From Companilactobacillus tucceti DSM 20183 (GTDB lineage: Bacteria; Bacillota; Bacilli; Lactobacillales; Lactobacillaceae): a stretch of DNA of 64,000 nucleotides. Under the pieces are notes generated by a model that had not been told where the DNA came from, did not search any database, and was given only the letters and a program-made list of their open reading frames with translations. The stretch lies in contig NZ_AZDG01000004.1 in assembly GCF_001434665.1 (NCBI RefSeq), positions 62,001 to 126,000 of the forward strand, in the 5' to 3' direction. Position numbers and translations under genes: made by a program. This document shows positions 1 through 64,000 of this stretch, piece by piece; position 1 is the first letter of the stretch, and each line of letters opens with the position of its first letter.

Positions 1-1071
1 TTTTCCATCTAATTTTACTTGGTCATCCATACCTGACATTACTGTATGAACGATCTTGCTACCAGGAGTAACAACCGGTTTAGGAATCGTATTTAGATGT
101 TCTGGTAATTTAACATCTTGCTTGACGTAATTTCCAATTTTGAATTTAAGAATTGGAACATCATCACTCATTAAAGTTACTTCGTCTCCTGGTTTTTTAT
201 CACCAAAATCAACAATAACTTCGTCACGTTCAGCAGTCGTTATCATCACCTTAGTCAATTCAACTGGTTTTGGTAAAGTTCCGCCATCTGAAGCTATTTG
301 TGTAAATTCATGGTTATCATCAAAGTGTAATCTCCACTCACGACGATTTGAACCATTTAAAATTCTTAAACGAACACGTTGTGTTGTAACGTTGAACACT
401 CCATTTATAGTTCCGTTGATAACAGCATATTTACCAAGTGTTCCATCCATATCATAGTCAGCTTTATAATCTAGTTGATTATCATGATAGTTTCTATCTT
501 GTAAAATAATAGGAATATCATCAACACCATAATTTCTAGGAAATGGTAACTTAGCTTCCTCTGGGTCCGTTACAATAACCTCAGCAGCCAAACCGTTCCA
601 TACTTGGCGTGCAGTATTTGGACATGGATGTGGATGCAACCAATCTGTCTGTGCAGGTTGATCCAATGTAAAATCAATATCACGACTTCCACCTGGATAA
701 ACTGGTGCGTGTGGACCACCATCTACGATTGGACCAGTTACATTTAGACCGTGCCAATGAAAAGTAGTTACTTCAGGTAATTTATTAACTAAATGAATAT
801 GGTAATGAACACCTTGTTTAAAGACCACGGTTTTACCCAACAAGGGAGCACTGAATCCCCAAGTCTTTGTTTTCTTACCCGGTAAAATCTGGGTCTCCCC
901 TTCTTGAGCTGTCAAAGTATAATAAACGTCATTTCCCTCAACTTTATCGGGCTTTAACAATTCAGGAATATTCAGAGGCTTCTCCGGTAGGTCTGTCTTC
1001 TCTAACGGGACATACCCACCATCATGCAAGTCAAAAACCGGCTCATCAAAGAAATAATCCGTATAAACCAT
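1..1071 (-). CDS. Multicopper oxidase, N-terminal 357 residues (cut by window edge)
   Basis: Reads open from an ATG at 1071 to the window edge, so the C-terminal part is missing. The family oxidises substrates such as Cu(I) or phenols and reduces O2 to water with four copper atoms. Visible copper-ligand motifs are HWHG at residues 105-108 and a W-L-H-P-H-P segment near 145-149, both expected in the first cupredoxin domain; a second cupredoxin region follows. There is no obvious signal peptide or Tat motif at the N-terminus, so the protein is probably cytoplasmic, as in other lactobacillus laccase-like/CueO-like proteins. An AGGTGG ribosome site lies about 9 bases before the ATG. A small membrane-protein gene ends 14 bases upstream and is probably co-transcribed. 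Substrate cannot be decided from this fragment. Confidence 0.93.
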   Translation of the reverse strand, partial: MVYTDYFFDEPVFDLHDGGYVPLEKTDLPEKPLNIPELLKPDKVEGNDVYYTLTAQEGETQILPGKKTKTWGFSAPLLGKTVVFKQGVHYHIHLVNKLPEVTTFHWHGLNVTGPIVDGGPHAPVYPGGSRDIDFTLDQPAQTDWLHPHPCPNTARQVWNGLAAEVIVTDPEEAKLPFPRNYGVDDIPIILQDRNYHDNQLDYKADYDMDGTLGKYAVINGTINGVFNVTTQRVRLRILNGSNRREWRLHFDDNHEFTQIASDGGTLPKPVELTKVMITTAERDEVIVDFGDKKPGDEVTLMSDDVPILKFKIGNYVKQDVKLPEHLNTIPKPVVTPGSKIVHTVMSGMDDQVKLDGK

Positions 1072-1085
1072 ACAATCGCCACCTA

Positions 1086-1247
1086 TTAATTTTTTTTGAA
1101 AGTTCCGATACAGTTAACGACCGCTTCCAAAAGCATGCCGATCGCCATCATATACATTGCTATCATGTTTTTATTCTCAATCACAAAGTAAAACAAAATA
1201 GCATAGAATATAACCATAAAAACTGAAAACAATTTTGAACTGCCCAT
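1086..1247 (-). CDS. Small membrane protein, 53 aa, upstream of the multicopper oxidase
   Basis: A 53-codon ORF begins with MGSSKLF and ends FKKN. It contains two hydrophobic segments (about residues 8-23 and 28-47) with one short polar turn (IENKN), so it should be a two-helix hairpin membrane protein. A GGTGAG ribosome site sits about 5 bases before the ATG. The stop codon lies 14 bases before the oxidase start, on the same strand, which suggests one transcript. I do not recognise the family. Met is frequent in the second helix (seven of the residues from 28 on), which could suit copper handling, but that is only a guess from the neighbour. It is short enough to be missed by gene finders with a 60-codon cut-off. 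Confidence 0.65.
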   Translation of the reverse strand: MGSSKLFSVFMVIFYAILFYFVIENKNMIAMYMMAIGMLLEAVVNCIGTFKKN

Positions 1248-1364
1248 CAAAATCTCACCTTCAAACTGTTTACATTTACATCTTAGTCCTCTTCCTTAAA
1301 TAGAAAAAGGCCGGTGAATAAAAAAAATCTGAGACATAACCTTATTTTTTAATACTACCTAAAC

Positions 1365-1471
1365 GCGCGACAAATCATAGCTTTTTCCGCTTAAAACAAA
1401 TGAGACAGTAATCCTATGGATTGCTGTCTCATTTGTCTTAATGCTCGAAAGCTGGGCATGATTTGTTACGC
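1365..1471 (-). repeat. Long covarying hairpin, family B copy 1
   Basis: An outer stem pairs 1365-1378 with 1458-1471 (13 of 14 positions including a G-U). An inner stem pairs 1396-1414 with 1418-1436 (18 of 19). Between them lies an internal loop with the family segments GCTTTCGAGCATTA and TTAAGCGGAAAAAGC (minus-strand reading). It is followed on the minus strand by the family tail CGTTTAGG. It starts inside the tautomerase stop codon (TAG AGCG). Compare the copies at 20853-20963, 37913-38021 and 63127-63236. Confidence 0.8.
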
Positions 1472-1472
1472 T

Positions 1473-1862
1473 CTACAACTTACCGTTCATAAATTGTGCT
1501 TCACCATTACCAAAGCTCCAGTCAGCTTTCGTATTGCTGGTGATATTTATCATAACATCAGATGGTGATATACCTACTTTTTCATGAAATGCTTTAACTA
1601 AACTTGCATAAAAATGTTCTTTATCGATTTCTTCTCTTGGACTTGATGTAAGACTGAATAATAAAACCTTATCAGTTCTTTCTAGTCCCAAACCTACATC
1701 CCATATAATCATTTCTTCAGGGTCATGTTGTGTGACTACTTGATATCTGTCACGTGGAAGTAAGTGTAATTCATCAGTCGCAACTTTATAAGAAATGTCC
1801 AAAATTTCCTTAATTTCTTCCTTACTGCGACCCTTGATCATATCAATTCTCATTAATGGCAT
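1473..1862 (-). CDS. Tautomerase-family protein
   Basis: 129 residues beginning M-P-L-M-R-I. Members of the 4-oxalocrotonate tautomerase superfamily use the N-terminal proline exposed after Met removal as catalytic base, and Pro-2 is present here, which fixes the start at 1862. The length (about 129) and the segment with S-P-R-E-E-I and F-H-E-K-V-G-I-S-P-S-D-V fit the longer tautomerase_3-like subgroup rather than the 60-residue enzymes. An AGAGGA ribosome site precedes the start. The gene lies 12 bases after the CHRD-like gene and is probably its operon partner. The physiological substrate is unknown. The stop codon TAG is also the first triplet of the following hairpin repeat. Confidence 0.85.
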   Translation of the reverse strand: MPLMRIDMIKGRSKEEIKEILDISYKVATDELHLLPRDRYQVVTQHDPEEMIIWDVGLGLERTDKVLLFSLTSSPREEIDKEHFYASLVKAFHEKVGISPSDVMINITSNTKADWSFGNGEAQFMNGKL

Positions 1863-1874
1863 ATTATTTTCCTC

Positions 1875-2432
1875 TTAATCTTTTACAATTTTTCCAACAG
1901 CAATTGGCAAAGTAACATGCTGATCGTAATGACCAACTGCTCCTGCAATTGTATCTGGTAGTTCTAGGTCTTCTGGAACGCCATGAACATAAATAACTCT
2001 TTTATCTAATTCCAAATCATCGGTTCCGAATACTTCCTTAAATTTGGCTTGTAACTTATTTAAGGGTACTTCTTTTTCATATTCAAAGCTTCCATTTTCA
2101 TCTGATACTGGATATGTATCATTTGGTACATTCATATCATGAGGTGCTGCATCAAAAGGTACCATAGTTGTTCCGGAAACAGACTCTGTTTCTGGTAGAT
2201 CAACAAAACCATCACCGTTTACATCTTGAGCTTTGGTAGCTATTTGTGCTTCTTTACCATCTGGAAATCCGTGAAAATGCTCCCAGTGTTGAGTGTTTTT
2301 TGGTGTATCTTTCATTGAGATATGAATTTTTAATATATCACCAACAATTTCAAAAGTAGCTTTTCCATGTGCTGCTGTACCGATTTTTTCTTCGTTTAGT
2401 GGAACAATTTCTGCACTATATTTTTGTGTCAT
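1875..2432 (-). CDS. CHRD-like cytoplasmic protein with an EF-hand-like loop
   Basis: 185 residues, no signal peptide or membrane segment. A His-rich patch (HWEHFHGF, about residues 49-56) resembles the metal-site region of CHRD/Cu-Zn superoxide-dismutase-like folds. A D-V-N-G-D-G-F-V-D-L-P-E stretch (about 69-80) matches a calcium-binding EF-hand loop. A second His cluster (VGHYDQH) lies near the C-terminus. Function is not known; a metal-binding or oxidative-stress role is an inference. It is the first gene of a two-gene unit with the tautomerase and is transcribed divergently from the Crp/Fnr regulator, whose palindromic site lies in the shared 104-base gap. A GGAGGA ribosome site supports the start. 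Confidence 0.6.
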   Translation of the reverse strand: MTQKYSAEIVPLNEEKIGTAAHGKATFEIVGDILKIHISMKDTPKNTQHWEHFHGFPDGKEAQIATKAQDVNGDGFVDLPETESVSGTTMVPFDAAPHDMNVPNDTYPVSDENGSFEYEKEVPLNKLQAKFKEVFGTDDLELDKRVIYVHGVPEDLELPDTIAGAVGHYDQHVTLPIAVGKIVKD

Positions 2433-2504
2433 ATTGTCTTATTCCTCCAACAATCTCTTCTTTGATTACGAGAGTAATTGTATACTGAACAGACAGATAA
2501 ATAA

Positions 2505-2518
2505 TTGACATATGTCAA
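2505..2518. promoter_or_regulatory. Perfect palindrome, candidate Crp/Fnr-family operator
   Basis: TTGACATATGTCAA is a perfect 14-bp palindrome with the form TTGAC-N4-GTCAA. This is the layout of FNR/Crp-type sites (TTGAT-N4-ATCAA in FNR). It sits in the gap between the divergent CHRD-like gene and the Crp/Fnr-family regulator, 19 bases before the regulator's start codon, so autoregulation or control of the divergent unit is likely. The binding itself is inferred. Confidence 0.55.
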
Positions 2519-2536
2519 GAAAGGACAAATTATTTT

Positions 2537-3181
2537 ATGGTTCATGATCCAATAAAATGTGTTGAGCAGGTATCTATTTTTAAAGATGCACCTATGAATG
2601 TAATCAAAGCTTTAGCTAAAGCCTCAGTTCATCAAAAAAAGATCCCTGCAGGCCAAATGATTTATCAGCCAGGAGATCCTAACGATAGATTGATGATTGT
2701 AGATTCAGGACGTGTTAGAGTTTTTAGTTATGCTGATGATGACCGTGAAAGAACTCTTTATATGCTTAGATCAAGAGAGGTTGATTTAACAGGAGCTTTA
2801 TTTACGAATCATTTACACCAAAATTTTGCACAAGCGGCCGAACCTACCGAAATTTGTTATCTAAAACAAGACGCTTTTAAGGATACTTTAAAAAAATACC
2901 CTGAAATGGCTTTGTCCTTAGTTGATCTATTAGGCGAAAGATTAACACTATTAGAACAACGAGATGTGACTGACACCTTACTTACTTCTAAACAACGACT
3001 CTTCAATTATTTACTTGAATTAAAGGAACAGTTCTCAAACAACACTTATAAATTACCCGTAACTAAAAAAGAATTGGCCCTATATTTAGGAATCACACCT
3101 GAAACATTAAGTCGCCAATTAAAACAATTAAATCAAGAAGGTAAAATCAAATTAGATCGTCGTAATATAACTATCCTTTAG
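2537..3181 (+). CDS. Crp/Fnr-family transcriptional regulator
   Basis: 214 residues: an N-terminal cyclic-nucleotide-binding-like beta-barrel (about 5-120), a dimerisation helix (about 125-150) and a C-terminal winged helix-turn-helix (about 165-210) with the recognition segment LGITPETLSRQLKQL. No Cys cluster of the Fe-S FNR type is visible at the N-terminus; isolated Cys residues occur at positions 8 and 108. Signal is unknown. It is divergent from the CHRD-like/tautomerase unit and has a palindromic FNR-like site just ahead of it. The 3' end overlaps the convergent DUF421 gene by 4 bases. Confidence 0.88.
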   Translation: MVHDPIKCVEQVSIFKDAPMNVIKALAKASVHQKKIPAGQMIYQPGDPNDRLMIVDSGRVRVFSYADDDRERTLYMLRSREVDLTGALFTNHLHQNFAQAAEPTEICYLKQDAFKDTLKKYPEMALSLVDLLGERLTLLEQRDVTDTLLTSKQRLFNYLLELKEQFSNNTYKLPVTKKELALYLGITPETLSRQLKQLNQEGKIKLDRRNITIL

Positions 3182-3807
3182 TATTTATAGGCAATTACTT
3201 TACCATTAATATAATTAGCTAAATATATTTCTGAAACATCTAAATTCTGTTCTTTTAGCTTTTGTTCCACCCAAGCTTCATCATGTCCCATCATTTCCAA
3301 TTCGTCATAATTAACTTTCCCATCTAAAACGATTGGATATTTAATATTATCTTCATCTTTCATGATAATTGTGAGTTGCCCGTTTTGTTCAAAAACGGCT
3401 CTTTTAACGTTACTAATATCTGTAACTCCTGATTGACGTAATTTAAATGACAGGTCACTTGCAGACAAGCCATTTTTCAAAGCTAGATCTACATCGATTT
3501 TTCCATTTTTAACGACCATCTTAGGTGAACCAATTATAATTCTTCTAAAAATAACATTATGATTGGATAGAAATTTTGCTATGAATACTATCAAAGTCCA
3601 TATCAAAAGGACAATTGTAAATTGAAAAGTAGTAATACTGGAGTTATAAATCATTCCTCCGACAATACCACCTAGTACATAGTTTTGAAGTTGATCGATT
3701 GCACTATTTGGTGCAATATTACTTTTTCCAAACAAGTTGATTTGAATGACCATGAAAATAAACCCAATTGTTAACTTTAAAGCTAAATTGCCATATGAAA
3801 GATCCAT
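3178..3807 (-). CDS. DUF421 (YetF-like) membrane protein
   Basis: 209 residues. Three hydrophobic segments occupy about residues 8-26, 43-60 and 62-85, followed by a cytoplasmic domain with the family's K-N-G-K-I-D and S-D-L-S-F-K-L-R-Q patterns. The family (YetF/YcaP) has no settled biochemical role; spore and stress links are known from Bacillus paralogues. The gene sits 8 bases after a DUF3290 gene, the usual partner of DUF421 in lactobacilli and staphylococci, so the two probably work as one membrane complex. Its stop overlaps that of the convergent Crp/Fnr regulator. Confidence 0.88.
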   Translation of the reverse strand: MDLSYGNLALKLTIGFIFMVIQINLFGKSNIAPNSAIDQLQNYVLGGIVGGMIYNSSITTFQFTIVLLIWTLIVFIAKFLSNHNVIFRRIIIGSPKMVVKNGKIDVDLALKNGLSASDLSFKLRQSGVTDISNVKRAVFEQNGQLTIIMKDEDNIKYPIVLDGKVNYDELEMMGHDEAWVEQKLKEQNLDVSEIYLANYINGKVIAYKY

Positions 3808-3815
3808 TATTTCAC

Positions 3816-4265
3816 CTATTTTCTAATTAGTTTAACTGATTTAGTATCCACAACATTGGTTTTGTTCAATGTATAACTGCTCAAATTATTATCAAAACTT
3901 ACTCGATAATAGTCCTTGCCAATCTTTATCAACATACCCTCTGACAAACTTGAACTACTAGAAAATAGTTTATCCCTCGATACATTTTTTTCTTTGGCAA
4001 TCGACTTCATCAATGTCAAAGTTTGATTGGTTTGATTATTTATATCAATTTGTTTTTCGTAGTTGTTATAATTGATACCGAAAAATAAGGCAATTGATAA
4101 AATAAAAATAATTGCCAGATCTCGATACTTATTATCTCTACGATTTCGATAATACATCACACCTGTAACTATCAAAGCAATAGAAAGAGTCAAAATCACA
4201 AATATAAATAAAAAATTAGGTTCTTCATTTTGAGCGTATAAATACTGATAAGAATAAAAACTCAT
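3816..4265 (-). CDS. DUF3290 membrane protein
   Basis: 149 residues starting MSFYSYQYLY. An in-frame ATG seven codons earlier (4286) exists, but a strong AGAGGG ribosome site lies only before the inner ATG, so the inner start is used here. Two hydrophobic segments (about residues 21-40 and 52-66) are followed by a soluble domain. The DUF3290 plus DUF421 pairing is a recurring two-gene operon in Firmicutes, of unknown function. A TATAAT box at about 4302-4307 (minus strand) can serve as promoter, directly after the upstream gene's terminator. Confidence 0.8.
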   Translation of the reverse strand: MSFYSYQYLYAQNEEPNFLFIFVILTLSIALIVTGVMYYRNRRDNKYRDLAIIFILSIALFFGINYNNYEKQIDINNQTNQTLTLMKSIAKEKNVSRDKLFSSSSSLSEGMLIKIGKDYYRVSFDNNLSSYTLNKTNVVDTKSVKLIRK

Positions 4266-4312
4266 ATAAATCCCTCTCAAATTCATAAAACTTCATGATT
4301 ATTATAGTATAC

Positions 4313-4346
4313 AAAAAAGTTGATCTCATTTGAGATCAACTTTTTT
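4313..4346 (-). terminator. Intrinsic terminator after the haloalkane-dehalogenase-like gene
   Basis: A perfect 16-bp inverted repeat (AAAAAAGTTGATCTCA, 2-base loop) with A and T runs at its ends. It lies 6 bases after the hydrolase stop codon and works in principle on both strands. Confidence 0.9.
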
Positions 4347-4352
4347 ATTACT

Positions 4353-5192
4353 TTAAAAGAAGCTTTTAATCATTGAAGCAATAACTTTAGCATGCGTTTC
4401 CAATGCAAAGTGACCACTATCAACTAAATCTACTTCTACATTTTTATCATCTTTTTTAAAGGCTTCAGCACCTGGATAAATAAATGAAGGATCATTTTTA
4501 CCCCAAACGGCTAAAAGTTTAGGTTGATTTTCACGTAAATACTTTTGGAAGATTGGATAAGATTTAATATTATTTTGATAATCAAAAATTAAATCCAATT
4601 GTCTCTGATCGTAGTCTTTTCCATGAGTATAAGCAATATCCAGCATATAACCATCTGGCGAAACTACACCTTCTCTTGTTCCAAATGTATATTGTCCAAT
4701 AATAGTTTCTGGGGCAAATGCATTTTTATAACTACTACGTTTTTCTTCAGTTGGATTATCCCAGAAGTCTTGTCTAGTTGCCCATTTGGAACCCAAACCT
4801 TCTTGATAAACATTACCATTTTGACTAATAATTCTTTTGATCCAATCTGGATGTTTAACAGCAATCTTAAAACCTATTGGTGCACCGTAGTCAAAGACAT
4901 ACATATAAAACTTGTTAATGGACAATTTCTCTAAGAACTTTCCCATAATTTCACTTAGATGATCAAAAGTATATTCAAATTTAGTGTGATCTGGAGATTC
5001 AGATTGACCAAAACCTGGATAATCTGGTGCAATTAGATGGAATCTATCTTCTAATTCTGGCATAAGATTTCTGAACATGTGACTTGCTGAAGGAAATCCA
5101 TGGAACAATACCATAGTTGGCTTGTTTACATCTCCACTCTCACGATAAAAAATATCCAAATTTTCAACTTTGATTGTTTTATATTCTGTCAT
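4353..5192 (-). CDS. Alpha/beta hydrolase with an Asp nucleophile (haloalkane dehalogenase/epoxide hydrolase type)
   Basis: 279 residues, cytoplasmic. The oxyanion motif HGFP is at 31-34. The nucleophile elbow reads V-F-D-Y-G-A-P-I-G with Asp at 101 instead of Ser, the arrangement of haloalkane dehalogenases and epoxide hydrolases. The catalytic His sits in DSGHFALETH near the C-terminus. The natural substrate cannot be read from sequence. It follows a MarR regulator by only 5 bases, so it is most likely that regulator's target in a two-gene operon and may be induced by a small reactive compound. Confidence 0.85.
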   Translation of the reverse strand: MTEYKTIKVENLDIFYRESGDVNKPTMVLFHGFPSASHMFRNLMPELEDRFHLIAPDYPGFGQSESPDHTKFEYTFDHLSEIMGKFLEKLSINKFYMYVFDYGAPIGFKIAVKHPDWIKRIISQNGNVYQEGLGSKWATRQDFWDNPTEEKRSSYKNAFAPETIIGQYTFGTREGVVSPDGYMLDIAYTHGKDYDQRQLDLIFDYQNNIKSYPIFQKYLRENQPKLLAVWGKNDPSFIYPGAEAFKKDDKNVEVDLVDSGHFALETHAKVIASMIKSFF

Positions 5193-5197
5193 TTCTA

Positions 5198-5617
5198 TTA
5201 CCCTCTTAATTTTTCTTCGTTACTTGTTAATAATGCTGTCATTCTTGCTTTGTCATCACCCAATAAATCATCGGTTAATTTACCAAACTTTTCTCGACAA
5301 TCATTAGCAGTTACCAAAAACTTTTTTCCCTGTGAAGTTAATGAAACTATCGTTGATCTACCTTCTGAGGTTAATTTAACCAAATCCTTATCAGACAAAG
5401 TTTTTACCATTCGTGATACCGATGAGCGATCATAACCCAATTGATGAGTGATACTCATGATTGATGCAGGATCACTATCTTCAATGTTCATCATAATATA
5501 TGAATATGCCGGTTTCATATTTGTAGGGGCGTATACTTTATCAGCAATTTTTTCCACCGACCTCATGTACCTGGCGGCCGTAAAATATGCACACTTTGTA
5601 TAAAATTCATGTTCCAT
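5198..5617 (-). CDS. MarR-family transcriptional regulator
   Basis: 139 residues with the MarR winged helix-turn-helix in the middle (YDRSSVSRMVKTLSDKDLV, about 67-85) and a wing (EGRSTIVSLTSQGK). A Cys at position 9 sits in the N-terminal helix in a context (KCAYFTAARYM) resembling the peroxide-sensing Cys helix of OhrR-type MarR proteins; a second Cys lies in the C-terminal dimer region (NDCREKF). Redox sensing is therefore possible but not shown. An AAGGAG ribosome site precedes the ATG. The gene leads the operon with the hydrolase. Confidence 0.88.
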   Translation of the reverse strand: MEHEFYTKCAYFTAARYMRSVEKIADKVYAPTNMKPAYSYIMMNIEDSDPASIMSITHQLGYDRSSVSRMVKTLSDKDLVKLTSEGRSTIVSLTSQGKKFLVTANDCREKFGKLTDDLLGDDKARMTALLTSNEEKLRG

Positions 5618-5638
5618 AACGTTCTCCTTTTACGTATC

Positions 5639-5650
5639 GTGCATATACAC
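5639..5650. promoter_or_regulatory. Candidate MarR operator at the regulator promoter
   Basis: GTGCATATACAC is a near-perfect 12-bp palindrome about 20 bases before the marR start codon, next to a minus-strand TATAGT -10-like box (about 5648-5653). A position over the promoter suits autorepression. Inferred from location and symmetry only. Confidence 0.4.
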
Positions 5651-5762
5651 TATAACTCTTAAAAAAATTATTTCAAGAGAAATTTAAAAAATATGACACA
5701 ACTATATGCACCTTTAATATGTGGTATAGAAGTACAACAAAGTATTCTTTTTTTCTAATATA

Positions 5763-5890
5763 AATAAAACGAGATACCCAAAATGAAGTGCCCCATAAAT
5801 GTTAGACATAAATCTAACATTTATGGGGCACTTCAAAATCGGATATCTCGTTTTATTTGCTTTAATCTTCAAAATTGAATCATGATTTGT
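5763..5890 (-). repeat. Long palindrome; truncated family B hairpin
   Basis: Nested inverted repeats: 5763-5778 with 5841-5857, and a perfect 22-bp inner stem 5784-5805 with 5813-5834. On the minus strand the stretch before the palindrome starts AGAGC and includes GACAAATCATG, as family B copy 1 does, but the matching right-hand arm with the GCGGAAAAAGC segment and the CGTTTAGG tail is missing. It directly follows the stop of the Cys-type hydrolase gene and may act as its terminator (T-rich on the far side). Confidence 0.7.
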
Positions 5891-5905
5891 CACAAGCTCT
5901 AAGTC

Positions 5906-6868
5906 TTATTTCAAATTACTTTTAAAGAAATCATTTAACTTCTCAAATGGAATCAAATCAGTACGATCATACAAGTCAACATGACCAGCATTTTTAACTT
6001 TATATAGTTCCTTAGGTTCTTTAGCAGCCTTATATGCATCTTCACTAAATCCTAATGAAATAGCATTTTCACCAGCAATAAATAATAATGGACGTGGAGA
6101 AACGGTCTCAATATCACTTAGTGAATAAAAGTTAAGTAACTTAACAAAACTAGTTAAAGTAGGTTTCGTTGTAGTATTGGCAGCTCCTCGTTGAGTACGA
6201 TAAAAGTCATAAATTTCTTTAGAAAAAGCATCAGAATTTTCATCAATTTTTTCCGGAGTGCCACTTGTATAAATAGTATCAGCACCAGCTTTTTCAGCAG
6301 TTCTTTGATTAGATGCTTCATCGATCCAATTGGAATCTCCCATTGAATCACGAATTCCACGTGCAACGGCACCCATATCGGTCGAACTCACAGTTGTAAT
6401 GGCCTTAAATCTAGAGTCCACCTTAGCCTCATTCAAAGCAAACCCACCTGAAGCACAAATTCCTAATACCCCAATTCGATTACGATCCACAAACGATAAT
6501 AACCCTAAATAATCAACCGCGGCGGAAAAATCTTCAACATAAGTATCCGGTGAACCACTATATCTTGGCATACCACCAGAATATCCATGATATGCAGGAT
6601 CAAAAGCAATCACAACGAATCCTCGTTGTGCCAATTGATTAGCGTATACCCCAGGTCCTTGTTCTTTTACGCCGCCAAACGGAGGCCCAACAACTATTGC
6701 AGGGTATTTATCGTCCTTATCGATTGATTTGCTGTAATATAAATCAGCTGCAATCTCAATATCGTAACGTGTTTTGTAGTATACATGCTCTCGAATGACT
6801 GAATTATCAAGTTTAAAAATATAATACTCATCTTCTGTTTTCACTCTTATTGCACTTGTATTAGCCAT
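5906..6868 (-). CDS. Alpha/beta hydrolase, Cys-nucleophile (YcjY/dienelactone-hydrolase-like)
   Basis: 320 residues. The nucleophile elbow reads G-I-C-A-S-G-G with Cys at 138, as in YcjY-like and dienelactone-hydrolase-like enzymes. An upstream GPPFGGVKEQGPG stretch (61-73) contributes the oxyanion hole, and a C-terminal AGHVDLYD segment supplies the His. Substrate unknown. An AGGAGA ribosome site precedes the ATG. It lies 45 bases after the SDR gene on the same strand, so a two-gene operon with the dehydrogenase is likely. Confidence 0.85.
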   Translation of the reverse strand: MANTSAIRVKTEDEYYIFKLDNSVIREHVYYKTRYDIEIAADLYYSKSIDKDDKYPAIVVGPPFGGVKEQGPGVYANQLAQRGFVVIAFDPAYHGYSGGMPRYSGSPDTYVEDFSAAVDYLGLLSFVDRNRIGVLGICASGGFALNEAKVDSRFKAITTVSSTDMGAVARGIRDSMGDSNWIDEASNQRTAEKAGADTIYTSGTPEKIDENSDAFSKEIYDFYRTQRGAANTTTKPTLTSFVKLLNFYSLSDIETVSPRPLLFIAGENAISLGFSEDAYKAAKEPKELYKVKNAGHVDLYDRTDLIPFEKLNDFFKSNLK

Positions 6869-6913
6869 AAATTTTTCATCTCCTATTTTTTATGAATTAT
6901 CATTTTCTAAAAA

Positions 6914-7657
6914 TTACCAAGGTTGGTCAGTTGGTCCAACAGTAAATTCATTAACATTAGTATCTTCTGGTTGATCAATAGCAAATCCCACAACATTAGC
7001 AATTCTATCTGGACTGATTTGATATTGGTCGTACAAATCCTCTGCACCTTTAGCCGTATCTTTATCAGTAATCGTATTTAATAATTCTGTTTTAATAGCA
7101 GCTGGATAAATAGTAGCGGTTCTAATATGACTGTTCTCTTGAGCTGATTCCATACGTAAAACTTCCATTAAATCTCGAACTGCCCATTTAGTAGCTCCAT
7201 AAACAGCTCCACCAGGATATGCCTTTAAGCCTGCAACTGATGAGGTGGTAATAACGTGGCCAGACTTTTGAGATTTAAAGGTTGGCAACACAGCCGCAAT
7301 ACCATTTAAAACACCTTTAATGTTTACATCGATCATTTGATTCCATTCTTTAGTTTTCAAATCTGACAATGGTGAATTTGGCATTAAACCAGCATTTAGG
7401 AAAATCACATCAACTTTTCCAAAAGTATCTTTAGCTAATTGCACGATTTTTTCATTATCTTCGGGGTCAGTAACATCCGTTACTTGATAAATTGCTTCTC
7501 CACCATCTTTTTTAATGTCACTAACTATTTGTTGCAATTTATTTTCACGACGAGCACCTAAAACCAACTTTGCACCCTTATTTGCTAATAGTTTCGCCGT
7601 TGCTTCACCGATTCCACTTGATGCACCTGTGATAATAACTACTTTATCTTTAATCAT
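6914..7657 (-). CDS. Short-chain dehydrogenase/reductase
   Basis: 247 residues, the classical SDR length. The NAD(P) loop TGASSGIG is at 10-17, the structural NAG at 88-90, and the catalytic Ser-Tyr-Lys at about S140, Y153 and K157 (YGATK). The Arg pair after the second beta strand (GARREN) favours NADP(H). Substrate is not recognisable. An AAGGAG ribosome site supports the start. The 307 bases upstream are AT-rich and contain its promoter region. Confidence 0.92.
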   Translation of the reverse strand: MIKDKVVIITGASSGIGEATAKLLANKGAKLVLGARRENKLQQIVSDIKKDGGEAIYQVTDVTDPEDNEKIVQLAKDTFGKVDVIFLNAGLMPNSPLSDLKTKEWNQMIDVNIKGVLNGIAAVLPTFKSQKSGHVITTSSVAGLKAYPGGAVYGATKWAVRDLMEVLRMESAQENSHIRTATIYPAAIKTELLNTITDKDTAKGAEDLYDQYQISPDRIANVVGFAIDQPEDTNVNEFTVGPTDQPW

Positions 7658-7909
7658 TTTTTAAACTCCTTAATGTGATTTATATTTATTATTTGAAATT
7701 TTAAACTTTGAAATAAATTCCAAAGCAACACTTATTTCTATGTAATTTATACTAATACCATTTTCCATATATGTATAATACTTATATTAGATAGCTAGGT
7801 ATGATTAATAGTTATGATTAAATTTTAAAATCATTTCAAATCATTTCGAAATTTAATATGTATAAAAGTTAACTCAATCAGAGGCCAAATACGCTATTCA
7901 TAAACGACT
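7658..7909. other. AT-rich intergenic region before the SDR gene
   Basis: No ORF of more than a few codons on either strand. It holds the SDR ribosome site at about 7666-7671 and several TATAAT-like boxes around 7765-7790 that cannot be ranked. No recognised operator or RNA. Confidence 0.5.
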
Positions 7910-7953
7910 AAAAAAAACAGTAGCTCTCTTTAATTAGAGAACTACTGCTTTTT
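7910..7953 (-). terminator. Terminator after tRNA-Arg
   Basis: Inverted repeat CAGTAGCTCTCT / AGAGAACTACTG (one wobble) flanked by an A-run and a T-run, 12 bases downstream of the tRNA on the minus strand. Symmetric enough to work both ways. Confidence 0.85.
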
Positions 7954-7964
7954 AGTATTTAAAA

Positions 7965-8038
7965 TGATCCCTCTCGGAATCGAACCGAGGACCTACTGCT
8001 TAGGAGGCAGTTGCTCTATCCTACTGAGCCAAGGGACC
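7965..8038 (-). tRNA. tRNA-Arg (anticodon CCT)
   Basis: 74 bases that fold as a cloverleaf: acceptor GGTCCCT with AGGGATC, anticodon loop CTCCTAA, T arm with GGTTCGATTCC. Anticodon CCT reads AGG. The 3' CCA is not encoded. Confidence 0.95.
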
Positions 8039-8074
8039 ATGTAGCACTAATAAATATAGTGCCACCATTATCAG

Positions 8075-9295
8075 TTAATGTAAAGTATCTTTATGGCGTC
8101 TCTTTCCCTTATTTTTCTGGTCACGGAGGCGCTTCTTTTGTTTATGTTTTGGCTTTTGTAAAGTTTCATGACGCTTATTTTTACGATAGGTTTCTTTATC
8201 TGAAAATGTACCATCATGATTTAAGAAAACCTTCTTAACATCGCTGTCGATCATATCTTTAAGATTACGGAAATCGTGGGTATTACCAAAAGTAATAACA
8301 TTACCTTCCTTACCCATTCTTCCGGTTCTTCCAGCACGATGAACATACTCGCTCTTATCACGAGCAACCATATAATTAATAATAACTGTTATGTCGTCAA
8401 TATCCATCCCTCTAGCAGCAACATCAGTTGTTAGCAATAAGTTCACCTTATTTGATGAAAAGAGCTGCACGGCTGACTTACGTTGTTGTGAAGACATCTT
8501 ACTATCTAAAGCAACAAAGTTTGTCTTGTTATGATGAAGATCACTAATTATTTTATGCAGTGAACGAGAATTATTGAAAAAGACAATTCCCTTGAACTTT
8601 TTGTTATGTGCCATTTCTCGAATCAAAGCATCTTTAGTATTGTCAGTAGCGGCATTAATAAAGTAATGCTTGATTCCAGCTGTATATGTTTCATCATTTC
8701 TTTGGTCAATGACTTCAAAATCTTTGCCGAACCACTTATGCATGTCTGCAAAAATATCATTTCCAGTAGCCGAGAAGAATGTCATTTGAACATCCCCAGG
8801 CATTTGATCAATAGTTTCACGGACTGATTCCAATTTAGATTCGTTAAGCATTTCATCGGCTTCGTCAACGATCACTGTTTGGATATTGCCTAATTTTACT
8901 TTACGAGACTCAGTTAATTCTCTTAAACGTCCTAATGTAGCAATTATAATTTCAGGCTTTTCCTTCAATTTCTTTAACTGACGTTGAGGATTAGCACCAC
9001 CTGTAATAGCTTGAACTTTACAATCAACTAATTTTGCTAAAGGTTGGATAACATCACGTACTTGCATTGCAAGCTCTTGTGAAGGTTCCAATATTAGAAC
9101 TTGTAAACCATCTTTAGGTACTAAAGTTTCAATCATTGGCATGGTAAAAGCTAATGTTTTACCTGAACCTGTTGGTGCCATTGCAACTAGATCTTTTCCC
9201 TCTTTAAATGGTTTGTAAACTGTTTCTTGAATCTTTGTTAATGACTCAAATTGATTATCGTTAAAATAATCTTCATATAAACTTGGTATTTTCAA
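8075..9295 (-). CDS. DEAD-box RNA helicase
   Basis: 406 residues from a TTG start. An ATG 13 codons upstream (9334) would overlap the preceding gene by 38 bases and lacks a ribosome site, whereas AAGGA lies 8 bases before this TTG, one base after the upstream stop. Motif I APTGSGKT is at 40-47; DEAD (VDEADEM), SAT (FFSATG) and motif VI (HRAGRTGR) are all present. A Lys/Arg-rich tail of about 45 residues (KPKHKQKKRLRDQ) should bind RNA. The protein is of YfmL/DbpA-like size and is probably a ribosome-assembly or cold-stress helicase. Likely co-transcribed with the oxidoreductase gene upstream. Confidence 0.93.
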   Translation of the reverse strand: MKIPSLYEDYFNDNQFESLTKIQETVYKPFKEGKDLVAMAPTGSGKTLAFTMPMIETLVPKDGLQVLILEPSQELAMQVRDVIQPLAKLVDCKVQAITGGANPQRQLKKLKEKPEIIIATLGRLRELTESRKVKLGNIQTVIVDEADEMLNESKLESVRETIDQMPGDVQMTFFSATGNDIFADMHKWFGKDFEVIDQRNDETYTAGIKHYFINAATDNTKDALIREMAHNKKFKGIVFFNNSRSLHKIISDLHHNKTNFVALDSKMSSQQRKSAVQLFSSNKVNLLLTTDVAARGMDIDDITVIINYMVARDKSEYVHRAGRTGRMGKEGNVITFGNTHDFRNLKDMIDSDVKKVFLNHDGTFSDKETYRKNKRHETLQKPKHKQKKRLRDQKNKGKRRHKDTLH

Positions 9296-9296
9296 T

Positions 9297-10295
9297 TTAG
9301 TATTCCTTATCTGCTTCGAATACAAGTCCAGCACTCATTCTGGCTTGTTCCAAAATACGGTTAACTTTTCGAGCGTATTCAAATAGTTTATCATAAGCTG
9401 CTTTATCATTCTCATTAATGATTCTAGCAAACTCAATTGCTTCTGAATCCATTGGATTATCACTCTTAGTAGTTGGGATCTCTTTTATTTCTTTTTTATC
9501 ATCGGCTTCAGATACTTTAGTAATATCCCCACCGTTATCTAACAATAATGTCTTCTTACCAAAATAAATTTCAGTTGGTAAATAAGAATTCTTAGTTTTT
9601 CCAACAATAATATTTACATCAAAGTCTTTATATTTCAAAGTTAGTGAACCACTTCCATCAATTCCATCCTCTAAAAACTCAGGTTGGTATTTAACTTCTT
9701 CAGGTTGTCCAAACAAAACAACTGCATCATAAACTGTATAAACACCAAGGTCATACAATGCCCCACCTGAAAAGTCCGTTGTGAAAACATTTGGCTTCTT
9801 TCCTGCTAGGAAATCATCAAACTTACTAGAATATTTCATATAAGAAATAGTTGCTCCAGTCAGTTGTTCACGATTGTTATCAACATATTCTTGCACTTTC
9901 TTAAAAATGGGTTCGTGAATATGTCTTGCAGCCTCTATCATATAGACACCTTTTTGGTGTGCTAACTGATCTAAAATAGTGAATTCTCTAATATTAGAAG
10001 CACTTGGTTTTTCTAAAATAACATTCTTACCATGTTCAATTGCCATCTTAGCTTGCTTAAAATGCAAACGATTTGGTGATGCAATATAAACAGCATCGAA
10101 ATCATTACTACTAAAAAACTGTTCTAAATCAGTACTAATACTGATATTTGATTTTGACAAATCGTCAATAAAGGACTGTGCCTTTGATTCTGTTCTTGAA
10201 TAAACATGTGCTAATTTGAAGCTGTCAGTTTCTTCACCAGCATTTACGAATTGCTTGGTAATCCAGTTAGTTCCAATTATTCCTAAATTTATCAT
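9297..10295 (-). CDS. Gfo/Idh/MocA-family oxidoreductase
   Basis: 332 residues starting MINLGIIGTNW. The inner ATG is preferred to the ATG seven codons upstream because AGAGGTGA lies just before it. An N-terminal Rossmann fold (LGIIGTNWI) binds NAD(P), and the family EKP motif with its catalytic Lys appears as VILEKPSA (about 90-97). A C-terminal alpha/beta domain follows. Substrates in this family are sugars, inositols or cyclic polyols; which one is used here is unclear. The gene couples to the DEAD-box gene (1-base gap) and faces away from the PTS IIC gene. Confidence 0.9.
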   Translation of the reverse strand: MINLGIIGTNWITKQFVNAGEETDSFKLAHVYSRTESKAQSFIDDLSKSNISISTDLEQFFSSNDFDAVYIASPNRLHFKQAKMAIEHGKNVILEKPSASNIREFTILDQLAHQKGVYMIEAARHIHEPIFKKVQEYVDNNREQLTGATISYMKYSSKFDDFLAGKKPNVFTTDFSGGALYDLGVYTVYDAVVLFGQPEEVKYQPEFLEDGIDGSGSLTLKYKDFDVNIIVGKTKNSYLPTEIYFGKKTLLLDNGGDITKVSEADDKKEIKEIPTTKSDNPMDSEAIEFARIINENDKAAYDKLFEYARKVNRILEQARMSAGLVFEADKEY

Positions 10296-10330
10296 CAAAT
10301 CACCTCTGATTTTCATTCTACTGATTTAGG

Positions 10331-10384
10331 TCAGTAATTGCCATAAAAAAACTTTTAGCAATACTGAAAAGTTGTCACTATAAT
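10331..10384 (+). promoter_or_regulatory. Promoter of the PTS IIC unit with nested inverted repeats
   Basis: A TATAAT box occupies 10379-10384. Upstream lie two nested inverted repeats: TCAGTAATTGC / GCAATACTGA (10331-10341 with 10358-10367, one bulge) and a perfect AACTTTT-N10-AAAAGTT (10350-10356 with 10367-10373). They cover the -35 region, where no good hexamer is visible, so an operator is possible. Confidence 0.4.
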
Positions 10385-10448
10385 AGCCAAAATAATTACA
10401 TAAAGTTATAATTTGAGTAAATTTAGAACAAAATCGCAGGTGTGGAAA

Positions 10449-11783
10449 ATGGATAACATATTTACTAATAGATTTGAAAAATCGTTAGCCAAAGTGACCT
10501 TAAAACTCCAGCGACTTCTATTTTACAAAATTGCTCAAAAAACTTTATTTATGATATTTCCCTTTGTACTAATAGGAAGTTTTTTAAGAATAATTCAAGT
10601 CGTAATTCTAAGTAAAGATGGATTCATTGGAATATTATTGCCATCTTTTGAAGATAATTGGTTTATCAATTCGATCATTGGTGTTACCAACAATCTATCT
10701 AATTTAACTTTAGGTTTTGTTTCTGTTTTAGCAACATTTGGAGCTGCCAAATACACTGCTAAGCATTTCGAGCGGGATGACCAACTAGCTGGATTGACCA
10801 GTATGGTCTCACTTCTAATAATTTCTTATATATATTCAAAATCTCAACCGCTATCATTTCATAACAATCTTTTAGGTATCCGGGGCGCTCTTTTTGCTAT
10901 TCTGCTAGGCCTATTAGTTGGTTGGATCTTTAAGAAAACTAGCCCAGCTATTCCAAAGAATCCTCAAAAGAATTTTACAAGCAACATTTTACAACGAACT
11001 TTTATATCCCTTCGCCCAATTGTAATAGTCTTAATTCTTGCCGCTTTATTTAGCGCTTTAGTAAACGTTGCTTACTATTCCCACTTACCTGATGAATTTA
11101 TGGACTCTTTAGCAGCAAATTATCAAAGTGGAAATGATGCTATTGAGTTATTAAAAATTATCGGAATAGCAATTTATACAATTATCATGTCATTTTTAGG
11201 TTGGTCTGGTCCTTATTCCCCAATCGATGTTGAAAAAAGTGACCCTAATATCTTAGATAATCTTTACTATGCTTTAACTAACCACACAGCTTGGGGGGCA
11301 CCTCATCAATTCACCAGTAATTCTTTATATCATGCTTTTGCTACTTTCGGTGGTGCTGGATCGACATTGGCACTTATCATCGCTATCTTCATAGTTTCTC
11401 ATGATAAAGATTTTCAAACAGTTGCCAAATGGACGATGATACCAAGTGTATTCAATATTAACAGTGGAATTATGACGGGAATTCCAGTCATGTTTAATAT
11501 CGTATTCTTGATTCCATTTATCTTGGCACCATTAGTCAGTTTATTAATTGCGGCCGGAGCGATTTATCTTCGTTTCATGCCGCCAACAGTATATCCGATA
11601 CCTTCAGGAACTCCTGGACCACTAATTGCCTTTATTGGTACCAATGGAAGTTTCCAAGCTTTATTTTTTGCCATAATTGATTTAATAATTTCTGTTTATA
11701 TTTATATTCCCTTTGTAAAATTGGCTGAAAAACTCAAGAAGATCGACAACTTAGCTATTGAAGAAGGTGACTTCGATGACTAA
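10449..11783 (+). CDS. PTS EIIC sugar permease (lactose/cellobiose-type)
   Basis: 444 residues, about ten hydrophobic segments. An upstream TTG (10413) is possible, but the ATG at 10449 has AGGTG at the right distance. The C-terminal part carries the EIIC pattern P-P-T-V-Y-P-I-P-S-G-T-P-G-P-L and the mid-protein H-T-A-W-G-A-P-H-Q-F region typical of cellobiose/lactose EIIC. No EIIA or EIIB gene is nearby, so it must borrow them from elsewhere or transport without a dedicated set. It overlaps the DUF915 hydrolase gene by 8 bases, which implies translational coupling. Sugar unknown. Confidence 0.88.
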   Translation: MDNIFTNRFEKSLAKVTLKLQRLLFYKIAQKTLFMIFPFVLIGSFLRIIQVVILSKDGFIGILLPSFEDNWFINSIIGVTNNLSNLTLGFVSVLATFGAAKYTAKHFERDDQLAGLTSMVSLLIISYIYSKSQPLSFHNNLLGIRGALFAILLGLLVGWIFKKTSPAIPKNPQKNFTSNILQRTFISLRPIVIVLILAALFSALVNVAYYSHLPDEFMDSLAANYQSGNDAIELLKIIGIAIYTIIMSFLGWSGPYSPIDVEKSDPNILDNLYYALTNHTAWGAPHQFTSNSLYHAFATFGGAGSTLALIIAIFIVSHDKDFQTVAKWTMIPSVFNINSGIMTGIPVMFNIVFLIPFILAPLVSLLIAAGAIYLRFMPPTVYPIPSGTPGPLIAFIGTNGSFQALFFAIIDLIISVYIYIPFVKLAEKLKKIDNLAIEEGDFDD

Positions 11784-12636
11784 CAAAAAAAACTTTAAGT
11801 ATCTAGTTTTTTTAGCATTATTCTTAGTGATTCTGGGTATACCTTCATACTTGTGGAATAAAAACAGTGTTAAAACAATGGCTGGACGATATAATTCACC
11901 AATGTCACCAATAATTATGATTCCCGGAAGTAGTGCTTCTGCTAATCGATTTGATAATCTTGTTAAAACGGTAAATTCCCAATATGGCGAAAGACACAGT
12001 CTATTAAAATTAACCGTTCACACAAATGACAAGATAACCTATTCCGGCACTATTAGAACCGGTGATACTAGACCATTCATCGTTGTAGGATTTCAAAATA
12101 ATAAAGACGGATACGACAATATAAAAAAGCAAGCACGTTGGTTCAATATTGCCTTTGATCAATTGAAACAACGATACCGTTTTAATAATTTCAATGCCTT
12201 TGGTCATTCAAATGGTGGCCTGATTTGGACCTATTATCTCGAACACTACTTTAATGACGATACGATTGACGTAAATCAAATGTTAACCGTAGGTTCTCCA
12301 TATAACTTTGAAGAAAAAGACCCTAATAAACGTACTCAAATGTTAAACGACTTTATTAAACATCAAGATAAGTTACCTGCTGATTTAACATACTATTCAA
12401 TTGCTGGAACAAAGCTCTACACAGATGATGGTATTGTTCCGCTTGGAAGTGTGGACTCTGGTAAATATATTTTTGAAGGTGTCATAAAACACTACACTCT
12501 GATTACTTTGACGGGTAATAAAGCTGAACACTCCGATATGATAAGCAACTCCCAATTTGTCACCTTATTCCATCAATATATGATAGGTAATAATAAAAAT
12601 GGGCAAAATCAGCCACCAAATAAGAATCCACGTTAA
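11776..12636 (+). CDS. DUF915 alpha/beta hydrolase, membrane-anchored
   Basis: 286 residues from the ATG at 11776 (GAAGGTGA ribosome site inside the end of the PTS gene). One N-terminal hydrophobic segment (about 9-25) without a cleavage site suggests a signal anchor with the catalytic domain outside. The nucleophile elbow is GHSNGG, with an I-I-M-I-P-G-S-S-A-S oxyanion strand; a late Asp and His (NKAEHSD) complete the triad. DUF915 proteins are common in lactobacilli as putative cell-surface esterases or lipases. Coupling to the PTS gene suggests a linked function, not understood. Confidence 0.85.
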   Translation: MTNKKNFKYLVFLALFLVILGIPSYLWNKNSVKTMAGRYNSPMSPIIMIPGSSASANRFDNLVKTVNSQYGERHSLLKLTVHTNDKITYSGTIRTGDTRPFIVVGFQNNKDGYDNIKKQARWFNIAFDQLKQRYRFNNFNAFGHSNGGLIWTYYLEHYFNDDTIDVNQMLTVGSPYNFEEKDPNKRTQMLNDFIKHQDKLPADLTYYSIAGTKLYTDDGIVPLGSVDSGKYIFEGVIKHYTLITLTGNKAEHSDMISNSQFVTLFHQYMIGNNKNGQNQPPNKNPR

Positions 12637-12674
12637 TTCTTGTATTAGTCTGAAAGTTTAAATACAATGTTGAT

Positions 12675-14018
12675 ATGGTATATATAGACTGGAATTTGAG
12701 CTGGGCGAATAACTTTGCGATGTTATTTTTAATATTACAACTTACTCACTACTTTTTAAAAGAATTTAAACCATATAAAATTTTAACCGACATTTTTATT
12801 TCGCTGATTTTTGCATATATCGGTCTATTTATCGACGACATCTTTATTTTAATGTTCGTAGGATTTATTTTGGCAATACAACTGGCACTAGCAAAGGATC
12901 ATAAATTAAAATTAAAACCGGCAATATCACTAGTTATGGCAGCAAATTTGCAGTTAATACTTTCCAGTTTGGCAACATATATTGCAAGAATCTTATTATT
13001 CATTTCATCTGGTCAATGGAAGCTTAGAACTCTAGAAAGATATCAAAATGTATTTATAGGATTAACTATTATCGTTACTGTAATGCTAGTTTTAATATTC
13101 ATAATTTCATTAGGACCATTTAGAGAACGTATCACTCAAACGAGATTGCAAATAGAGCACTATCATTTAGGTAAACGTATCTTTATGATTGTTTTGAGTG
13201 TCTTTATTTCTTTGATCGTCATTATGACTATCAGTGATTTCCAAGAAGTTACCGCAACTATTCAAGCGGCATTGATTATTATATTCACCATTTTGATCTG
13301 CTTCACCTATTGGCAAGTGACCTTCTTTATTAAGACTTTTGCCTTACAAACTGAAGCCAAAGAAAAAATGGAACGAAACGAACAATTGAATAATTACTTG
13401 ACGCTAGTTCAAAAACAATATACTGAGCTAAGAAAATTTAAACATGACTTTCAAAATATCATGTTATCTTTGGACCAAGTCTTAAAAGACAATGATTCAA
13501 AGCAATTGAAATATTACTATGATTCCTTATTACATGAAGAAGATGACTTAAACAATGTCAAAAGTGGCAGTATTACTCAAATTCAGTCCATTGATAATGA
13601 TGCGATTAGAGGATTAGTGATTCAAAAATTCTTTAGTGCCAAAGCTAAAGATATAAATTTACATTTTGAACTGGATCAAAAGCATTACTCCATCAAACCA
13701 AACATTTCAATAGTACGTATATTAGGTGTTTTATTAGATAATGCTATTGAACATGTTCAAGAATCCGATGATAAAAATATTACCTGTGCCTTTTTTAAAA
13801 CGGGTAATACCCTTGAAATAACGATAGATAACAAAGTTAATGAAAAAATAAACATCAACCAAATTTTTGATTGTGGGTACTCAACTAAAAAAGACCATAC
13901 CGGATTTGGATTAACCAATGTCCAAGATTTAGTTAATCATTCTCAAGATCTGTTCTTAGATTCAAAAATTATTCATAATCATCTAATGATGACCTTGATT
14001 GTGTTAGGAAGTGAGTAA
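12675..14018 (+). CDS. Sensor histidine kinase, AgrC/ComD-like (GHKL ATPase)
   Basis: 447 residues. Six to seven hydrophobic segments fill residues 12-220. A coiled region follows (220-250), then the phospho-acceptor His 257 in KFKHDFQNI and a GHKL ATPase domain with LLDNAIEHV (N-box, about 354-362) and GFGLTNV (G-box). This is the HPK10 architecture of peptide-pheromone receptors. No agrB/agrD-like processing or precursor gene is visible nearby, so the ligand is unknown. The ribosome site is weak (GAAAG, distant). The stop touches the response-regulator ATG directly. Confidence 0.9.
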   Translation: MVYIDWNLSWANNFAMLFLILQLTHYFLKEFKPYKILTDIFISLIFAYIGLFIDDIFILMFVGFILAIQLALAKDHKLKLKPAISLVMAANLQLILSSLATYIARILLFISSGQWKLRTLERYQNVFIGLTIIVTVMLVLIFIISLGPFRERITQTRLQIEHYHLGKRIFMIVLSVFISLIVIMTISDFQEVTATIQAALIIIFTILICFTYWQVTFFIKTFALQTEAKEKMERNEQLNNYLTLVQKQYTELRKFKHDFQNIMLSLDQVLKDNDSKQLKYYYDSLLHEEDDLNNVKSGSITQIQSIDNDAIRGLVIQKFFSAKAKDINLHFELDQKHYSIKPNISIVRILGVLLDNAIEHVQESDDKNITCAFFKTGNTLEITIDNKVNEKININQIFDCGYSTKKDHTGFGLTNVQDLVNHSQDLFLDSKIIHNHLMMTLIVLGSE

Positions 14019-14759
14019 ATGTTTCCCGTTTTTTTATTAGAAGATGACGATATTCAAAGGCAACATTATAAAACCTTTATCGATAATGGCATTATGATAA
14101 ATGATGCTCCTATGGTATTAAAAAAGGCTGTAGCGACCACTGAAGAGTTATTTACAGATGATTTACCAGAGCAAGGTTTATTTTTCTTAGATATGGAAAT
14201 AAACGATAATAAAACAGCTGGACTAGAGGCTGCCACAAAAATAAGGCATCAAGTACCTTTGGCACAAATAGTATTTATAACGACGCATGATGAATTATCG
14301 ATCGTCACACTTGAAAGAAGAATTGCTCCACTTGACTACATTCTTAAAGATAAAGGTTTTGAAGATATAAAGAAAAGAATCAATAACGATATTCAATTAG
14401 TTCAAGTTAATATTGAAAAATATACTCATTATTCCCAAAATCTCTTTGGATATAAAATTGGTGAAAGATATTTCTCCATTATTATGGATGATGTAATTAT
14501 GCTGATGACTGAAAAAAATGCACCTGGAAAAATAACTCTAATTGCAAAAAATCAGCGAGCAGAATTCATAGGTTCACTGAATGGACTTGAGAAACAATAT
14601 AACAACCTCTTCAGATGTGATCGTAGCTTTTTAGTAAACCTTGAAAATATCAGAAGTTTTGACTCATCCAAAAAAGAATTAACATTTATTGATGGTTCAA
14701 CTTGCAAAGTATCATTTCGTAAAACAAAAGAATTAACAGAAAAACTAAAAAAGCTGTAG
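14019..14759 (+). CDS. LytTR-type response regulator (AgrA-like)
   Basis: 246 residues. The N-terminal receiver has the acidic pocket LLEDDD and phospho-acceptor D58 (FFLDME), with a Lys in YILKDKG. The C-terminal LytTR DNA-binding domain spans about 140-246 (FRCDRSFLVNLENI is typical). The ATG follows the kinase TAA without a gap and uses GGAAGTGAG as ribosome site. LytTR regulators bind paired direct repeats of about 9 bp separated by 12 bp; such a pair lies at 15100-15129. The last codons and the stop sit inside the terminator stem. Confidence 0.92.
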   Translation: MFPVFLLEDDDIQRQHYKTFIDNGIMINDAPMVLKKAVATTEELFTDDLPEQGLFFLDMEINDNKTAGLEAATKIRHQVPLAQIVFITTHDELSIVTLERRIAPLDYILKDKGFEDIKKRINNDIQLVQVNIEKYTHYSQNLFGYKIGERYFSIIMDDVIMLMTEKNAPGKITLIAKNQRAEFIGSLNGLEKQYNNLFRCDRSFLVNLENIRSFDSSKKELTFIDGSTCKVSFRKTKELTEKLKKL

Positions 14760-14785
14760 GAAAAATTTTCCTACAGCTTTTATTT
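14749..14785 (+). terminator. Terminator of the two-component operon
   Basis: AAAAAGCTGTAGGAAAA / TTTTCCTACAGCTTTTT, a near-perfect stem with a T-run. The response-regulator stop codon (14757-14759) is part of the stem. It is also placed to terminate the convergent XRE gene. Confidence 0.92.
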
Positions 14786-14794
14786 TTTAAATTT

Positions 14795-15031
14795 TTATCT
14801 TTTTCTTTTACGTCCAACTAATCGATCCAAAGTAACGTTATAAACGTCAGCAAAACGGATCATCATATAAATATCAGGTGTTCTGACATTATGTTCATAC
14901 TTAGAGATTGTAGTGATATCAACATGCAACATTTTGGAAACTTCTCGTTCTGAAAGATTCTGTTTCATACGGTAGTTTCTTAAATTGTCGCCCAATTGAA
15001 CACTCTCACCGTTCAAAACCATTTGTTTCAT
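14795..15031 (-). CDS. Small XRE-family (HTH_3) regulator
   Basis: 78 residues starting MKQMVLNG. An in-frame ATG 11 codons upstream exists, but AAGGAG with 8-base spacing marks the inner ATG. Almost all of the protein is a Cro/C1 helix-turn-helix (LRNYRMKQNLSEREVSKML, then TTISKYEHNVRTPD), followed by a basic tail GRKRKR. It is convergent to the two-component operon. The upstream gap contains a LytTR-like direct repeat next to a TGTAAAAT extended -10, so the neighbouring response regulator may switch it on. Confidence 0.88.
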   Translation of the reverse strand: MKQMVLNGESVQLGDNLRNYRMKQNLSEREVSKMLHVDITTISKYEHNVRTPDIYMMIRFADVYNVTLDRLVGRKRKR

Positions 15032-15099
15032 AATAATGCTCCTTATAAATATTGTTGAGAACATTATTTCATATATTTTACATTCAGATTACAAAAAAA

Positions 15100-15129
15100 T
15101 ATAAACGTAGCATTATCGGCTATAAACGT
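15100..15129 (-). promoter_or_regulatory. 9-bp direct repeat with 21-bp period, candidate LytTR-regulator site
   Basis: TATAAACGT occurs at 15100-15108 and again at 15121-15129, separated by exactly 12 bp; on the minus strand it reads ACGTTTATA-N12-ACGTTTATA. Nineteen bases downstream lies TGTAAAAT (an extended -10) for the XRE gene, with no good -35. Repeats of this spacing are the binding layout of AgrA/PlnC/ComE-type LytTR regulators. Confidence 0.5.
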
Positions 15130-16484
15130 TATTTGAGATTCAAACTGATTACACATTCAATATGATCTGTCATTGGGAACATATCTACAGGATTAGCTTC
15201 ACCAATCTCATATGTATCTTCCAACAAAGCTAGATCTCTAGATAAAGTAGCTGGATTACAACTGATGTAAACGATCTTCTTTGGTTTAAGATTCTTAATT
15301 GAATCAATCAATGAATTAGCTAGACCCTTACGAGGAGGATCGACCATCAAAACATCCATCTTACGATTATCATTTGCCCAATCATTTAAAACAGCTTCAG
15401 TCTTACCAACGATAAAGTCAGCATTTTCAATATTATTGATGTCAGCATTTTGTTGTGCATCTTTAACGGCATCTTCAATAACTTCAATACCAGTTACATG
15501 TTTAACTTTATCAGCTAATGACAAACTAATAGTACCAATACCTGAATAAGCATCCACAACTTCTTCATTACCGTTTAAATCTGCTTTATCAATTGCTAGT
15601 TGATAAAGGTTTTGTGTTTGTACTGGATTTACTTGATAGAATGAACGTGGGGAAATTCTATAAGTGTGTCCTAATAATTCATCATCGATATAAGGACTTC
15701 CGGCTAATAACATCATTTCATTGCCCATGATCACATTAGTCTTTTTAGAATTGATGTTTAAATAAACAGATTTAACATCTTTATTATTCATAATCTCTTC
15801 TGATATTTCCTTATAATGAGAAATATCACGTACACGTGAAACAAGCACAACCATCATTTCACCAGTATAATATGCACGTCTGACCATAATTGTTCTAATT
15901 TGACCCTTAAAGTTTAGTTCGTCAAATCCACGAACATTATACTTACGTAAAATATCACGCACGCGAACAATTTCAGCATCGATTTTAGGATCTTGAATTA
16001 GATAATTTTCCATTGGAACTAATTCATGTGAGTGTCGACGATAAAATCCAGTTGTTAGTTTACCGTCTATTTGTCTAACTGGTACTTGAGCTTTGTTACG
16101 GTAATGTAGCGGATCTTCCATACCCAAAGTTTCGTTTACTTTAATATCTAATTTGGCTTTCTTAAAGTCAATTTCAACTTGTTTTTGCTTAAATTTCAAT
16201 TGTTCTGAATATTCAAGGTGACTTAAAGGAGCAATTCCCGTTCTAGTATAGACATTATCAATTGTCTCAACTCGATGTGGTGACTTTTTAATAATTTCAG
16301 TAGCTTTTGCAAATCCATAGCTTTTACCGACCTTCAAGATTATAGCTTTAACTATTTCTCCTGGAAGTGCATTATCTACGAATAATGTAAAGTCATCAAC
16401 TTTAGCTACACCTTTACCTTCATAAGATAAATCTTCGATATTTAATTCTACTTTGTCATTCTTTTTTATATTTGGTTTTTCCAT
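15129..16484 (-). CDS. rlmD: 23S rRNA (uracil-C5)-methyltransferase, RlmD/RumA family
   Basis: 451 residues. An N-terminal TRAM domain (about 8-62) binds RNA. The C-terminal SAM-dependent methyltransferase has the DAYSGIGTISL motif, the DPPRKGL motif and the catalytic Cys in YISCNPATL. The enzyme makes m5U in 23S rRNA; which uridine (the 1939 or 747 equivalent) is not certain, since Gram-positive bacteria use RlmCD-type enzymes with mixed specificity. It is the last gene of the gatCAB-dagK-rlmD block, separated from dagK by a terminator-like hairpin, so it may be only partly co-transcribed. Confidence 0.92.
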   Translation of the reverse strand: MEKPNIKKNDKVELNIEDLSYEGKGVAKVDDFTLFVDNALPGEIVKAIILKVGKSYGFAKATEIIKKSPHRVETIDNVYTRTGIAPLSHLEYSEQLKFKQKQVEIDFKKAKLDIKVNETLGMEDPLHYRNKAQVPVRQIDGKLTTGFYRRHSHELVPMENYLIQDPKIDAEIVRVRDILRKYNVRGFDELNFKGQIRTIMVRRAYYTGEMMVVLVSRVRDISHYKEISEEIMNNKDVKSVYLNINSKKTNVIMGNEMMLLAGSPYIDDELLGHTYRISPRSFYQVNPVQTQNLYQLAIDKADLNGNEEVVDAYSGIGTISLSLADKVKHVTGIEVIEDAVKDAQQNADINNIENADFIVGKTEAVLNDWANDNRKMDVLMVDPPRKGLANSLIDSIKNLKPKKIVYISCNPATLSRDLALLEDTYEIGEANPVDMFPMTDHIECVISLNLK

Positions 16485-16523
16485 ATTTTTACCTAATTTT
16501 TTTATTTTATATTTTATAACTCC

Positions 16524-16560
16524 AAAAAGTGCGACATTTGCTCAGCAAATATTGCACTTC
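16524..16560 (-). terminator. Hairpin with U-tract between dagK and rlmD
   Basis: On the minus strand AAGTGC-AATATTTGC / GCAAATGTC-GCACTT forms a stem with a 3x3 internal loop, followed by TTTTT. Probably a partial terminator within the operon. Confidence 0.6.
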
Positions 16561-16575
16561 TTTGCGTTGTTAATT

Positions 16576-17559
16576 CTATTCCAAGTTCTTTTCTTCTTCA
16601 ATGATCTTTTTACCAGCATCTTGTTCACTGATAGTGGTATCTATTGCTTTAGCAGGCATTGAGTCAACATTGGCATAGATATTTATATGTTGATGGAGAT
16701 TAACAAATTCCATTGGAGCATCCCCACCGTATTCACCATCAAGATTGATCATAATGCGATTTTTATCATTAGCTTTTACACTTAATTTTTTAGTCTTAGT
16801 ATAAATGATCTTCGGATTATTGACATGACGGCCACCATTCAAGACAAGCGCAATTAAATGGACCAGATCTCTTAGATTGGTTTCTTTAACTATAATTAGT
16901 GAAAATGTTCCATCACCTATAACAGAATCTGGAGCAATTTGTTCCATTCCACCAATTGAATTAGTTAAACCAATCAAAAACATAGTAGCTTTACCATCAA
17001 ATACTCCATCGTCGTATTCAATATGCATATCGATTGGATTGATCCTAGGCAACATTTCTGCACCTTTAACAAGATAAGCCAAGTATCCCAAAATTGATTT
17101 ATATGCTGACGGAACTTCATATGTTAACTCAGTCATAGAACCGCCACCAGCGATATTAATAAAGTAATTGCTTCCTGCTTTACCAATATCAACTGGAATT
17201 TTTTGATTTTTTAAAATAATTTTGGCAGCTTCGACCACATCATCACGTGGTATTTTCAAAGCTCTGGCATAATCATTAGTAGTACCAGCTGGAATAATAG
17301 CTAATTCAGGACGTTTATCTAATGGAGCTATTCCATTAACGACCTCATTGATTGTTCCATCTCCACCAGCAGCAACGATTAAATCAAAGTTTTCCTGTGC
17401 CACGCGTCTTGCCTCATCCAAGGCAGAATTCTTTTTCGGTGTAGTACGAAAAGCACTAGCTTCATAGCCGGCCTTTTCCAATACATTTAAAATTTCACCT
17501 ACATTATTCCTCAATGTTTCATGCCCGGATGTAGGATTATATATCAATCTAGCACGCAT
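16576..17559 (-). CDS. dagK: Diacylglycerol/lipid kinase (DagK, YegS/Rv2252 family)
   Basis: 327 residues, soluble/peripheral. It carries the ATP-binding GGDGT loop (AAGGDGTINEV) and the family's IPAGTTNDYARAL stretch. It phosphorylates diacylglycerol, recycling the lipid released by lipoteichoic acid synthesis. It lies 12 bases after gatB, in the order gatCAB-dagK-rlmD conserved across Lactobacillales. A TERMINAL region of about 30 residues is charged (EEEKN). Confidence 0.93.
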   Translation of the reverse strand: MRARLIYNPTSGHETLRNNVGEILNVLEKAGYEASAFRTTPKKNSALDEARRVAQENFDLIVAAGGDGTINEVVNGIAPLDKRPELAIIPAGTTNDYARALKIPRDDVVEAAKIILKNQKIPVDIGKAGSNYFINIAGGGSMTELTYEVPSAYKSILGYLAYLVKGAEMLPRINPIDMHIEYDDGVFDGKATMFLIGLTNSIGGMEQIAPDSVIGDGTFSLIIVKETNLRDLVHLIALVLNGGRHVNNPKIIYTKTKKLSVKANDKNRIMINLDGEYGGDAPMEFVNLHQHINIYANVDSMPAKAIDTTISEQDAGKKIIEEEKNLE

Positions 17560-17571
17560 AATAAACCCTCA

Positions 17572-19002
17572 CTAACGATTATTCAGCTCGGACATCAAGA
17601 TCTTATTTACCACTTTAGGGTTAGCTTGACCATGAGTCTGTTTCATGATTTGACCAACCAAGTACCCGACAGCACGGTCTTTACCATTCTTAAAGTCATC
17701 TATTGATTGTTGGTTATTATCTAAGATTTCTGTAATCATTGGTGTTAAGACAGCGGGATCAGATTCTTGAACAAGTCCCTTTTCTTTAACCCAGCCCTCA
17801 GGCTCAGTTCCATTACTAATTGTTTCTTTAAAGACCTTCTTAGCAATTTTAGATGAAATAGTTCCATCAGAGATCAACTTGATCATTGTTGCTAAATGTT
17901 CAGGTGTTAATTTTGTTTCTAATAATCCAATTTTCTTTTCGTTCAAATAAGCATTAACTTCACCCATCAACCAGTTAGAAACTAATTTAGGGTTAGCACC
18001 AAACTTAACTGCTTCATCAAAGAAATCTGACATTTCCTTAGTATCAGTCAAAACGCCAGCATCATATTCAGGAATTCCCAATTCATTAACATAACGACTA
18101 CGACGTTTTTCAGCTGGTTCTGGTAAACTATCTTGAATTTCTTTGATCCATGCTGGTGCAATTTCAAATCCTGGTAAATCTGGTTCTGGGAAATAACGAT
18201 AGTCATCAGCACCAGATTTTACACGCATAAGAATTGTTTCGCCAGTTTTTTCATCAAATCGTCTTGTTTCTTGACCAATTGTTCCACCATTCTTTAAGAT
18301 GGCTGATTGACGTTTTTCCTCATAGGCCAAACCTAATTTAACAAAGTTGAAAGAGTTCAAGTTCTTCAATTCGACTTTTGTTCCATAAACATCAGAACCG
18401 ACTGGGCGAATTGAGATGTTTGTATCAACACGCATTGAACCTTCTTCCATCTTAACATCAGATGCACCTGTAAATTGTACGATTTGACGAAGTTTCTCAA
18501 GGTATTGATATGCTTCTTCAGGAGAATGCATGTCAGCTTTTGAAACAATTTCAATCAAAGGTGTACCTTGACGGTTCAAATCAACATAAGAATATCCGTC
18601 ATTTCCGTGAGTATTCTTACCAGCATCTTCTTCAACGTGAAGTTCTTCGATACCGATCTTTTTCTTCTTACCATCAACTTCAATTTCGATCCAACCATCA
18701 TGTGCCAATGGCTTATCATGTTGTGTTAATTGGTAAGCCTTAGGGTTATCAGGATAGAAATAGTTTTTACGATCAAAGTGTGTGTGATTTTCAACATTAG
18801 CATTTAATGCCAAAGCAACCATAACACCTAATCTATATCCTTCTTTATTAACAGTTGGTAATGTTCCAGGGAAACCAAAATCAATAACGTTAGTATTGAC
18901 ATTAGAGTCTGCACCATAGGCAACTGGTGAAGGACTAAACATTTTTGATTTTGTCTTTAGCTCAACGTGAACTTCTAGACCGATTGTAGTTTCAAAATTC
19001 AT
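17572..19002 (-). CDS. gatB: Asp-tRNA(Asn)/Glu-tRNA(Gln) amidotransferase subunit B
   Basis: 476 residues, full length. The N-terminus ([20 protein letters not shown]) is the GatB signature, and the tail domain at the C-terminus recognises tRNA. GatB phosphorylates the misacylated Glu or Asp before GatA-supplied ammonia replaces the phosphate. Its ATG overlaps the gatA stop as TAATG. A tRNA-Gln gene lies elsewhere in the window (50049-50120); GatCAB supplies its charging where GlnRS is lacking. Confidence 0.98.
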
Positions 19003-20459
19003 TAGTCTTCCCCCTTTAGAGCAGTTGGTATTTTTTCATAGAATTTATTTTCTTCTTGTAATGCATAAGCTGCGTTAAAAATTGCTTGTTCATTAAATGG
19101 CTTTGCCATAATTTGAAGTCCAACTGGCATTCCATTAGCCAAACCAGCTGGTACTGAGGCAGCAGGTAATCCGGCCAGGTTAGCAGGAATTGTCAAAATA
19201 TCGTTCATATACATTGCTAGTGGATCATCAATTTTAGCACCGATCTTAAATGCAGCACTTGTTGTTGAAGGTCCCATGATCAAATCATATTTATCAAGAA
19301 CCTTAGTCATTTCTTGAATAAAGATTGTTCTTACTTGAGCAGCCTTTTTAAAGTAGGCATCATATGAACCAGCTGAAAGGGCAAATGTACCTAACATGAT
19401 ACGACGCTTAACTTCATCGCCAAATCCTTCTGAACGTGAATTAACAAAGAGATCCTTGATATTCTTAACGTCCTTAGCACGGAATCCATAACGAACACCA
19501 TCATATCTTTGCAAGTTAGAAGATGCTTCACTGGAAGCCAAAACATAATAAACTTCAACCGCATGTTTCAAAGTTGGAAGACTTACTTCTTCAACTGTAG
19601 CACCTAGCTTTTTATATACATCAATAGCAGCATTTACTTGTTTTATAACCTCAGGATCAGCACCTTCATGCCAGAATTCCTTAGGAATAGCAATCTTAAC
19701 ACCTGACATGTCTTTATCAAGGTTAGCGCGATAGTCAGGAACTTCTTTTTCTGAACTAGTACTATCGTGATAATCATGACCAGCCATTGTTGAAAGAACA
19801 GTTGCTGAATCTTCAACACGTTTTGACATAACACCGACTTGATCAAGACTTGATGAAAAGGCAATAACTCCCCAACGAGAAACACGACCATATGTTGGTT
19901 TGATACCAAAGATACCATTAAATGCAGCTGGTTGACGAATTGAACCACCAGTATCTGTACCTAAAGCAGCAACTACTTCACCTGAAGCAACAGCAGCTGC
20001 GGAACCACCTGAAGAACCACCAGGAACGTAATCTAAATTCCAAGGATTATGTGTATTTCCAAAGAAGGAAGTTTCAGTAGATGAACCCATAGCGAACTCA
20101 TCCATATTTGTCTTACCGATATTAATAGCACCAGCAGATTCTAATTTTTCAAGAACGGTTGCACTATATACTGGCATAAAGTTATAAAGGATCTTACTTG
20201 CTGCAGTAGTTTTAATACCATTGCTGACAATATTATCCTTAAAAGCAATAGGGATACCTGATAGGTTGCCCTTAATACCTTCTGTATCAACTTTTTTTGC
20301 AACATCAGTAGCGGCATCATTAACAGTGATGAAGGCAGAAATGTCTTCATCTTTTTCTTTAATACCAGCTAAAGTTTGTTCAGTTAACTCTTTTGAGGTT
20401 AACTCTTTGTCAGCCAATTTCTTATGTAATGAATCTATAGTTTCATTTAAGTAATTCAC
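19002..20459 (-). CDS. gatA: Asp-tRNA(Asn)/Glu-tRNA(Gln) amidotransferase subunit A
   Basis: 485 residues, amidase-signature enzyme that releases ammonia from glutamine. The Lys of the Ser-cisSer-Lys triad is in IAFKDN, and the Gly/Ser-rich motif [14 protein letters not shown] followed by [12 protein letters not shown] carries the two serines. It starts with GTG, which overlaps the gatC stop (TAGTG), an arrangement of tight translational coupling. Confidence 0.98.
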
Positions 20460-20758
20460 TATTCATCTTCCCCCTTTGCAACAATCGTAGGTACCTTGAT
20501 CAAGTTATCTTCAGATTCAGGAACGTTTTCAAACATTTGCTCTCTTGTTTGAGTATGAATACCCTTATCTTCACGGAATGTTGTACTTGTATCACCCATG
20601 TTGTAAGTAGGTTCAATGCCTGTTGTATCAACGCTGGCTAATTTATCTTCCATATTGACGATTTTTCCTAGTTGACTAACGAAACTATCAACTTCATCAT
20701 CTTTTAATTTCAGATTGGCTAATTCTGCAACGTGCAAAATTTCTTCTTTAGAAATCAT
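20459..20758 (-). CDS. gatC: Asp-tRNA(Asn)/Glu-tRNA(Gln) amidotransferase subunit C
   Basis: 99 residues, the usual GatC length, with the VAELANLKL start region and the R-E-D motif (FREDKG). It is the small belt subunit that holds GatA and GatB together. AAGGAG lies 8 bases before the ATG. Its upstream gap contains the family B repeats, so transcription from camS may be interrupted here. Confidence 0.96.
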
Positions 20759-20807
20759 GAAATATCTCCTTGTATCGGCTTAAATTTATTAATTAATTTT
20801 TTAAATG

Positions 20808-20963
20808 AGTTTAAAGCTGGACAAACCTCTGCTTCGCTCTTTTATCTCAAACGAGCTACGGCTGGACAAACCTCTGTGCTTACTACGGATAATAATCATG
20901 GCACAAAACGCCATGGTTATTATCCTAGGTAATGCTCGAGGTCTGGGCGTCCAGCCTTCGCTC
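20808..20963 (-). repeat. Family B hairpin copy plus an extra 3'-half copy
   Basis: The full hairpin occupies 20853-20963: outer arms 20853-20867 with 20949-20963 (13 of 15) and a long inner stem with GGATAATAATCATGGC / GCCATGGTTATTATCC. The conserved internal-loop segments are CGAGCATTA and TAAGCACAGAGG (minus reading), and the tail is CTCGTTTGAG. A second copy of only the 3' half (GCAGAGGTTTGTCCAGC) follows at about 20808-20842. The element starts right after the camS stop codon. Confidence 0.8.
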
Positions 20964-20964
20964 T

Positions 20965-22098
20965 CTAATCAGAGTTATAAACATGCGTATAGAACTTACC
21001 ATCGGTACGTGTTATAACTGATTGTTGTTGATCTACTGTTTGAATATTGATGTCAAGATTTGCACTTGATGGCAAATACTTTGTTGCACTATTTTGAACA
21101 AATTGAGTAAAGCTTGTTATTTGTGCTAAACCATCAAATTGTGTATTGATTGTAATATCCATAGATTTTAGATCATTGCCATCGTAATGAGCTTGTGCTG
21201 TTACACCTGACAAATTAGGGAAGTAATCTTGAATATTTGATTTAAAGTTTGAAAAGGCATCTGAATCACTACTATTAATGGCTGTTTCATTATTAACAGT
21301 TGGTAACATTTGATTCTTATAATTCAATTCTTTCCAATTACCTAAGTCTCCACTCTTACTTACTGAATATTGGAAATATGTTCCACCTACCAATGTATCT
21401 TCTGGCGCAACTGAATAAAGACCAACAACGATTGGAATATTTCCAACCTTATTCATCTTACGCAAACGTTTAACTACTTCTTTAGCAATCTTTTCACCTT
21501 GAGCTTTTTGTTCTTCTTGGCTAATTGAAGTTTTAAAAGTAGCCCCATATTTCTTCTTTTGATAGTAGTCTGTTTTATTGATAGCAATACCAATAGACAT
21601 ACCGGCTAACTTGTACTTACCATCTTGCTTTTGCAAATAATCTTCTTCAAGCATTTGTTGTAGGTACATCGGAGTACGCTTATTTTCACTCTTTGAACCA
21701 TTTGATGCTGGATTTAAACCTGTAGGATTGCTACTAGATTTTCTATCCAACCACTTATTAACTACTGAGGCTTTAAGAACTTGTCCTTCTTGGAAAGTAT
21801 AAGAATTAGTGGAATATTCTTTTTTAGAAAGATCCAATAAACCACTTTCAAAACTGCGGCTATTAAAGGCGTTGTTATTATCAGCAGCCGTCAATCCTGA
21901 AATCGGACTAGTTTTATATTTACCATTACTCATCAAAACATCATAAGAGCCTGAATCAGAGGCATTTGATGTTTGAACAGAACTTTTACTGTTGTCACTG
22001 CCTCCAGATGAAAGACTAGAATCTTGTAGGTTTCCACAACCAGCTAAAAGAAGTGAACATAAAAATATTAAAGCTGTAGATTTTATGACTTTTTTCAA
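20965..22098 (-). CDS. camS: CamS-family sex-pheromone-type lipoprotein
   Basis: 377 residues from a TTG start that has AGGAG 7 bases upstream; an ATG nine codons earlier would place that site inside the coding region. The N-terminus is a lipoprotein signal peptide with lipobox LLAGC, so the protein is lipid-anchored outside the cell. The rest matches the CamS family (pheromone cAM373 precursor lipoproteins of Firmicutes), whose own function is unsettled. The ligA stop codon overlaps its ribosome site. The order pcrA-ligA-camS-gatC is conserved in lactobacilli. The stop is TAG followed directly by the AGAGCG of a hairpin repeat. Confidence 0.92.
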   Translation of the reverse strand: MKKVIKSTALIFLCSLLLAGCGNLQDSSLSSGGSDNSKSSVQTSNASDSGSYDVLMSNGKYKTSPISGLTAADNNNAFNSRSFESGLLDLSKKEYSTNSYTFQEGQVLKASVVNKWLDRKSSSNPTGLNPASNGSKSENKRTPMYLQQMLEEDYLQKQDGKYKLAGMSIGIAINKTDYYQKKKYGATFKTSISQEEQKAQGEKIAKEVVKRLRKMNKVGNIPIVVGLYSVAPEDTLVGGTYFQYSVSKSGDLGNWKELNYKNQMLPTVNNETAINSSDSDAFSNFKSNIQDYFPNLSGVTAQAHYDGNDLKSMDITINTQFDGLAQITSFTQFVQNSATKYLPSSANLDINIQTVDQQQSVITRTDGKFYTHVYNSD

Positions 22099-22108
22099 AA
22101 CTTTTCTC

Positions 22109-24136
<2,028 letters not shown>

Positions 24137-24144
24137 CTACAAAA

Positions 24145-26388
24145 TTAGCTCTTTTTTTGAATAGGTGCATATTCTGCCAACAAACGTTTGATTCCTTCAT
24201 TATCAAAGGCAATATCCAACTCTGCACTTTCACCTTCGCCATTGACTTTAACTACGGTTCCTTCGCCCCACTTCTTATGCATAACTTTATCGCCAATATT
24301 CCAACGAACTTTTTCTGCACCTTGAGCACCACTAGCTTTGGTTTTAGCTTCAACCTTATAACTACCATGTAACGCTGCCTCATGACGGCGTCTACTAAAT
24401 GGAAGTTCTTTTTCTTTGGAACGCATTGGTATACTACCAGCATTTTTATTAACTAATTCCAAGTTATCATCGTCAATTTCTTCAACAAAACGTGATACTT
24501 GATTACTTTGTAGGCGACCATAAAGCATTCTACTGTAGGCGTTAGTTAAATAAAGTATCTTCTCAGCTCTAGTGATACCAACATATGCTAAACGACGTTC
24601 TTCTTCTAGTTCTTCTTGTTTCATTAATGAACGAGACAATGGGAAAATTCCCTCTTCCATACCAACTAAAAAGACAACTGGGAATTCCAAACCTTTTGCC
24701 GCATGCAATGTCATTAAAGTAACTTCTTGTTGATCTTCTTCCAGATCATCTTGATCACTAACTAATGACAATTCAGTTAAAAATGACTCCAATCTAGTTT
24801 CATCAATTTCTGGATCCGGCTCATAAGATTGATCAAATTGAGTCGTAACCGTCAAAAGTTCTTGAATATTTTCAATTCTAGATTGAGATTCCAAATTATT
24901 TTGTTTTTTCAATTCATCAACATAATCTGATTGTTCTAGTAATTGTTCCATCAAATCAGTCATAGAGTTTGATTGAGCCATTTTAGTTAACTCATCTATC
25001 ATTTTGTAAAATGATTCAAAAGTCTTTCGTGGTTTAGCTGCTAATGGTGATAATTCAATATTTTCGCAGGCTTCTAACAATGACCAACCATGCTCATCAG
25101 CATAGTTTTGTAGTTTATCTATCGTACCTGGTCCAATCCCACGTTTTGGGCTATTGATAACACGTTGAAAACTCATCGAATCATCATGATTAGCGACCAA
25201 TCTCAAATAAGCTAAAATATCTTTAATTTCTTTACGGTCATAGAACTTATGTCCACCAATAATCTTATAAGGTATATTTGCGGAAAGAAGCTTTTCTTCA
25301 AATGTACGTGACTGTGCATTAGTACGATAAAGAATTGCTATATCACCATAATTAAAGTTTTTTAGTAGCAGACTTTTTATTTGATCAATAACATATAAGG
25401 CTTCATCAGTTTCATTTTGACCACGATAAAACTTGATTTTGTCACCTTGTTTATTGTCAGTCCACAATTCTTTTGGCTTACGATTCTCATTATGATTAAT
25501 AACTTGATTAGCAGCACTTAAGATTGTCTTAGTAGAACGGTAGTTTTGTTCTAGTTTAATAGTAGTTGCTTCTGGATAATCTTCTTCAAAGTTCATAATA
25601 TTTTTCATGTTAGCGCCACGCCAGCCATAAATACTCTGGTCAGCATCACCAACTACACAGACATTACGATATTTAGCACCTAATTGTTTTACTAATTTAT
25701 ATTGAGCTTCATTAGTATCCTGATACTCATCAACGTGAATATATTGGAATTTTTCTTGATAATATTCCAAAACATCGGGACATTGCTCAAACAAAATATT
25801 TGTTTGCATAATCAAATCATCAAAATCTAAGGCCTGGTTACGTTCCATTTCTTTTGTATATGCGTCATAACAATTAGCAACAATTTGTTCAAAAGGTGAT
25901 TTTGCATCTTGTGCATATGATTCAGGCGTTACCAAATCATTTTTTGCATTACTGATCGATGCTAAAATTGCACGAGGATCATATCGTTTAGGATCTAAAT
26001 TCATACGATTAAGGATTTGCTTCATCAAAGTGCGTTGTTCTGATGGATCAGAAATCGTAAATGAGCGAGATTTTCCCATTTTATCAATATCACGTCTTAA
26101 AATTCGGACACACAATGAATGGAAGGTTGATACCCAGATATCATTGGCTGCTTCATCCAATAACTTACCAATTCTTTCTTTCATCTCTTTGGCGGCCTTA
26201 TTAGTAAAAGTAATTGCCAAGACATGCCATGGCATAACATTCTTTTCCTCAATTAAATAGGCCACACGATGTGTCAAAACTCGTGTCTTACCACTGCCGG
26301 CACCAGCCATGATCAATAGTGGGCCTTCGGTTGTTTTAACAGCCTCTTTTTGTTCAGTGTTTAAACCTTTTAACATAGTTTCATCCAA
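24145..26388 (-). CDS. pcrA: ATP-dependent DNA helicase PcrA (UvrD family)
   Basis: 747 residues. Superfamily 1A motifs are clear: motif I GAGSGKT, motif II DEYQDTN, motif III GDADQSIYGWRGA, motif IV EQNYRS, motif VI ITRAEKILYLT. The C-terminal 60 residues (KVMHKKWGEGTVVKV) form the Tudor-like domain that binds RNA polymerase. It acts in repair and replication restart. It heads the operon; a TACAAT -10 box lies at about 26446-26451. Confidence 0.98.
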   Translation of the reverse strand: MDETMLKGLNTEQKEAVKTTEGPLLIMAGAGSGKTRVLTHRVAYLIEEKNVMPWHVLAITFTNKAAKEMKERIGKLLDEAANDIWVSTFHSLCVRILRRDIDKMGKSRSFTISDPSEQRTLMKQILNRMNLDPKRYDPRAILASISNAKNDLVTPESYAQDAKSPFEQIVANCYDAYTKEMERNQALDFDDLIMQTNILFEQCPDVLEYYQEKFQYIHVDEYQDTNEAQYKLVKQLGAKYRNVCVVGDADQSIYGWRGANMKNIMNFEEDYPEATTIKLEQNYRSTKTILSAANQVINHNENRKPKELWTDNKQGDKIKFYRGQNETDEALYVIDQIKSLLLKNFNYGDIAILYRTNAQSRTFEEKLLSANIPYKIIGGHKFYDRKEIKDILAYLRLVANHDDSMSFQRVINSPKRGIGPGTIDKLQNYADEHGWSLLEACENIELSPLAAKPRKTFESFYKMIDELTKMAQSNSMTDLMEQLLEQSDYVDELKKQNNLESQSRIENIQELLTVTTQFDQSYEPDPEIDETRLESFLTELSLVSDQDDLEEDQQEVTLMTLHAAKGLEFPVVFLVGMEEGIFPLSRSLMKQEELEEERRLAYVGITRAEKILYLTNAYSRMLYGRLQSNQVSRFVEEIDDDNLELVNKNAGSIPMRSKEKELPFSRRRHEAALHGSYKVEAKTKASGAQGAEKVRWNIGDKVMHKKWGEGTVVKVNGEGESAELDIAFDNEGIKRLLAEYAPIQKKS

Positions 26389-26500
26389 TTTTATAAACCC
26401 TCAAATCCTTAATATATCAACGTTTACTGAAAACATTCATTTTACATTGTAGCAAATTTTTCATAACAATAATACTAACACGGATTTTTTATAGTCAGTC

Positions 26501-26544
26501 AAAAAGCGGATATCGTTTGTATAAATAAACGACATCCGCTTTTT
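26501..26544 (-). terminator. Terminator of purB
   Basis: AAAAAGCGGATATCGTTT / AAACGACATCCGCTTTTT with an 8-base loop and one mismatch, ending in T-runs, 10 bases after the purB stop. Confidence 0.93.
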
Positions 26545-26553
26545 AATTTTATT

Positions 26554-27849
26554 TTATTCTAATCCAACGCGTTTAAAAATATTATCAATATTTCTTAAAT
26601 GCCAATGATAATCAAAAGCGTCATCTAAATCTTCTTTGGTTAAGTTATCAGTTACACGACTATCTGCCTCTAACAAAGTACGGAAATCTTTTTTCTCATC
26701 CCAAACTTTGGCAGTCATTGGTTGAACAATGTCATATGCCGCTTCTCGACTAAGTCCTTTTTCAACTAATTTCAAAAGAACTCTTTGTGAATAAATCAAA
26801 CCATGTGTCAAATTCATGTTTTCTAGCATTTTATCTGGGAAAACAGTTAAATCATCAACGATCTTAGTAAATCTAACTAAGATATAGTCCAACAATTCAG
26901 TAGAATCAGGAATAATGATTCTTTCTGCAGAACTATGTGAAATATCACGTTCATGCCACAAAGGAACATCCTCTAAAGCTGTAAAGGCGTGTCCTTTAAT
27001 TACTCGAGCAAGTCCAGTAACGTTTTCTGATCCAATGGGATTACGTTTATGAGGCATTGCTGATGAACCTTTTTGACCAGCAGCAAAGAATTCTTCTGCT
27101 TCTCTAACTTCAGTTCTTTGTAAATGACGAACCTCTAGAGCAAAGCGTTCGATCGAAGTAGCAATCAAAGCCATTGTCTGAATGTATTCAGCATGTAGAT
27201 CTCTTGGTAATACTTGAGTAGAAATTTCTTGCGGACGAATTCCTAGTTTGTTGCAAACAAATTCTTCAACTTCTGGTGGGACATTAGCAAAGCTACCAAC
27301 GGCACCACTGATCTTTCCAGCTTCTACGCCTTTAGCAGCGTGTTCAAAGCGTTCAATATCTCTTTTGATTTCTGAATACCAATTTGCAAGCACTAATCCA
27401 AATGTTGTAGGTTCAGCATGTACACCGTGAGTACGGCCGATCATAACTGTATCTTTATATTCAAGAGCCTTTTTACCAACAACGTCTAAGAAATGGTTCA
27501 AATCTTGACGAATAATATCGTTGGCTTGCTTCATCAAATACCCATAAGCAGTATCAACAACATCAGTTGAAGTAAGTCCAAAATGAACCCACTTCTTCTC
27601 GTCGCCTAAATATTTAGAAACATCTCTTGTAAAAGCAACTACATCATGCTTCGTGATCTTTTCTAGTTCTTGAATTTCAGAAACATCAAACTTAGCATTT
27701 TCAGCAACTTTTTTAGCATCTTCAGCTGGGATCTCTCCTTGCTTACTCCAAGCTTCAACGGCTGCAATTTCTACTTCCAACCAAGCTTGATACTTATTCT
27801 TATCGGTCCAAATAGGTCGCATGGTCTTAGTTATATATCTATCAATCAT
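26554..27849 (-). CDS. purB: Adenylosuccinate lyase
   Basis: 431 residues. The fumarase/aspartase-superfamily signature [11 protein letters not shown] is intact, with upstream TSTDVVDTA and [11 protein letters not shown] active-site regions. The enzyme acts twice in purine synthesis, releasing fumarate from SAICAR and from adenylosuccinate. The start lies 3 bases after the PurK-like stop, so the two genes form an operon with xpt further upstream. Confidence 0.98.
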
Positions 27850-27852
27850 AAT

Positions 27853-28983
27853 TTACTCTACTCTCCAAATTTTAGTTGATAAAATATCTTCTCTTAGATC
27901 TTCTTCTTCATCTGAAACAACTGAAATGTAACCTACATCCCTAGCAGCATCGTTTTTAGCCTTAAAGCCTGTGTAATAATTAAACTTCCATTGAGCCTTT
28001 TCCTGCAGAAGATCCAAACTTTGAGGTAAATTACCCTCAATTATTTTCAACGTTGCAGCATTTATCAATGGATAGATTTCAGGGATCGGCCAATCACAAA
28101 TAGCTCGAATATGTAATTCAAATTGTGATACACCAGTGGCTTCTTGGTAAACATTAGCTGAATAATTGATCCCCGGAAAAATACGCTTAACATATAAAAC
28201 TCCACTATCAGAAATAATGAAACCTATTCCAAAAATACCAACGTATTCAATATTATTTGCAATAATAAGCGCTACTCTTTGAATTTCAGCCTCTACTTCT
28301 GGATCGTTTTTCTTATACAAATAAGAACTCATTAAATGTGAACCATCATAAATTTCTCGAATCATCGGAAAAGTATGAATTTTCCCGTTTTTACTCTTGC
28401 TGACCATAATTGAGTACTCTTCTTTGGTATCTATCCAAGCCTCAAGAATATATGTACCGTTAGCCAAGAGATTTTGAACGTGTTCAACATCGGTTTCATT
28501 ATAAAGAACATGTCGTCTTAAAACATTTTGATTTTTCTGGATTGGTTTAATCATACATGGAAAACCAATTTCTTCAACAGCCTTTTTTATATCATCGACC
28601 GTCACTATCGAGAAAAATGGTGGCACATTTATCTTCAATGAATTCAAAAAAGTCCGCTCGATATAACGGTCTTGTACGATAGCTAACATATTTGATCCTT
28701 GAACAACATTAAATTCTCTTTCAAGACTTTCCAAAATGTCACTATCAAAGTTCTCATCCATGTACAAAAGAATGTCACTTCTATGGCCCAATTCAGTTAA
28801 ATTATCACTGTCCTCCAAATCACCGACTAAATATGTATCAGCTGCTTGAGTGGCAATATCATCTTCTTCGGTTGTTAAAAGAACAGTTCTAAAGCCCATA
28901 CGCTTTGCTTCAAGCTCAAACAGATATGTTTCACTGCCGCCGCCGATTATTCCCAGAGTTTTACCGGGCGCAATAAAAGTCAT
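27853..28983 (-). CDS. PurK-like ATP-grasp protein with degenerate active site
   Basis: 376 residues that align over the whole length with N5-carboxyaminoimidazole ribonucleotide synthase (PurK): an N-terminal GIIGGG nucleotide-fold start, a central ATP-grasp domain and the C-terminal TGVSQFELHIRA segment. Residues needed for catalysis are changed. The Mg-ligand V-E-x-F is G-I-G-F (251-254), the N-E-I-A-P-R box is V-K-R-I-F-P-G (265-271), and H-N-S-G-H is N-Y-S-A-N (273-277). The reading frame is intact and the gene sits between xpt and purB. A non-catalytic or changed role is likely, so I give no purK symbol. Confidence 0.82.
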   Translation of the reverse strand: MTFIAPGKTLGIIGGGSETYLFELEAKRMGFRTVLLTTEEDDIATQAADTYLVGDLEDSDNLTELGHRSDILLYMDENFDSDILESLEREFNVVQGSNMLAIVQDRYIERTFLNSLKINVPPFFSIVTVDDIKKAVEEIGFPCMIKPIQKNQNVLRRHVLYNETDVEHVQNLLANGTYILEAWIDTKEEYSIMVSKSKNGKIHTFPMIREIYDGSHLMSSYLYKKNDPEVEAEIQRVALIIANNIEYVGIFGIGFIISDSGVLYVKRIFPGINYSANVYQEATGVSQFELHIRAICDWPIPEIYPLINAATLKIIEGNLPQSLDLLQEKAQWKFNYYTGFKAKNDAARDVGYISVVSDEEEDLREDILSTKIWRVE

Positions 28984-29003
28984 AAGTCCACCTTCCTAGA
29001 TAT

Positions 29004-29612
<609 letters not shown>

Positions 29613-29637
29613 TTAGAGTCTATCATATTTTTCTTTT

Positions 29638-30273
29638 TCACTTGATACCTTCATCATATTTTTTTAGATTATATTTTTGGATAACCCGAATAATTTTGCT
29701 CGTATACCCTGGATCGGTCGCATATCCGTCCGTTTGCAAAGCTACTGCTGCTTCTATGTAATCTTTAGAATGTATTACTTGCTGATATTGCTGGGAATTC
29801 CAAGTTGTTCCATTAACTAATAACTCAGCATGATCTTTCATAGATTCACGATAATCCGAATAAACTCTAAAGCGCCCGTTTATAGTTACCCATTGACCGT
29901 CAGTATATTCTTTAGTTTGCAATACCTTGGTGTTACTAGGATCTGATCCTTTGACACCAAAATAGTTATTGTAATCTTTTGCCAAAGTACTTCTTCCCCA
30001 ATCACTCTCAAGAATCGCTTGAGCAATTGTAATACTAGGTAAAACTCCGTATTCTTTTCCAAGATAAATCGCATATGGTGCAACTTTTTTAACAAAAGCA
30101 TTATGTTCAGTTTCAACTTGTTCAGTCTGTGCTTCTTGCTTATATTCACTATATCTACGAAATCCAAAAACTCCTGCACCTAACAAGATGATAATCGTCA
30201 AAAAAATGATCAGAGGTTGATTATATTTATTTTTACGACGCCTACGTCGATTATAATTTCTTTTTTGTGGCAA
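29638..30273 (-). CDS. Membrane-anchored glycoside hydrolase family 73 (glucosaminidase)
   Basis: 211 residues from a TTG start with AAGGA 9 bases upstream. A longer ORF reaching 30429 would overlap the divergent gene at 30365. The N-terminus is very basic (RRRRRK), then one membrane helix (about 20-38), so it is a type II anchored protein. The catalytic domain has the GH73 features ITIAQAILESDWGRS (Glu general acid) and NNYFGVKG, and ends with a TDGYATDPGYTSKI signature. It cleaves peptidoglycan, probably in cell separation. Confidence 0.9.
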   Translation of the reverse strand: MPQKRNYNRRRRRKNKYNQPLIIFLTIIILLGAGVFGFRRYSEYKQEAQTEQVETEHNAFVKKVAPYAIYLGKEYGVLPSITIAQAILESDWGRSTLAKDYNNYFGVKGSDPSNTKVLQTKEYTDGQWVTINGRFRVYSDYRESMKDHAELLVNGTTWNSQQYQQVIHSKDYIEAAVALQTDGYATDPGYTSKIIRVIQKYNLKKYDEGIK

Positions 30274-30364
30274 TCTCTTAAGTCCTTTTTTGTTATTGTA
30301 ATCATTATAGCCGATAGTTTTGAAAAAATTATGACAAAATAGAATATATGAGAGGAGTTTTACA

Positions 30365-30658
30365 ATGAGCACAAATGAAATCAAACAAGTTTTATCCACA
30401 ATAATCGATCCCGACATGGAAATTGACATCGTTAACTTAGGATTAATTTACAATATCGAATTGAGCGACACTATTTGTAAAATTACGATGACCATGCCAA
30501 CAAGAAGTTGCCAGTATGGGGAAAGTATTGTTGATAAAATAAAAAAAACCATCGAAAATCTCGATGGCGTAACTCAATGCAATATAAACTTAGTCTGGAC
30601 ACCAGCTTGGACTAAAGAAAAGATGACAAAATTAGCTCGTTTGTCTTTGGGTATGTAA
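30365..30658 (+). CDS. Metal-sulfur cluster assembly factor (DUF59/MIP18 family)
   Basis: 97 residues of a single DUF59 domain. It has the D-P-D-M-E-I-D-I-V-N-L-G-L-I-Y start and one Cys in MPTRSCQYG at the place of the family's T-x-x-G-C-P loop. Members such as SufT and PaaD help to load Fe-S clusters. AGGAG precedes the ATG. The 3' 27 bases overlap the convergent MFS gene. Confidence 0.9.
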   Translation: MSTNEIKQVLSTIIDPDMEIDIVNLGLIYNIELSDTICKITMTMPTRSCQYGESIVDKIKKTIENLDGVTQCNINLVWTPAWTKEKMTKLARLSLGM

Positions 30659-31828
30659 TCGATAATATAAAATCCAAATTAACAGAGCACTCATTTCAAT
30701 AATCGCTCCGAATAAAAAAATCGACTTATAACCAAAGCCGCTGGAGATTATTGCGGCAGAAATCGGGCCTACAACACTTCCCATGGATTGTGCAGACTGA
30801 TTAAAGCTAAAAATCCTGCCAAACATAAAACTAGGAACCGTTTGAACCGTCATAACTTGTAAGGCCGGTAAAAGCGCCGCATCAGTTATTCCAACTAATA
30901 ATCTAAAAAAAGCTAGTTGCCAAACATTTTGAATCAGACTTGTCATCACTAAACATAAAACCGCTAACCCCATAAAGATAATCAAACTTTTTGGAGCCCC
31001 AATTTTATCCAGAATTCCACCGACAAGTCCCGCCATAATAATAGTGGCTAGGCCAGGCATTGCTGCTACTAACCCTGTTGTTATATTTAAGTTATAACCA
31101 ATGGGCAAAATTTCTTTAACTAACAAACTGATCATCGGCGTAACCGAAGCAATTGTGACTTGAATAGCAAAAAGACTAGTCAATAAAGCAAAGAAAAATC
31201 CCCAACCAATACGAGCCATTTCAGGTTTTAATGGTCGTAATTCATCCCTAGTAATGGGATGAAAATCTTCTTTAACCAAAATTAGGGTTGTAACGAAAAC
31301 TATCCCCATAACAACACTAGTAACAAAAAAGGCCTCACGATATCCAGTTATTGCGACAAGAAATCCACCAATAACTGGACCTATCAAAGTACCGGTTATA
31401 CTTCCAGTAACTAATTTACTCATTGATTTGCCACGAATATTTTCAGGAACACTTGTAGATATAAGTGCGTTGGCATTATTTATGTACCCCGAAAAAACAC
31501 CTTGAAGGCTTCTAAATAGTAGAACACACCATACATTTGGTGATAATCCAACTAAAAGAATCGTTAACGTCATAATTCCAGAGGCCCTTAAGCACATTAA
31601 CTTACGTCCTTTTTGATCAGCTAATTTACCCCAAAAAGGAGCCGCCAACGCTTTAAAAAAATAAGTTAAAGAAAAGGCCAAGGCGCCATACATATTACTC
31701 TGAGAACGAGTAAATTCACCTAATGTATCTATAAACAAAACTATAAAGGGCAAAGTCATAGCATTTCCCATATCTATGAGCATGCTACCAAACCATAAAA
31801 CTTTAAAGTTTCTCTTCCAATTTTCCAT
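30632..31828 (-). CDS. MFS efflux transporter (DHA1, MdtG/TetA-like)
   Basis: 398 residues, twelve predicted helices. The cytoplasmic loop 2-3 motif A reads GKLADQKGRKLM, and motif C of drug/proton antiporters is visible as GTLIGPVIGGFL. The subfamily exports drugs or sugar phosphates. A 130-base gap with the cspA terminator lies upstream, so it is probably transcribed alone. Its end overlaps the convergent Fe-S factor gene. Confidence 0.88.
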   Translation of the reverse strand: MENWKRNFKVLWFGSMLIDMGNAMTLPFIVLFIDTLGEFTRSQSNMYGALAFSLTYFFKALAAPFWGKLADQKGRKLMCLRASGIMTLTILLVGLSPNVWCVLLFRSLQGVFSGYINNANALISTSVPENIRGKSMSKLVTGSITGTLIGPVIGGFLVAITGYREAFFVTSVVMGIVFVTTLILVKEDFHPITRDELRPLKPEMARIGWGFFFALLTSLFAIQVTIASVTPMISLLVKEILPIGYNLNITTGLVAAMPGLATIIMAGLVGGILDKIGAPKSLIIFMGLAVLCLVMTSLIQNVWQLAFFRLLVGITDAALLPALQVMTVQTVPSFMFGRIFSFNQSAQSMGSVVGPISAAIISSGFGYKSIFLFGAIIEMSALLIWILYYRLHTQRQTS

Positions 31829-31908
31829 ATAATAACCTCACATGAAAAATATTTTAAGATAGTTATGTATACGAAATATTTAATTTTTGTAAATTTATTA
31901 TTTAGAAC

Positions 31909-31940
31909 AAAAAAAGCCGACTCATATGAGTCGGCTTTTA
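31909..31940 (-). terminator. Terminator of cspA
   Basis: AAAAAAGCCGACTCAT / ATGAGTCGGCTTTTA, a 12-bp stem with A- and T-runs, 19 bases after the cspA stop. Confidence 0.93.
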
Positions 31941-31958
31941 AAACATTATTATAAGTTA

Positions 31959-32159
31959 TTATGCCTTAACAACGTTTGATGCTTGTGGTCCGCGATCGCT
32001 ATCTTCGATATCGAATGTAACGGCTTGACCTTCTTCCAAAGTCTTGTAACCGTCGCCTTGGATTGCTGAGAAATGTACGAATACATCACTACCATCCTCG
32101 CGTGTAATAAAACCATAACCTTTTTCGGCGTTAAACCATTTAACTGTTCCGTGTTCCAT
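31959..32159 (-). CDS. cspA: Cold-shock protein
   Basis: 66 residues of a single cold-shock OB fold. RNP1 (KGYGFITRE) and RNP2 (VFVHFSAI) are intact. It melts RNA structure and acts as an RNA chaperone. A GGAGGA ribosome site lies 10 bases upstream. The predicted start of transcription gives a leader of about 110 bases, in keeping with temperature-dependent control of csp mRNAs. Confidence 0.97.
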
Positions 32160-32276
32160 CAGACTGTTCCTCCTGATAATTCATATATTTGTGCATTATT
32201 TCGTGGTACATCATGGAAGAAAGTCTTCAGAAACCAAAACCATTCGAACCATTAACCATTCAAAAATACAACATTT

Positions 32277-32305
32277 ATTCTAACATGGATTTCGGCGCTT
32301 TACAA
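32277..32305 (-). promoter_or_regulatory. cspA promoter with long leader
   Basis: On the minus strand a -35 TTGTAA (32300-32305) and a -10 TAGAAT (32277-32282) are separated by exactly 17 bp. The -35 lies within an inverted repeat GCGCTGTAA / TTGTAAAGCGC. Transcription from here leaves roughly 110 bases before the cspA ATG. Confidence 0.6.
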
Positions 32306-32341
32306 TCATTACAGCGCAAACTCCTAAAATAATTCGGATTT

Positions 32342-33253
32342 TTAAAATTCTACCTGATTATGATAAGGGATAGAATTTTGTGCACCCTTCTCTTGAACCG
32401 TGATTGAAGATGCTTTATTAGCAAATCTCATAGCACCCACCAAATTATCCAAATCTTTATTTAGTTGTGATGCTAAATATCCAATAAATGTATCTCCGGC
32501 AGCTGTTGTATCAACAGCCTTTACCTTAAATGCATCGACAAATCCATAACTGTGGTCTTCTAATGAATAGAATGAACCTTTAGAACCAACTGTGATCAAG
32601 ACAATTTCGATACCCATCTCATGCATCTTATCAGCAGCAGCTATCATAGAGGCTTCATCGACTACCTTAATACCTGTAATAGCTTCAGCTTCAGTTTCAT
32701 TAGGAGCAATAATATCAGTTAATTTAAGCAATTCAGCCGGAATATCTTGCTTAGCTGGAGCTGGATTTAAAATCGTTAAGACATTATTTTCTTTAGCAAT
32801 CTTAAATGCTTCTGTAATTGCAGGAATCGGTACTTCAAATTGAGCAATTAGACAATCAGCTTCACTTATTGCATTAGCCGCATCGTCAATATCTTTGGTT
32901 GTGACCGCTTGATTTGCTCCTCCGTAAATCAAGATACTATTCTGACCATGTTCGTCTAATAGTATATATGCTTTACCTGTTCCAGCTTTATCGTCAATTG
33001 TAACATGATCAATATTTAATCCATCATTTTTAAATGTATCCATCATAAAATCAGCGGCATGATCTTTACCAATTTTAGCTATAAAAGATGTTTCAGAACC
33101 TGCACGAGCTGCTGCAATAGCTTGGTTTGCTCCTTTACCACCACCGGCAATAGAACGATCGTGCATCGCCATAGTCTCACCTGGTAATGGAAGTCTTTCG
33201 ATATTTAGAATCGTATCAATATTAATTGATCCTAATACAACTATTTTTTTCAT
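32342..33253 (-). CDS. rbsK: Ribokinase
   Basis: 303 residues, PfkB family. The N-terminal GSINIDTI and GGKGANQAIAAAR signatures bind ribose, and the catalytic Asp is in VDTTAAGDTFIGY. It phosphorylates D-ribose at O5. It follows rbsD by 18 bases. No ribose transporter gene is present in the window. Confidence 0.96.
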   Translation of the reverse strand: MKKIVVLGSINIDTILNIERLPLPGETMAMHDRSIAGGGKGANQAIAAARAGSETSFIAKIGKDHAADFMMDTFKNDGLNIDHVTIDDKAGTGKAYILLDEHGQNSILIYGGANQAVTTKDIDDAANAISEADCLIAQFEVPIPAITEAFKIAKENNVLTILNPAPAKQDIPAELLKLTDIIAPNETEAEAITGIKVVDEASMIAAADKMHEMGIEIVLITVGSKGSFYSLEDHSYGFVDAFKVKAVDTTAAGDTFIGYLASQLNKDLDNLVGAMRFANKASSITVQEKGAQNSIPYHNQVEF

Positions 33254-33271
33254 GTAAATCCCTCTCAGTAA

Positions 33272-33667
33272 TTAAAATACAACGCCACTTTCCAAAATAA
33301 TGTTGGAATAAGGTGTTTCTTCACCAGTACGAACAAAAGCCTTAGTAGTTTTCAAATCTTTTTTCATTTGATCGTGTGGAATAAATTCAATTGGTGTATC
33401 ACCAACAGCATCTTTCACTGCCTTGAGTTGTTCTGGGTTTTGCAATTTTATTTCTTCAGCTAAGTATACCTTTTGAACTTGTAATTCGCTCAAAATATTT
33501 TCAAGAACTTGTATGAAACTAGGAAGTCCGGCTTCTACAGCTAAATCAATTTTTTCTGTACCCTCAGGTACTGGCATTCCTGCATCTCCAATACTTAATG
33601 TATCAAAATGCCCCATTTGAGCTATGACACGTGAAATATTAGAATTAATAACTCTTGTCTTTTTCAT
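33272..33667 (-). CDS. rbsD: D-ribose pyranase
   Basis: 131 residues starting [20 protein letters not shown]. The inner ATG is chosen because AAAGGTGA precedes it and because the family starts here; an ATG 34 codons upstream would run across the promoter and cre box. The conserved His of [16 protein letters not shown] is the catalytic residue. The enzyme converts pyranose to furanose forms of ribose for RbsK. Confidence 0.95.
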
Positions 33668-33685
33668 GAAATAGTCACCTTTTTC

Positions 33686-33699
33686 TGTAATCGTTTCCA
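33686..33699 (-). promoter_or_regulatory. cre (CcpA) box of rbsDK
   Basis: TGTAATCGTTTCCA matches the cre consensus TGWNANCGNTNWCA at 13 of 14 positions. It lies just downstream of a minus-strand promoter (-35 TTTACT, 17 bp, -10 TAGAAT at about 33706-33711), the position at which CcpA-HPr(Ser-P) blocks transcription. Confidence 0.7.
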
Positions 33700-33841
33700 T
33701 TAATATTCTAACATCATAAATTTTGTTAGTAAATAGATTTTGGTAAATTGGTACGCTCCAATTTATCAAAATAATTTATTGCTTGAATTAAGGAATAAAG
33801 CTATCCTTATTAGAGATAATATAGATTAAGGATATTTTTAA

Positions 33842-35242
33842 ATGAAACGAACAACAAAATTAAGCTTTTATTTTATTTTATTTATCGTTTTTGGACTAAT
33901 CGGTTATTGGATGCCGCTTACCGGAGATGATCTTAACTGGGGCAGTTATTGGGGAAATAACTATTTCCCTCAAGGACACTTCCTTACATATGATGGCCGC
34001 TATCTGGGAGACTTATTAGTCATCGTCATGACAAAAGTCAAACCAGTAGCATTTGTCGCCTATGGTTTATTCTCGACATTGATCGTTTTTATGATTCAAA
34101 AGATCAAAGATCAATTAAGTAAACCGAAATTTATTGGTTTATTCACCGCATCGATCATGGCCATCTTCTTGATAATTTCTCCAAAGTCAATATTTAGACA
34201 AACTTTGGGATGGCACGCTGGATTCGCCAATTACGTTCCATCAGTTATTTTTCCACTACTTTTGATATATTTATTCATTAAAAATTATGATAAAAAAGAA
34301 GTCCATTATTATAGAACTATTACCTTCTTAACATTTTTAGCTTCTATATTAACGCAACTATTTGCTGAACATATGACACTTCTAAACTGCTTCATCAGTG
34401 TTGTAATTTGGTTATTCTTTAGAAATCATTTTTACGATGGTGCAAAAAAACTATTCAATTATATTTTATTAGGTAATTTCATTGGTGCCATTCTAATGTT
34501 CATTAACGGTGCCTACATGAAAATATTGATTGGTAAAGATAGCTACCGTAATGTTACTGGTTCAGGTGCTGGCGATACTATTATTGGGTACATGCGCCAT
34601 ACATACACACCAAAGTTTTTAGCATTAATTGCTCTTGCCGCTATAATTTTCATCGGTGCTGTTATCTTTTATACATATCACTTAAAAGACTTTAAACGTA
34701 AGATGGTAAACTACACTTTATTAGCATTTGCAGCTATTGCTGTTCTTCCATTCGTCGTTGTATCACCATTTGGTTCCAGATGTATGTTTGCTAGTTTTGT
34801 TTTTTGCGCAGCTATAATAGCTATAAATCTCGACATAATTACAGAGCGCTTCGAAAAATTTCTTCTTCCATTGATGACGATTATTTTCTTGATCGTTGGT
34901 ATAAGAATGGATTATCTAGCACATGACTATGGTCACAGTTTCAATACTTCAATCGACTATACTAACTATCAGAATACAGTTAAACGTGATACCTACTATA
35001 GGTTACAGTATCGTGATACTAACTATATATGGTTGCCAGCTCCAGTTGAAAATGATGCTGTTTATAATTCTTTATATGTTCGTCATCCTGATCGTAAATT
35101 TGTCGCTATCAATTATTGGGATTGGACAGACGCAATGCGTAAGGCTAAATCCAAGGCTTCAAATGGAGATAACTTGATGAAAGAATTTGATAAGCAAATC
35201 AAAACTAAAGTTAAACTTATCAATGAAAAAAATGACAGATAA
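33842..35242 (+). CDS. DUF6056-type polytopic membrane protein (GT-C-like)
   Basis: 466 residues, about ten to eleven hydrophobic helices, then a C-terminal soluble tail of about 100 residues. After the first helix it has M-P-L-T-G-D-D-L-N-W, whose acidic pair is placed as in GT-C-type lipid-linked sugar transferases. The match to DUF6056/GtrII-like proteins is by overall pattern. It probably decorates wall polymers, but the acceptor is unknown. AAGGA lies about 10 bases before the ATG. A family C repeat follows its stop. Confidence 0.7.
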   Translation: MKRTTKLSFYFILFIVFGLIGYWMPLTGDDLNWGSYWGNNYFPQGHFLTYDGRYLGDLLVIVMTKVKPVAFVAYGLFSTLIVFMIQKIKDQLSKPKFIGLFTASIMAIFLIISPKSIFRQTLGWHAGFANYVPSVIFPLLLIYLFIKNYDKKEVHYYRTITFLTFLASILTQLFAEHMTLLNCFISVVIWLFFRNHFYDGAKKLFNYILLGNFIGAILMFINGAYMKILIGKDSYRNVTGSGAGDTIIGYMRHTYTPKFLALIALAAIIFIGAVIFYTYHLKDFKRKMVNYTLLAFAAIAVLPFVVVSPFGSRCMFASFVFCAAIIAINLDIITERFEKFLLPLMTIIFLIVGIRMDYLAHDYGHSFNTSIDYTNYQNTVKRDTYYRLQYRDTNYIWLPAPVENDAVYNSLYVRHPDRKFVAINYWDWTDAMRKAKSKASNGDNLMKEFDKQIKTKVKLINEKNDR

Positions 35243-35249
35243 AATAAGG

Positions 35250-35380
35250 GAGTGTGACAAAAGGCGGTTTGCCACCGGAGCATAGCCTAGAGACACGAAT
35301 GATTGGCACTATCAATCATTTGTGGTTCGTAGCTATGTGGAGGTTGCAGCTTTTTGTTGCACGTTTAGGATATAAAAGTT
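35250..35380 (+). repeat. Family C hairpin repeat, full copy 1
   Basis: Outer arms 35252-35264 (GTGTGACAAAAGG) and 35350-35362 enclose a small hairpin (GCGGTTTGCCACCG) and a long branch closed by CATAGC / GCTATG with a CGAATGATTG / CAATCATT stem. The tail ACGTTTAGG plus ATATAAAAG matches the other copies. A terminator follows at 35395-35428. Confidence 0.75.
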
Positions 35381-35394
35381 CGTAGACGAAAATA

Positions 35395-35428
35395 GGGGTT
35401 GTGACTTATGTCACGACCCCTTATTTTA
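35395..35428 (+). terminator. Terminator module of the family C repeat
   Basis: GGGGTTGTGAC / GTCACGACCCC with a 4-base loop followed by TTATTTTAT. A close relative of it follows copy 3 (58584-58614), so the terminator travels with the element. Also placed to end the XRE gene transcript from the other strand. Confidence 0.85.
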
Positions 35429-35464
35429 TCTAAGTGTAAAAGATATGTTTTATTTTGTATAATC

Positions 35465-35740
35465 TCATTCAAAACTCACAATCAACTTCTTATTCAAAGC
35501 CGAAGCTACTTTACTTAAAGTATCGATACTCGTATTTTCACAGTTTTCAATTCTTGCAACTGTTGATTGAGGAACTTTAACGCGGGCTGCCAATTCAGAC
35601 TGAGTAATACCAGCCTCTCTTCTAGTTTCTATTACTAAAGTTGCCACGTCTAATTTAACTTTTTCAATTTCAAATGAAATCTTGGCTTGAGGATTATGTG
35701 CCTGTTCTTCCAATAACCGTTCAAACTTTTCTCTTTTCAT
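35465..35740 (-). CDS. XRE-family regulator, HigA/antitoxin-like, without a toxin
   Basis: 91 residues starting MKREKFERLLEEQ; the upstream ATG at 35812 lacks a ribosome site, while GGATGGGGA precedes this one. The C-terminal half is a helix-turn-helix (EAGITQSELAARVKVPQSTVARIE) as in HigA-type antitoxins. No RelE/HigB-type toxin gene is visible on either side. It may be an orphan antitoxin or a stand-alone regulator. Confidence 0.8.
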   Translation of the reverse strand: MKREKFERLLEEQAHNPQAKISFEIEKVKLDVATLVIETRREAGITQSELAARVKVPQSTVARIENCENTSIDTLSKVASALNKKLIVSFE

Positions 35741-35982
35741 GATTTCCCCATCCTCTTTAGCAATATATAACTTTAATATAAACTGTTTTACTTTATTATC
35801 CACTTTAATCATACATTGTTTATACTAAATTTTAAAAGAATCATTAATGTTATTTGATAATTTTAGCGAACCGTTTTATGGTACAATTATTGGTTATATT
35901 ACGTTATAATTCACTTCATCAAATGGGGGCATTCACTTTTTAAGTATATATCATTCTATATAAAGTTTCTTTTAAATTCAAG

Positions 35983-36022
35983 AAAAAAGGGAAATTTCAT
36001 AAAAATGAAATTTCCCTTTTTA
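35983..36022 (-). terminator. Terminator of the sulfotransferase gene
   Basis: AAAAAAGGGAAATTTCAT / ATGAAATTTCCCTTTTTA, a perfect 12-bp core with A- and T-runs, directly after the stop codon. Symmetric; it could also end a plus-strand transcript. Confidence 0.93.
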
Positions 36023-37675
36023 TTATTTATTAACATCAAATACATAATTATTTGAATAAAATGGTACTCGATAAGCTCTATATGCATATGCTTTTGAAGC
36101 AGCGTTCTTTACAGTAACATTGAATACTTGATTTCCATCAGCATCTACCTCAATAATGTTACTCTCATCACCATTTTTCTTAAATCCAAAATCGATTAAA
36201 GTATTTCCATTAGATTCTCTCTGTGCATACCCAATAATACTTGTAAAATTATCTTTTCCCAAACTCTTACCATAAGACCAAGTTTGATCAATCGTCATTT
36301 TTTTAGTATCAATATGGTATTGAACTGCCTGAGAATATTTACCCGAAGTTTTCTTATTACCATTGGTTACATTGATATTATTATCATATAAAATAACATC
36401 CTCACTATTTCCAGAATGTTTCAACACATATAATCCATGTTGTCCACCGGTAATAGTGGTTCCCTTTGTTGGTGTAAGAATCTTATCTCGATATTTCTTA
36501 GGCCATGTAGCCTTAGCTTTACCACTATAGATCCAAATTATTTTATTAGTTTTATAATCAAGCTTTAAAATCATATCCTGATTGCGCCCAGAAATAATAA
36601 TACTATTGTCTGATTTGTCATAATCCACAGCATTTTGATGGAACCAATCTATCTTCTTATCTGTGCCAGCTTTGTAATCTTTATACATTGAACTTGGCAA
36701 AATCTTCTTTAGATCGATAACTTTTACTACTTTTCCGGTCTTATGAGAAATTTGAACCATGACATCTTCTTTGTATTTTGAACCATCACTAACTGTTGCC
36801 AATAAATCGTGATTAGGTAACTCCAATAAATCATGATGAATTACAGTAGTTTCATCTTTAGCATTACCAGAATCATTTGATTTAGTACTTGAACTAAAGC
36901 TGTATTCTTTATAAATACGCCCTAAAACATCAGTTTCAATCAAATCATTATAAACATCTGAACTCGTCTTCTTCTTAGTTAAAATTAACATATGTCCGTT
37001 CGATATTTGCTCGATCGTATGTTGTGAATAGTTAGTTGAATACCATCTAACTTCACCATCAGCGTCAATGGCAAATGGTTCTTTAGTTGTTCTATTGATG
37101 ATCGTCAATTTATTATCACCAATATCCATTTTGGACTTATCATTCTTAGAGACTGTTACTTTAGCATTTTTAATATACTTAGGTAAAGAACCTGTTTTAA
37201 TATTTAAGGTTTTCGTTTCACTAGTACCGTCTTTGTACTTAGCCGTAATTGTAACGGTATTATTATAATTTGCATATAAGCCAACTATTGGCACTTGGTG
37301 AGTCTTAGAATATCCTCCATTGACTTTATTAGTCAAACTGGTGTTATCACTTTTACCCTCAACTGTATAAGTGATCTTAGCAGCTTTATTAGTGTGAAAT
37401 ATAACTAATGCGCTCAAAGGAGAAGTTTTATATGGATTTACTTTCATATATGGATTATCCAAAGTATATGAAGTATTTTTAACTTTCTCTTGGTATTTTT
37501 TATTAAGTTCCTTTTGAGAATTCTCTCTTGTTTTAATTAGCTTTGAACCAATATTTTTCTTGATCTGTTCCGTAGTTAATACGCCATTATCACTTGAACC
37601 ATTTTTAGAGCAAGCGACTATAACTAACGAAAAACAGGCTAATAATACAATTAGTATCGGTAACTTCTTTTTCAT
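36023..37675 (-). CDS. Aryl-sulfate sulfotransferase-family lipoprotein
   Basis: 550 residues starting MKKKLPILIVLLACF with lipobox IVAC, so it is anchored to the outer face of the membrane. An upstream in-frame ATG lacks a ribosome site; AAGGA lies 6 bases before this one. An Ig-like N-terminal domain (about 90-180) is followed by a six-bladed ASST propeller. His residues expected in the active site are seen in V-I-H-H-D-L-L-E-L and W-F-H-Q-N-A-V-D-Y. PAPS-independent enzymes of this family move sulfate from one phenol to another. The family is uncommon in fermentative lactobacilli outside a few groups. Confidence 0.82.
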   Translation of the reverse strand: MKKKLPILIVLLACFSLVIVACSKNGSSDNGVLTTEQIKKNIGSKLIKTRENSQKELNKKYQEKVKNTSYTLDNPYMKVNPYKTSPLSALVIFHTNKAAKITYTVEGKSDNTSLTNKVNGGYSKTHQVPIVGLYANYNNTVTITAKYKDGTSETKTLNIKTGSLPKYIKNAKVTVSKNDKSKMDIGDNKLTIINRTTKEPFAIDADGEVRWYSTNYSQHTIEQISNGHMLILTKKKTSSDVYNDLIETDVLGRIYKEYSFSSSTKSNDSGNAKDETTVIHHDLLELPNHDLLATVSDGSKYKEDVMVQISHKTGKVVKVIDLKKILPSSMYKDYKAGTDKKIDWFHQNAVDYDKSDNSIIISGRNQDMILKLDYKTNKIIWIYSGKAKATWPKKYRDKILTPTKGTTITGGQHGLYVLKHSGNSEDVILYDNNINVTNGNKKTSGKYSQAVQYHIDTKKMTIDQTWSYGKSLGKDNFTSIIGYAQRESNGNTLIDFGFKKNGDESNIIEVDADGNQVFNVTVKNAASKAYAYRAYRVPFYSNNYVFDVNK

Positions 37676-37806
37676 TATGTCCTTCTTTCCCTCGTTTTTA
37701 TTTCCCAAAACATATAAATAGTTTAATTATAAAATGTTGGCATATAGTCAATGTTTTATGAAGATTTTATGAACTCAAGGGGTTTGTGACATGATTATTT
37801 TTTTAG

Positions 37807-37853
37807 TGTGCTGTTTGAGTGTGGAAAGTAACATGGCTTTTTTAGCTTAAAAC
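37807..37853 (-). repeat. Decayed 3'-half copy of family B
   Basis: On the minus strand TTTTAAGCTAAAAAAGCCAT followed by TACTTTCCACACT parallels the 3' half of the neighbouring full copy (TTTAAGCGGAAAAAGCTAT then TCTTTTCGCG). It lies about 60 bases beyond that copy, in the same order. Confidence 0.5.
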
Positions 37854-37912
37854 AATATCACATAACAATCTAAAATTGTATTTCTCTTTTTTCCCATATA
37901 TGCGGTATAAAC

Positions 37913-38021
37913 GCGAAAAGAAACATAGCTTTTTCCGCTTAAAGCAAACAGGCCTAACAATCCTTTGGATTGCTAGGCCTGTTTGCCTTAATGCTCGAAA
38001 GCTGAACATGTTTCTTTTCGC
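37913..38021 (-). repeat. Long covarying hairpin, family B copy 2
   Basis: A perfect 14-bp outer stem (37913-37926 with 38008-38021) and an inner stem of 19 of 20 pairs (37944-37963 with 37967-37986) flank the same internal-loop segments as copy 1, although both stems differ in sequence from copy 1. It begins at the SLAP gene's TAG stop (TAG AGCG). Confidence 0.85.
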
Positions 38022-38022
38022 T

Positions 38023-38541
38023 CTAATTTAAATACTCTGTAAAAATTTGTTGCGTCACATCTGTTAAACATACGAACTCGTCTGTTGATACTCGAACATA
38101 TGGAATGGATCCAGAATAAATTACACGATCTGAATACCAATACGTATCTGGTTTTAAGGCTACATTTGATATTGGTTCAAAATTATATGTATAGACGGGG
38201 GTATTAGAATCTAATTCGTCCCGAATAACTTCTGGTCGATTCTGATAAAGATAACTATCTTTACTGCTCAAGTATGCTCCAGTCGAAACTTCATAATAAT
38301 CTGTTCCATTGATATTTAAGGTACTCCCAACTTTCCAGTCACTCCCGTGTGCTAGTCCATATTTTAAAACATCCCCGGATGAATTATATAGAGTTGCTGA
38401 TGTTGAACTTGTTACTTCGGCATCATAACCAGGTTGAGTCACAGATTCGGCTTTAGCCACGTTAGTCAGGGAAGAAAAGCTCAAAGTCAGCAAAACTATC
38501 AGCATTAAAGCTGCAATAGTTTTTCTTTTCACTTTTCTCAA
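38023..38541 (-). CDS. Secreted SLAP-domain protein
   Basis: 172 residues with a signal peptide (basic start, hydrophobic core, likely cut after NVAKA near residue 31). Two SLAP/SH3-like repeats follow (about 48-93 and 115-160), recognisable by ATLYNSSGDVLKYG...GTDYYEVSTGAYL and its second version with YWYSDR...PYVRVSTDEFV. Such domains bind wall polymers. It probably sits in the cell wall, with no catalytic domain of its own. Confidence 0.8.
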   Translation of the reverse strand: MRKVKRKTIAALMLIVLLTLSFSSLTNVAKAESVTQPGYDAEVTSSTSATLYNSSGDVLKYGLAHGSDWKVGSTLNINGTDYYEVSTGAYLSSKDSYLYQNRPEVIRDELDSNTPVYTYNFEPISNVALKPDTYWYSDRVIYSGSIPYVRVSTDEFVCLTDVTQQIFTEYLN

Positions 38542-38665
38542 ATCCTTCTTTCGCTATCTAACTTAAATATCGAGTCCATTTAATCATGATGTTTAAACAA
38601 ATACAAAAATAGTGCTCATTTTTTAGTGTTATATTTTTAGTTTGCTGATATATCAATCTATTTTG

Positions 38666-38695
38666 GGCAAAAAAAAGACCAAACGACAATCGTCA
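38666..38695 (-). terminator. Terminator after tRNA-Leu
   Basis: A short stem (AATGAC / GTCGTT with a G-U) followed, on the minus strand, by GGTC and eight T, about 15 bases past the tRNA 3' end. Confidence 0.6.
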
Positions 38696-38709
38696 TTCAG
38701 CCTTAGTGA

Positions 38710-38795
38710 TGCGGGTAAGAAGATTCGAACTTCCACGGAGAAAACTCTCCACAAGATCCTTAGTCTTGCGCGTCTGCCAGTTCCGCCATACCCGC
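38710..38795 (-). tRNA. tRNA-Leu (anticodon TAA)
   Basis: 86 bases, class II with a long variable arm (TGGAGAGTTTTCTCCG). Acceptor GCGGGTA with TACCCGC, anticodon loop with TAA, T arm GTTCGAATC. CCA is not encoded. Confidence 0.95.
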
Positions 38796-38831
38796 ATGCA
38801 GTTACTATCTTACACAAAACATAAATAATTA

Positions 38832-39302
38832 TCAAGAAGACATTTGAATATCTTTAACAAATTTCAGTTTTCCATGGCACTTTCCACAAACATAGCGACT
38901 AGTATCTAGTTTTCTTACTCTTTGATATTTTAGATGACATTTGGAACATTCATATAAATGAATATTTTTGTGCATCTTTTTGCCCGTAGTCAATTTAGGA
39001 GCATAGCGCAACCCATTAACCTTTTTCAATAGGATTTTAAACTCTTTATCACGATGCTTAGCTGGCAATCCAGCGTTATATAAATGATAGTGGCATAATT
39101 CATGCTTAATAACACCGACAAGCTCTGGCATACCATATATTTGGTAAACCCGAGGATTAATGTCTATATGTCTGTCTTTTAGATGAAATCTGCCACCGGT
39201 TGTTTTTAATCTGCCATTAAAATTTGCTTTATGAACAAAAGGCTTCCCAAAATATTTTTGGGAAACCTTTTTTATTAGTTCTGTTAATTCTTCATCTGTC
39301 AT
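38832..39302 (-). CDS. SprT-like zinc metalloprotein
   Basis: 156 residues. A zinc-binding HELCHYH motif (about residues 67-73) follows a region typical of SprT/Spartan-type proteins. A C-terminal zinc ribbon has CSKCHLKYQ and CGKCHGKL. Bacterial SprT proteins are of unknown substrate; in eukaryotes the relatives cut DNA-protein crosslinks. The ATG overlaps the preceding stop (TAATG), so it is coupled with the hypothetical gene upstream. Confidence 0.9.
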   Translation of the reverse strand: MTDEELTELIKKVSQKYFGKPFVHKANFNGRLKTTGGRFHLKDRHIDINPRVYQIYGMPELVGVIKHELCHYHLYNAGLPAKHRDKEFKILLKKVNGLRYAPKLTTGKKMHKNIHLYECSKCHLKYQRVRKLDTSRYVCGKCHGKLKFVKDIQMSS

Positions 39303-39733
39303 TACATTTGTGTCAACTTTTGAATTTGTTTTGAAAACTTATCCATATCTTCATCTTGTTGCTTTTCAGCTTCATTAAACATAGCACGATCCACTTTTTT
39401 ATCTTCGCCGATACTTGCAGTCATTTTGGCACAACCATCCACGTAATCTTTAAAAGCAGAAACAAGAGAGATATGTGTTCCCATAAATCTAGCTGGGGCT
39501 TTACCATTTTGTAACTTAACTAAAAGATCTTGATAAATTTTAGTACCTTTATCAAAGTCTCTTCTGATTTTTGCGTATTCAACGTCATCGATTCTATCAA
39601 TTATGTCACGATCCAAATGTTTACGTAAAGTTTCAAATTCAGGATTCAAAGTATCTTGTTGTTCATCAATAGTTTGAACTGTTTTATTGATCAAATTGCT
39701 ATATTGCATAGCCTTTTTTTGTGCTGCATTCAT
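39302..39733 (-). CDS. Conserved hypothetical helical protein
   Basis: 143 residues, predicted almost all alpha-helix, highly charged, no membrane segment or signal. I do not recognise a family; the length, charge and helix pattern resemble YlbF/YmcA-like proteins, but no motif confirms this. It is translationally coupled to sprT (shared TAATG) and lies 11 bases after the GT2 gene. An AGGTATT sequence near the ATG is a weak ribosome site. Confidence 0.65.
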   Translation of the reverse strand: MNAAQKKAMQYSNLINKTVQTIDEQQDTLNPEFETLRKHLDRDIIDRIDDVEYAKIRRDFDKGTKIYQDLLVKLQNGKAPARFMGTHISLVSAFKDYVDGCAKMTASIGEDKKVDRAMFNEAEKQQDEDMDKFSKQIQKLTQM

Positions 39734-39744
39734 AAATAATACCT

Positions 39745-40698
39745 CTATTTTTCTTCAGTATAAGTATCTTTTTCAATAGTAAAACGTGGACGATTTTTAA
39801 CTTCGCTGAATATTTTACCGACATATTCTCCAATAACACTAATACAAATCAACTGTACTCCACCTAATGCCCAAATGGAAACCATCATCGATGACCATCC
39901 TGACACTACGTGACCGTTACTCTTTTGAATTAACGTATAAATCAATAAGAAGATACTGATCAGTACAATAAAAAATCCTAATCCCATAATCATCTTGATC
40001 GGCACAATTGAAAATGAAGTGATTCCATCCATCGCAAATTTAAGCATTTTACGAAGTGGATATTTAGATGTTCCGGCAAATCTCTCTTTTCTAGCATAGT
40101 AAACCTTCGCAGTTTTTAAACCAATCAAAGGTACGATACCTCTCAAAAAGAGATTAGTCTCATGATAACTCAAAAGAATCTCACAAGCACGTTGGCTCAT
40201 TAAACGAAAATCGGCTGAATCAGGGACCAAATTGACACCTAAAAAGCCCATTATCTTATAAAACATCTCAGCAGTATTTCTTTTAAAAGCAGTGTCAGTA
40301 TCCCGATTGTTACGAACACCATATACTACCTCTGCCCCTTTGATGTATTCATCAACCATTTTAGGAATAGCATTAACATCATCTTGCAGATCCGCATCTA
40401 TAGTAACAATAGCTGAAGAATCTTTTGATGCTGTGGTTACACCAGCAAGTAGTGCACCCTGATGACCAAAATTGCGGCTCAACTTAACGCCTGTCACAAA
40501 TTTATTTTCATTAGTAAATTGATCAATCAATTGCCAAGTATTATCTCGACTACCATCATCAACATAAACTATTTTACTAGTGGAGGATATCTTTTTTTCA
40601 TCAACAAGTCCTTGAATAATTTGACTCAATTCCTTGGTAGTTTCATGTAAAACTTCCTCTTCGTTAAAACAAGGTACTACTATGCTTAACTTAAACAC
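39745..40698 (-). CDS. GT2 glycosyltransferase, bactoprenol-linked type (GtrB/DPM1-like)
   Basis: 317 residues. The N-terminal GT-A domain has VVPCFNEEE, the D-D-G-S motif (YVDDGSRDNT) and the metal-binding DADLQDD. Two C-terminal helices (about 235-290) anchor it to the membrane. Such enzymes make undecaprenyl-phosphate-sugar on the inner face, later used by a GT-C transferase outside. The upstream gene, overlapping by 8 bases, encodes such a GT-C protein, so the pair is likely one glycosylation system. Confidence 0.9.
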   Translation of the reverse strand: MFKLSIVVPCFNEEEVLHETTKELSQIIQGLVDEKKISSTSKIVYVDDGSRDNTWQLIDQFTNENKFVTGVKLSRNFGHQGALLAGVTTASKDSSAIVTIDADLQDDVNAIPKMVDEYIKGAEVVYGVRNNRDTDTAFKRNTAEMFYKIMGFLGVNLVPDSADFRLMSQRACEILLSYHETNLFLRGIVPLIGLKTAKVYYARKERFAGTSKYPLRKMLKFAMDGITSFSIVPIKMIMGLGFFIVLISIFLLIYTLIQKSNGHVVSGWSSMMVSIWALGGVQLICISVIGEYVGKIFSEVKNRPRFTIEKDTYTEEK

Positions 40699-42142
40699 TT
40701 AGATCCTTCCTCCGCTTTGAATTTATCCAACTACTTATGCTATACAATCCAACACCAGCTATAATAGCCCAAACTGGCGTAAATTCGATTCGATAACGAC
40801 CTTGAACTTCAATTAATAATTGAACAGCCACATATGCCATAAATGGCAATAATAATAAGAATATATTCTTATTATAACTAATTTTAAATAGTCTCAAAGA
40901 ACCTATCCATCCAAAAATTACTAATAGTACTGTTCCCATATAGCTGACCAGATTTACAAGGCCTACAACTTTTTCAGAATGGTTCTGTCGTATATTAGCA
41001 AAATCAATTGCAGAGGAACGATTTGCCCACATAATTGCTAACTTATTCCAAAACAGTGGGATCCATTTATTATTTTCATTTAAGTAGTTTATCTCTTCAT
41101 GAATAACTTTATACTCTTGCTTGCTGACCTTCTTACGACTTTGTGTCATATCGATCGAATCAACAACATTCTGGTCATAAATACCATTTGTATTATAGTC
41201 TAATCCCGTAACGAACTTCCATTCAGAATCACGGTTAGATATTCCATACTCATTTAGTCCGCTGGATTTTATTGCAAGTCCAACCGCACTAAAAACCATC
41301 AAATAAATAATGAACGTTACCGCTAATTTTAAGATATTTTGGAAATTTATTTTCTTATCATAAAACTTATACAAAATTGCAAAGACAACTATACCAGCAA
41401 TTGCCACAGGCCCAATAGGTCTAATGACATTTCCTAATGCCAAAGTAAGACCCGCCAAAATATAGTGCCAGTATTTATCATGCATCAATAAATAGAATGT
41501 AACTAAGAATAATAATGTTCCTAAATAGGAATTATTATTTTGTGGGCTCATTGCGAACCAATCTAAATCAACCATCAAAAGCAAAACAGACAAGCGTGCA
41601 ATTTTAACATTATCAAAAATTTTCATAGCTAATTTATAAACAACAAGTAAAGTCAAAGTTTGATATAAAACATTTAAAACCTGAAGCACTAAAACATGTG
41701 CACCAAACAATTTGATAATACCCATCACATAGACTAAATAGCCTGTTTGATAAGCCCATTTTGCAAAATAGTCATTGTCAGTTTTATAAATTGCTCGACC
41801 TTGTAATGCGTCTTGTGACTTACCCCAAAAAGTGGCAAAGTCACTTAGCTGTTCATTAGGAGTAAATTTTAACCAGAATAGTCCTATCAAAAAGAACACG
41901 ATAAGCATAGTTATTAAGACGACCCGATTTATTTTAGGGTCATCTTTTAGCCTGACTAAAAGGTATCCTACCAAAATTACTAAAGCTATGGCACAAATAA
42001 GAACCAGTACACTCAATACTGGTTCTTCAGCGATGTGAAACGTACTATAAAAGATACCCATCTGAATGAGCACAATTGACATAAGTAACGCAACACAGAT
42101 TAAAATGAATTTACTAATAAAATTTTGCAATTTGTCAAACAT
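40691..42142 (-). CDS. GT-C-type polytopic membrane glycosyltransferase
   Basis: 483 residues, about eleven to twelve hydrophobic helices. After the first helices an extracellular loop (SDFATFWGKSQDALQGR) is placed like the catalytic loop of GT39/GT87-type enzymes, and MSPQNNNSYLGTLLF resembles motifs in related proteins. It probably transfers the lipid-linked sugar made by the downstream GT2 protein onto a wall or lipid acceptor. The exact acceptor is not predictable. Confidence 0.75.
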   Translation of the reverse strand: MFDKLQNFISKFILICVALLMSIVLIQMGIFYSTFHIAEEPVLSVLVLICAIALVILVGYLLVRLKDDPKINRVVLITMLIVFFLIGLFWLKFTPNEQLSDFATFWGKSQDALQGRAIYKTDNDYFAKWAYQTGYLVYVMGIIKLFGAHVLVLQVLNVLYQTLTLLVVYKLAMKIFDNVKIARLSVLLLMVDLDWFAMSPQNNNSYLGTLLFLVTFYLLMHDKYWHYILAGLTLALGNVIRPIGPVAIAGIVVFAILYKFYDKKINFQNILKLAVTFIIYLMVFSAVGLAIKSSGLNEYGISNRDSEWKFVTGLDYNTNGIYDQNVVDSIDMTQSRKKVSKQEYKVIHEEINYLNENNKWIPLFWNKLAIMWANRSSAIDFANIRQNHSEKVVGLVNLVSYMGTVLLVIFGWIGSLRLFKISYNKNIFLLLLPFMAYVAVQLLIEVQGRYRIEFTPVWAIIAGVGLYSISSWINSKRRKDLSV

Positions 42143-42169
42143 AATTCTTACAACAATCCCTTAATAAGT

Positions 42170-43363
42170 TTAGACGGCTGCTTGACTATGAAGTTTTACA
42201 TAATCGCCTAACTTAGCTAAACAACCTTTAATATCCTCCATACTTACCGCATAACTAAGTCTTAAGTAACCTTCACCACCGACTCCAAAGAAGCTACCAG
42301 GTAAGATTGCTAGACATTCGTTATCAAGAATATCATTAGCTAATTGTACATCATCTTGGTTAAGATTTTCAGGGATTTTGGCAAATAAGTAGAAGGCTCC
42401 ATCGGGAACTGGACAGTTGAATCCAATTTTCTTCAATCCTTCATACAAAACATCTCTACGTTCTTGATATTTTTCACGCATTGCAATAGGATCATCCAAT
42501 CCATTAGCATATGCTTCAAGAGCTGCTGCTTGTGATATAGAACTAATTGAAGTAGTTGCTAGTTCATGTATTTTATTGATTTGAGCAATAATATCTTTAG
42601 GTCCGCAGACAATACCAAAACGCCATCCTGTCATAGCATGTGACTTGGATAGACCATTAAGTAAGATAGTCTGATCTGGTAATAGTTTAGGGAATGAAAC
42701 GTGTTTTCCGTTATAAACTAATTCACTATAAATCTCATCAGACAATACAAAGACATCATACTCTTTCAAAACATCTGCCAAAGCACGCAATTCATCTTCA
42801 GAATAACTGACACCTGTTGGGTTACTTGGATAATTAAACATAAAGATCTTGATCTTCTTATGTGCATCCAAAACTGATCTCAAGTCTTCAGGTAAAACTT
42901 TAAAGTTCGTCTTAGATGTATCCAAATATATTGGAGTAGCCTTATTAAATTTAGCATCAGGTCCATAAATGGTGAATGAAGGTGAAGGTATCAAAACCTC
43001 ATCCCCTGGCTGTAAAATGGCATTAAAGGCAGAAAATACACCTTCTGTAACTCCTCCTGTTGTCAGTATTTGACTCTCAGGATCATAGTTTAAATCATAT
43101 TTCTTTTTCAGGTATCCAGATACAGCTCTTAGAACTTGATGATTGCCTTCAGGAACTGTGTAATGAGTTTCATTATCATTAATAGCTCTGATAGCGGCCT
43201 CTTTAACATGTTCAGGAGTAGGAAAGTTAGGTTCCCCGATAGTCATGTTGATTACATGATCCATTGATTTAGCTCTTGCATTGAAAGCAAAAATAGCTTG
43301 TTGTTTCATAGCAACAACTTCTGGTTTCATTAATGAAATTGGATCTTTTTTCAAAATAGACAC
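42170..43363 (-). CDS. PLP-dependent class I/II aminotransferase
   Basis: 397 residues, fold type I. The PLP Lys is in LNGLSKSHAMTGWRFG; upstream are the NYPSNPTGV motif and an SDEIYSEL stretch with the PLP-ring Asp. It resembles PatA/AraT-type enzymes (acetyl-L,L-diaminopimelate or aromatic amino acids); sequence alone does not separate these. It stands alone between the GT-C gene and nadE. Confidence 0.92.
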   Translation of the reverse strand: MSILKKDPISLMKPEVVAMKQQAIFAFNARAKSMDHVINMTIGEPNFPTPEHVKEAAIRAINDNETHYTVPEGNHQVLRAVSGYLKKKYDLNYDPESQILTTGGVTEGVFSAFNAILQPGDEVLIPSPSFTIYGPDAKFNKATPIYLDTSKTNFKVLPEDLRSVLDAHKKIKIFMFNYPSNPTGVSYSEDELRALADVLKEYDVFVLSDEIYSELVYNGKHVSFPKLLPDQTILLNGLSKSHAMTGWRFGIVCGPKDIIAQINKIHELATTSISSISQAAALEAYANGLDDPIAMREKYQERRDVLYEGLKKIGFNCPVPDGAFYLFAKIPENLNQDDVQLANDILDNECLAILPGSFFGVGGEGYLRLSYAVSMEDIKGCLAKLGDYVKLHSQAAV

Positions 43364-43429
43364 CTCTTCTACAAGTTAAATAATTATTTCACAATTACAT
43401 TTTATCATAAATGAGTCGGTTTTTTTCCA

Positions 43430-43460
43430 AAAAAGGACATTCCAAAAGGAATGTCCTAAA
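43430..43460 (-). terminator. Terminator of nadE
   Basis: AGGACATTCC / GGAATGTCCT with a short loop, flanked by A- and T-rich runs, just after the nadE stop codon. Confidence 0.9.
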
Positions 43461-43463
43461 TTT

Positions 43464-44279
43464 TTAAACATCAAATACTGTATATGGTTGGCGACGCTTA
43501 TGGGCCGTCTTCTTATACCAATTCTCAATAATTTCAGCACTTTTATCTGAAATTTCCTTACCTTCAAGGTAATTATCAATATCAGTATACGAAACACCTA
43601 ATGCCTTTTCATCAGGCAAACTTGGTCGATCTTCTTCCAAATCTGCTGTAGGTGTTTTTTCGTAGAGATTCTTTGGAGCATTAAGTTTTTCTAGTAATGC
43701 TCTTCCTTGACGTTTATCTAAACGGAATAGTGGGGTTACATCCGCTGCACCATCACCAAATTTTGTATAAAATCCAGTAATATTTTCAGCAGCATGATCT
43801 GTTCCAACCACAACGCCGTTATTATCTCCAGCTATCGCAAATTGAGCAATCATTCTTGCTCTAGCTTTGATATTTCCTTTATTAAAATCAGAAATATTTA
43901 TGTTATTTGCTTCAACTGCTTTAACCATTGCATCAACACTGTCTTTAATATTAACTCTGACAACAGTATCTGCTTGCATCCATTCAATTGCTTGCATGGC
44001 GTCTGATTCATCAGCTTGTTCACCATAAGGCAAACGAACAGCAATAAATTTGTAGTCTTCTTTAGTTTCTTGACGTAATTCTGTAACAGCTATTTCTGAT
44101 AAACGACCCGCTAAAGTGGAATCTTGTCCACCAGAAATACCTAAAACTAAAGTCTTAAGTCCTTTATTTTTAAGAAGATAATTCTTTAAAAAGTCTACTG
44201 AACGACGAATCTCTTCATCAACATCAATTACAGGCTTAGTTTTTTCATATTCAATTATTTCTTTTTGCAATGGTCTCAT
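43464..44279 (-). CDS. nadE: NH3-dependent NAD+ synthetase
   Basis: 271 residues. The ATP-pyrophosphatase P-loop is [12 protein letters not shown], and [14 protein letters not shown]... supplies the NaAD site. No glutaminase domain is present, so ammonia is used directly. It lies 3 bases after pncB; together they cover the nicotinate salvage route except the NadD step. Confidence 0.97.
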
Positions 44280-44282
44280 TGC

Positions 44283-45755
44283 CTATTCACCTACTTTGAT
44301 ATTGTTTATATCATTACGTACTTTTTCAATGTATCTCATCTTATGACTATACAATTTTGAAGATAGATCAACTGGATATATTTGTGGGTTCAAAATACGT
44401 TTATATTCATCCCACAATGAATCCAAGTTACTTGCTCGATAATCACGAATTTCTTGAACTGTTGGTAGATCATAAACTAATTTACCGTTCACATAAATAT
44501 CTTTCAACAAAGGAATAGCTTGGAAATCTTCAACAGTTTTGTTGATATAAGTATATTGTGAGTTAAACATATATATAGAATTATGCTCACGTGGGTCTTC
44601 ATCAAAGAGACTGATATAGTCCCCTTCTGACTTGTCATTTTCTTTGTTGTTAGTGATTCTCCAAACTTGTTTCTTACCTGGAGTAGAAATTTTACTTGCA
44701 TTATTAGATAGTTTCAAAGTATCCATCATATTTCCACGTTCATCTTCAATACTTACCATCTTGTAAACAGCACCCAATGCAGGTTGATCAAACGCAGTAA
44801 TATTTTTTGTACCAATACCCCAAACATCAATTTTGGCATGTTGCATTTTAAGGTTTAGAATTGTTTTTTCATCAAGATCATTAGATGCATAAATCTTAGC
44901 ATCTGTAAATCCTGCTTCATCTAATTCTTCACGAACACGTTTAGAGATATAAGCCATATCACCAGAGTCTATACGAACACCTTGGAAATTGATCTTATCT
45001 CCAAATTCTTTAGCAACTTTAATAGCACTAGGGACACCGCTCTTCAAAGTATCAAATGTATCAACTAAGAATACACAATCTCTATGTGTTTCAGCGTAAG
45101 CTTTAAAAGCTTCATATTCATTACGATAAGTTTGTACCAACGCATGTGCATGAGTACCAGAAATTGGAATACTAAATAACTTACCAGCTAGAACATTACT
45201 TGTTGCATCAAAGCCACCAATATAAGAAGCACGGCTACCCCAAAGCGCAGCATCAACTTCTTGAGCACGACGAGAGCCAAATTCCAATACAGGATCATCT
45301 TCACAAACATTCTTGATGCGAGCAGCTTTAGTAGCAATCAAAGTTTGAAAATTAACAATATTTAGAACTGCTGTTTCGATAAGTTGGCATTGTGCCAAAG
45401 GTCCCTCTACTTGAAAAATTGGTTCTTCATTAAAGACGATATCGCCTTCTTGAGCCGATCTAATCGTACAACTGAATGTAAAATCTTTTAACCAAGCTAA
45501 AAATCCCTCATCAAATTCACCATATTCACGTAAATATTCAATATCGGAATCGTCAAATTTAAGATTCTCCAAGTAATCTACCACATGCTCTAAACCAGCA
45601 TAAATAGCAAACCCATTATCGAATGGCAATTTTCTAAAGTAACATTCAAAAACTGCATTACGATTATGAAGTCCTTTCTTCCAATAGGTATACATCATAT
45701 TTAATTCATAATAATCCGTATGCAAAGTTAAATGTTCGTCTTGATATTTAGTCAT
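44283..45755 (-). CDS. pncB: Nicotinate phosphoribosyltransferase
   Basis: 490 residues from the second of two adjacent ATG codons, because GAGGAG lies 5 bases before it. Family segments include TDYYELNMMYTYWKKG at the start, LEFGSRRAQEVDAALWGSRA and GVRIDSGDMAYISKRVR. It makes nicotinate mononucleotide from nicotinate and PRPP. Operon with nadE. Confidence 0.96.
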   Translation of the reverse strand: MTKYQDEHLTLHTDYYELNMMYTYWKKGLHNRNAVFECYFRKLPFDNGFAIYAGLEHVVDYLENLKFDDSDIEYLREYGEFDEGFLAWLKDFTFSCTIRSAQEGDIVFNEEPIFQVEGPLAQCQLIETAVLNIVNFQTLIATKAARIKNVCEDDPVLEFGSRRAQEVDAALWGSRASYIGGFDATSNVLAGKLFSIPISGTHAHALVQTYRNEYEAFKAYAETHRDCVFLVDTFDTLKSGVPSAIKVAKEFGDKINFQGVRIDSGDMAYISKRVREELDEAGFTDAKIYASNDLDEKTILNLKMQHAKIDVWGIGTKNITAFDQPALGAVYKMVSIEDERGNMMDTLKLSNNASKISTPGKKQVWRITNNKENDKSEGDYISLFDEDPREHNSIYMFNSQYTYINKTVEDFQAIPLLKDIYVNGKLVYDLPTVQEIRDYRASNLDSLWDEYKRILNPQIYPVDLSSKLYSHKMRYIEKVRNDINNIKVGE

Positions 45756-45807
45756 CATATCTCCTCGGTGATGAAATTATAGTATACATTCTACCACGAC
45801 TATTTTA

Positions 45808-46872
45808 TTAAAGGTTAATATAACCTTTATTCACTGCATTTGCCAAATTGTCAATTGAATAGTTATCTCTAACCAATTGATAAAGAGCCAATCCCTTTTG
45901 ATTCAGGTTGTCTTCTTTCCAACTCATATAAGCATCATTAAGTGCTATCAGCAGTTGTTCTTCATTTTCTGAGTCGACTAACCATCCAGTATCAGGATTG
46001 ATCAATTTATCCGTTGCCCCAACATCTGTGGCAATAACTGGACGACCATGAACAGCCGACTCCAAATAAACAGTTGGCAAACTTTCAGATTTAGACGTCA
46101 AAATTGAAACATCGCAACTTTCGTAATAATCACCAGTATTTTCTTTAAAACCAACGAAATCCACTTTATCAGAAATACCAAGCTCATGAGTCAAATTACG
46201 TAGTTGATCCATTAAAGGACCATCACCAACTAAAGTCAGATGATAATTGAATTTAACTTTACTCAAAGCATTCAATAACAACTTATGATTTTTAACCTCT
46301 ACCAATCTGGCTACTTCCAATAAATTAAATACTGAATGCTTCTTAGGAAGTGGTTGTTCATCACTAAAATCGATAGCATTAAATACTTCTAGAGTTTTAT
46401 CAGAATTTATCCCCAATGATTCAAAGTAAGACAACAAATTAGGATTGATATAAAAAAGTAAATCAGCACGTTTTAAAGCGTGTAAATTCAAATTAAACAT
46501 GACTTTACCCTTGATCCCAGAAAAATCGATCCTTGGATCAGAATGAACGGTAATGACCCATTTAGCTTTTACCTTTTTATAAATTAACGACATTATAAAG
46601 TTAGCTCTTGGTCCATGCGTATGGACGATGTCAATGTGATTATTTTCGATATATGCAACTAAAGGTTTGAGAATAGATAAATCAAGCCTTCGCTTTTGAG
46701 GCATAACGGCAACATTAAGACCATTTTCACGTGCCATTTTAGCCACAGGACCTTCCTCAAAAGTTAAAAGACTTGCTTCTGTCTTGATCAACTTTTGTCC
46801 CTTCATTAAGTTCACAATATAGGTTCTTGCTCCACCGTCTTCGTTACCGGCATTTAAATGTAAAACCCTCAT
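45808..46872 (-). CDS. GT4-family glycosyltransferase
   Basis: 354 residues, GT-B fold. The inner ATG is used (AGAGGTG site). The N-domain has GGARTYIVNL, and the C-domain carries the E-x7-E motif in SLPTVYLESAVHGRPVIATD. No signal peptide. It may act in exopolysaccharide or teichoic-acid synthesis, since it diverges from tagA across a 99-base gap with a TATAAT box near 46906. Confidence 0.9.
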   Translation of the reverse strand: MRVLHLNAGNEDGGARTYIVNLMKGQKLIKTEASLLTFEEGPVAKMARENGLNVAVMPQKRRLDLSILKPLVAYIENNHIDIVHTHGPRANFIMSLIYKKVKAKWVITVHSDPRIDFSGIKGKVMFNLNLHALKRADLLFYINPNLLSYFESLGINSDKTLEVFNAIDFSDEQPLPKKHSVFNLLEVARLVEVKNHKLLLNALSKVKFNYHLTLVGDGPLMDQLRNLTHELGISDKVDFVGFKENTGDYYESCDVSILTSKSESLPTVYLESAVHGRPVIATDVGATDKLINPDTGWLVDSENEEQLLIALNDAYMSWKEDNLNQKGLALYQLVRDNYSIDNLANAVNKGYINL

Positions 46873-46971
46873 CAAGACACCTCTCAAATTAATTTCTCGT
46901 GTATAATGATAGCATGAAGTACACCCACTGAGAACTTTTTAACAAAGTAATAACGCAAAAAGGAGAACTAA

Positions 46972-47697
46972 ATGCGTAAAAATAGAATAGACATACTTGG
47001 AACTAAATTTGATAACTTTACTGAGAAACAATTCCACAAATATTTGATCGATGATTTAGACGTTAAAAATAATCGTTTTATCGTAACACCTAATCCAGAA
47101 ATAGTCCTTTCAGCACGTGAAAATCCTAAATTTTCTAACATCGTTAACGATGCGGATTATGTAATTCCTGATGGTATTGGAATCATAAAAGGAGCAAACT
47201 CACTGGGAACTCCAATGCATGGTCGAATCACTGGTTTTGATACTTTAATGTTTTTAATAAAAACTGCAAATAAACGTGGTTCAAAGGTTTATTTACTCGG
47301 ATCCAAACCAGAAGTAATTGAAGCCAGTGCTAAGCGCATTAAAACTGAATTTAAGAACGTTGATTTAGTCGGCTACCACGATGGATATTTCAAAGACGAT
47401 CAAAATATTGTTGTTGATATCGTTGATAAGAAGCCAGATATTGTTCTTGTAGCCTTAGGATCACCAAAGCAAGAATACTTTATAAATAAATACAAGGAAT
47501 TAAATCCAGCAATTTGGATCGGCGTTGGTGGCAGTTTTGACGTATTTTCTGGTACTAAAAAACGTGCTCCTAAATTCATCCAAAAAATTGGTATGGAATG
47601 GTTCTACCGTCTAGCAAAAGAACCTTCAAGAATCGGACGTATGATGGCAATTCCAAAGTATATGCACCTTATAAAAAAGGAACGTAAAAATAAATAA
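46972..47697 (+). CDS. tagA: WecG/TagA/CpsF-family glycosyltransferase
   Basis: 241 residues, GT26. The Asp of V-I-P-D-G-I-G-I-I-K (catalytic base region), PNPEIVLSAREN and the GVGGSFDVFSGTKKRAP signature are present. TagA adds N-acetylmannosamine to GlcNAc-PP-undecaprenol, the first committed step to wall teichoic acid. AAAGGAG lies 8 bases before the ATG. It is a single-gene unit closed by a terminator; the other tag/tar genes are not here. Confidence 0.93.
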   Translation: MRKNRIDILGTKFDNFTEKQFHKYLIDDLDVKNNRFIVTPNPEIVLSARENPKFSNIVNDADYVIPDGIGIIKGANSLGTPMHGRITGFDTLMFLIKTANKRGSKVYLLGSKPEVIEASAKRIKTEFKNVDLVGYHDGYFKDDQNIVVDIVDKKPDIVLVALGSPKQEYFINKYKELNPAIWIGVGGSFDVFSGTKKRAPKFIQKIGMEWFYRLAKEPSRIGRMMAIPKYMHLIKKERKNK

Positions 47698-47711
47698 AAA
47701 TGTATCCACTC

Positions 47712-47760
47712 AAAAAACAGGCTCCATCAACCCAAAATCGGATTGATGGAGCCTGTTTTT
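47712..47760. terminator. Bidirectional terminator between tagA and the O-antigen-ligase-like gene
   Basis: AAAAAACAGGCTCCATCAA / TTGATGGAGCCTGTTTTT, a strong stem with both A- and T-runs, between convergent genes. Confidence 0.95.
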
Positions 47761-47779
47761 CTTAATACGTAAATGACTT

Positions 47780-49171
47780 CTAATCTTCAACATCGATCGT
47801 ATATGGATCTTCATTAGTCCTCATTAACAAACGAGCGTTGAACATCGCATATGCCAAAATAGAAACAAAATAGATACTTACAGATGGAGCTTCAATAACA
47901 TGTCCTGTTAATAGTGCCATACCAAAACCTAAAGCTACACTGGCTACTAACATTGACCATTTAAATGACCACATATATTTGAATTTTCTAAAGAATGTAC
48001 CAATTAGATAAATCAAACTATATATCAATGGTGCCAAATAAACGATAGCCCCTAAATAACCGAATTGGAACAAGATATCAATATAGTCCATTTCAACTAA
48101 TTTAGCGTCTTTAACCTTCTTGAAGTTAGTTGCATATCCCATACCAAACATCTTTTGAGCAATATTGGCTTTAGAGAAATTGTGCGCCGCATTTTCAAAG
48201 TAAATTGTACGACCACTTAATAAGTAAGAAACGGTTTTGTTAGTCTCAACATATTTCTTTTGATCCTTATCCAATCCCTTTTTAGTCTTAGCTTGCTTCT
48301 TCTTATAGTGAATCATTTCAGTGTGCAACTCAGCAGTTCTTGAAACTGCCATAGCTGGATATGAAACGGCTATTCCACCAATAGTTAATGCCAAAAGTAC
48401 AATTATTCCAGTAATAAGTTTTTTATCACGAGATCTGAACCATTGAACTATTGCTACTAATAAAGCAAAGCCAGTACCGAATATGATTGATAAGAATGAG
48501 CCCTTAGTACCTATTAAAAGAACCGAATAGATGGCTAAAACAATTGAGATCCAATAATAAATTCTTGTACCCGTGTTCAATTTCTTCAGTGCGTACCAAA
48601 TCATGATAGGAAATGAAATTGAAACAATGGCACTTAATTCATTAGCGGCAAAGAACCAGCCACTTTCACCAAGTTTATAGTATGAATATGAACTGAAACT
48701 TGTATTTGTAAAGTGTGCAATAAGCATGATCAAACTGACGATATTTATTGCATAAAAAATAACTTTTGGAAAGAAACGATTTATAATTCTATCTTCTGCT
48801 AACTCTTCAAACGCATATAGATATGCAAGTAACATTATTGGATAGTAAAAACTCTTGGCTAGAGTAGTTATTTCAAGTGATGGAACAAATAAAGTTTTTG
48901 ACTTGTAATTAATGACTAAACTTATTACTGCCATTAAGGCAAGCAATACAAAATAACCAATAATAAAGAAACCCTTTTTATTATTACGATTTAAAATTAA
49001 GTAGATCAATATATAGAATACTGTTAAAACCATGACGATCATTCTGATAAAAATACCAAAAGTCACATCCATGTGCATCCTAAGCATTCCCCCAGTAAGC
49101 GCATCTAGTAGAGGTTGGAAAATAATATATAGAATCAAAAAGATACTATATTTCTTTATAAAGCTTTGCAT
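47780..49171 (-). CDS. O-antigen ligase/polymerase-like membrane protein
   Basis: 463 residues, about eleven helices with one long extracytoplasmic loop (about 285-350, rich in Lys: KKKQAKTKKGLDKDQKKY). The loop and the GTKGSFLSIIFG segment resemble Wzy/WaaL-type proteins. It may polymerise or attach a surface polysaccharide. Stand-alone gene between tagA and gntR. Confidence 0.75.
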   Translation of the reverse strand: MQSFIKKYSIFLILYIIFQPLLDALTGGMLRMHMDVTFGIFIRMIVMVLTVFYILIYLILNRNNKKGFFIIGYFVLLALMAVISLVINYKSKTLFVPSLEITTLAKSFYYPIMLLAYLYAFEELAEDRIINRFFPKVIFYAINIVSLIMLIAHFTNTSFSSYSYYKLGESGWFFAANELSAIVSISFPIMIWYALKKLNTGTRIYYWISIVLAIYSVLLIGTKGSFLSIIFGTGFALLVAIVQWFRSRDKKLITGIIVLLALTIGGIAVSYPAMAVSRTAELHTEMIHYKKKQAKTKKGLDKDQKKYVETNKTVSYLLSGRTIYFENAAHNFSKANIAQKMFGMGYATNFKKVKDAKLVEMDYIDILFQFGYLGAIVYLAPLIYSLIYLIGTFFRKFKYMWSFKWSMLVASVALGFGMALLTGHVIEAPSVSIYFVSILAYAMFNARLLMRTNEDPYTIDVED

Positions 49172-49249
49172 AATTAACTCCCAGCTGAATATTTAAAAAA
49201 ACGTTAGTTATATAGTAACCCAATTTCTTTGCTAAAAAAATAATTGGTA

Positions 49250-49951
49250 CTATCTTTCAAGATAAAATTCAAAACGATCTCCTGCATACTGTGAACGAAC
49301 ATATTCAAAAGGTGTTCCATCATCTAAGGTAGTAATTTGTCTTAGTCTCAAAATTGCTGAACCACGTTTTACATTCAATAAAGTTGCAATTTTTTCTGAA
49401 GCAAGCATTGCAGATACAGTTTGACTAGCACTACCTAGTTTCAATCCAGCCTTATCTTCCAATGCCTTATACAATGATGAAGTTATATCATTTTTATCTA
49501 AATTATCAACAATCTTGATTGGAATGGTTGTTACTTCAAAACAAATCGGTTGTTTATCAGCATAACGGATACGTTCCATTCTCAAAATCTGTTCTCCATC
49601 AGATAATTTTAACTTTTCAATTTCACTCATTGAAGGATCTGCAGTGTGGTAGGAAACCGTCTTACTTGATGGTTTTTTGCCTTGTCCTTCAGTAATTTCT
49701 GTAAAACTAGTAGTTCCAGACATTTTCTCTTGAACTTTACTGCTGGCAACATACGTACCAGAACCCACTTGTCGTTGAAGTATTCCCTCATCTACAAGCG
49801 TTTGAATAGCCTGACGTAAAGTCATACGGCTAACGTTAAAATCCTCAGCTAGCTGCCTTTCTGAAGGAATACGTTCACCCACAGTCCATTTGCCTAGTTC
49901 AATTTCTTTTCTAATTCGGTTATGTATTTGAATATAAACTGGTACCTTCAT
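49250..49951 (-). CDS. GntR/HutC-family regulator, NagR/DasR-like
   Basis: 233 residues: an N-terminal GntR winged helix (residues 1-68, VSRMTLRQAIQTLVDEGIL) and a C-terminal UTRA ligand domain with the S-G-T-T-S-F-T-E linker and E-Y-V-R-S-Q-Y-A-G-D-R-F-E-F end. NagR/YvoA and DasR of this group sense GlcN-6-P or GlcNAc-6-P. A DasR/NagR-like half-perfect site lies at its own promoter, which supports the assignment. No nagA or nagB gene is next to it. Confidence 0.85.
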   Translation of the reverse strand: MKVPVYIQIHNRIRKEIELGKWTVGERIPSERQLAEDFNVSRMTLRQAIQTLVDEGILQRQVGSGTYVASSKVQEKMSGTTSFTEITEGQGKKPSSKTVSYHTADPSMSEIEKLKLSDGEQILRMERIRYADKQPICFEVTTIPIKIVDNLDKNDITSSLYKALEDKAGLKLGSASQTVSAMLASEKIATLLNVKRGSAILRLRQITTLDDGTPFEYVRSQYAGDRFEFYLER

Positions 49952-49999
49952 GGTAAGCTCCCCTTCTCACGATGAGATTTTAATTCATTATACAGTAAA

Positions 50000-50013
50000 A
50001 TTGGTCTAGATTA
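50000..50013 (-). promoter_or_regulatory. dre-like operator at the gntR promoter
   Basis: ATTGGTCTAGATTA resembles the DasR/NagR site (TGGTCTAGACCA core): the left half and centre are exact, the right half is degenerate. A TATAAT -10 of the gntR gene lies about 12 bases further on (49988-49993), so the site overlaps the -35 region. Confidence 0.5.
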
Positions 50014-50044
50014 AAAAAAGGACCGATATAATCGGTCCTTTTTA
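50013..50044 (-). terminator. Terminator of the tRNA-Tyr/tRNA-Gln unit
   Basis: AAAAAAAGGACCGAT / ATCGGTCCTTTTT, 10-bp stem with T-run on the minus strand, 5 bases past tRNA-Gln. Confidence 0.92.
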
Positions 50045-50048
50045 GGTA

Positions 50049-50120
50049 TTGGGTTAGCTGGATTCGAACCAGCGCATGATGGAGTCAAAGTCCATTGCCT
50101 TACCGCTTGGCTATAACCCA
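50049..50120 (-). tRNA. tRNA-Gln (anticodon TTG)
   Basis: 72 bases, cloverleaf with acceptor TGGGTTA / TAACCCA, anticodon loop CTTTGAC, T arm GGTTCGAATCC. CCA is not encoded. Confidence 0.95.
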
Positions 50121-50125
50121 ATAAA

Positions 50126-50208
50126 TGGAGGGGAGTGGATTCGAACCACCGAACCCGAAGGAGCGGATTTACAGTCCGCCGCGTTTAGCCAGACTTCGCT
50201 ACCCCTCC
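50126..50208 (-). tRNA. tRNA-Tyr (anticodon GTA)
   Basis: 83 bases, class II. Acceptor GGAGGGG / CCCCTCC, anticodon loop CTGTAAA, variable arm CTCCTTCGGG, T arm GGTTCGAATCC. It is separated from tRNA-Gln by only 5 bases, so the two are processed from one transcript. Confidence 0.95.
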
Positions 50209-50229
50209 GTGTCATTACTCGACTTAATA

Positions 50230-50258
50230 ATATTACCTAAAATTAGTTTGTTTTTCAA
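50230..50258 (-). promoter_or_regulatory. Promoter of the tRNA-Tyr/Gln unit
   Basis: On the minus strand TTGAAA (50253-50258), 17 bp, TAATAT (50230-50235), about 20 bases ahead of tRNA-Tyr. Confidence 0.75.
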
Positions 50259-50306
50259 GTGGTGAAATGACTTTTTTAATAGAAATACTGGTTGGGGTGG
50301 GGGCGC

Positions 50307-50472
50307 ATTAAATTTTGAGTAATTTCACCTGTTGTGCGACCGACTTCAGCCAAGGTCTGAAGTCTCAATTTGAAGCTTTGCCATGCAAATCTTCAAATCG
50401 TCGGTGGAGTAAGAACGGTAACCCGCCGTTCAACTCCACTTTCACAACTGGTTACATTACTCAAAATTTAAA
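50307..50472 (+). repeat. Cloverleaf-like repeat, copy I
   Basis: A roughly 30-bp outer stem (50307-50336 with 50443-50472, about 26 pairs) closes three hairpins: 50343-50363 (ACTTCAG / CTGAAGT, loop CCAAGGT), 50368-50398 (ATTTGAAG / CTTCAAAT around TTTGCCATGCAAA) and 50404-50439 (GTGGAGT / ACTCCAC with inner ACGG / CCGT). No ORF of note. The loops are shared with the inverted copy II. Confidence 0.85.
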
Positions 50473-50517
50473 GCTTATTTATTTTTAGAATGCATAGACA
50501 TTTCACAAACAACCCTA

Positions 50518-50688
50518 GCCAGCGGGTGCGAGGAAATCGATCAGCAGTGAAAATTCCGTTGGAACGTCACAGACGTACCTACGGAATGGACGAATTTCAA
50601 GATTTGCGAAGCAAAGCTCGAAATCGAGGACTCAGACCTCGGCTGAGTCCGGTCCCACTGCAGATCGATTCTCCTCGCACCCACTGGC
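50518..50688 (-). repeat. Cloverleaf-like repeat, copy II (inverted)
   Basis: The outer arms 50518-50550 and 50655-50688 pair at about 28 of 32 positions, with a sequence unrelated to copy I. Read on the minus strand, the three hairpins come in the same order as in copy I: GACTCAG-CCGAGGT-CTGAGTC, then CGAGCTTTGCTTCGCAAATC, then ATTCCGT / ACGGAAT with inner ACGT / ACGT. It lies downstream of dtpT in the dtpT sense. Confidence 0.85.
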
Positions 50689-50756
50689 GGCAGAAAGAAA
50701 CAAAAAAAGCCATCCCTACCATATAAGTAGAAACGACTTCAAAATAATCAATAATT

Positions 50757-52232
50757 TTAGTTAACACCTTGCATCAATGGTTTGATCTTAGGTACTAATA
50801 AGGCCAAGATAATTCCGGCTACTAATGTTACAGCACCTGTGATACCAAAGAACATGATTTCGTTAGCAGGGTTTCCTGGTTCGAACAACTTAACTAATTG
50901 AGCATTAGCAGCTTGTCCAGCTGAATCTGCTAAGAACCACATACCCATCATTTGAGATGCGAATGCCTTTGGAGCTAGTTTTGTTGTAGCTGACAAACCA
51001 ACTGGAGAAATCAACATTTCACCAATTTCAATGATTCCCCAACTCAATACTAACCAAAGTGGGCTAACTTTTCCGTTTGAACTCAATCCCATCAAAGGAA
51101 TGATAATAACGAAGTATGAAACAGCTGTAAATACAAGTCCGATCCAGAACTTAGATGGTGAAGAAGGTTGTCTCTTACCTAATTTCAACCATAACCAAGC
51201 AAAGATTGGTGAGTAGATAATGATAAAGAATGGATTAAGCATCTGGAATTGTGGAGCAGATAGATTTAATCCGGCAAAGTTCAATTGTGTTTGTTCAGCA
51301 GCAAATAGTGCTAAAACAACTGAACCTTGTTCCTCAATTGCCCAGAAAATAGCTGCGGCAATGAATAATGGGATATAAGCAATAACACGTGATCTTTCAA
51401 CCTTAGTAACCTTTTTACTTGTAAGCATTACTACAAAATAACCAACTGGTAATAAAATACCTAAGGCACTAAGAATGTTGATAAAGTTATCAACTGTTAA
51501 TGAATTTGTAAATGCCATAACGATAACTACGATAACTATAGCAATAATTACATAAATAGCTCTTCTGATAAATTTAGTACGTTCAGCACCGTTAAGTGGA
51601 TCTGGAGCTTGGAAACTTTCTTTAGGTAGATATTTACGGCCGTCAAACCAGTAAACAATAAGTCCAAAGAACATACCAATAGCAGCCAATGAGAAACCAG
51701 CATGGAAACTGAAGTGATGCCACATTGAGTTAACTGCTTGTGGAGCAATCAATGAACCAAGGTTAATACCCATAACGAAGATACTGAAACCAGCATCACG
51801 ACGAGTATCTTGTTCGGTATATAGTCCACCAACCATTTCGGATACGTTTGGCTTCAATAAACCAGTACCAATGGTAATAAGACCAATAGATACGAATAAT
51901 CCTGTTTGACCAAGAGGTAGTGATAAAGCGATATGACCAAACATGATCAATACACCACCCCAGAATACGGTTCTTCTAGGTCCCATAAATCTATCACTAA
52001 TAATACCGCCGACAACACTGGACATATAAACTAATGATCCATAAATCGACATAACAGATGCGGCTGTAACTTGGTTCATACCAAGTCCACCCTTATCTAT
52101 TGCATAGTACATATAGAACAGCAAGATGGCACGCATACCGTAGTAACTGAATCTCTCCCAAAATTCAGTAAGGAATAGCGTTCTCAAGCCAAGAGGTTGT
52201 CCGAAGAAACCTCGATTCTTCTTTTCTTCCAT
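50757..52232 (-). CDS. dtpT: Di-/tripeptide:H+ symporter (POT family)
   Basis: 491 residues, about fourteen helices. The POT E-x-x-E-R motif is EFWERFSYYGMR near the N-terminus, and the second family signature (FSIFVMGINLGSLIAPQ) follows. It imports di- and tripeptides with protons, key to nitrogen nutrition of lactic acid bacteria. It is transcribed alone from a near-consensus promoter. AAGGAG precedes the ATG. Confidence 0.95.
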   Translation of the reverse strand: MEEKKNRGFFGQPLGLRTLFLTEFWERFSYYGMRAILLFYMYYAIDKGGLGMNQVTAASVMSIYGSLVYMSSVVGGIISDRFMGPRRTVFWGGVLIMFGHIALSLPLGQTGLFVSIGLITIGTGLLKPNVSEMVGGLYTEQDTRRDAGFSIFVMGINLGSLIAPQAVNSMWHHFSFHAGFSLAAIGMFFGLIVYWFDGRKYLPKESFQAPDPLNGAERTKFIRRAIYVIIAIVIVVIVMAFTNSLTVDNFINILSALGILLPVGYFVVMLTSKKVTKVERSRVIAYIPLFIAAAIFWAIEEQGSVVLALFAAEQTQLNFAGLNLSAPQFQMLNPFFIIIYSPIFAWLWLKLGKRQPSSPSKFWIGLVFTAVSYFVIIIPLMGLSSNGKVSPLWLVLSWGIIEIGEMLISPVGLSATTKLAPKAFASQMMGMWFLADSAGQAANAQLVKLFEPGNPANEIMFFGITGAVTLVAGIILALLVPKIKPLMQGVN

Positions 52233-52269
52233 TAAAAATTCTCCTTACATTACAACAATGATGTAGTAA

Positions 52270-52298
52270 ATATTAAACCCAACTTTGTTTAATGTCAA
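52270..52298 (-). promoter_or_regulatory. dtpT promoter
   Basis: On the minus strand TTGACA (52293-52298), 17 bp, TAATAT (52270-52275); a consensus -35 with normal spacing. Confidence 0.8.
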
Positions 52299-52339
52299 AA
52301 GTTTTTTAATATAAACCTTTAAATTGCCTATATAACAAC

Positions 52340-52378
52340 AAAAAAAAATAAGAGTCTTCTAACTTGAGACTCTTATTT
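52340..52378 (-). terminator. Terminator of the glpK pair
   Basis: AATAAGAGTCT / AGACTCTTATT with a 9-base loop, followed on the minus strand by a run of nine T. Confidence 0.95.
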
Positions 52379-52384
52379 CGTTAA

Positions 52385-53887
52385 TTATTTTCTATGTTTA
52401 AATGCCATCGTAGCATTAACAGCTTCTTTCCAGCCAGCATACAAATTATCACGAACTTCATTTTCCATTTTTGGCTCGTAAACATCCCCAGACTGATAAT
52501 TCTTCTTGATATCGTCAATATCTTTCCAATATCCAGAACCCAGTCCAGATAAAAATGCAGCTCCTAATGAAGTTGTTTCTAGTTCTTCAGCCCTTTGTAA
52601 TGGAATGTCTAAAATATCTGCTTGAAATTGCATTAGATATTCATTTGCAGTAGCTGCTCCATCAACTTTTAAAATATCGATTGGGGTTTTAGAATCTGAA
52701 CTCATCGTATCTATAATATCTTTTGTCTGATAGGCAATGGCTTGGAGGGTAGCTTTAATAAAGTCATCTTTATTAGTCCCACGTGTTAATCCAAAGACTG
52801 TACCATGTGCTTTGTCATCCCAGTATGGAGCACCTAAACCTGAAAAAGCAGGCACTACATATACTTCGTCACGACTTGTTGATCTCATGGCAGCTTGTTG
52901 TGTATCTGGCGTTCGTTTAATGATTCTTAAATCATCACGTAGCCATTGTAATGCGGCTCCAGCAACAAACACACTACCTTCAAGTGCATAATTTATTTTA
53001 CCATTTATACCATAAGCAATGGTCGTCAGCAAGTTATTATCAGACAGCGCAGGAACTTCACCCGTGTTCATCACAACGAAGGCTCCAGTTCCATAAGTAT
53101 TTTTAACCATACCTTTATCAAATGCCATTTGTCCGATCAATGAAGCTTGTTGTGATCCAGTCATACCAGTAATTGGAATCTCTGAACCATAAAAATGGTA
53201 ACTCTTAGTGGTACCAAATAATTCAGAGTTAGATCTGACTTCAGGCAACATACTTTTAGGGATATTAAACAACTTTAATAAATCATCATCCCAAGTAAGG
53301 TCATTGATGTTATATAACATTGTTCGACTTGCATTTGCATAGTCAGTTAAAAAGCTCTCACCATCAGTTAATTGCCACAACAACCATGTATTGATAGTCC
53401 CAAATAATAACTCACCTTTTTCGGCACGTTCTTGAGCACCTTCAACATGGTCCAAAATCCAGCGAACTTTAGTAGCTGAAAAATATGGACTAACGATCAA
53501 GCCTGTCTTTTGATGAATTTCATCTTTGTAACCTTCATCAATGATCTTGTTGGCCAAACTGACAGTTTGTCTTGATTGCCAAACAACAGCATTATGAATT
53601 GGCAAGCCAGTATTCTTATCCCAAACAACAGTAGTCTCACGCTGACTAGCGATACCGATGGACTTAATTTGTTTTGGTTTAATTCCAGATTCGATCAAAG
53701 CTGTAGCTATAGTAGTTTGGACAGCATTCCAAATTTCAGAAGCATCATGTTCTACCCAACCTGGATTAGGCAAAATCTGACGAATCGGATGACGTGCTGC
53801 AGCAACTTTTCTACCGTTATGATCAAAAATCATGGCTCTGGCCGTAGTTGTCCCCTCATCGATTGCTAAAATGTACTCTTCGTCCAT
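52385..53887 (-). CDS. Glycerol kinase paralogue with altered catalytic residues
   Basis: 500 residues, FGGY family, close to the adjacent GlpK along its whole length. GGAGGG marks the inner ATG. The N-terminal [10 protein letters not shown] phosphate loop, QRET substrate residues and the Enterococcus-type regulatory His (YHFYG, H231) are kept. However, the catalytic Asp (D245 of E. coli GlpK, in G-D-Q-Q) is Ser 245 (G-S-Q-Q), and the ATP-site V-D-G-G-A is V-D-G-A-A. The frame is intact, so it is probably a non-catalytic or re-purposed paralogue. It lies 21 bases after the intact copy, in the same operon. Confidence 0.9.
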
Positions 53888-53908
53888 CTTGATTCCCTCC
53901 AAATATAG

Positions 53909-55474
<1,566 letters not shown>

Positions 55475-55490
55475 TTACAAAATTATATGA

Positions 55491-58034
55491 TTAATCTTCC
55501 AGTTTAGGATCAATCTTTTTCTTGATTACTAAAAAGATTCCAAACAATACTATTGAAATAATAGTTATGATCCAGCCAATTTTTAAGCCAGGAACTTCAT
55601 ATTTCAAAATTATTTTATGATAACCCTTATCTAAATCTATTGCCGTTAAATTTCCAACAACTTTATAAGTTTTGATTCTCTTACCATTATCAAATGCTTT
55701 CCATCCTTTATCATACGGAATTGAGAAAAGCATTGGAGAAGATTTTTTAACATTAATATCACCACGGACAGTATCGTGATTCAATCTAGAAGTTATATTC
55801 AATGAATTTTGTCTAATATTATTCTTCGACTGATTAAATTCACTGGCATCTAAAGTTTGAAAATAGCTTGGATCATATTCTAATGGCTGCTTTGTCCTTA
55901 TATCTACACTAAGCTTTTCACCTGAATCATAGTTTCCCAAATCGATAACCATTGCCGTATTGATCAAAACTGGCATCTTGATTTTCTTACCATTAACGTA
56001 AACTTTAGAACTAACATAATTTATCGGCGAAGTATATAGATACAATTCTCCTGTTGCTGAAGTAGTCAAATAATATTTATAAAGATGCTTCTTGCCTGAT
56101 TTTACCTTGGTCCATTTATTTATCTTAGCATTCTTATAATACTCTTTATTGTTTCCATTGATTGCTTGCCAAAGTCTATTCTGATTATCCAGTGCTCGAT
56201 TGGACATCAACTGAAAATCATAAATATCTGGACTAGCTAAAAATCCCAGACTTGGAGAATTATAGTCAGTTTCAACTTCATAAGAATGACTCCATTGACC
56301 AATATCATCATCAACACCAAACAAAGTATTAGTAAGATTTGTTCCACCGATATAGCTGATTCGGCGCACATTCCTACTAAAATACCCTAGTTTATTCATC
56401 GTCTCTAAAGTATCCTGACTCAAAGTTGAACTATAAAGACTTAAACCATTGATATTAAATAAAATTGGATCGTTATAATTGTTGTACTGTTCAGGAAAAG
56501 CTTTATTTAAACCAGATTTAGAGACAATTACTCTATGTCCTATTTCACTATTTCTCTTAACATCTGTAAGAACATCCGCCTCTAACTTGTACTGCTTTTG
56601 ATATACGCTTTGACTACCGAAGCCAGCTGTATCAATAACAGAAACAAAGTTTGCGCCTACTTCAAAAGCAACCATAAATAATAATATAACGCCGAAATAT
56701 TTATTTTTACCATATAAATAAACGAACGTCCCTGTAACAGCGATACATATCAAAGTCAGAGAAAAATAATAAATATTATATTCATTGTCAGGGGTGCCAA
56801 ATCCCATCTGTTTAATAAGCTTTGGTATCATCCATTCCGTCAAATATCCAATACAAATCAAAAGAGCCGCTGTACAACTGGCAGAAATGACCGTATTGAT
56901 ATCTTTGAATACTCCGGCAGAGAATGCTTTATGTGCTATAAAAATACATATGAAAGAAAAAATAAAGCTATTTCTAAATGGAAATCCCGCTGGATTTTGA
57001 AACATATGCCAAACTGTATTAAATGTTGTGACAAACATGCTCAACAACAAAACTCCAATTAAAAAGAAAGCATGTCCCTTATCTTTTTTAGTAATACGTC
57101 CACTAAAGAAATATCCCAACAATAAGATAAGGACTGTTGAGGTCATAAAAACTGATGGTCCATGGTGTAATCTTTGGGCAAAAGTATTACCGCCAATTCC
57201 CAACTGTGTAAAAGCTTCAAATCCAAAACGTGCTGATGGCAAATAATTAAACAAATCAAAAGACGTCTTCGCTGTCTTCATCATGCCAGCAAAAGTCGGG
57301 ATCAAAACAAAAGCTGCACTCATCCCAGCTAATATAGAAGAAATAAGAAAATTGCGAATAATTACAACGCGATTCTTTTTTTGTAAAAGGTCTCGTTCTA
57401 ATGCCAAATAAATAAAGAAGCACACTGAGAAAATACAAAGCATATATCCCAGGTAATAATTGAAAACTATCGCAAAAAATAAAGAAATGTAATAAAGCAG
57501 GACTTTATTTTTTTCGATGAGTTTCAACAAACCACAAGCCACTAATGGCAGCATAATCAACGCATCTAACCACATCAAGTCATAAAAGTATGACGCTACA
57601 AATCCGCAAAATGAATATGCAATTGTAAATAGATAATTAGAATAGCGTGTATTTTTAAAATACTTTGCCAAAAAATATGCCATGGTCAAACCCATGGTCG
57701 ATATTTTCAACATGATTATAATATCCGCTGCAATAGGAACTCTTGAACTGGTAAAAAATACCAGCAATAAGTTAAATGGAGATAAAAGATAGTAGCTTAT
57801 TATTGGAAAGAAATTATCTCCAAGTGATTGACTGAATAAATAAAGATGTATATTGCCAGTTACTAGCTGACGTCTCAACTCTGTCAAAAAAGCAATATAC
57901 TGAGTACCTAAATCACTAGTTAAAAAATTTCCGTCACCAAATGGAACTAATCCGACATAGTAAAAAATTGCCGAGATCAAAAATAAATTAATAAAAAAGG
58001 CCATTAAATAATATAAAACATTGTGTTTTCGCAT
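55491..58034 (-). CDS. YfhO-family polytopic membrane protein
   Basis: 847 residues from the ATG with AGGAGAG upstream; an ATG 38 codons earlier would run through a repeat element. About twelve to fourteen helices fill the first 500 residues, then a large outer domain (about 510-810) and a last helix (about 820-840). The N-terminal loop GDGNFLTSDLGTQYIAF matches YfhO proteins, GT-C-like enzymes that glycosylate lipoteichoic acid in Gram-positives. Sugar unknown. Confidence 0.88.
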   Translation of the reverse strand: MRKHNVLYYLMAFFINLFLISAIFYYVGLVPFGDGNFLTSDLGTQYIAFLTELRRQLVTGNIHLYLFSQSLGDNFFPIISYYLLSPFNLLLVFFTSSRVPIAADIIIMLKISTMGLTMAYFLAKYFKNTRYSNYLFTIAYSFCGFVASYFYDLMWLDALIMLPLVACGLLKLIEKNKVLLYYISLFFAIVFNYYLGYMLCIFSVCFFIYLALERDLLQKKNRVVIIRNFLISSILAGMSAAFVLIPTFAGMMKTAKTSFDLFNYLPSARFGFEAFTQLGIGGNTFAQRLHHGPSVFMTSTVLILLLGYFFSGRITKKDKGHAFFLIGVLLLSMFVTTFNTVWHMFQNPAGFPFRNSFIFSFICIFIAHKAFSAGVFKDINTVISASCTAALLICIGYLTEWMIPKLIKQMGFGTPDNEYNIYYFSLTLICIAVTGTFVYLYGKNKYFGVILLFMVAFEVGANFVSVIDTAGFGSQSVYQKQYKLEADVLTDVKRNSEIGHRVIVSKSGLNKAFPEQYNNYNDPILFNINGLSLYSSTLSQDTLETMNKLGYFSRNVRRISYIGGTNLTNTLFGVDDDIGQWSHSYEVETDYNSPSLGFLASPDIYDFQLMSNRALDNQNRLWQAINGNNKEYYKNAKINKWTKVKSGKKHLYKYYLTTSATGELYLYTSPINYVSSKVYVNGKKIKMPVLINTAMVIDLGNYDSGEKLSVDIRTKQPLEYDPSYFQTLDASEFNQSKNNIRQNSLNITSRLNHDTVRGDINVKKSSPMLFSIPYDKGWKAFDNGKRIKTYKVVGNLTAIDLDKGYHKIILKYEVPGLKIGWIITIISIVLFGIFLVIKKKIDPKLED

Positions 58035-58100
58035 AAAAACTCTCCTAGTGAATTGCCCATTCAAATCATAGGGAATATTTTGAATAAAGGCAAACAAAAA

Positions 58101-58230
58101 GAGAGTGTAAAAAAGGTGGTCTGCCACCGGAACATAGCCTAGAATCACGAATGATTGATAGCATCAATCGTTTGTGGTTCTGGGCTATGTGGAAGGTTGC
58201 AACCTTTTTTACACGTTTAGGCAATAAAAA
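58101..58230 (+). repeat. Family C hairpin repeat, full copy 2
   Basis: A perfect 13-bp outer stem (GTGTAAAAAAGGT at 58105-58117 with 58202-58214) encloses a GGTGGTCTGCCACC hairpin and a long branch closed by CATAGCC / GGCTATG with TAGAATCAC / GTGGTTCTG and ACGAATGATTG / CAATCGTTTGT. The tail ACGTTTAGGCAATAAAA matches copies 1 and 3. It sits between the YfhO start and a small peptide gene. Confidence 0.8.
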
Positions 58231-58241
58231 TTTGAAAACAC

Positions 58242-58265
58242 AAAAAAGGCCTGCTTACGCAAGCC
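58242..58265 (-). terminator. Terminator of the 33-aa peptide gene
   Basis: On the minus strand GGCTTGC-GTAA-GCAGGCC followed by TTTTTT, 45 bases after the stop codon. Confidence 0.85.
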
Positions 58266-58310
58266 ATCTAACATAATTTTTCTCATATTTTCTACCTCAT
58301 AAAGTCTGTT

Positions 58311-58412
58311 TTAATTGAATAATTTTTTATCATTGTGGGATTTAATCAACTTGCCACAAACCGCTGCAACAGCTGACAAGCTAGTTAATACTAAAAATGG
58401 ATGCTTTTTCAT
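58311..58412 (-). CDS. Small membrane peptide, 33 aa
   Basis: A 33-codon ORF (starting MKKHPFLVL, ending HNDKKLFN) with a very strong GAGGTGATG ribosome site 5-10 bases upstream. Residues 5-23 are hydrophobic, the rest is basic and polar, so it should cross or sit on the membrane once. Size and layout recall type I toxin peptides and other small regulatory membrane peptides, but I recognise no family. It has its own promoter region (TATTAT -10, triple TTCAAACTT repeat upstream) and its own terminator. Confidence 0.7.
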   Translation of the reverse strand: MKKHPFLVLTSLSAVAAVCGKLIKSHNDKKLFN

Positions 58413-58481
58413 AAACATCACCTCTTTCTTAATAGCCTTAATTGACTATGTGTACATAATAGCGCCAAGGTGTGAAATTAA

Positions 58482-58509
58482 AAGTTTGAAAGTTTGAAAA
58501 AAGTTTGAA
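58482..58509 (-). promoter_or_regulatory. Triple AAGTTTGAA repeat upstream of the small peptide gene
   Basis: AAGTTTGAA begins at 58482, 58490 and 58501. The block lies about 20 bases upstream of a minus-strand TATTAT (about 58456-58461), where an activator or repressor could bind. No known consensus recognised. Confidence 0.4.
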
Positions 58510-58521
58510 GAGTACAAAAAA

Positions 58522-58580
58522 TAGAGTGTGACAAAAGGTTGCAACCTTTTGTGACGCGTTTAGGCAATAAAAGGTTGAAA
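58522..58580 (+). repeat. Compact family C repeat, copy 3
   Basis: The outer arms GTGTGACAAAAGGTTG (58526-58541) and 58542-58557 pair at 14 of 16 positions with nothing between them; the inner branches of copies 1 and 2 are absent. The tail GCGTTTAGGCAATAAAAGG is complete. Confidence 0.75.
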
Positions 58581-58583
58581 ACT

Positions 58584-58614
58584 AAAAAAAGGGAGTGACT
58601 TATGTCACATCCCC
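58584..58614 (-). terminator. Terminator of nox, part of a family C repeat
   Basis: On the minus strand GGGGATGTGAC / GTCACTCCC with an ATAA loop and seven T. The module is nearly the same as that after copy 1. Confidence 0.88.
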
Positions 58615-58622
58615 AAAATTAT

Positions 58623-59975
58623 TTATTCATTAACTTTGCTATCTGCTTTAGCCACAGCAGCTCCTGCTAATGCACTTACATAGTTAACTGGTTTGTCATA
58701 GTTTGGTTGGAATAAGAAATCAACCATTGATAATTCATCAATCGTAACTTTCTTTTGGATTGCTAATGAAAGTAAGTTAGCTGATTGAGAAACATCATAC
58801 ATACTTGTCAAAGCACCACCTAAAACAACTCGTGTTTCAGGATCCCAAACTAGATTCATCAAAACAGGAGTAGTTGTAAGCATGAATTCAGGACGGTAGT
58901 TATCTTCAAGACTTACTGATTCTACCTTTTTGTTTAAAGCTTTTGCATGGACGGCAGTTAAACCGCTGGCAGCGTACGTTCTGCCAAACAATTCAACGGC
59001 TGAACTAGCTTGTGTTCCCATATATTTAACAGTATCTTTTTCAATATTTGCGCCAACCAAAATACCTTGACGTACTGAATTAGTTGCCAATGGGATATAT
59101 TGGTTGTCATTTGTTGGATTGTAATGAACTGAAGCAGCATCCCCAGCTGAAAATACATCAGGTTTACTTGTATGCATATATTCATCAACAATTAAAGCAC
59201 CATTTGGAAGTGTTTCAAATTCGTCTTTGAACATATCTGTATTAGGACGGAATCCAACACACATAACAGCAATATCAGCTTTATATTCATTCTTATCTGT
59301 TTTAACGATCACACCATCAGCAGTTTCTTCAAATGATTGAACTTTCTCGCTCAATCCTAAAGTTACATTATTATCCTTGTAATCTTGTTCGGCGATTGCT
59401 GACATATTTGGATCTAAGTTTTTAGCCAAAACATCAGGAAGTGCATCTATCAAAGTTGTTTCTTTGCCAAGAGTTGCATACCCTTCAGCAAGTTCAGCAC
59501 CAATATATCCGGCACCAATAACGATAGCACTCTTAATATCACTAGCATTTTCCTTTAATTCGTTGGCGTTAATCCAATTTTTACATAATTTGACCTTATC
59601 TGAGTCAATTCCAGGAATATTAGGAATGATTGGAGCAGATCCAGTAGTAATAACTAACTTGTCATAATCTTGTTCAAATGTTTCACCTGATTCAAGATTC
59701 TTAACTGATAATTTTTTATTGTCAAAATCAACATTAGTTACATCATGTTTCATATACATGTTTGCGCCCAATTTAGCTAAATCGTCTGGGCTTGAGTAAA
59801 ACATCTTGTTAGGATCAGAAACTCGATCACTGACCCATAATGCAATACCACATGATAGGAAAGATAAATTATCATTACGTTCAAAAACTGATACTTCCCA
59901 GTCTGGGTGATCCTTTAAAATATTCATTGCTGAAAATGTTCCTGCGTGTGTACAACCAATAATACTTACTTTCAT
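58623..59975 (-). CDS. nox: NADH oxidase (FAD, H2O-forming type)
   Basis: 450 residues, pyridine-nucleotide disulfide oxidoreductase family. FAD-binding start (SIIGCTHAGTFSAM), redox-active Cys in FLSCGIALW (about residue 42), NADH-binding VIGAGYIGAELAEG and the FAD-ribityl CSAGDA-like FSAGDAASV are visible. Enzymes with this single Cys reduce O2 to water at NADH expense and regenerate NAD+. AAAGGATGG precedes the ATG. A cre-like box covers its promoter. Confidence 0.95.
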   Translation of the reverse strand: MKVSIIGCTHAGTFSAMNILKDHPDWEVSVFERNDNLSFLSCGIALWVSDRVSDPNKMFYSSPDDLAKLGANMYMKHDVTNVDFDNKKLSVKNLESGETFEQDYDKLVITTGSAPIIPNIPGIDSDKVKLCKNWINANELKENASDIKSAIVIGAGYIGAELAEGYATLGKETTLIDALPDVLAKNLDPNMSAIAEQDYKDNNVTLGLSEKVQSFEETADGVIVKTDKNEYKADIAVMCVGFRPNTDMFKDEFETLPNGALIVDEYMHTSKPDVFSAGDAASVHYNPTNDNQYIPLATNSVRQGILVGANIEKDTVKYMGTQASSAVELFGRTYAASGLTAVHAKALNKKVESVSLEDNYRPEFMLTTTPVLMNLVWDPETRVVLGGALTSMYDVSQSANLLSLAIQKKVTIDELSMVDFLFQPNYDKPVNYVSALAGAAVAKADSKVNE

Positions 59976-60023
59976 ATTCGTCTACCATCCTTTGTGACAA
60001 CATTAACTAATTGATTACTAAGA

Positions 60024-60052
60024 ATTTTAACGCAATAGAAAGCGCTTTACAA
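60024..60052 (-). promoter_or_regulatory. nox promoter overlapped by a cre-like box
   Basis: On the minus strand TTGTAA (60047-60052), 17 bp, TAAAAT (60024-60029). A GTAAAGCGCTTTCT stretch (60037-60050) matches the cre consensus at 11 of 14 positions and overlaps the -35 and spacer, a repression position for CcpA. Confidence 0.6.
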
Positions 60053-60097
60053 GTAAAATACTTAAAAAAGTTATATTTTTTATTCCAACAAAATGTA

Positions 60098-60133
60098 AAG
60101 AAGAGAATGCTGATATACCGGCATTCTCTTCTT
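60098..60133. other. Perfect 13-bp hairpin upstream of nox
   Basis: AAGAAGAGAATGC / GCATTCTCTTCTT with a 10-base loop. No T-run follows on either strand, so it is not a clear terminator. Its neighbourhood (60134-60270) is AT-rich without ORF. Confidence 0.6.
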
Positions 60134-60309
60134 AGAATAAAAATAAATTAATTTGTATTTTTCTCGATTATCGAAAAAATATAATATTTCTGATTTTTAG
60201 CACAGACTTACTTATATTATGCTATAAAAGTCGTTGTTTGTGATTTTAAAAACAAATAAATATTTTTATCAAAAATGACTGTAATTGTTTAAACATCTGT
60301 TATATACTG

Positions 60310-60647
60310 TGGTTGTGAAAGGGAAAAGACAGTGAGTGTCATGCAATTCCTTCCTTTTATTAAAGAAAAAGAATATCAATGATATCATCCTCAATATCAT
60401 TAAATATTTCTCAATCACCATAAACAGAAAATTGCCCCCCTCAAACAATTTTCCAATGAATATAAAAGATTTTGTCAGTTCCCATTTCCCATTCCAAAGT
60501 TTATTAATAGAATGCTTTCATTCATTAATAAAATCCCTCTCTATTTTGACACATGGAAACCTCACATACACTCACACACTTGACCCGGACACTACTGGTA
60601 ATACGCCGAATAAACCCATTATCCCAAGAAATGGGTTTATTTTTTTG
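60310..60647 (+). ncRNA. Candidate small RNA with C-rich hairpin loops
   Basis: A TGTTATATACT promoter-like box ends at 60308 and a strong intrinsic terminator ends at 60647. The stretch between is rich in hairpins with pyrimidine loops: ATGATAT-CATCCTCA-ATATCAT (60379-60400), GAAAATTG-CCCCCCTCAAA-CAATTTTC (60427-60453), a 14-bp stem around CTTT (60500-60532) and AAAAT-CCCTCTCT-ATTTT (60530-60547). GTGAGTGT (60332-60339) can pair with ACACTCAC (60568-60575). A plus-strand ORF across it runs through the terminator and looks spurious. A 16-codon ORF at 60332-60382 is possible. Alternative: a leader of the gene at 60729. Confidence 0.5.
60609..60647 (+). terminator. Strong intrinsic terminator ending the candidate small RNA
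   Basis: AATAAACCCAT / ATGGGTTTATT with a 10-base loop and a run of seven T on the plus strand. No protein gene ends upstream on this strand. Confidence 0.92.
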
Positions 60648-60728
60648 TCTAAATTTATTTTTGCCTTTTCAAACACGATTAATTGAATGATACAATAGAT
60701 AAGTGTTTTTAAGAGGTGGTAAATATAT

Positions 60729-61058
60729 ATGAACAATGAAATCAAATATATCGTAGATGAATTGGGAATCATTTATGATTTTTATCAAGATCAATTTAGT
60801 CTAAAACGTATTAAAACTTATATCTTAAGTATGCCTGAAGGAAGCAAAATTATTACAGTCTCTGCTGGTAAAGTTCCTATATATGATCATGAAGTGGTTT
60901 TACCGATTGCTGAATTTAATGACCACACTGACTCTGTTAGCTTATTGCAAGTTAATCATACAATGATCAATAGTCGTTCATCTGAAATTATAGCTGAAGA
61001 TTCAAACCGCATTATTGATCTGGTAGATCGTTTAATTAAATTGATTGAACCAAAATAA
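60729..61058 (+). CDS. Conserved hypothetical protein, 109 aa
   Basis: Small cytoplasmic protein, no signal or membrane segment, mixed alpha/beta. I do not recognise the family. AGAGGTGG lies about 9 bases before the ATG and a TACAAT -10 box at 60691-60696 gives it a separate promoter. It is closed by a shared terminator with the convergent ABC-F gene. Confidence 0.7.
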   Translation: MNNEIKYIVDELGIIYDFYQDQFSLKRIKTYILSMPEGSKIITVSAGKVPIYDHEVVLPIAEFNDHTDSVSLLQVNHTMINSRSSEIIAEDSNRIIDLVDRLIKLIEPK

Positions 61059-61069
61059 TATTGATACAA

Positions 61070-61097
61070 AAAAAATCTGGCAAATGCCAGATTTTTT
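61070..61097. terminator. Bidirectional terminator between the hypothetical gene and the ABC-F gene
   Basis: AAAAAATCTGGCA / TGCCAGATTTTTT, 13-bp stem including A/T runs, lying between the two convergent stops and overlapping the ABC-F stop. Confidence 0.92.
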
Positions 61098-62718
61098 AAT
61101 ATAGTTTTGCAACTTGTTCTTGAACCGTTTCATGATTTAAGAACTCATCATATGTAGTATCAGAACGATCAACAATACCTTTAGGACTTACTTCAATAAT
61201 TCTATTAGCAATTGTTTGAATAAACTCATGATCGTGAGATGTGAAAATAATACTTCCCTTAAAGCTAACTAAACTATCATTTAAAGCTGTAATTGATTCC
61301 AGATCCAAATGATTTGTTGGATCATCTAATAATAGAACATTTGCCTTACTCAACATCATCTTGGATAACATGGCACGGATTTTTTCTCCACCAGACATGA
61401 CATCTACTTCACGATTAACATCATCCCCAGAGAATAGCATCTTACCAAGGAATCCACGCAAGAATGTATTATCATTTTCTTCTTTAGAAGCAAATTGACG
61501 TAACCAATCTATAACAGACATTTTGTTTTCAGCAAAATAATCATTAACATTTTTTGGCAAGTAAGTAGTACTTGCAGTTTGGCCCCAAATCACTTCTCCA
61601 CTATCTGGTTTGATTTCTCCTGAAATAACTTGCATCAATATAGTAGTAGTTAAATCATTTCTACTAATGAAAGCAACTTTTTCGTTAGGACGAAGTGTCA
61701 AATTGACATTATCTAAGATCTTAACGCCATCAATTGATTTAGAAACATTTTTTAACTGTACTAAATCCTTGCCTAGTTCTCTTTCAGGATTAAATTTAAT
61801 GAATGGATACTTACGAGAAGATGGCTTGATATCATCCAAAGTTATCTTCTCTAATTGTTTTTTACGAGAAGTAGCTTGCTTTGATTTAGAAGCATTAGCA
61901 CTAAATCTGGCAACGAATTCTTGTAATTGTTTAATTTGGTCAGCTTTTTTAGCATTAGCATTGGCTTGTAATTGAGCCGCTAATTCACTAGATTCCATCC
62001 AAAAGTCATAGTTACCAACAAATAGAGTAATCTTTCCACGGTCAACATCACACATATGTGTACATACTTGATTCAAGAAATGTCTATCATGGGATACGAC
62101 GATAACAGTGTTTTCGTAATCAGCTAAAAAGTTTTCCAACCAACTGATTGACTTAACGTCAAGACCATTAGTAGGCTCATCTAGTAATAATACGTCAGGT
62201 TTGCCAAACAATGCTTGTCCTAACAATACCTTAACCTTTTGAGGTTCAGTTAATTCACTCATTGGTACTTGGTGAAGTGACTCATCGATTCCTAATGCTT
62301 GCAACATTTGGCTAGCTTCGGCTTCAGCTTCCCATCCGCCCATTTCACCGAATTCTGTTTCCAATTCGGCGGCACGAATACCATCAGCATCATTAAAATC
62401 TGGTTTTAAGTAGATGGCATTTTTTTCAGTCATGATTTTATATAATTTCTCATGACCACGAATCACAGTATCCATCACTAAGTTATCCTCAAAAGCAAAG
62501 TGATCCTGATTTAGACTGGACATACGCTCGTTAGGACCCATCGAAACAGTTCCAGTAGTTGGTTGAAGATTTCCTTCAATTATTTTTAGGAAAGTTGATT
62601 TACCAGCACCATTGGCTCCAATGATTCCGTAACAATTTCCCGGAGTAAATTTTAGATTAACGTCTTCATATAGCTTTCTATCTGAGAATTGCATACTGAC
62701 ATTATTGACGGTTAACAT
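61096..62718 (-). CDS. ABC-F ATPase (YkpA/YbiT type)
   Basis: 540 residues; the inner ATG (MLTVNNVSM) has AGGTGG 9 bases upstream. It has two ATPase domains in one chain without membrane helices, joined by a charged linker (about 245-305), the layout of ribosome-binding ABC-F proteins. NBD1: Walker A GANGAGKS at 34-41, Walker B LLLDEP at 177-182, but a degenerate signature MSELTEPQ (153-160). NBD2: degenerate Walker A ISRNDLTTT (351-359), Walker B LLLDDP with Glu to Asp, but an intact signature MSGGEK (441-446). It probably acts on stalled ribosomes. Its leader has an attenuator layout. Confidence 0.92.
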   Translation of the reverse strand: MLTVNNVSMQFSDRKLYEDVNLKFTPGNCYGIIGANGAGKSTFLKIIEGNLQPTTGTVSMGPNERMSSLNQDHFAFEDNLVMDTVIRGHEKLYKIMTEKNAIYLKPDFNDADGIRAAELETEFGEMGGWEAEAEASQMLQALGIDESLHQVPMSELTEPQKVKVLLGQALFGKPDVLLLDEPTNGLDVKSISWLENFLADYENTVIVVSHDRHFLNQVCTHMCDVDRGKITLFVGNYDFWMESSELAAQLQANANAKKADQIKQLQEFVARFSANASKSKQATSRKKQLEKITLDDIKPSSRKYPFIKFNPERELGKDLVQLKNVSKSIDGVKILDNVNLTLRPNEKVAFISRNDLTTTILMQVISGEIKPDSGEVIWGQTASTTYLPKNVNDYFAENKMSVIDWLRQFASKEENDNTFLRGFLGKMLFSGDDVNREVDVMSGGEKIRAMLSKMMLSKANVLLLDDPTNHLDLESITALNDSLVSFKGSIIFTSHDHEFIQTIANRIIEVSPKGIVDRSDTTYDEFLNHETVQEQVAKLY

Positions 62719-62742
62719 GAACAATACCACCTTTTTCCGCAT

Positions 62743-62776
62743 AAAAAAACAACGTGTCAAGGAAACGGCGACGTTG
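62743..62776 (-). terminator. Leader terminator (attenuator) before the ABC-F gene
   Basis: On the minus strand CAACGT (62771-62776) and ACGTTG (62750-62755) form a stem followed by seven T, only about 15 bases before the ribosome site. An overlapping alternative hairpin GAAAC-N10-GTTTC (about 62762-62781) would tie up the left arm and free the gene, which is the layout of ribosome-mediated attenuation. Confidence 0.6.
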
Positions 62777-62784
62777 GTTTCAGC

Positions 62785-62820
62785 TTATTTTTTAATTGAC
62801 ATATTTGGGTAGCTTAACAT
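62785..62820 (-). CDS. Possible 11-codon leader peptide of the ABC-F gene
   Basis: ATG to TAA in 12 codons encodes MLSYPNMSIKK and ends 4 bases before the antiterminator-like hairpin. The ribosome site is weak (GGCG at 5-8 bases). Its value rests on its position in the attenuator. Confidence 0.35.
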   Translation of the reverse strand: MLSYPNMSIKK

Positions 62821-62854
62821 AAAACGCCATAACAAGCAATCTAGGTGGCGTTTT
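62821..62854 (-). other. Stable hairpin at the head of the ABC-F leader
   Basis: AAAACGCCA / TGGCGTTTT (9 bp) with a 16-base loop. It lies directly before the leader ATG and could be an end for transcripts from the tRNA side, although its T-run is part of the stem. Confidence 0.6.
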
Positions 62855-62912
62855 GAGAATTGTTGACTTTTTGGGTTTGTCAGGATTTTAGAGTACTTTT
62901 TCTACTATATTA

Positions 62913-63122
62913 AAACGGGCTCCGATGAGATCTTTCTGTGCTACTAAGACAAAACTTCATCGGAAAATTTTTACGTACCCTTGTTTATTGATCTAACATA
63001 TTATTCTCTGCTACCTAAACGGGCTCCGATGGGACAACTTTCTGCACTGCTAAAGCAAGCTTTCATTGGAGAATTTCCACGTACCTTTATTTATTGATCT
63101 AATTTATTATTTTCTGCTACCT
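62913..63122 (-). repeat. Two tandem 104-106-bp partial copies of family B
   Basis: AAACGGGCTCCGATG starts at 62913, 63017 and 63123 (periods 104 and 106). The first two units hold a 3'-half of the family B element (GCAGAAAG, CCCATCGGAG, CCCGTTTAGG in minus reading) plus a shared spacer (TTAGATCAATAAA). Each unit can form its own hairpin CTCCAATG / CATCGGAG or CCGATGA / TCATCGG. The third unit is the complete hairpin. Confidence 0.8.
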
Positions 63123-63126
63123 AAAC

Positions 63127-63236
63127 GGGCTCCGATGGGACAACTTTCTGCGCTTGCTACGACATGTACTCATGGCGATACCGCCATGGGTACTTATCTA
63201 GGCAATGCTCAAAAGCTGAACGTCCCATCGGAGCCC
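63127..63236 (-). repeat. Long covarying hairpin, family B copy 4
   Basis: A perfect 15-bp outer stem (GGGCTCCGATGGGAC with 63222-63236), the internal-loop segments GCTTTTGAGCATTG and AAGCGCAGAAAG (minus reading) and an inner stem GTACTCATGGCG / CGCCATGGGTAC. It directly follows tRNA-Thr on the minus strand. Confidence 0.85.
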
Positions 63237-63244
63237 TCTTTTTA

Positions 63245-63317
63245 TGCCAGTTGCAGGATTTGAACCTGTGACCGCCGGTTTACGATACCGATGCTCTACC
63301 AACTGAGCTAAACTGGC
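63245..63317 (-). tRNA. tRNA-Thr (anticodon CGT)
   Basis: 73 bases; acceptor GCCAGTT / AACTGGC, anticodon loop ATCGTAA, T arm GGTTCAAATCC. Reads ACG. CCA is not encoded. Confidence 0.94.
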
Positions 63318-63322
63318 AAAAT

Positions 63323-63352
63323 AAAAAGATTACACCTACTAGATGTAATCTT
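63323..63352 (-). terminator. Terminator-like hairpin between tRNA-Asn and tRNA-Thr
   Basis: On the minus strand AGATTACA / TGTAATCT with a 9-base loop and a TTTTT run, ending only 5 bases before the tRNA-Thr 5' end. Confidence 0.7.
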
Positions 63353-63383
63353 ATCACCTAGGCAGATCCTAAGTATTTTTGTA

Positions 63384-63456
63384 CTCCGGATGTCAGACTC
63401 GAACTGACGACACCCTGATTAACAGTCAGATGCTCTACCAACTGAGCTAATCCGGA
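63384..63456 (-). tRNA. tRNA-Asn (anticodon GTT)
   Basis: 73 bases; acceptor TCCGGAT / ATCCGGA, anticodon loop CTGTTAA, T arm CAGTTCGAGTCTG. CCA is not encoded. It lies 65 bases after serS. Confidence 0.95.
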
Positions 63457-63521
63457 ATAATTCAATAATTGTTTTTCAACAACTATTAAATTTTATCAAT
63501 CTGTTAAATAAACGTCAATAT

Positions 63522-64000
<479 letters not shown>

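Follow-up and report, generated by a model that had tools for sequence, protein, structure and literature searches.

A dispersed family of cloverleaf-folding intergenic repeats in Lactobacillaceae

The two cloverleaves beside dtpT

Within the window, i.e. the whole 64,000-nucleotide stretch of Companilactobacillus tucceti DSM 20183 DNA analysed here, two cloverleaf-like elements are arranged tail to tail, with the tRNA-Tyr/tRNA-Gln genes on one side and a transporter gene on the other, copy I on the plus strand and copy II on the minus strand. The pair spans a few bases more than 50307–50688, both sides counted. Its surroundings agree with a sequence-only reading of this DNA made beforehand, which had placed it between a tRNA unit and dtpT: tRNA-Gln and tRNA-Tyr are its neighbours on one side and, on the other, a POT/PTR2 family transporter is consistent with dtpT. 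An intrinsic-terminator-like hairpin with a T tail (50706–50740, minus strand) follows dtpT; it lies outside the repeat, immediately ahead of the 5′ terminus of copy II. The same reading had seen no coding ORF in the pair, and indeed the 78-aa ORF that crosses copy II (50490–50726) has no Pfam match. Further along the window, two adjacent minus-strand genes of the FGGY kinase family (52385–53902 and 53909–55414), which we take to be glycerol-kinase-like, are 67% identical over 499 aa and are probably a tandem duplication.

Copy I as a whole occupies 50305–50474 (plus strand), as delimited by its fold, its outer arms and the match of its core (50326–50452, 126.7 bits) to R1, a covariance model made from 20 copies of six species whose MAFFT alignment was produced before the structure was imposed. 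Its outer stem P1 consists of a 5′ arm at 50305–50336 and a 3′ arm at 50443–50474 (inverted repeat I2, 32 nt, 88% complementary). Inside this stem, the fold gives a helix P2, in which CGAC (50337–50340) pairs with GTCG (50400–50403), enclosing both the hairpin P3, GACTTCAG-CCAAGGT-CTGAAGTC (50342–50364), and the hairpin P4 with its conserved TTTGC/GCAAA tip (50368–50398, from fold and alignment); the hairpin P5, GTGGAGT.../...ACTCCAC, comes next (50404–50439, likewise from fold and alignment). After a short spacer that separates the two tails in the sequence (50475–50514), copy II follows, inverted relative to copy I (50515–50692, minus strand, from its fold and R1), with its core at 50540–50666 (123.7 bits) and the outermost part of its outer stem formed by a 3′ arm at 50518–50534 and a 5′ arm at 50672–50688 (inverted repeat I3, 17 nt, 94%). 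The inverted arms 50329–50398 and 50594–50663 are 76% complementary across 70 nt.

In the sense direction, the common plan is an outer stem P1 of 20–30 bp, a short helix P2 around P3 and P4, and then P5, the P3 loop position lying between AGCC and GTCT. Both copies fold into this shape, at −75.3 kcal/mol for copy I (z −10.1) and −107.8 kcal/mol for copy II (z −12.1), each value being equalled by 0 of 200 shuffles; the initial description of two cloverleaf-like elements whose stems close three hairpins thus holds. The outer stems are separate, each copy having its own, and the loops CCAAGGT, CCGAGGT and CTTTGC...GCAAATCTT are present as described. The four-way junction that had been proposed needs amending: the three hairpins are there, but the junction is not a plain one, because a 4-bp helix (CGAC/GTCG in copy I, GGAC/GTCC in copy II) encloses two of them.

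Family size, shared sites and pairing

R1 gave 38 matches in the window's own genome (G000) at E ≤ 0.1, i.e. 31 sense copies and 7 weaker antisense shadows, 31 being a minimum, as scoring covered 150 of 596 candidates. Across the genus, 34 of 36 genomes contain R1 matches (E ≤ 0.01; at most 97 candidates were scored per genome, a number reached in six of the 34). The covariance-model search over the Lactobacillaceae that had been suggested as a check, run with tighter filters and limited to 13 scored candidates per genome, found matches in 61 of 251 genomes and 12 of 40 genera (E ≤ 1e-4). In G034, 20 spaced regions totalling 395 kb held 47 copies, with 16 of the 20 regions occupied, and 280 kb of regions selected for holding matches held 83 copies. 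By arithmetic, the sampled regions suggest about 370 copies per genome, and about 370 × about 180 bp would represent roughly 2.5% of its 2.71 Mb. The cloverleaves are therefore members of a dispersed repeat family and not a single RNA gene. The sequence-only reading, which would have been undermined by an absence of further copies with compensatory stems, overlooked how many such copies there are, dispersed and often set in tail-to-tail pairs.

Several species gave weak R1 matches only (32–47 bits), which look like diverged subfamilies that share the plan with other sequences. At loci L203–L207, L209, L212 and L215–L217 of the genus, a diverged subfamily keeps the long outer stem, P4 and P5, P3 being apparently missing or replaced (by eye). 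A motif pattern scan of genome contigs returned at least 117 stretches, 11 from Companilactobacillus and 106 from others; when R1 was run on 99 of these 106, 13 matched at E ≤ 0.1 (best 27.5 bits, E 0.0003), none of which was counted as a member because the stretches had been chosen for a motif shared with the model. Plasmid records searched with four elements and phage records searched with one gave no match, and viral contigs gave 0 matches to a longer motif and 20 stretches matching a short one.

None of 4227 Rfam families matched the elements at the gathering cut-off over the window, nor did any at E ≤ 1 over 49000–52000, and at seven related loci the only Rfam matches were one tRNA and sub-threshold ones lying outside the repeats; a match to a known family was the other result that had been expected to overturn the idea of an undescribed element. 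Elsewhere in the window (31909–32290, minus strand), Rfam matches a cspA thermoregulator with 87 bits (cut-off 78). Among the results listed by literature searches restricted to open-licence papers, none described such a repeat in lactobacilli; by term search, the text of PMC2267715 names Lactobacillus once, in the L. johnsonii row of a table. The family is apparently undescribed. What had been called an undescribed structured RNA or DNA element hence keeps the first adjective, but the emphasis on a structured RNA is not supported, as the stems show no G-U excess.

Each unit consists of one cloverleaf, about 180 bp long, in which a 20–30 bp outer stem closes three hairpins. Indeed, among in-genome matches longer than 150 bp, the 24 best distinct ones (the 25 most alike were taken, one being a duplicate seen from its partner) start at 22–31 nt before the core in 22 cases and never more than 37 nt before it, and end within 31 nt past the core in 13 cases, at +34 to +50 in 10 and at +76 in one. 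These match ends define one cloverleaf, partly with a short AT-rich tail, and by inspection the unit ends near TGCCGCCTCCGG...CTCCGGCTAA. As these most alike copies are 89–95% identical over about one cloverleaf, the unit disperses.

Many sites are nevertheless held in common between species. Of 26 listed comparisons between matched sites, some of them reciprocal, 18 have R1 copies in both species and in 8 the other species lacks an R1 match, where R1 may overlook diverged copies. A G011 pair in a 587 bp gap is missing from G034 (230 bp gap, flanks 87–89% identical); one G034 pair is missing from G016 and one G016 pair from G034, with flanks less alike. Site-matched copies compared whole (n = 13) are 61–92% identical. 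In five comparisons, the site-matched copy stood above the other genome's average copy four times, but ranked first only between G000 and G016. The dtpT site carries the pair in both of these genomes, copy II being 87% alike; of the 30 species loci inspected there, 13 have one R1 match or more. By eye, the dtpT site of G017 (L279) holds an apparent deletion remnant, the 5′ part of copy I being joined to the 5′ part of copy II. Target duplication is not definable at the compared sites, the species being too diverged.

Shared sites also suit a host function that is kept, e.g. that of a REP/BIME-like chromosome-organising site, where folded or cruciform DNA dispersed long ago would bind a host protein such as a topoisomerase. 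The mostly intergenic location, the opposite-orientation pairs and the hundreds of copies in G034 agree with such a site, and REP palindromes are said in PMC2817692 to retain their palindromy via complementary mutations. However, no RAYT-type partner tracks the family, there are sites that differ between species, and single genomes contain very similar copies, so that we regard this explanation as improbable.

Arrangement was analysed on 216 R1 matches from seven genomes, or 211 once five antisense overlaps had been removed; some of the 211 are at sites common to G034 and G024 and hence not independent, and densities in this sample are inflated because its regions were chosen for matches. Among neighbours less than 500 bp apart, 71 of 74 are plus then minus (+−), the others being one −+, one −− and one ++, and the eight close neighbours of the spaced G034 sample are all +−. 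Three consecutive cloverleaves (+ − −) at L255 8700–9553 of G017 are an exception to this pairing rule. The copies form 137 units (69 +− pairs, 65 singles and 3 others); a crude ORF call overlaps 23 of the 211 cores, the remaining cores being intergenic. Across 67 related pairs, the spacer has a median length of 139 bp and an A+T content of 76%. Looked at for an autonomous copy with a gene inside, four widely spaced +− neighbours in the sampled regions contain 3, 3, 0 and 2 ORFs, and a widely spaced pair of the window's own genome has no ORF of 50 aa wholly between its cores.

In each of the four genomes tested, the average identity between partners is lower than that between re-paired copies. 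With the outer stem included, partner identity against random re-pairing was 0.737 versus 0.774 in G000 (8 pairs; 30 of the 31 copies used, spacing ≤900 bp), 0.774 versus 0.787 in G034 (33 pairs), 0.763 versus 0.778 in G011 (13 pairs) and 0.738 versus 0.761 in G016 (25 pairs). Values as low arose in 0.2%, 2.4%, 4.9% and 0.2% of 2000 shuffles, respectively, and, for the core alone, in 11.5%, 0.9%, 6.6% and 0.1%. When G034 copies are sorted into four clusters, same-type pairs are as many as expected (14 versus 13.3), so that the unlike-partner rule is in this genome a matter of identity and not of type. Three matching G011 pairs have both cloverleaves in common; by eye, the alignment of their spacers is unconvincing, and movement of the pair as one block was accordingly not adopted.

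Between two genes, 124 of the 137 units could be placed. Since +− pairs are found in all three kinds of gap (36 codirectional, 20 convergent, 11 divergent), the idea that each copy is tied to the preceding gene end was rejected. The 5′ ends face the genes: in convergent-gap pairs, the medians from core to stop codon are 36 and 41 nt, and the median distances from core to start codon are 109–126 nt. Such positions recall a structured RNA of mRNA 3′ regions that would act in mRNA stability or in termination, be read in sense downstream of the preceding stop codon and disperse passively: with the 5′ end abutting the stop, the transcript would fold as a cloverleaf and protect or end the mRNA. Of 119 cores whose upstream gene shares their strand, 65 begin 23–45 nt past the stop of that gene, and a crude scan finds terminator-like hairpins beyond the element in 27 of the 67 pair spacers; strong covariation and great fold stability would fit as well. 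However, single copies in codirectional gaps are about equally plus and minus (16 versus 18), and one copy of each pair would be antisense to any transcript. Together with the behaviour of the two strands presented below, this makes a 3′-region RNA unlikely.

Covariation and strand signature of the stems

The compensatory change first noticed between the two copies is genuine. In the R1 alignment (20 copies), 93.4% of the cells pair and 27 of 47 pairs changed on both sides, with 133 double-change cells versus 39.3 in shuffled and at most 37 in slid controls. Changes on both sides affect 2 of 4 pairs in P2, 6 of 8 in P3, 5 of the 14 counted in P4 (where 8 are invariant) and 7 of 12 in P5, the weakest helix, with 81.3% of its cells paired and a tip that is missing in some copies. 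The 58 nearest in-genome pairs (80–99% identical) display 247 Watson–Crick doubles, 45 other doubles and 254 singles, versus 47 doubles and 743 singles expected under independence; 110 of the 247 Watson–Crick doubles are of transversion type, and double changes of that type do not go through G-U. Unpaired positions of the 58 pairs differ in 419 of 2676 cases (15.7%), versus 11.3% per paired site. Only particular loop positions are thus conserved, unpaired sites overall changing at least as much as paired ones. Among closer pairs (86% and up), runs of double changes comprise one pair in 65 cases, two in 13 and three in 4, and adjacent doubles are modestly clustered (21 versus 11.3 expected).

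Template switching is reported to create, mend and maintain hairpin stems (PMC8794818), and we read the stem covariation as maintenance at the DNA level, with template switching as a plausible helper. Taken alone, this process would leave a pure mutational relic, i.e. inert repeats spread by recombination whose stems owe their pairing to template-switch correction alone, the folded form not being recognised. Close copies often show coordinated stem changes, and the modest clustering of these would agree with such a relic. However, many loop positions do not vary among the 20 R1 copies, which come from six species, and diverged subfamilies and other genera retain the architecture; this implies that function is under selection and leaves the relic a very small share of our confidence.

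If one RNA strand were selected, G-U would be expected to be tolerated far better than A-C. Internal stems contain 222 G-T versus 217 A-C, whereas terminator hairpins at the same loci, found by a rule that gives G-T and A-C equal treatment, contain 97 versus 34 over 123 hairpins. This lack of a G-T excess in the stems is firm. Outside the portion that the model covers, the outer stem even contains 46 G-T versus 95 A-C, an excess of A-C that is not firm because the small spaced G034 sample gives 14 versus 14. Within G034, P5 alone shows a G-T excess (39 versus 12) and P4 leans the opposite way (1 versus 11), so that no strand is favoured throughout. In only 65 of 209 copies does the sense strand fold better than the reverse complement, and in the spaced G034 sample the latter has the better fold for 30 of the 47 copies; in a control of only 11 tRNAs, sense is better in 8. 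Without a G-U excess, and with a reverse complement that is usually lower in energy, one functional RNA strand is argued against, including that of the 3′-region RNA. Equal G-T and A-C could, for their part, come from RNA use of both strands. As G-T does not exceed A-C here, unlike in terminators, a mobile DNA repeat is favoured over a sense-strand RNA.

A proposed folded-DNA unit and a putative enzyme

We lean, with scarcely more than even confidence, towards a non-coding, dispersed intergenic repeat of Lactobacillaceae that is a mobile DNA unit recognised in its folded form by a protein acting in trans. A DNA strand of the element would fold when single-stranded or as a cruciform; the protein supplied in trans would read the conserved loop positions and the ends, and would then copy or insert the unit. 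Pairing would be held by selection on the DNA fold, with template switching at replication copying one arm from the other, and the sequence of the stems would drift because they need only pair. The stem changes of copy II between G000 and G016 (2 Watson–Crick doubles, 2 other doubles and 8 singles, in an alignment that ignores structure and visibly misplaces arms) do not support this mobile-DNA reading.

Two candidate mobilisers were rejected, as their distribution does not track the family. The Y1 transposase (Y1_Tnp, PF01797, E ≤ 1e-5) occurs in 18 of 36 genus genomes and is absent from the high-copy genomes G034, G024 and G013, and also from G000. Reverse transcriptase (RVT_1) occurs in 12 of 36, including the high-copy G011, G013 and G024, and is absent from G000 and from the high-copy G034 and G016, an absence that also gives no support to a group II intron or other retro-mobilised RNA. 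The G011 chromosome carries six reverse-transcriptase genes with identical scores, which suggests an element that recently multiplied; no link to the repeats was seen.

Several known systems resemble this family in part. REP/BIME/REPIN sequences with their RAYT (TnpA-REP) partner are high-copy intergenic palindromes with inverted pairs and complementary changes, and offer an analogy in the way they work. However, a REP is a hairpin of a few tens of nucleotides, whereas the cloverleaf is branched and of about 180 bp; by inspection it has no GTAG foot, its ends being TGCCGCCTCCGG/CTCCGGCTAA-like, and Y1 transposase is absent from several high-copy cloverleaf genomes. On the features tested, the cloverleaf family is not a member of REP/RAYT. 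The pneumococcal BOX, itself modular (A/B/C), RUP and SPRITE are likewise small interspersed structured repeats of Gram-positive chromosomes. These three are regarded as parasitic (PMC3049150). Set apart from them by description, the cloverleaf has one fixed fold and unlike tail-to-tail pairs, and is found in 12 of the 40 Lactobacillaceae genera sampled. MITEs are also short, non-coding and dispersed, but for the cloverleaf neither terminal inverted repeats of a known IS nor a target duplication is established. Integron attC sites and IS200/IS605 ends are folded single-stranded DNA read by structure, with stems that are little conserved; the cloverleaf is more branched, no cassettes were seen with it and Y1 does not track it. 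Fungal mitochondrial double-hairpin elements are mobile hairpins whose loops are conserved while their stems change; the cloverleaf differs from them by its fold, its bacterial chromosomal location and its paired arrangement. By analogy, the family can be filed among the known interspersed structured intergenic repeats of bacteria, as a new variant.

A bolder proposal, which we consider possible but doubtful, is that of a new class of bacterial mobile DNA, in which a putative enzyme would read the element solely as a branched single strand in its folded state, stems would be free to change and cloverleaves would disperse singly. Retention would then often be as unlike tail-to-tail pairs, because alike pairs would form long palindromes and get deleted, a fate of which the deletion remnant at the dtpT site of G017 seems to be an example.

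If the mobile-DNA reading is true, one undescribed family would account for a visible fraction of the chromosome in some lactic acid bacteria, this fraction being far lower in the window's own genome with its 31 copies found, and an enzyme handling branched folded DNA may exist. For annotation, the family is a warning that strong covariation by itself is no proof of a functional RNA. With many related copies per genome, compensatory stem change could be watched, and the roles of selection and template switching in stem evolution would be directly testable outside RNA genes.
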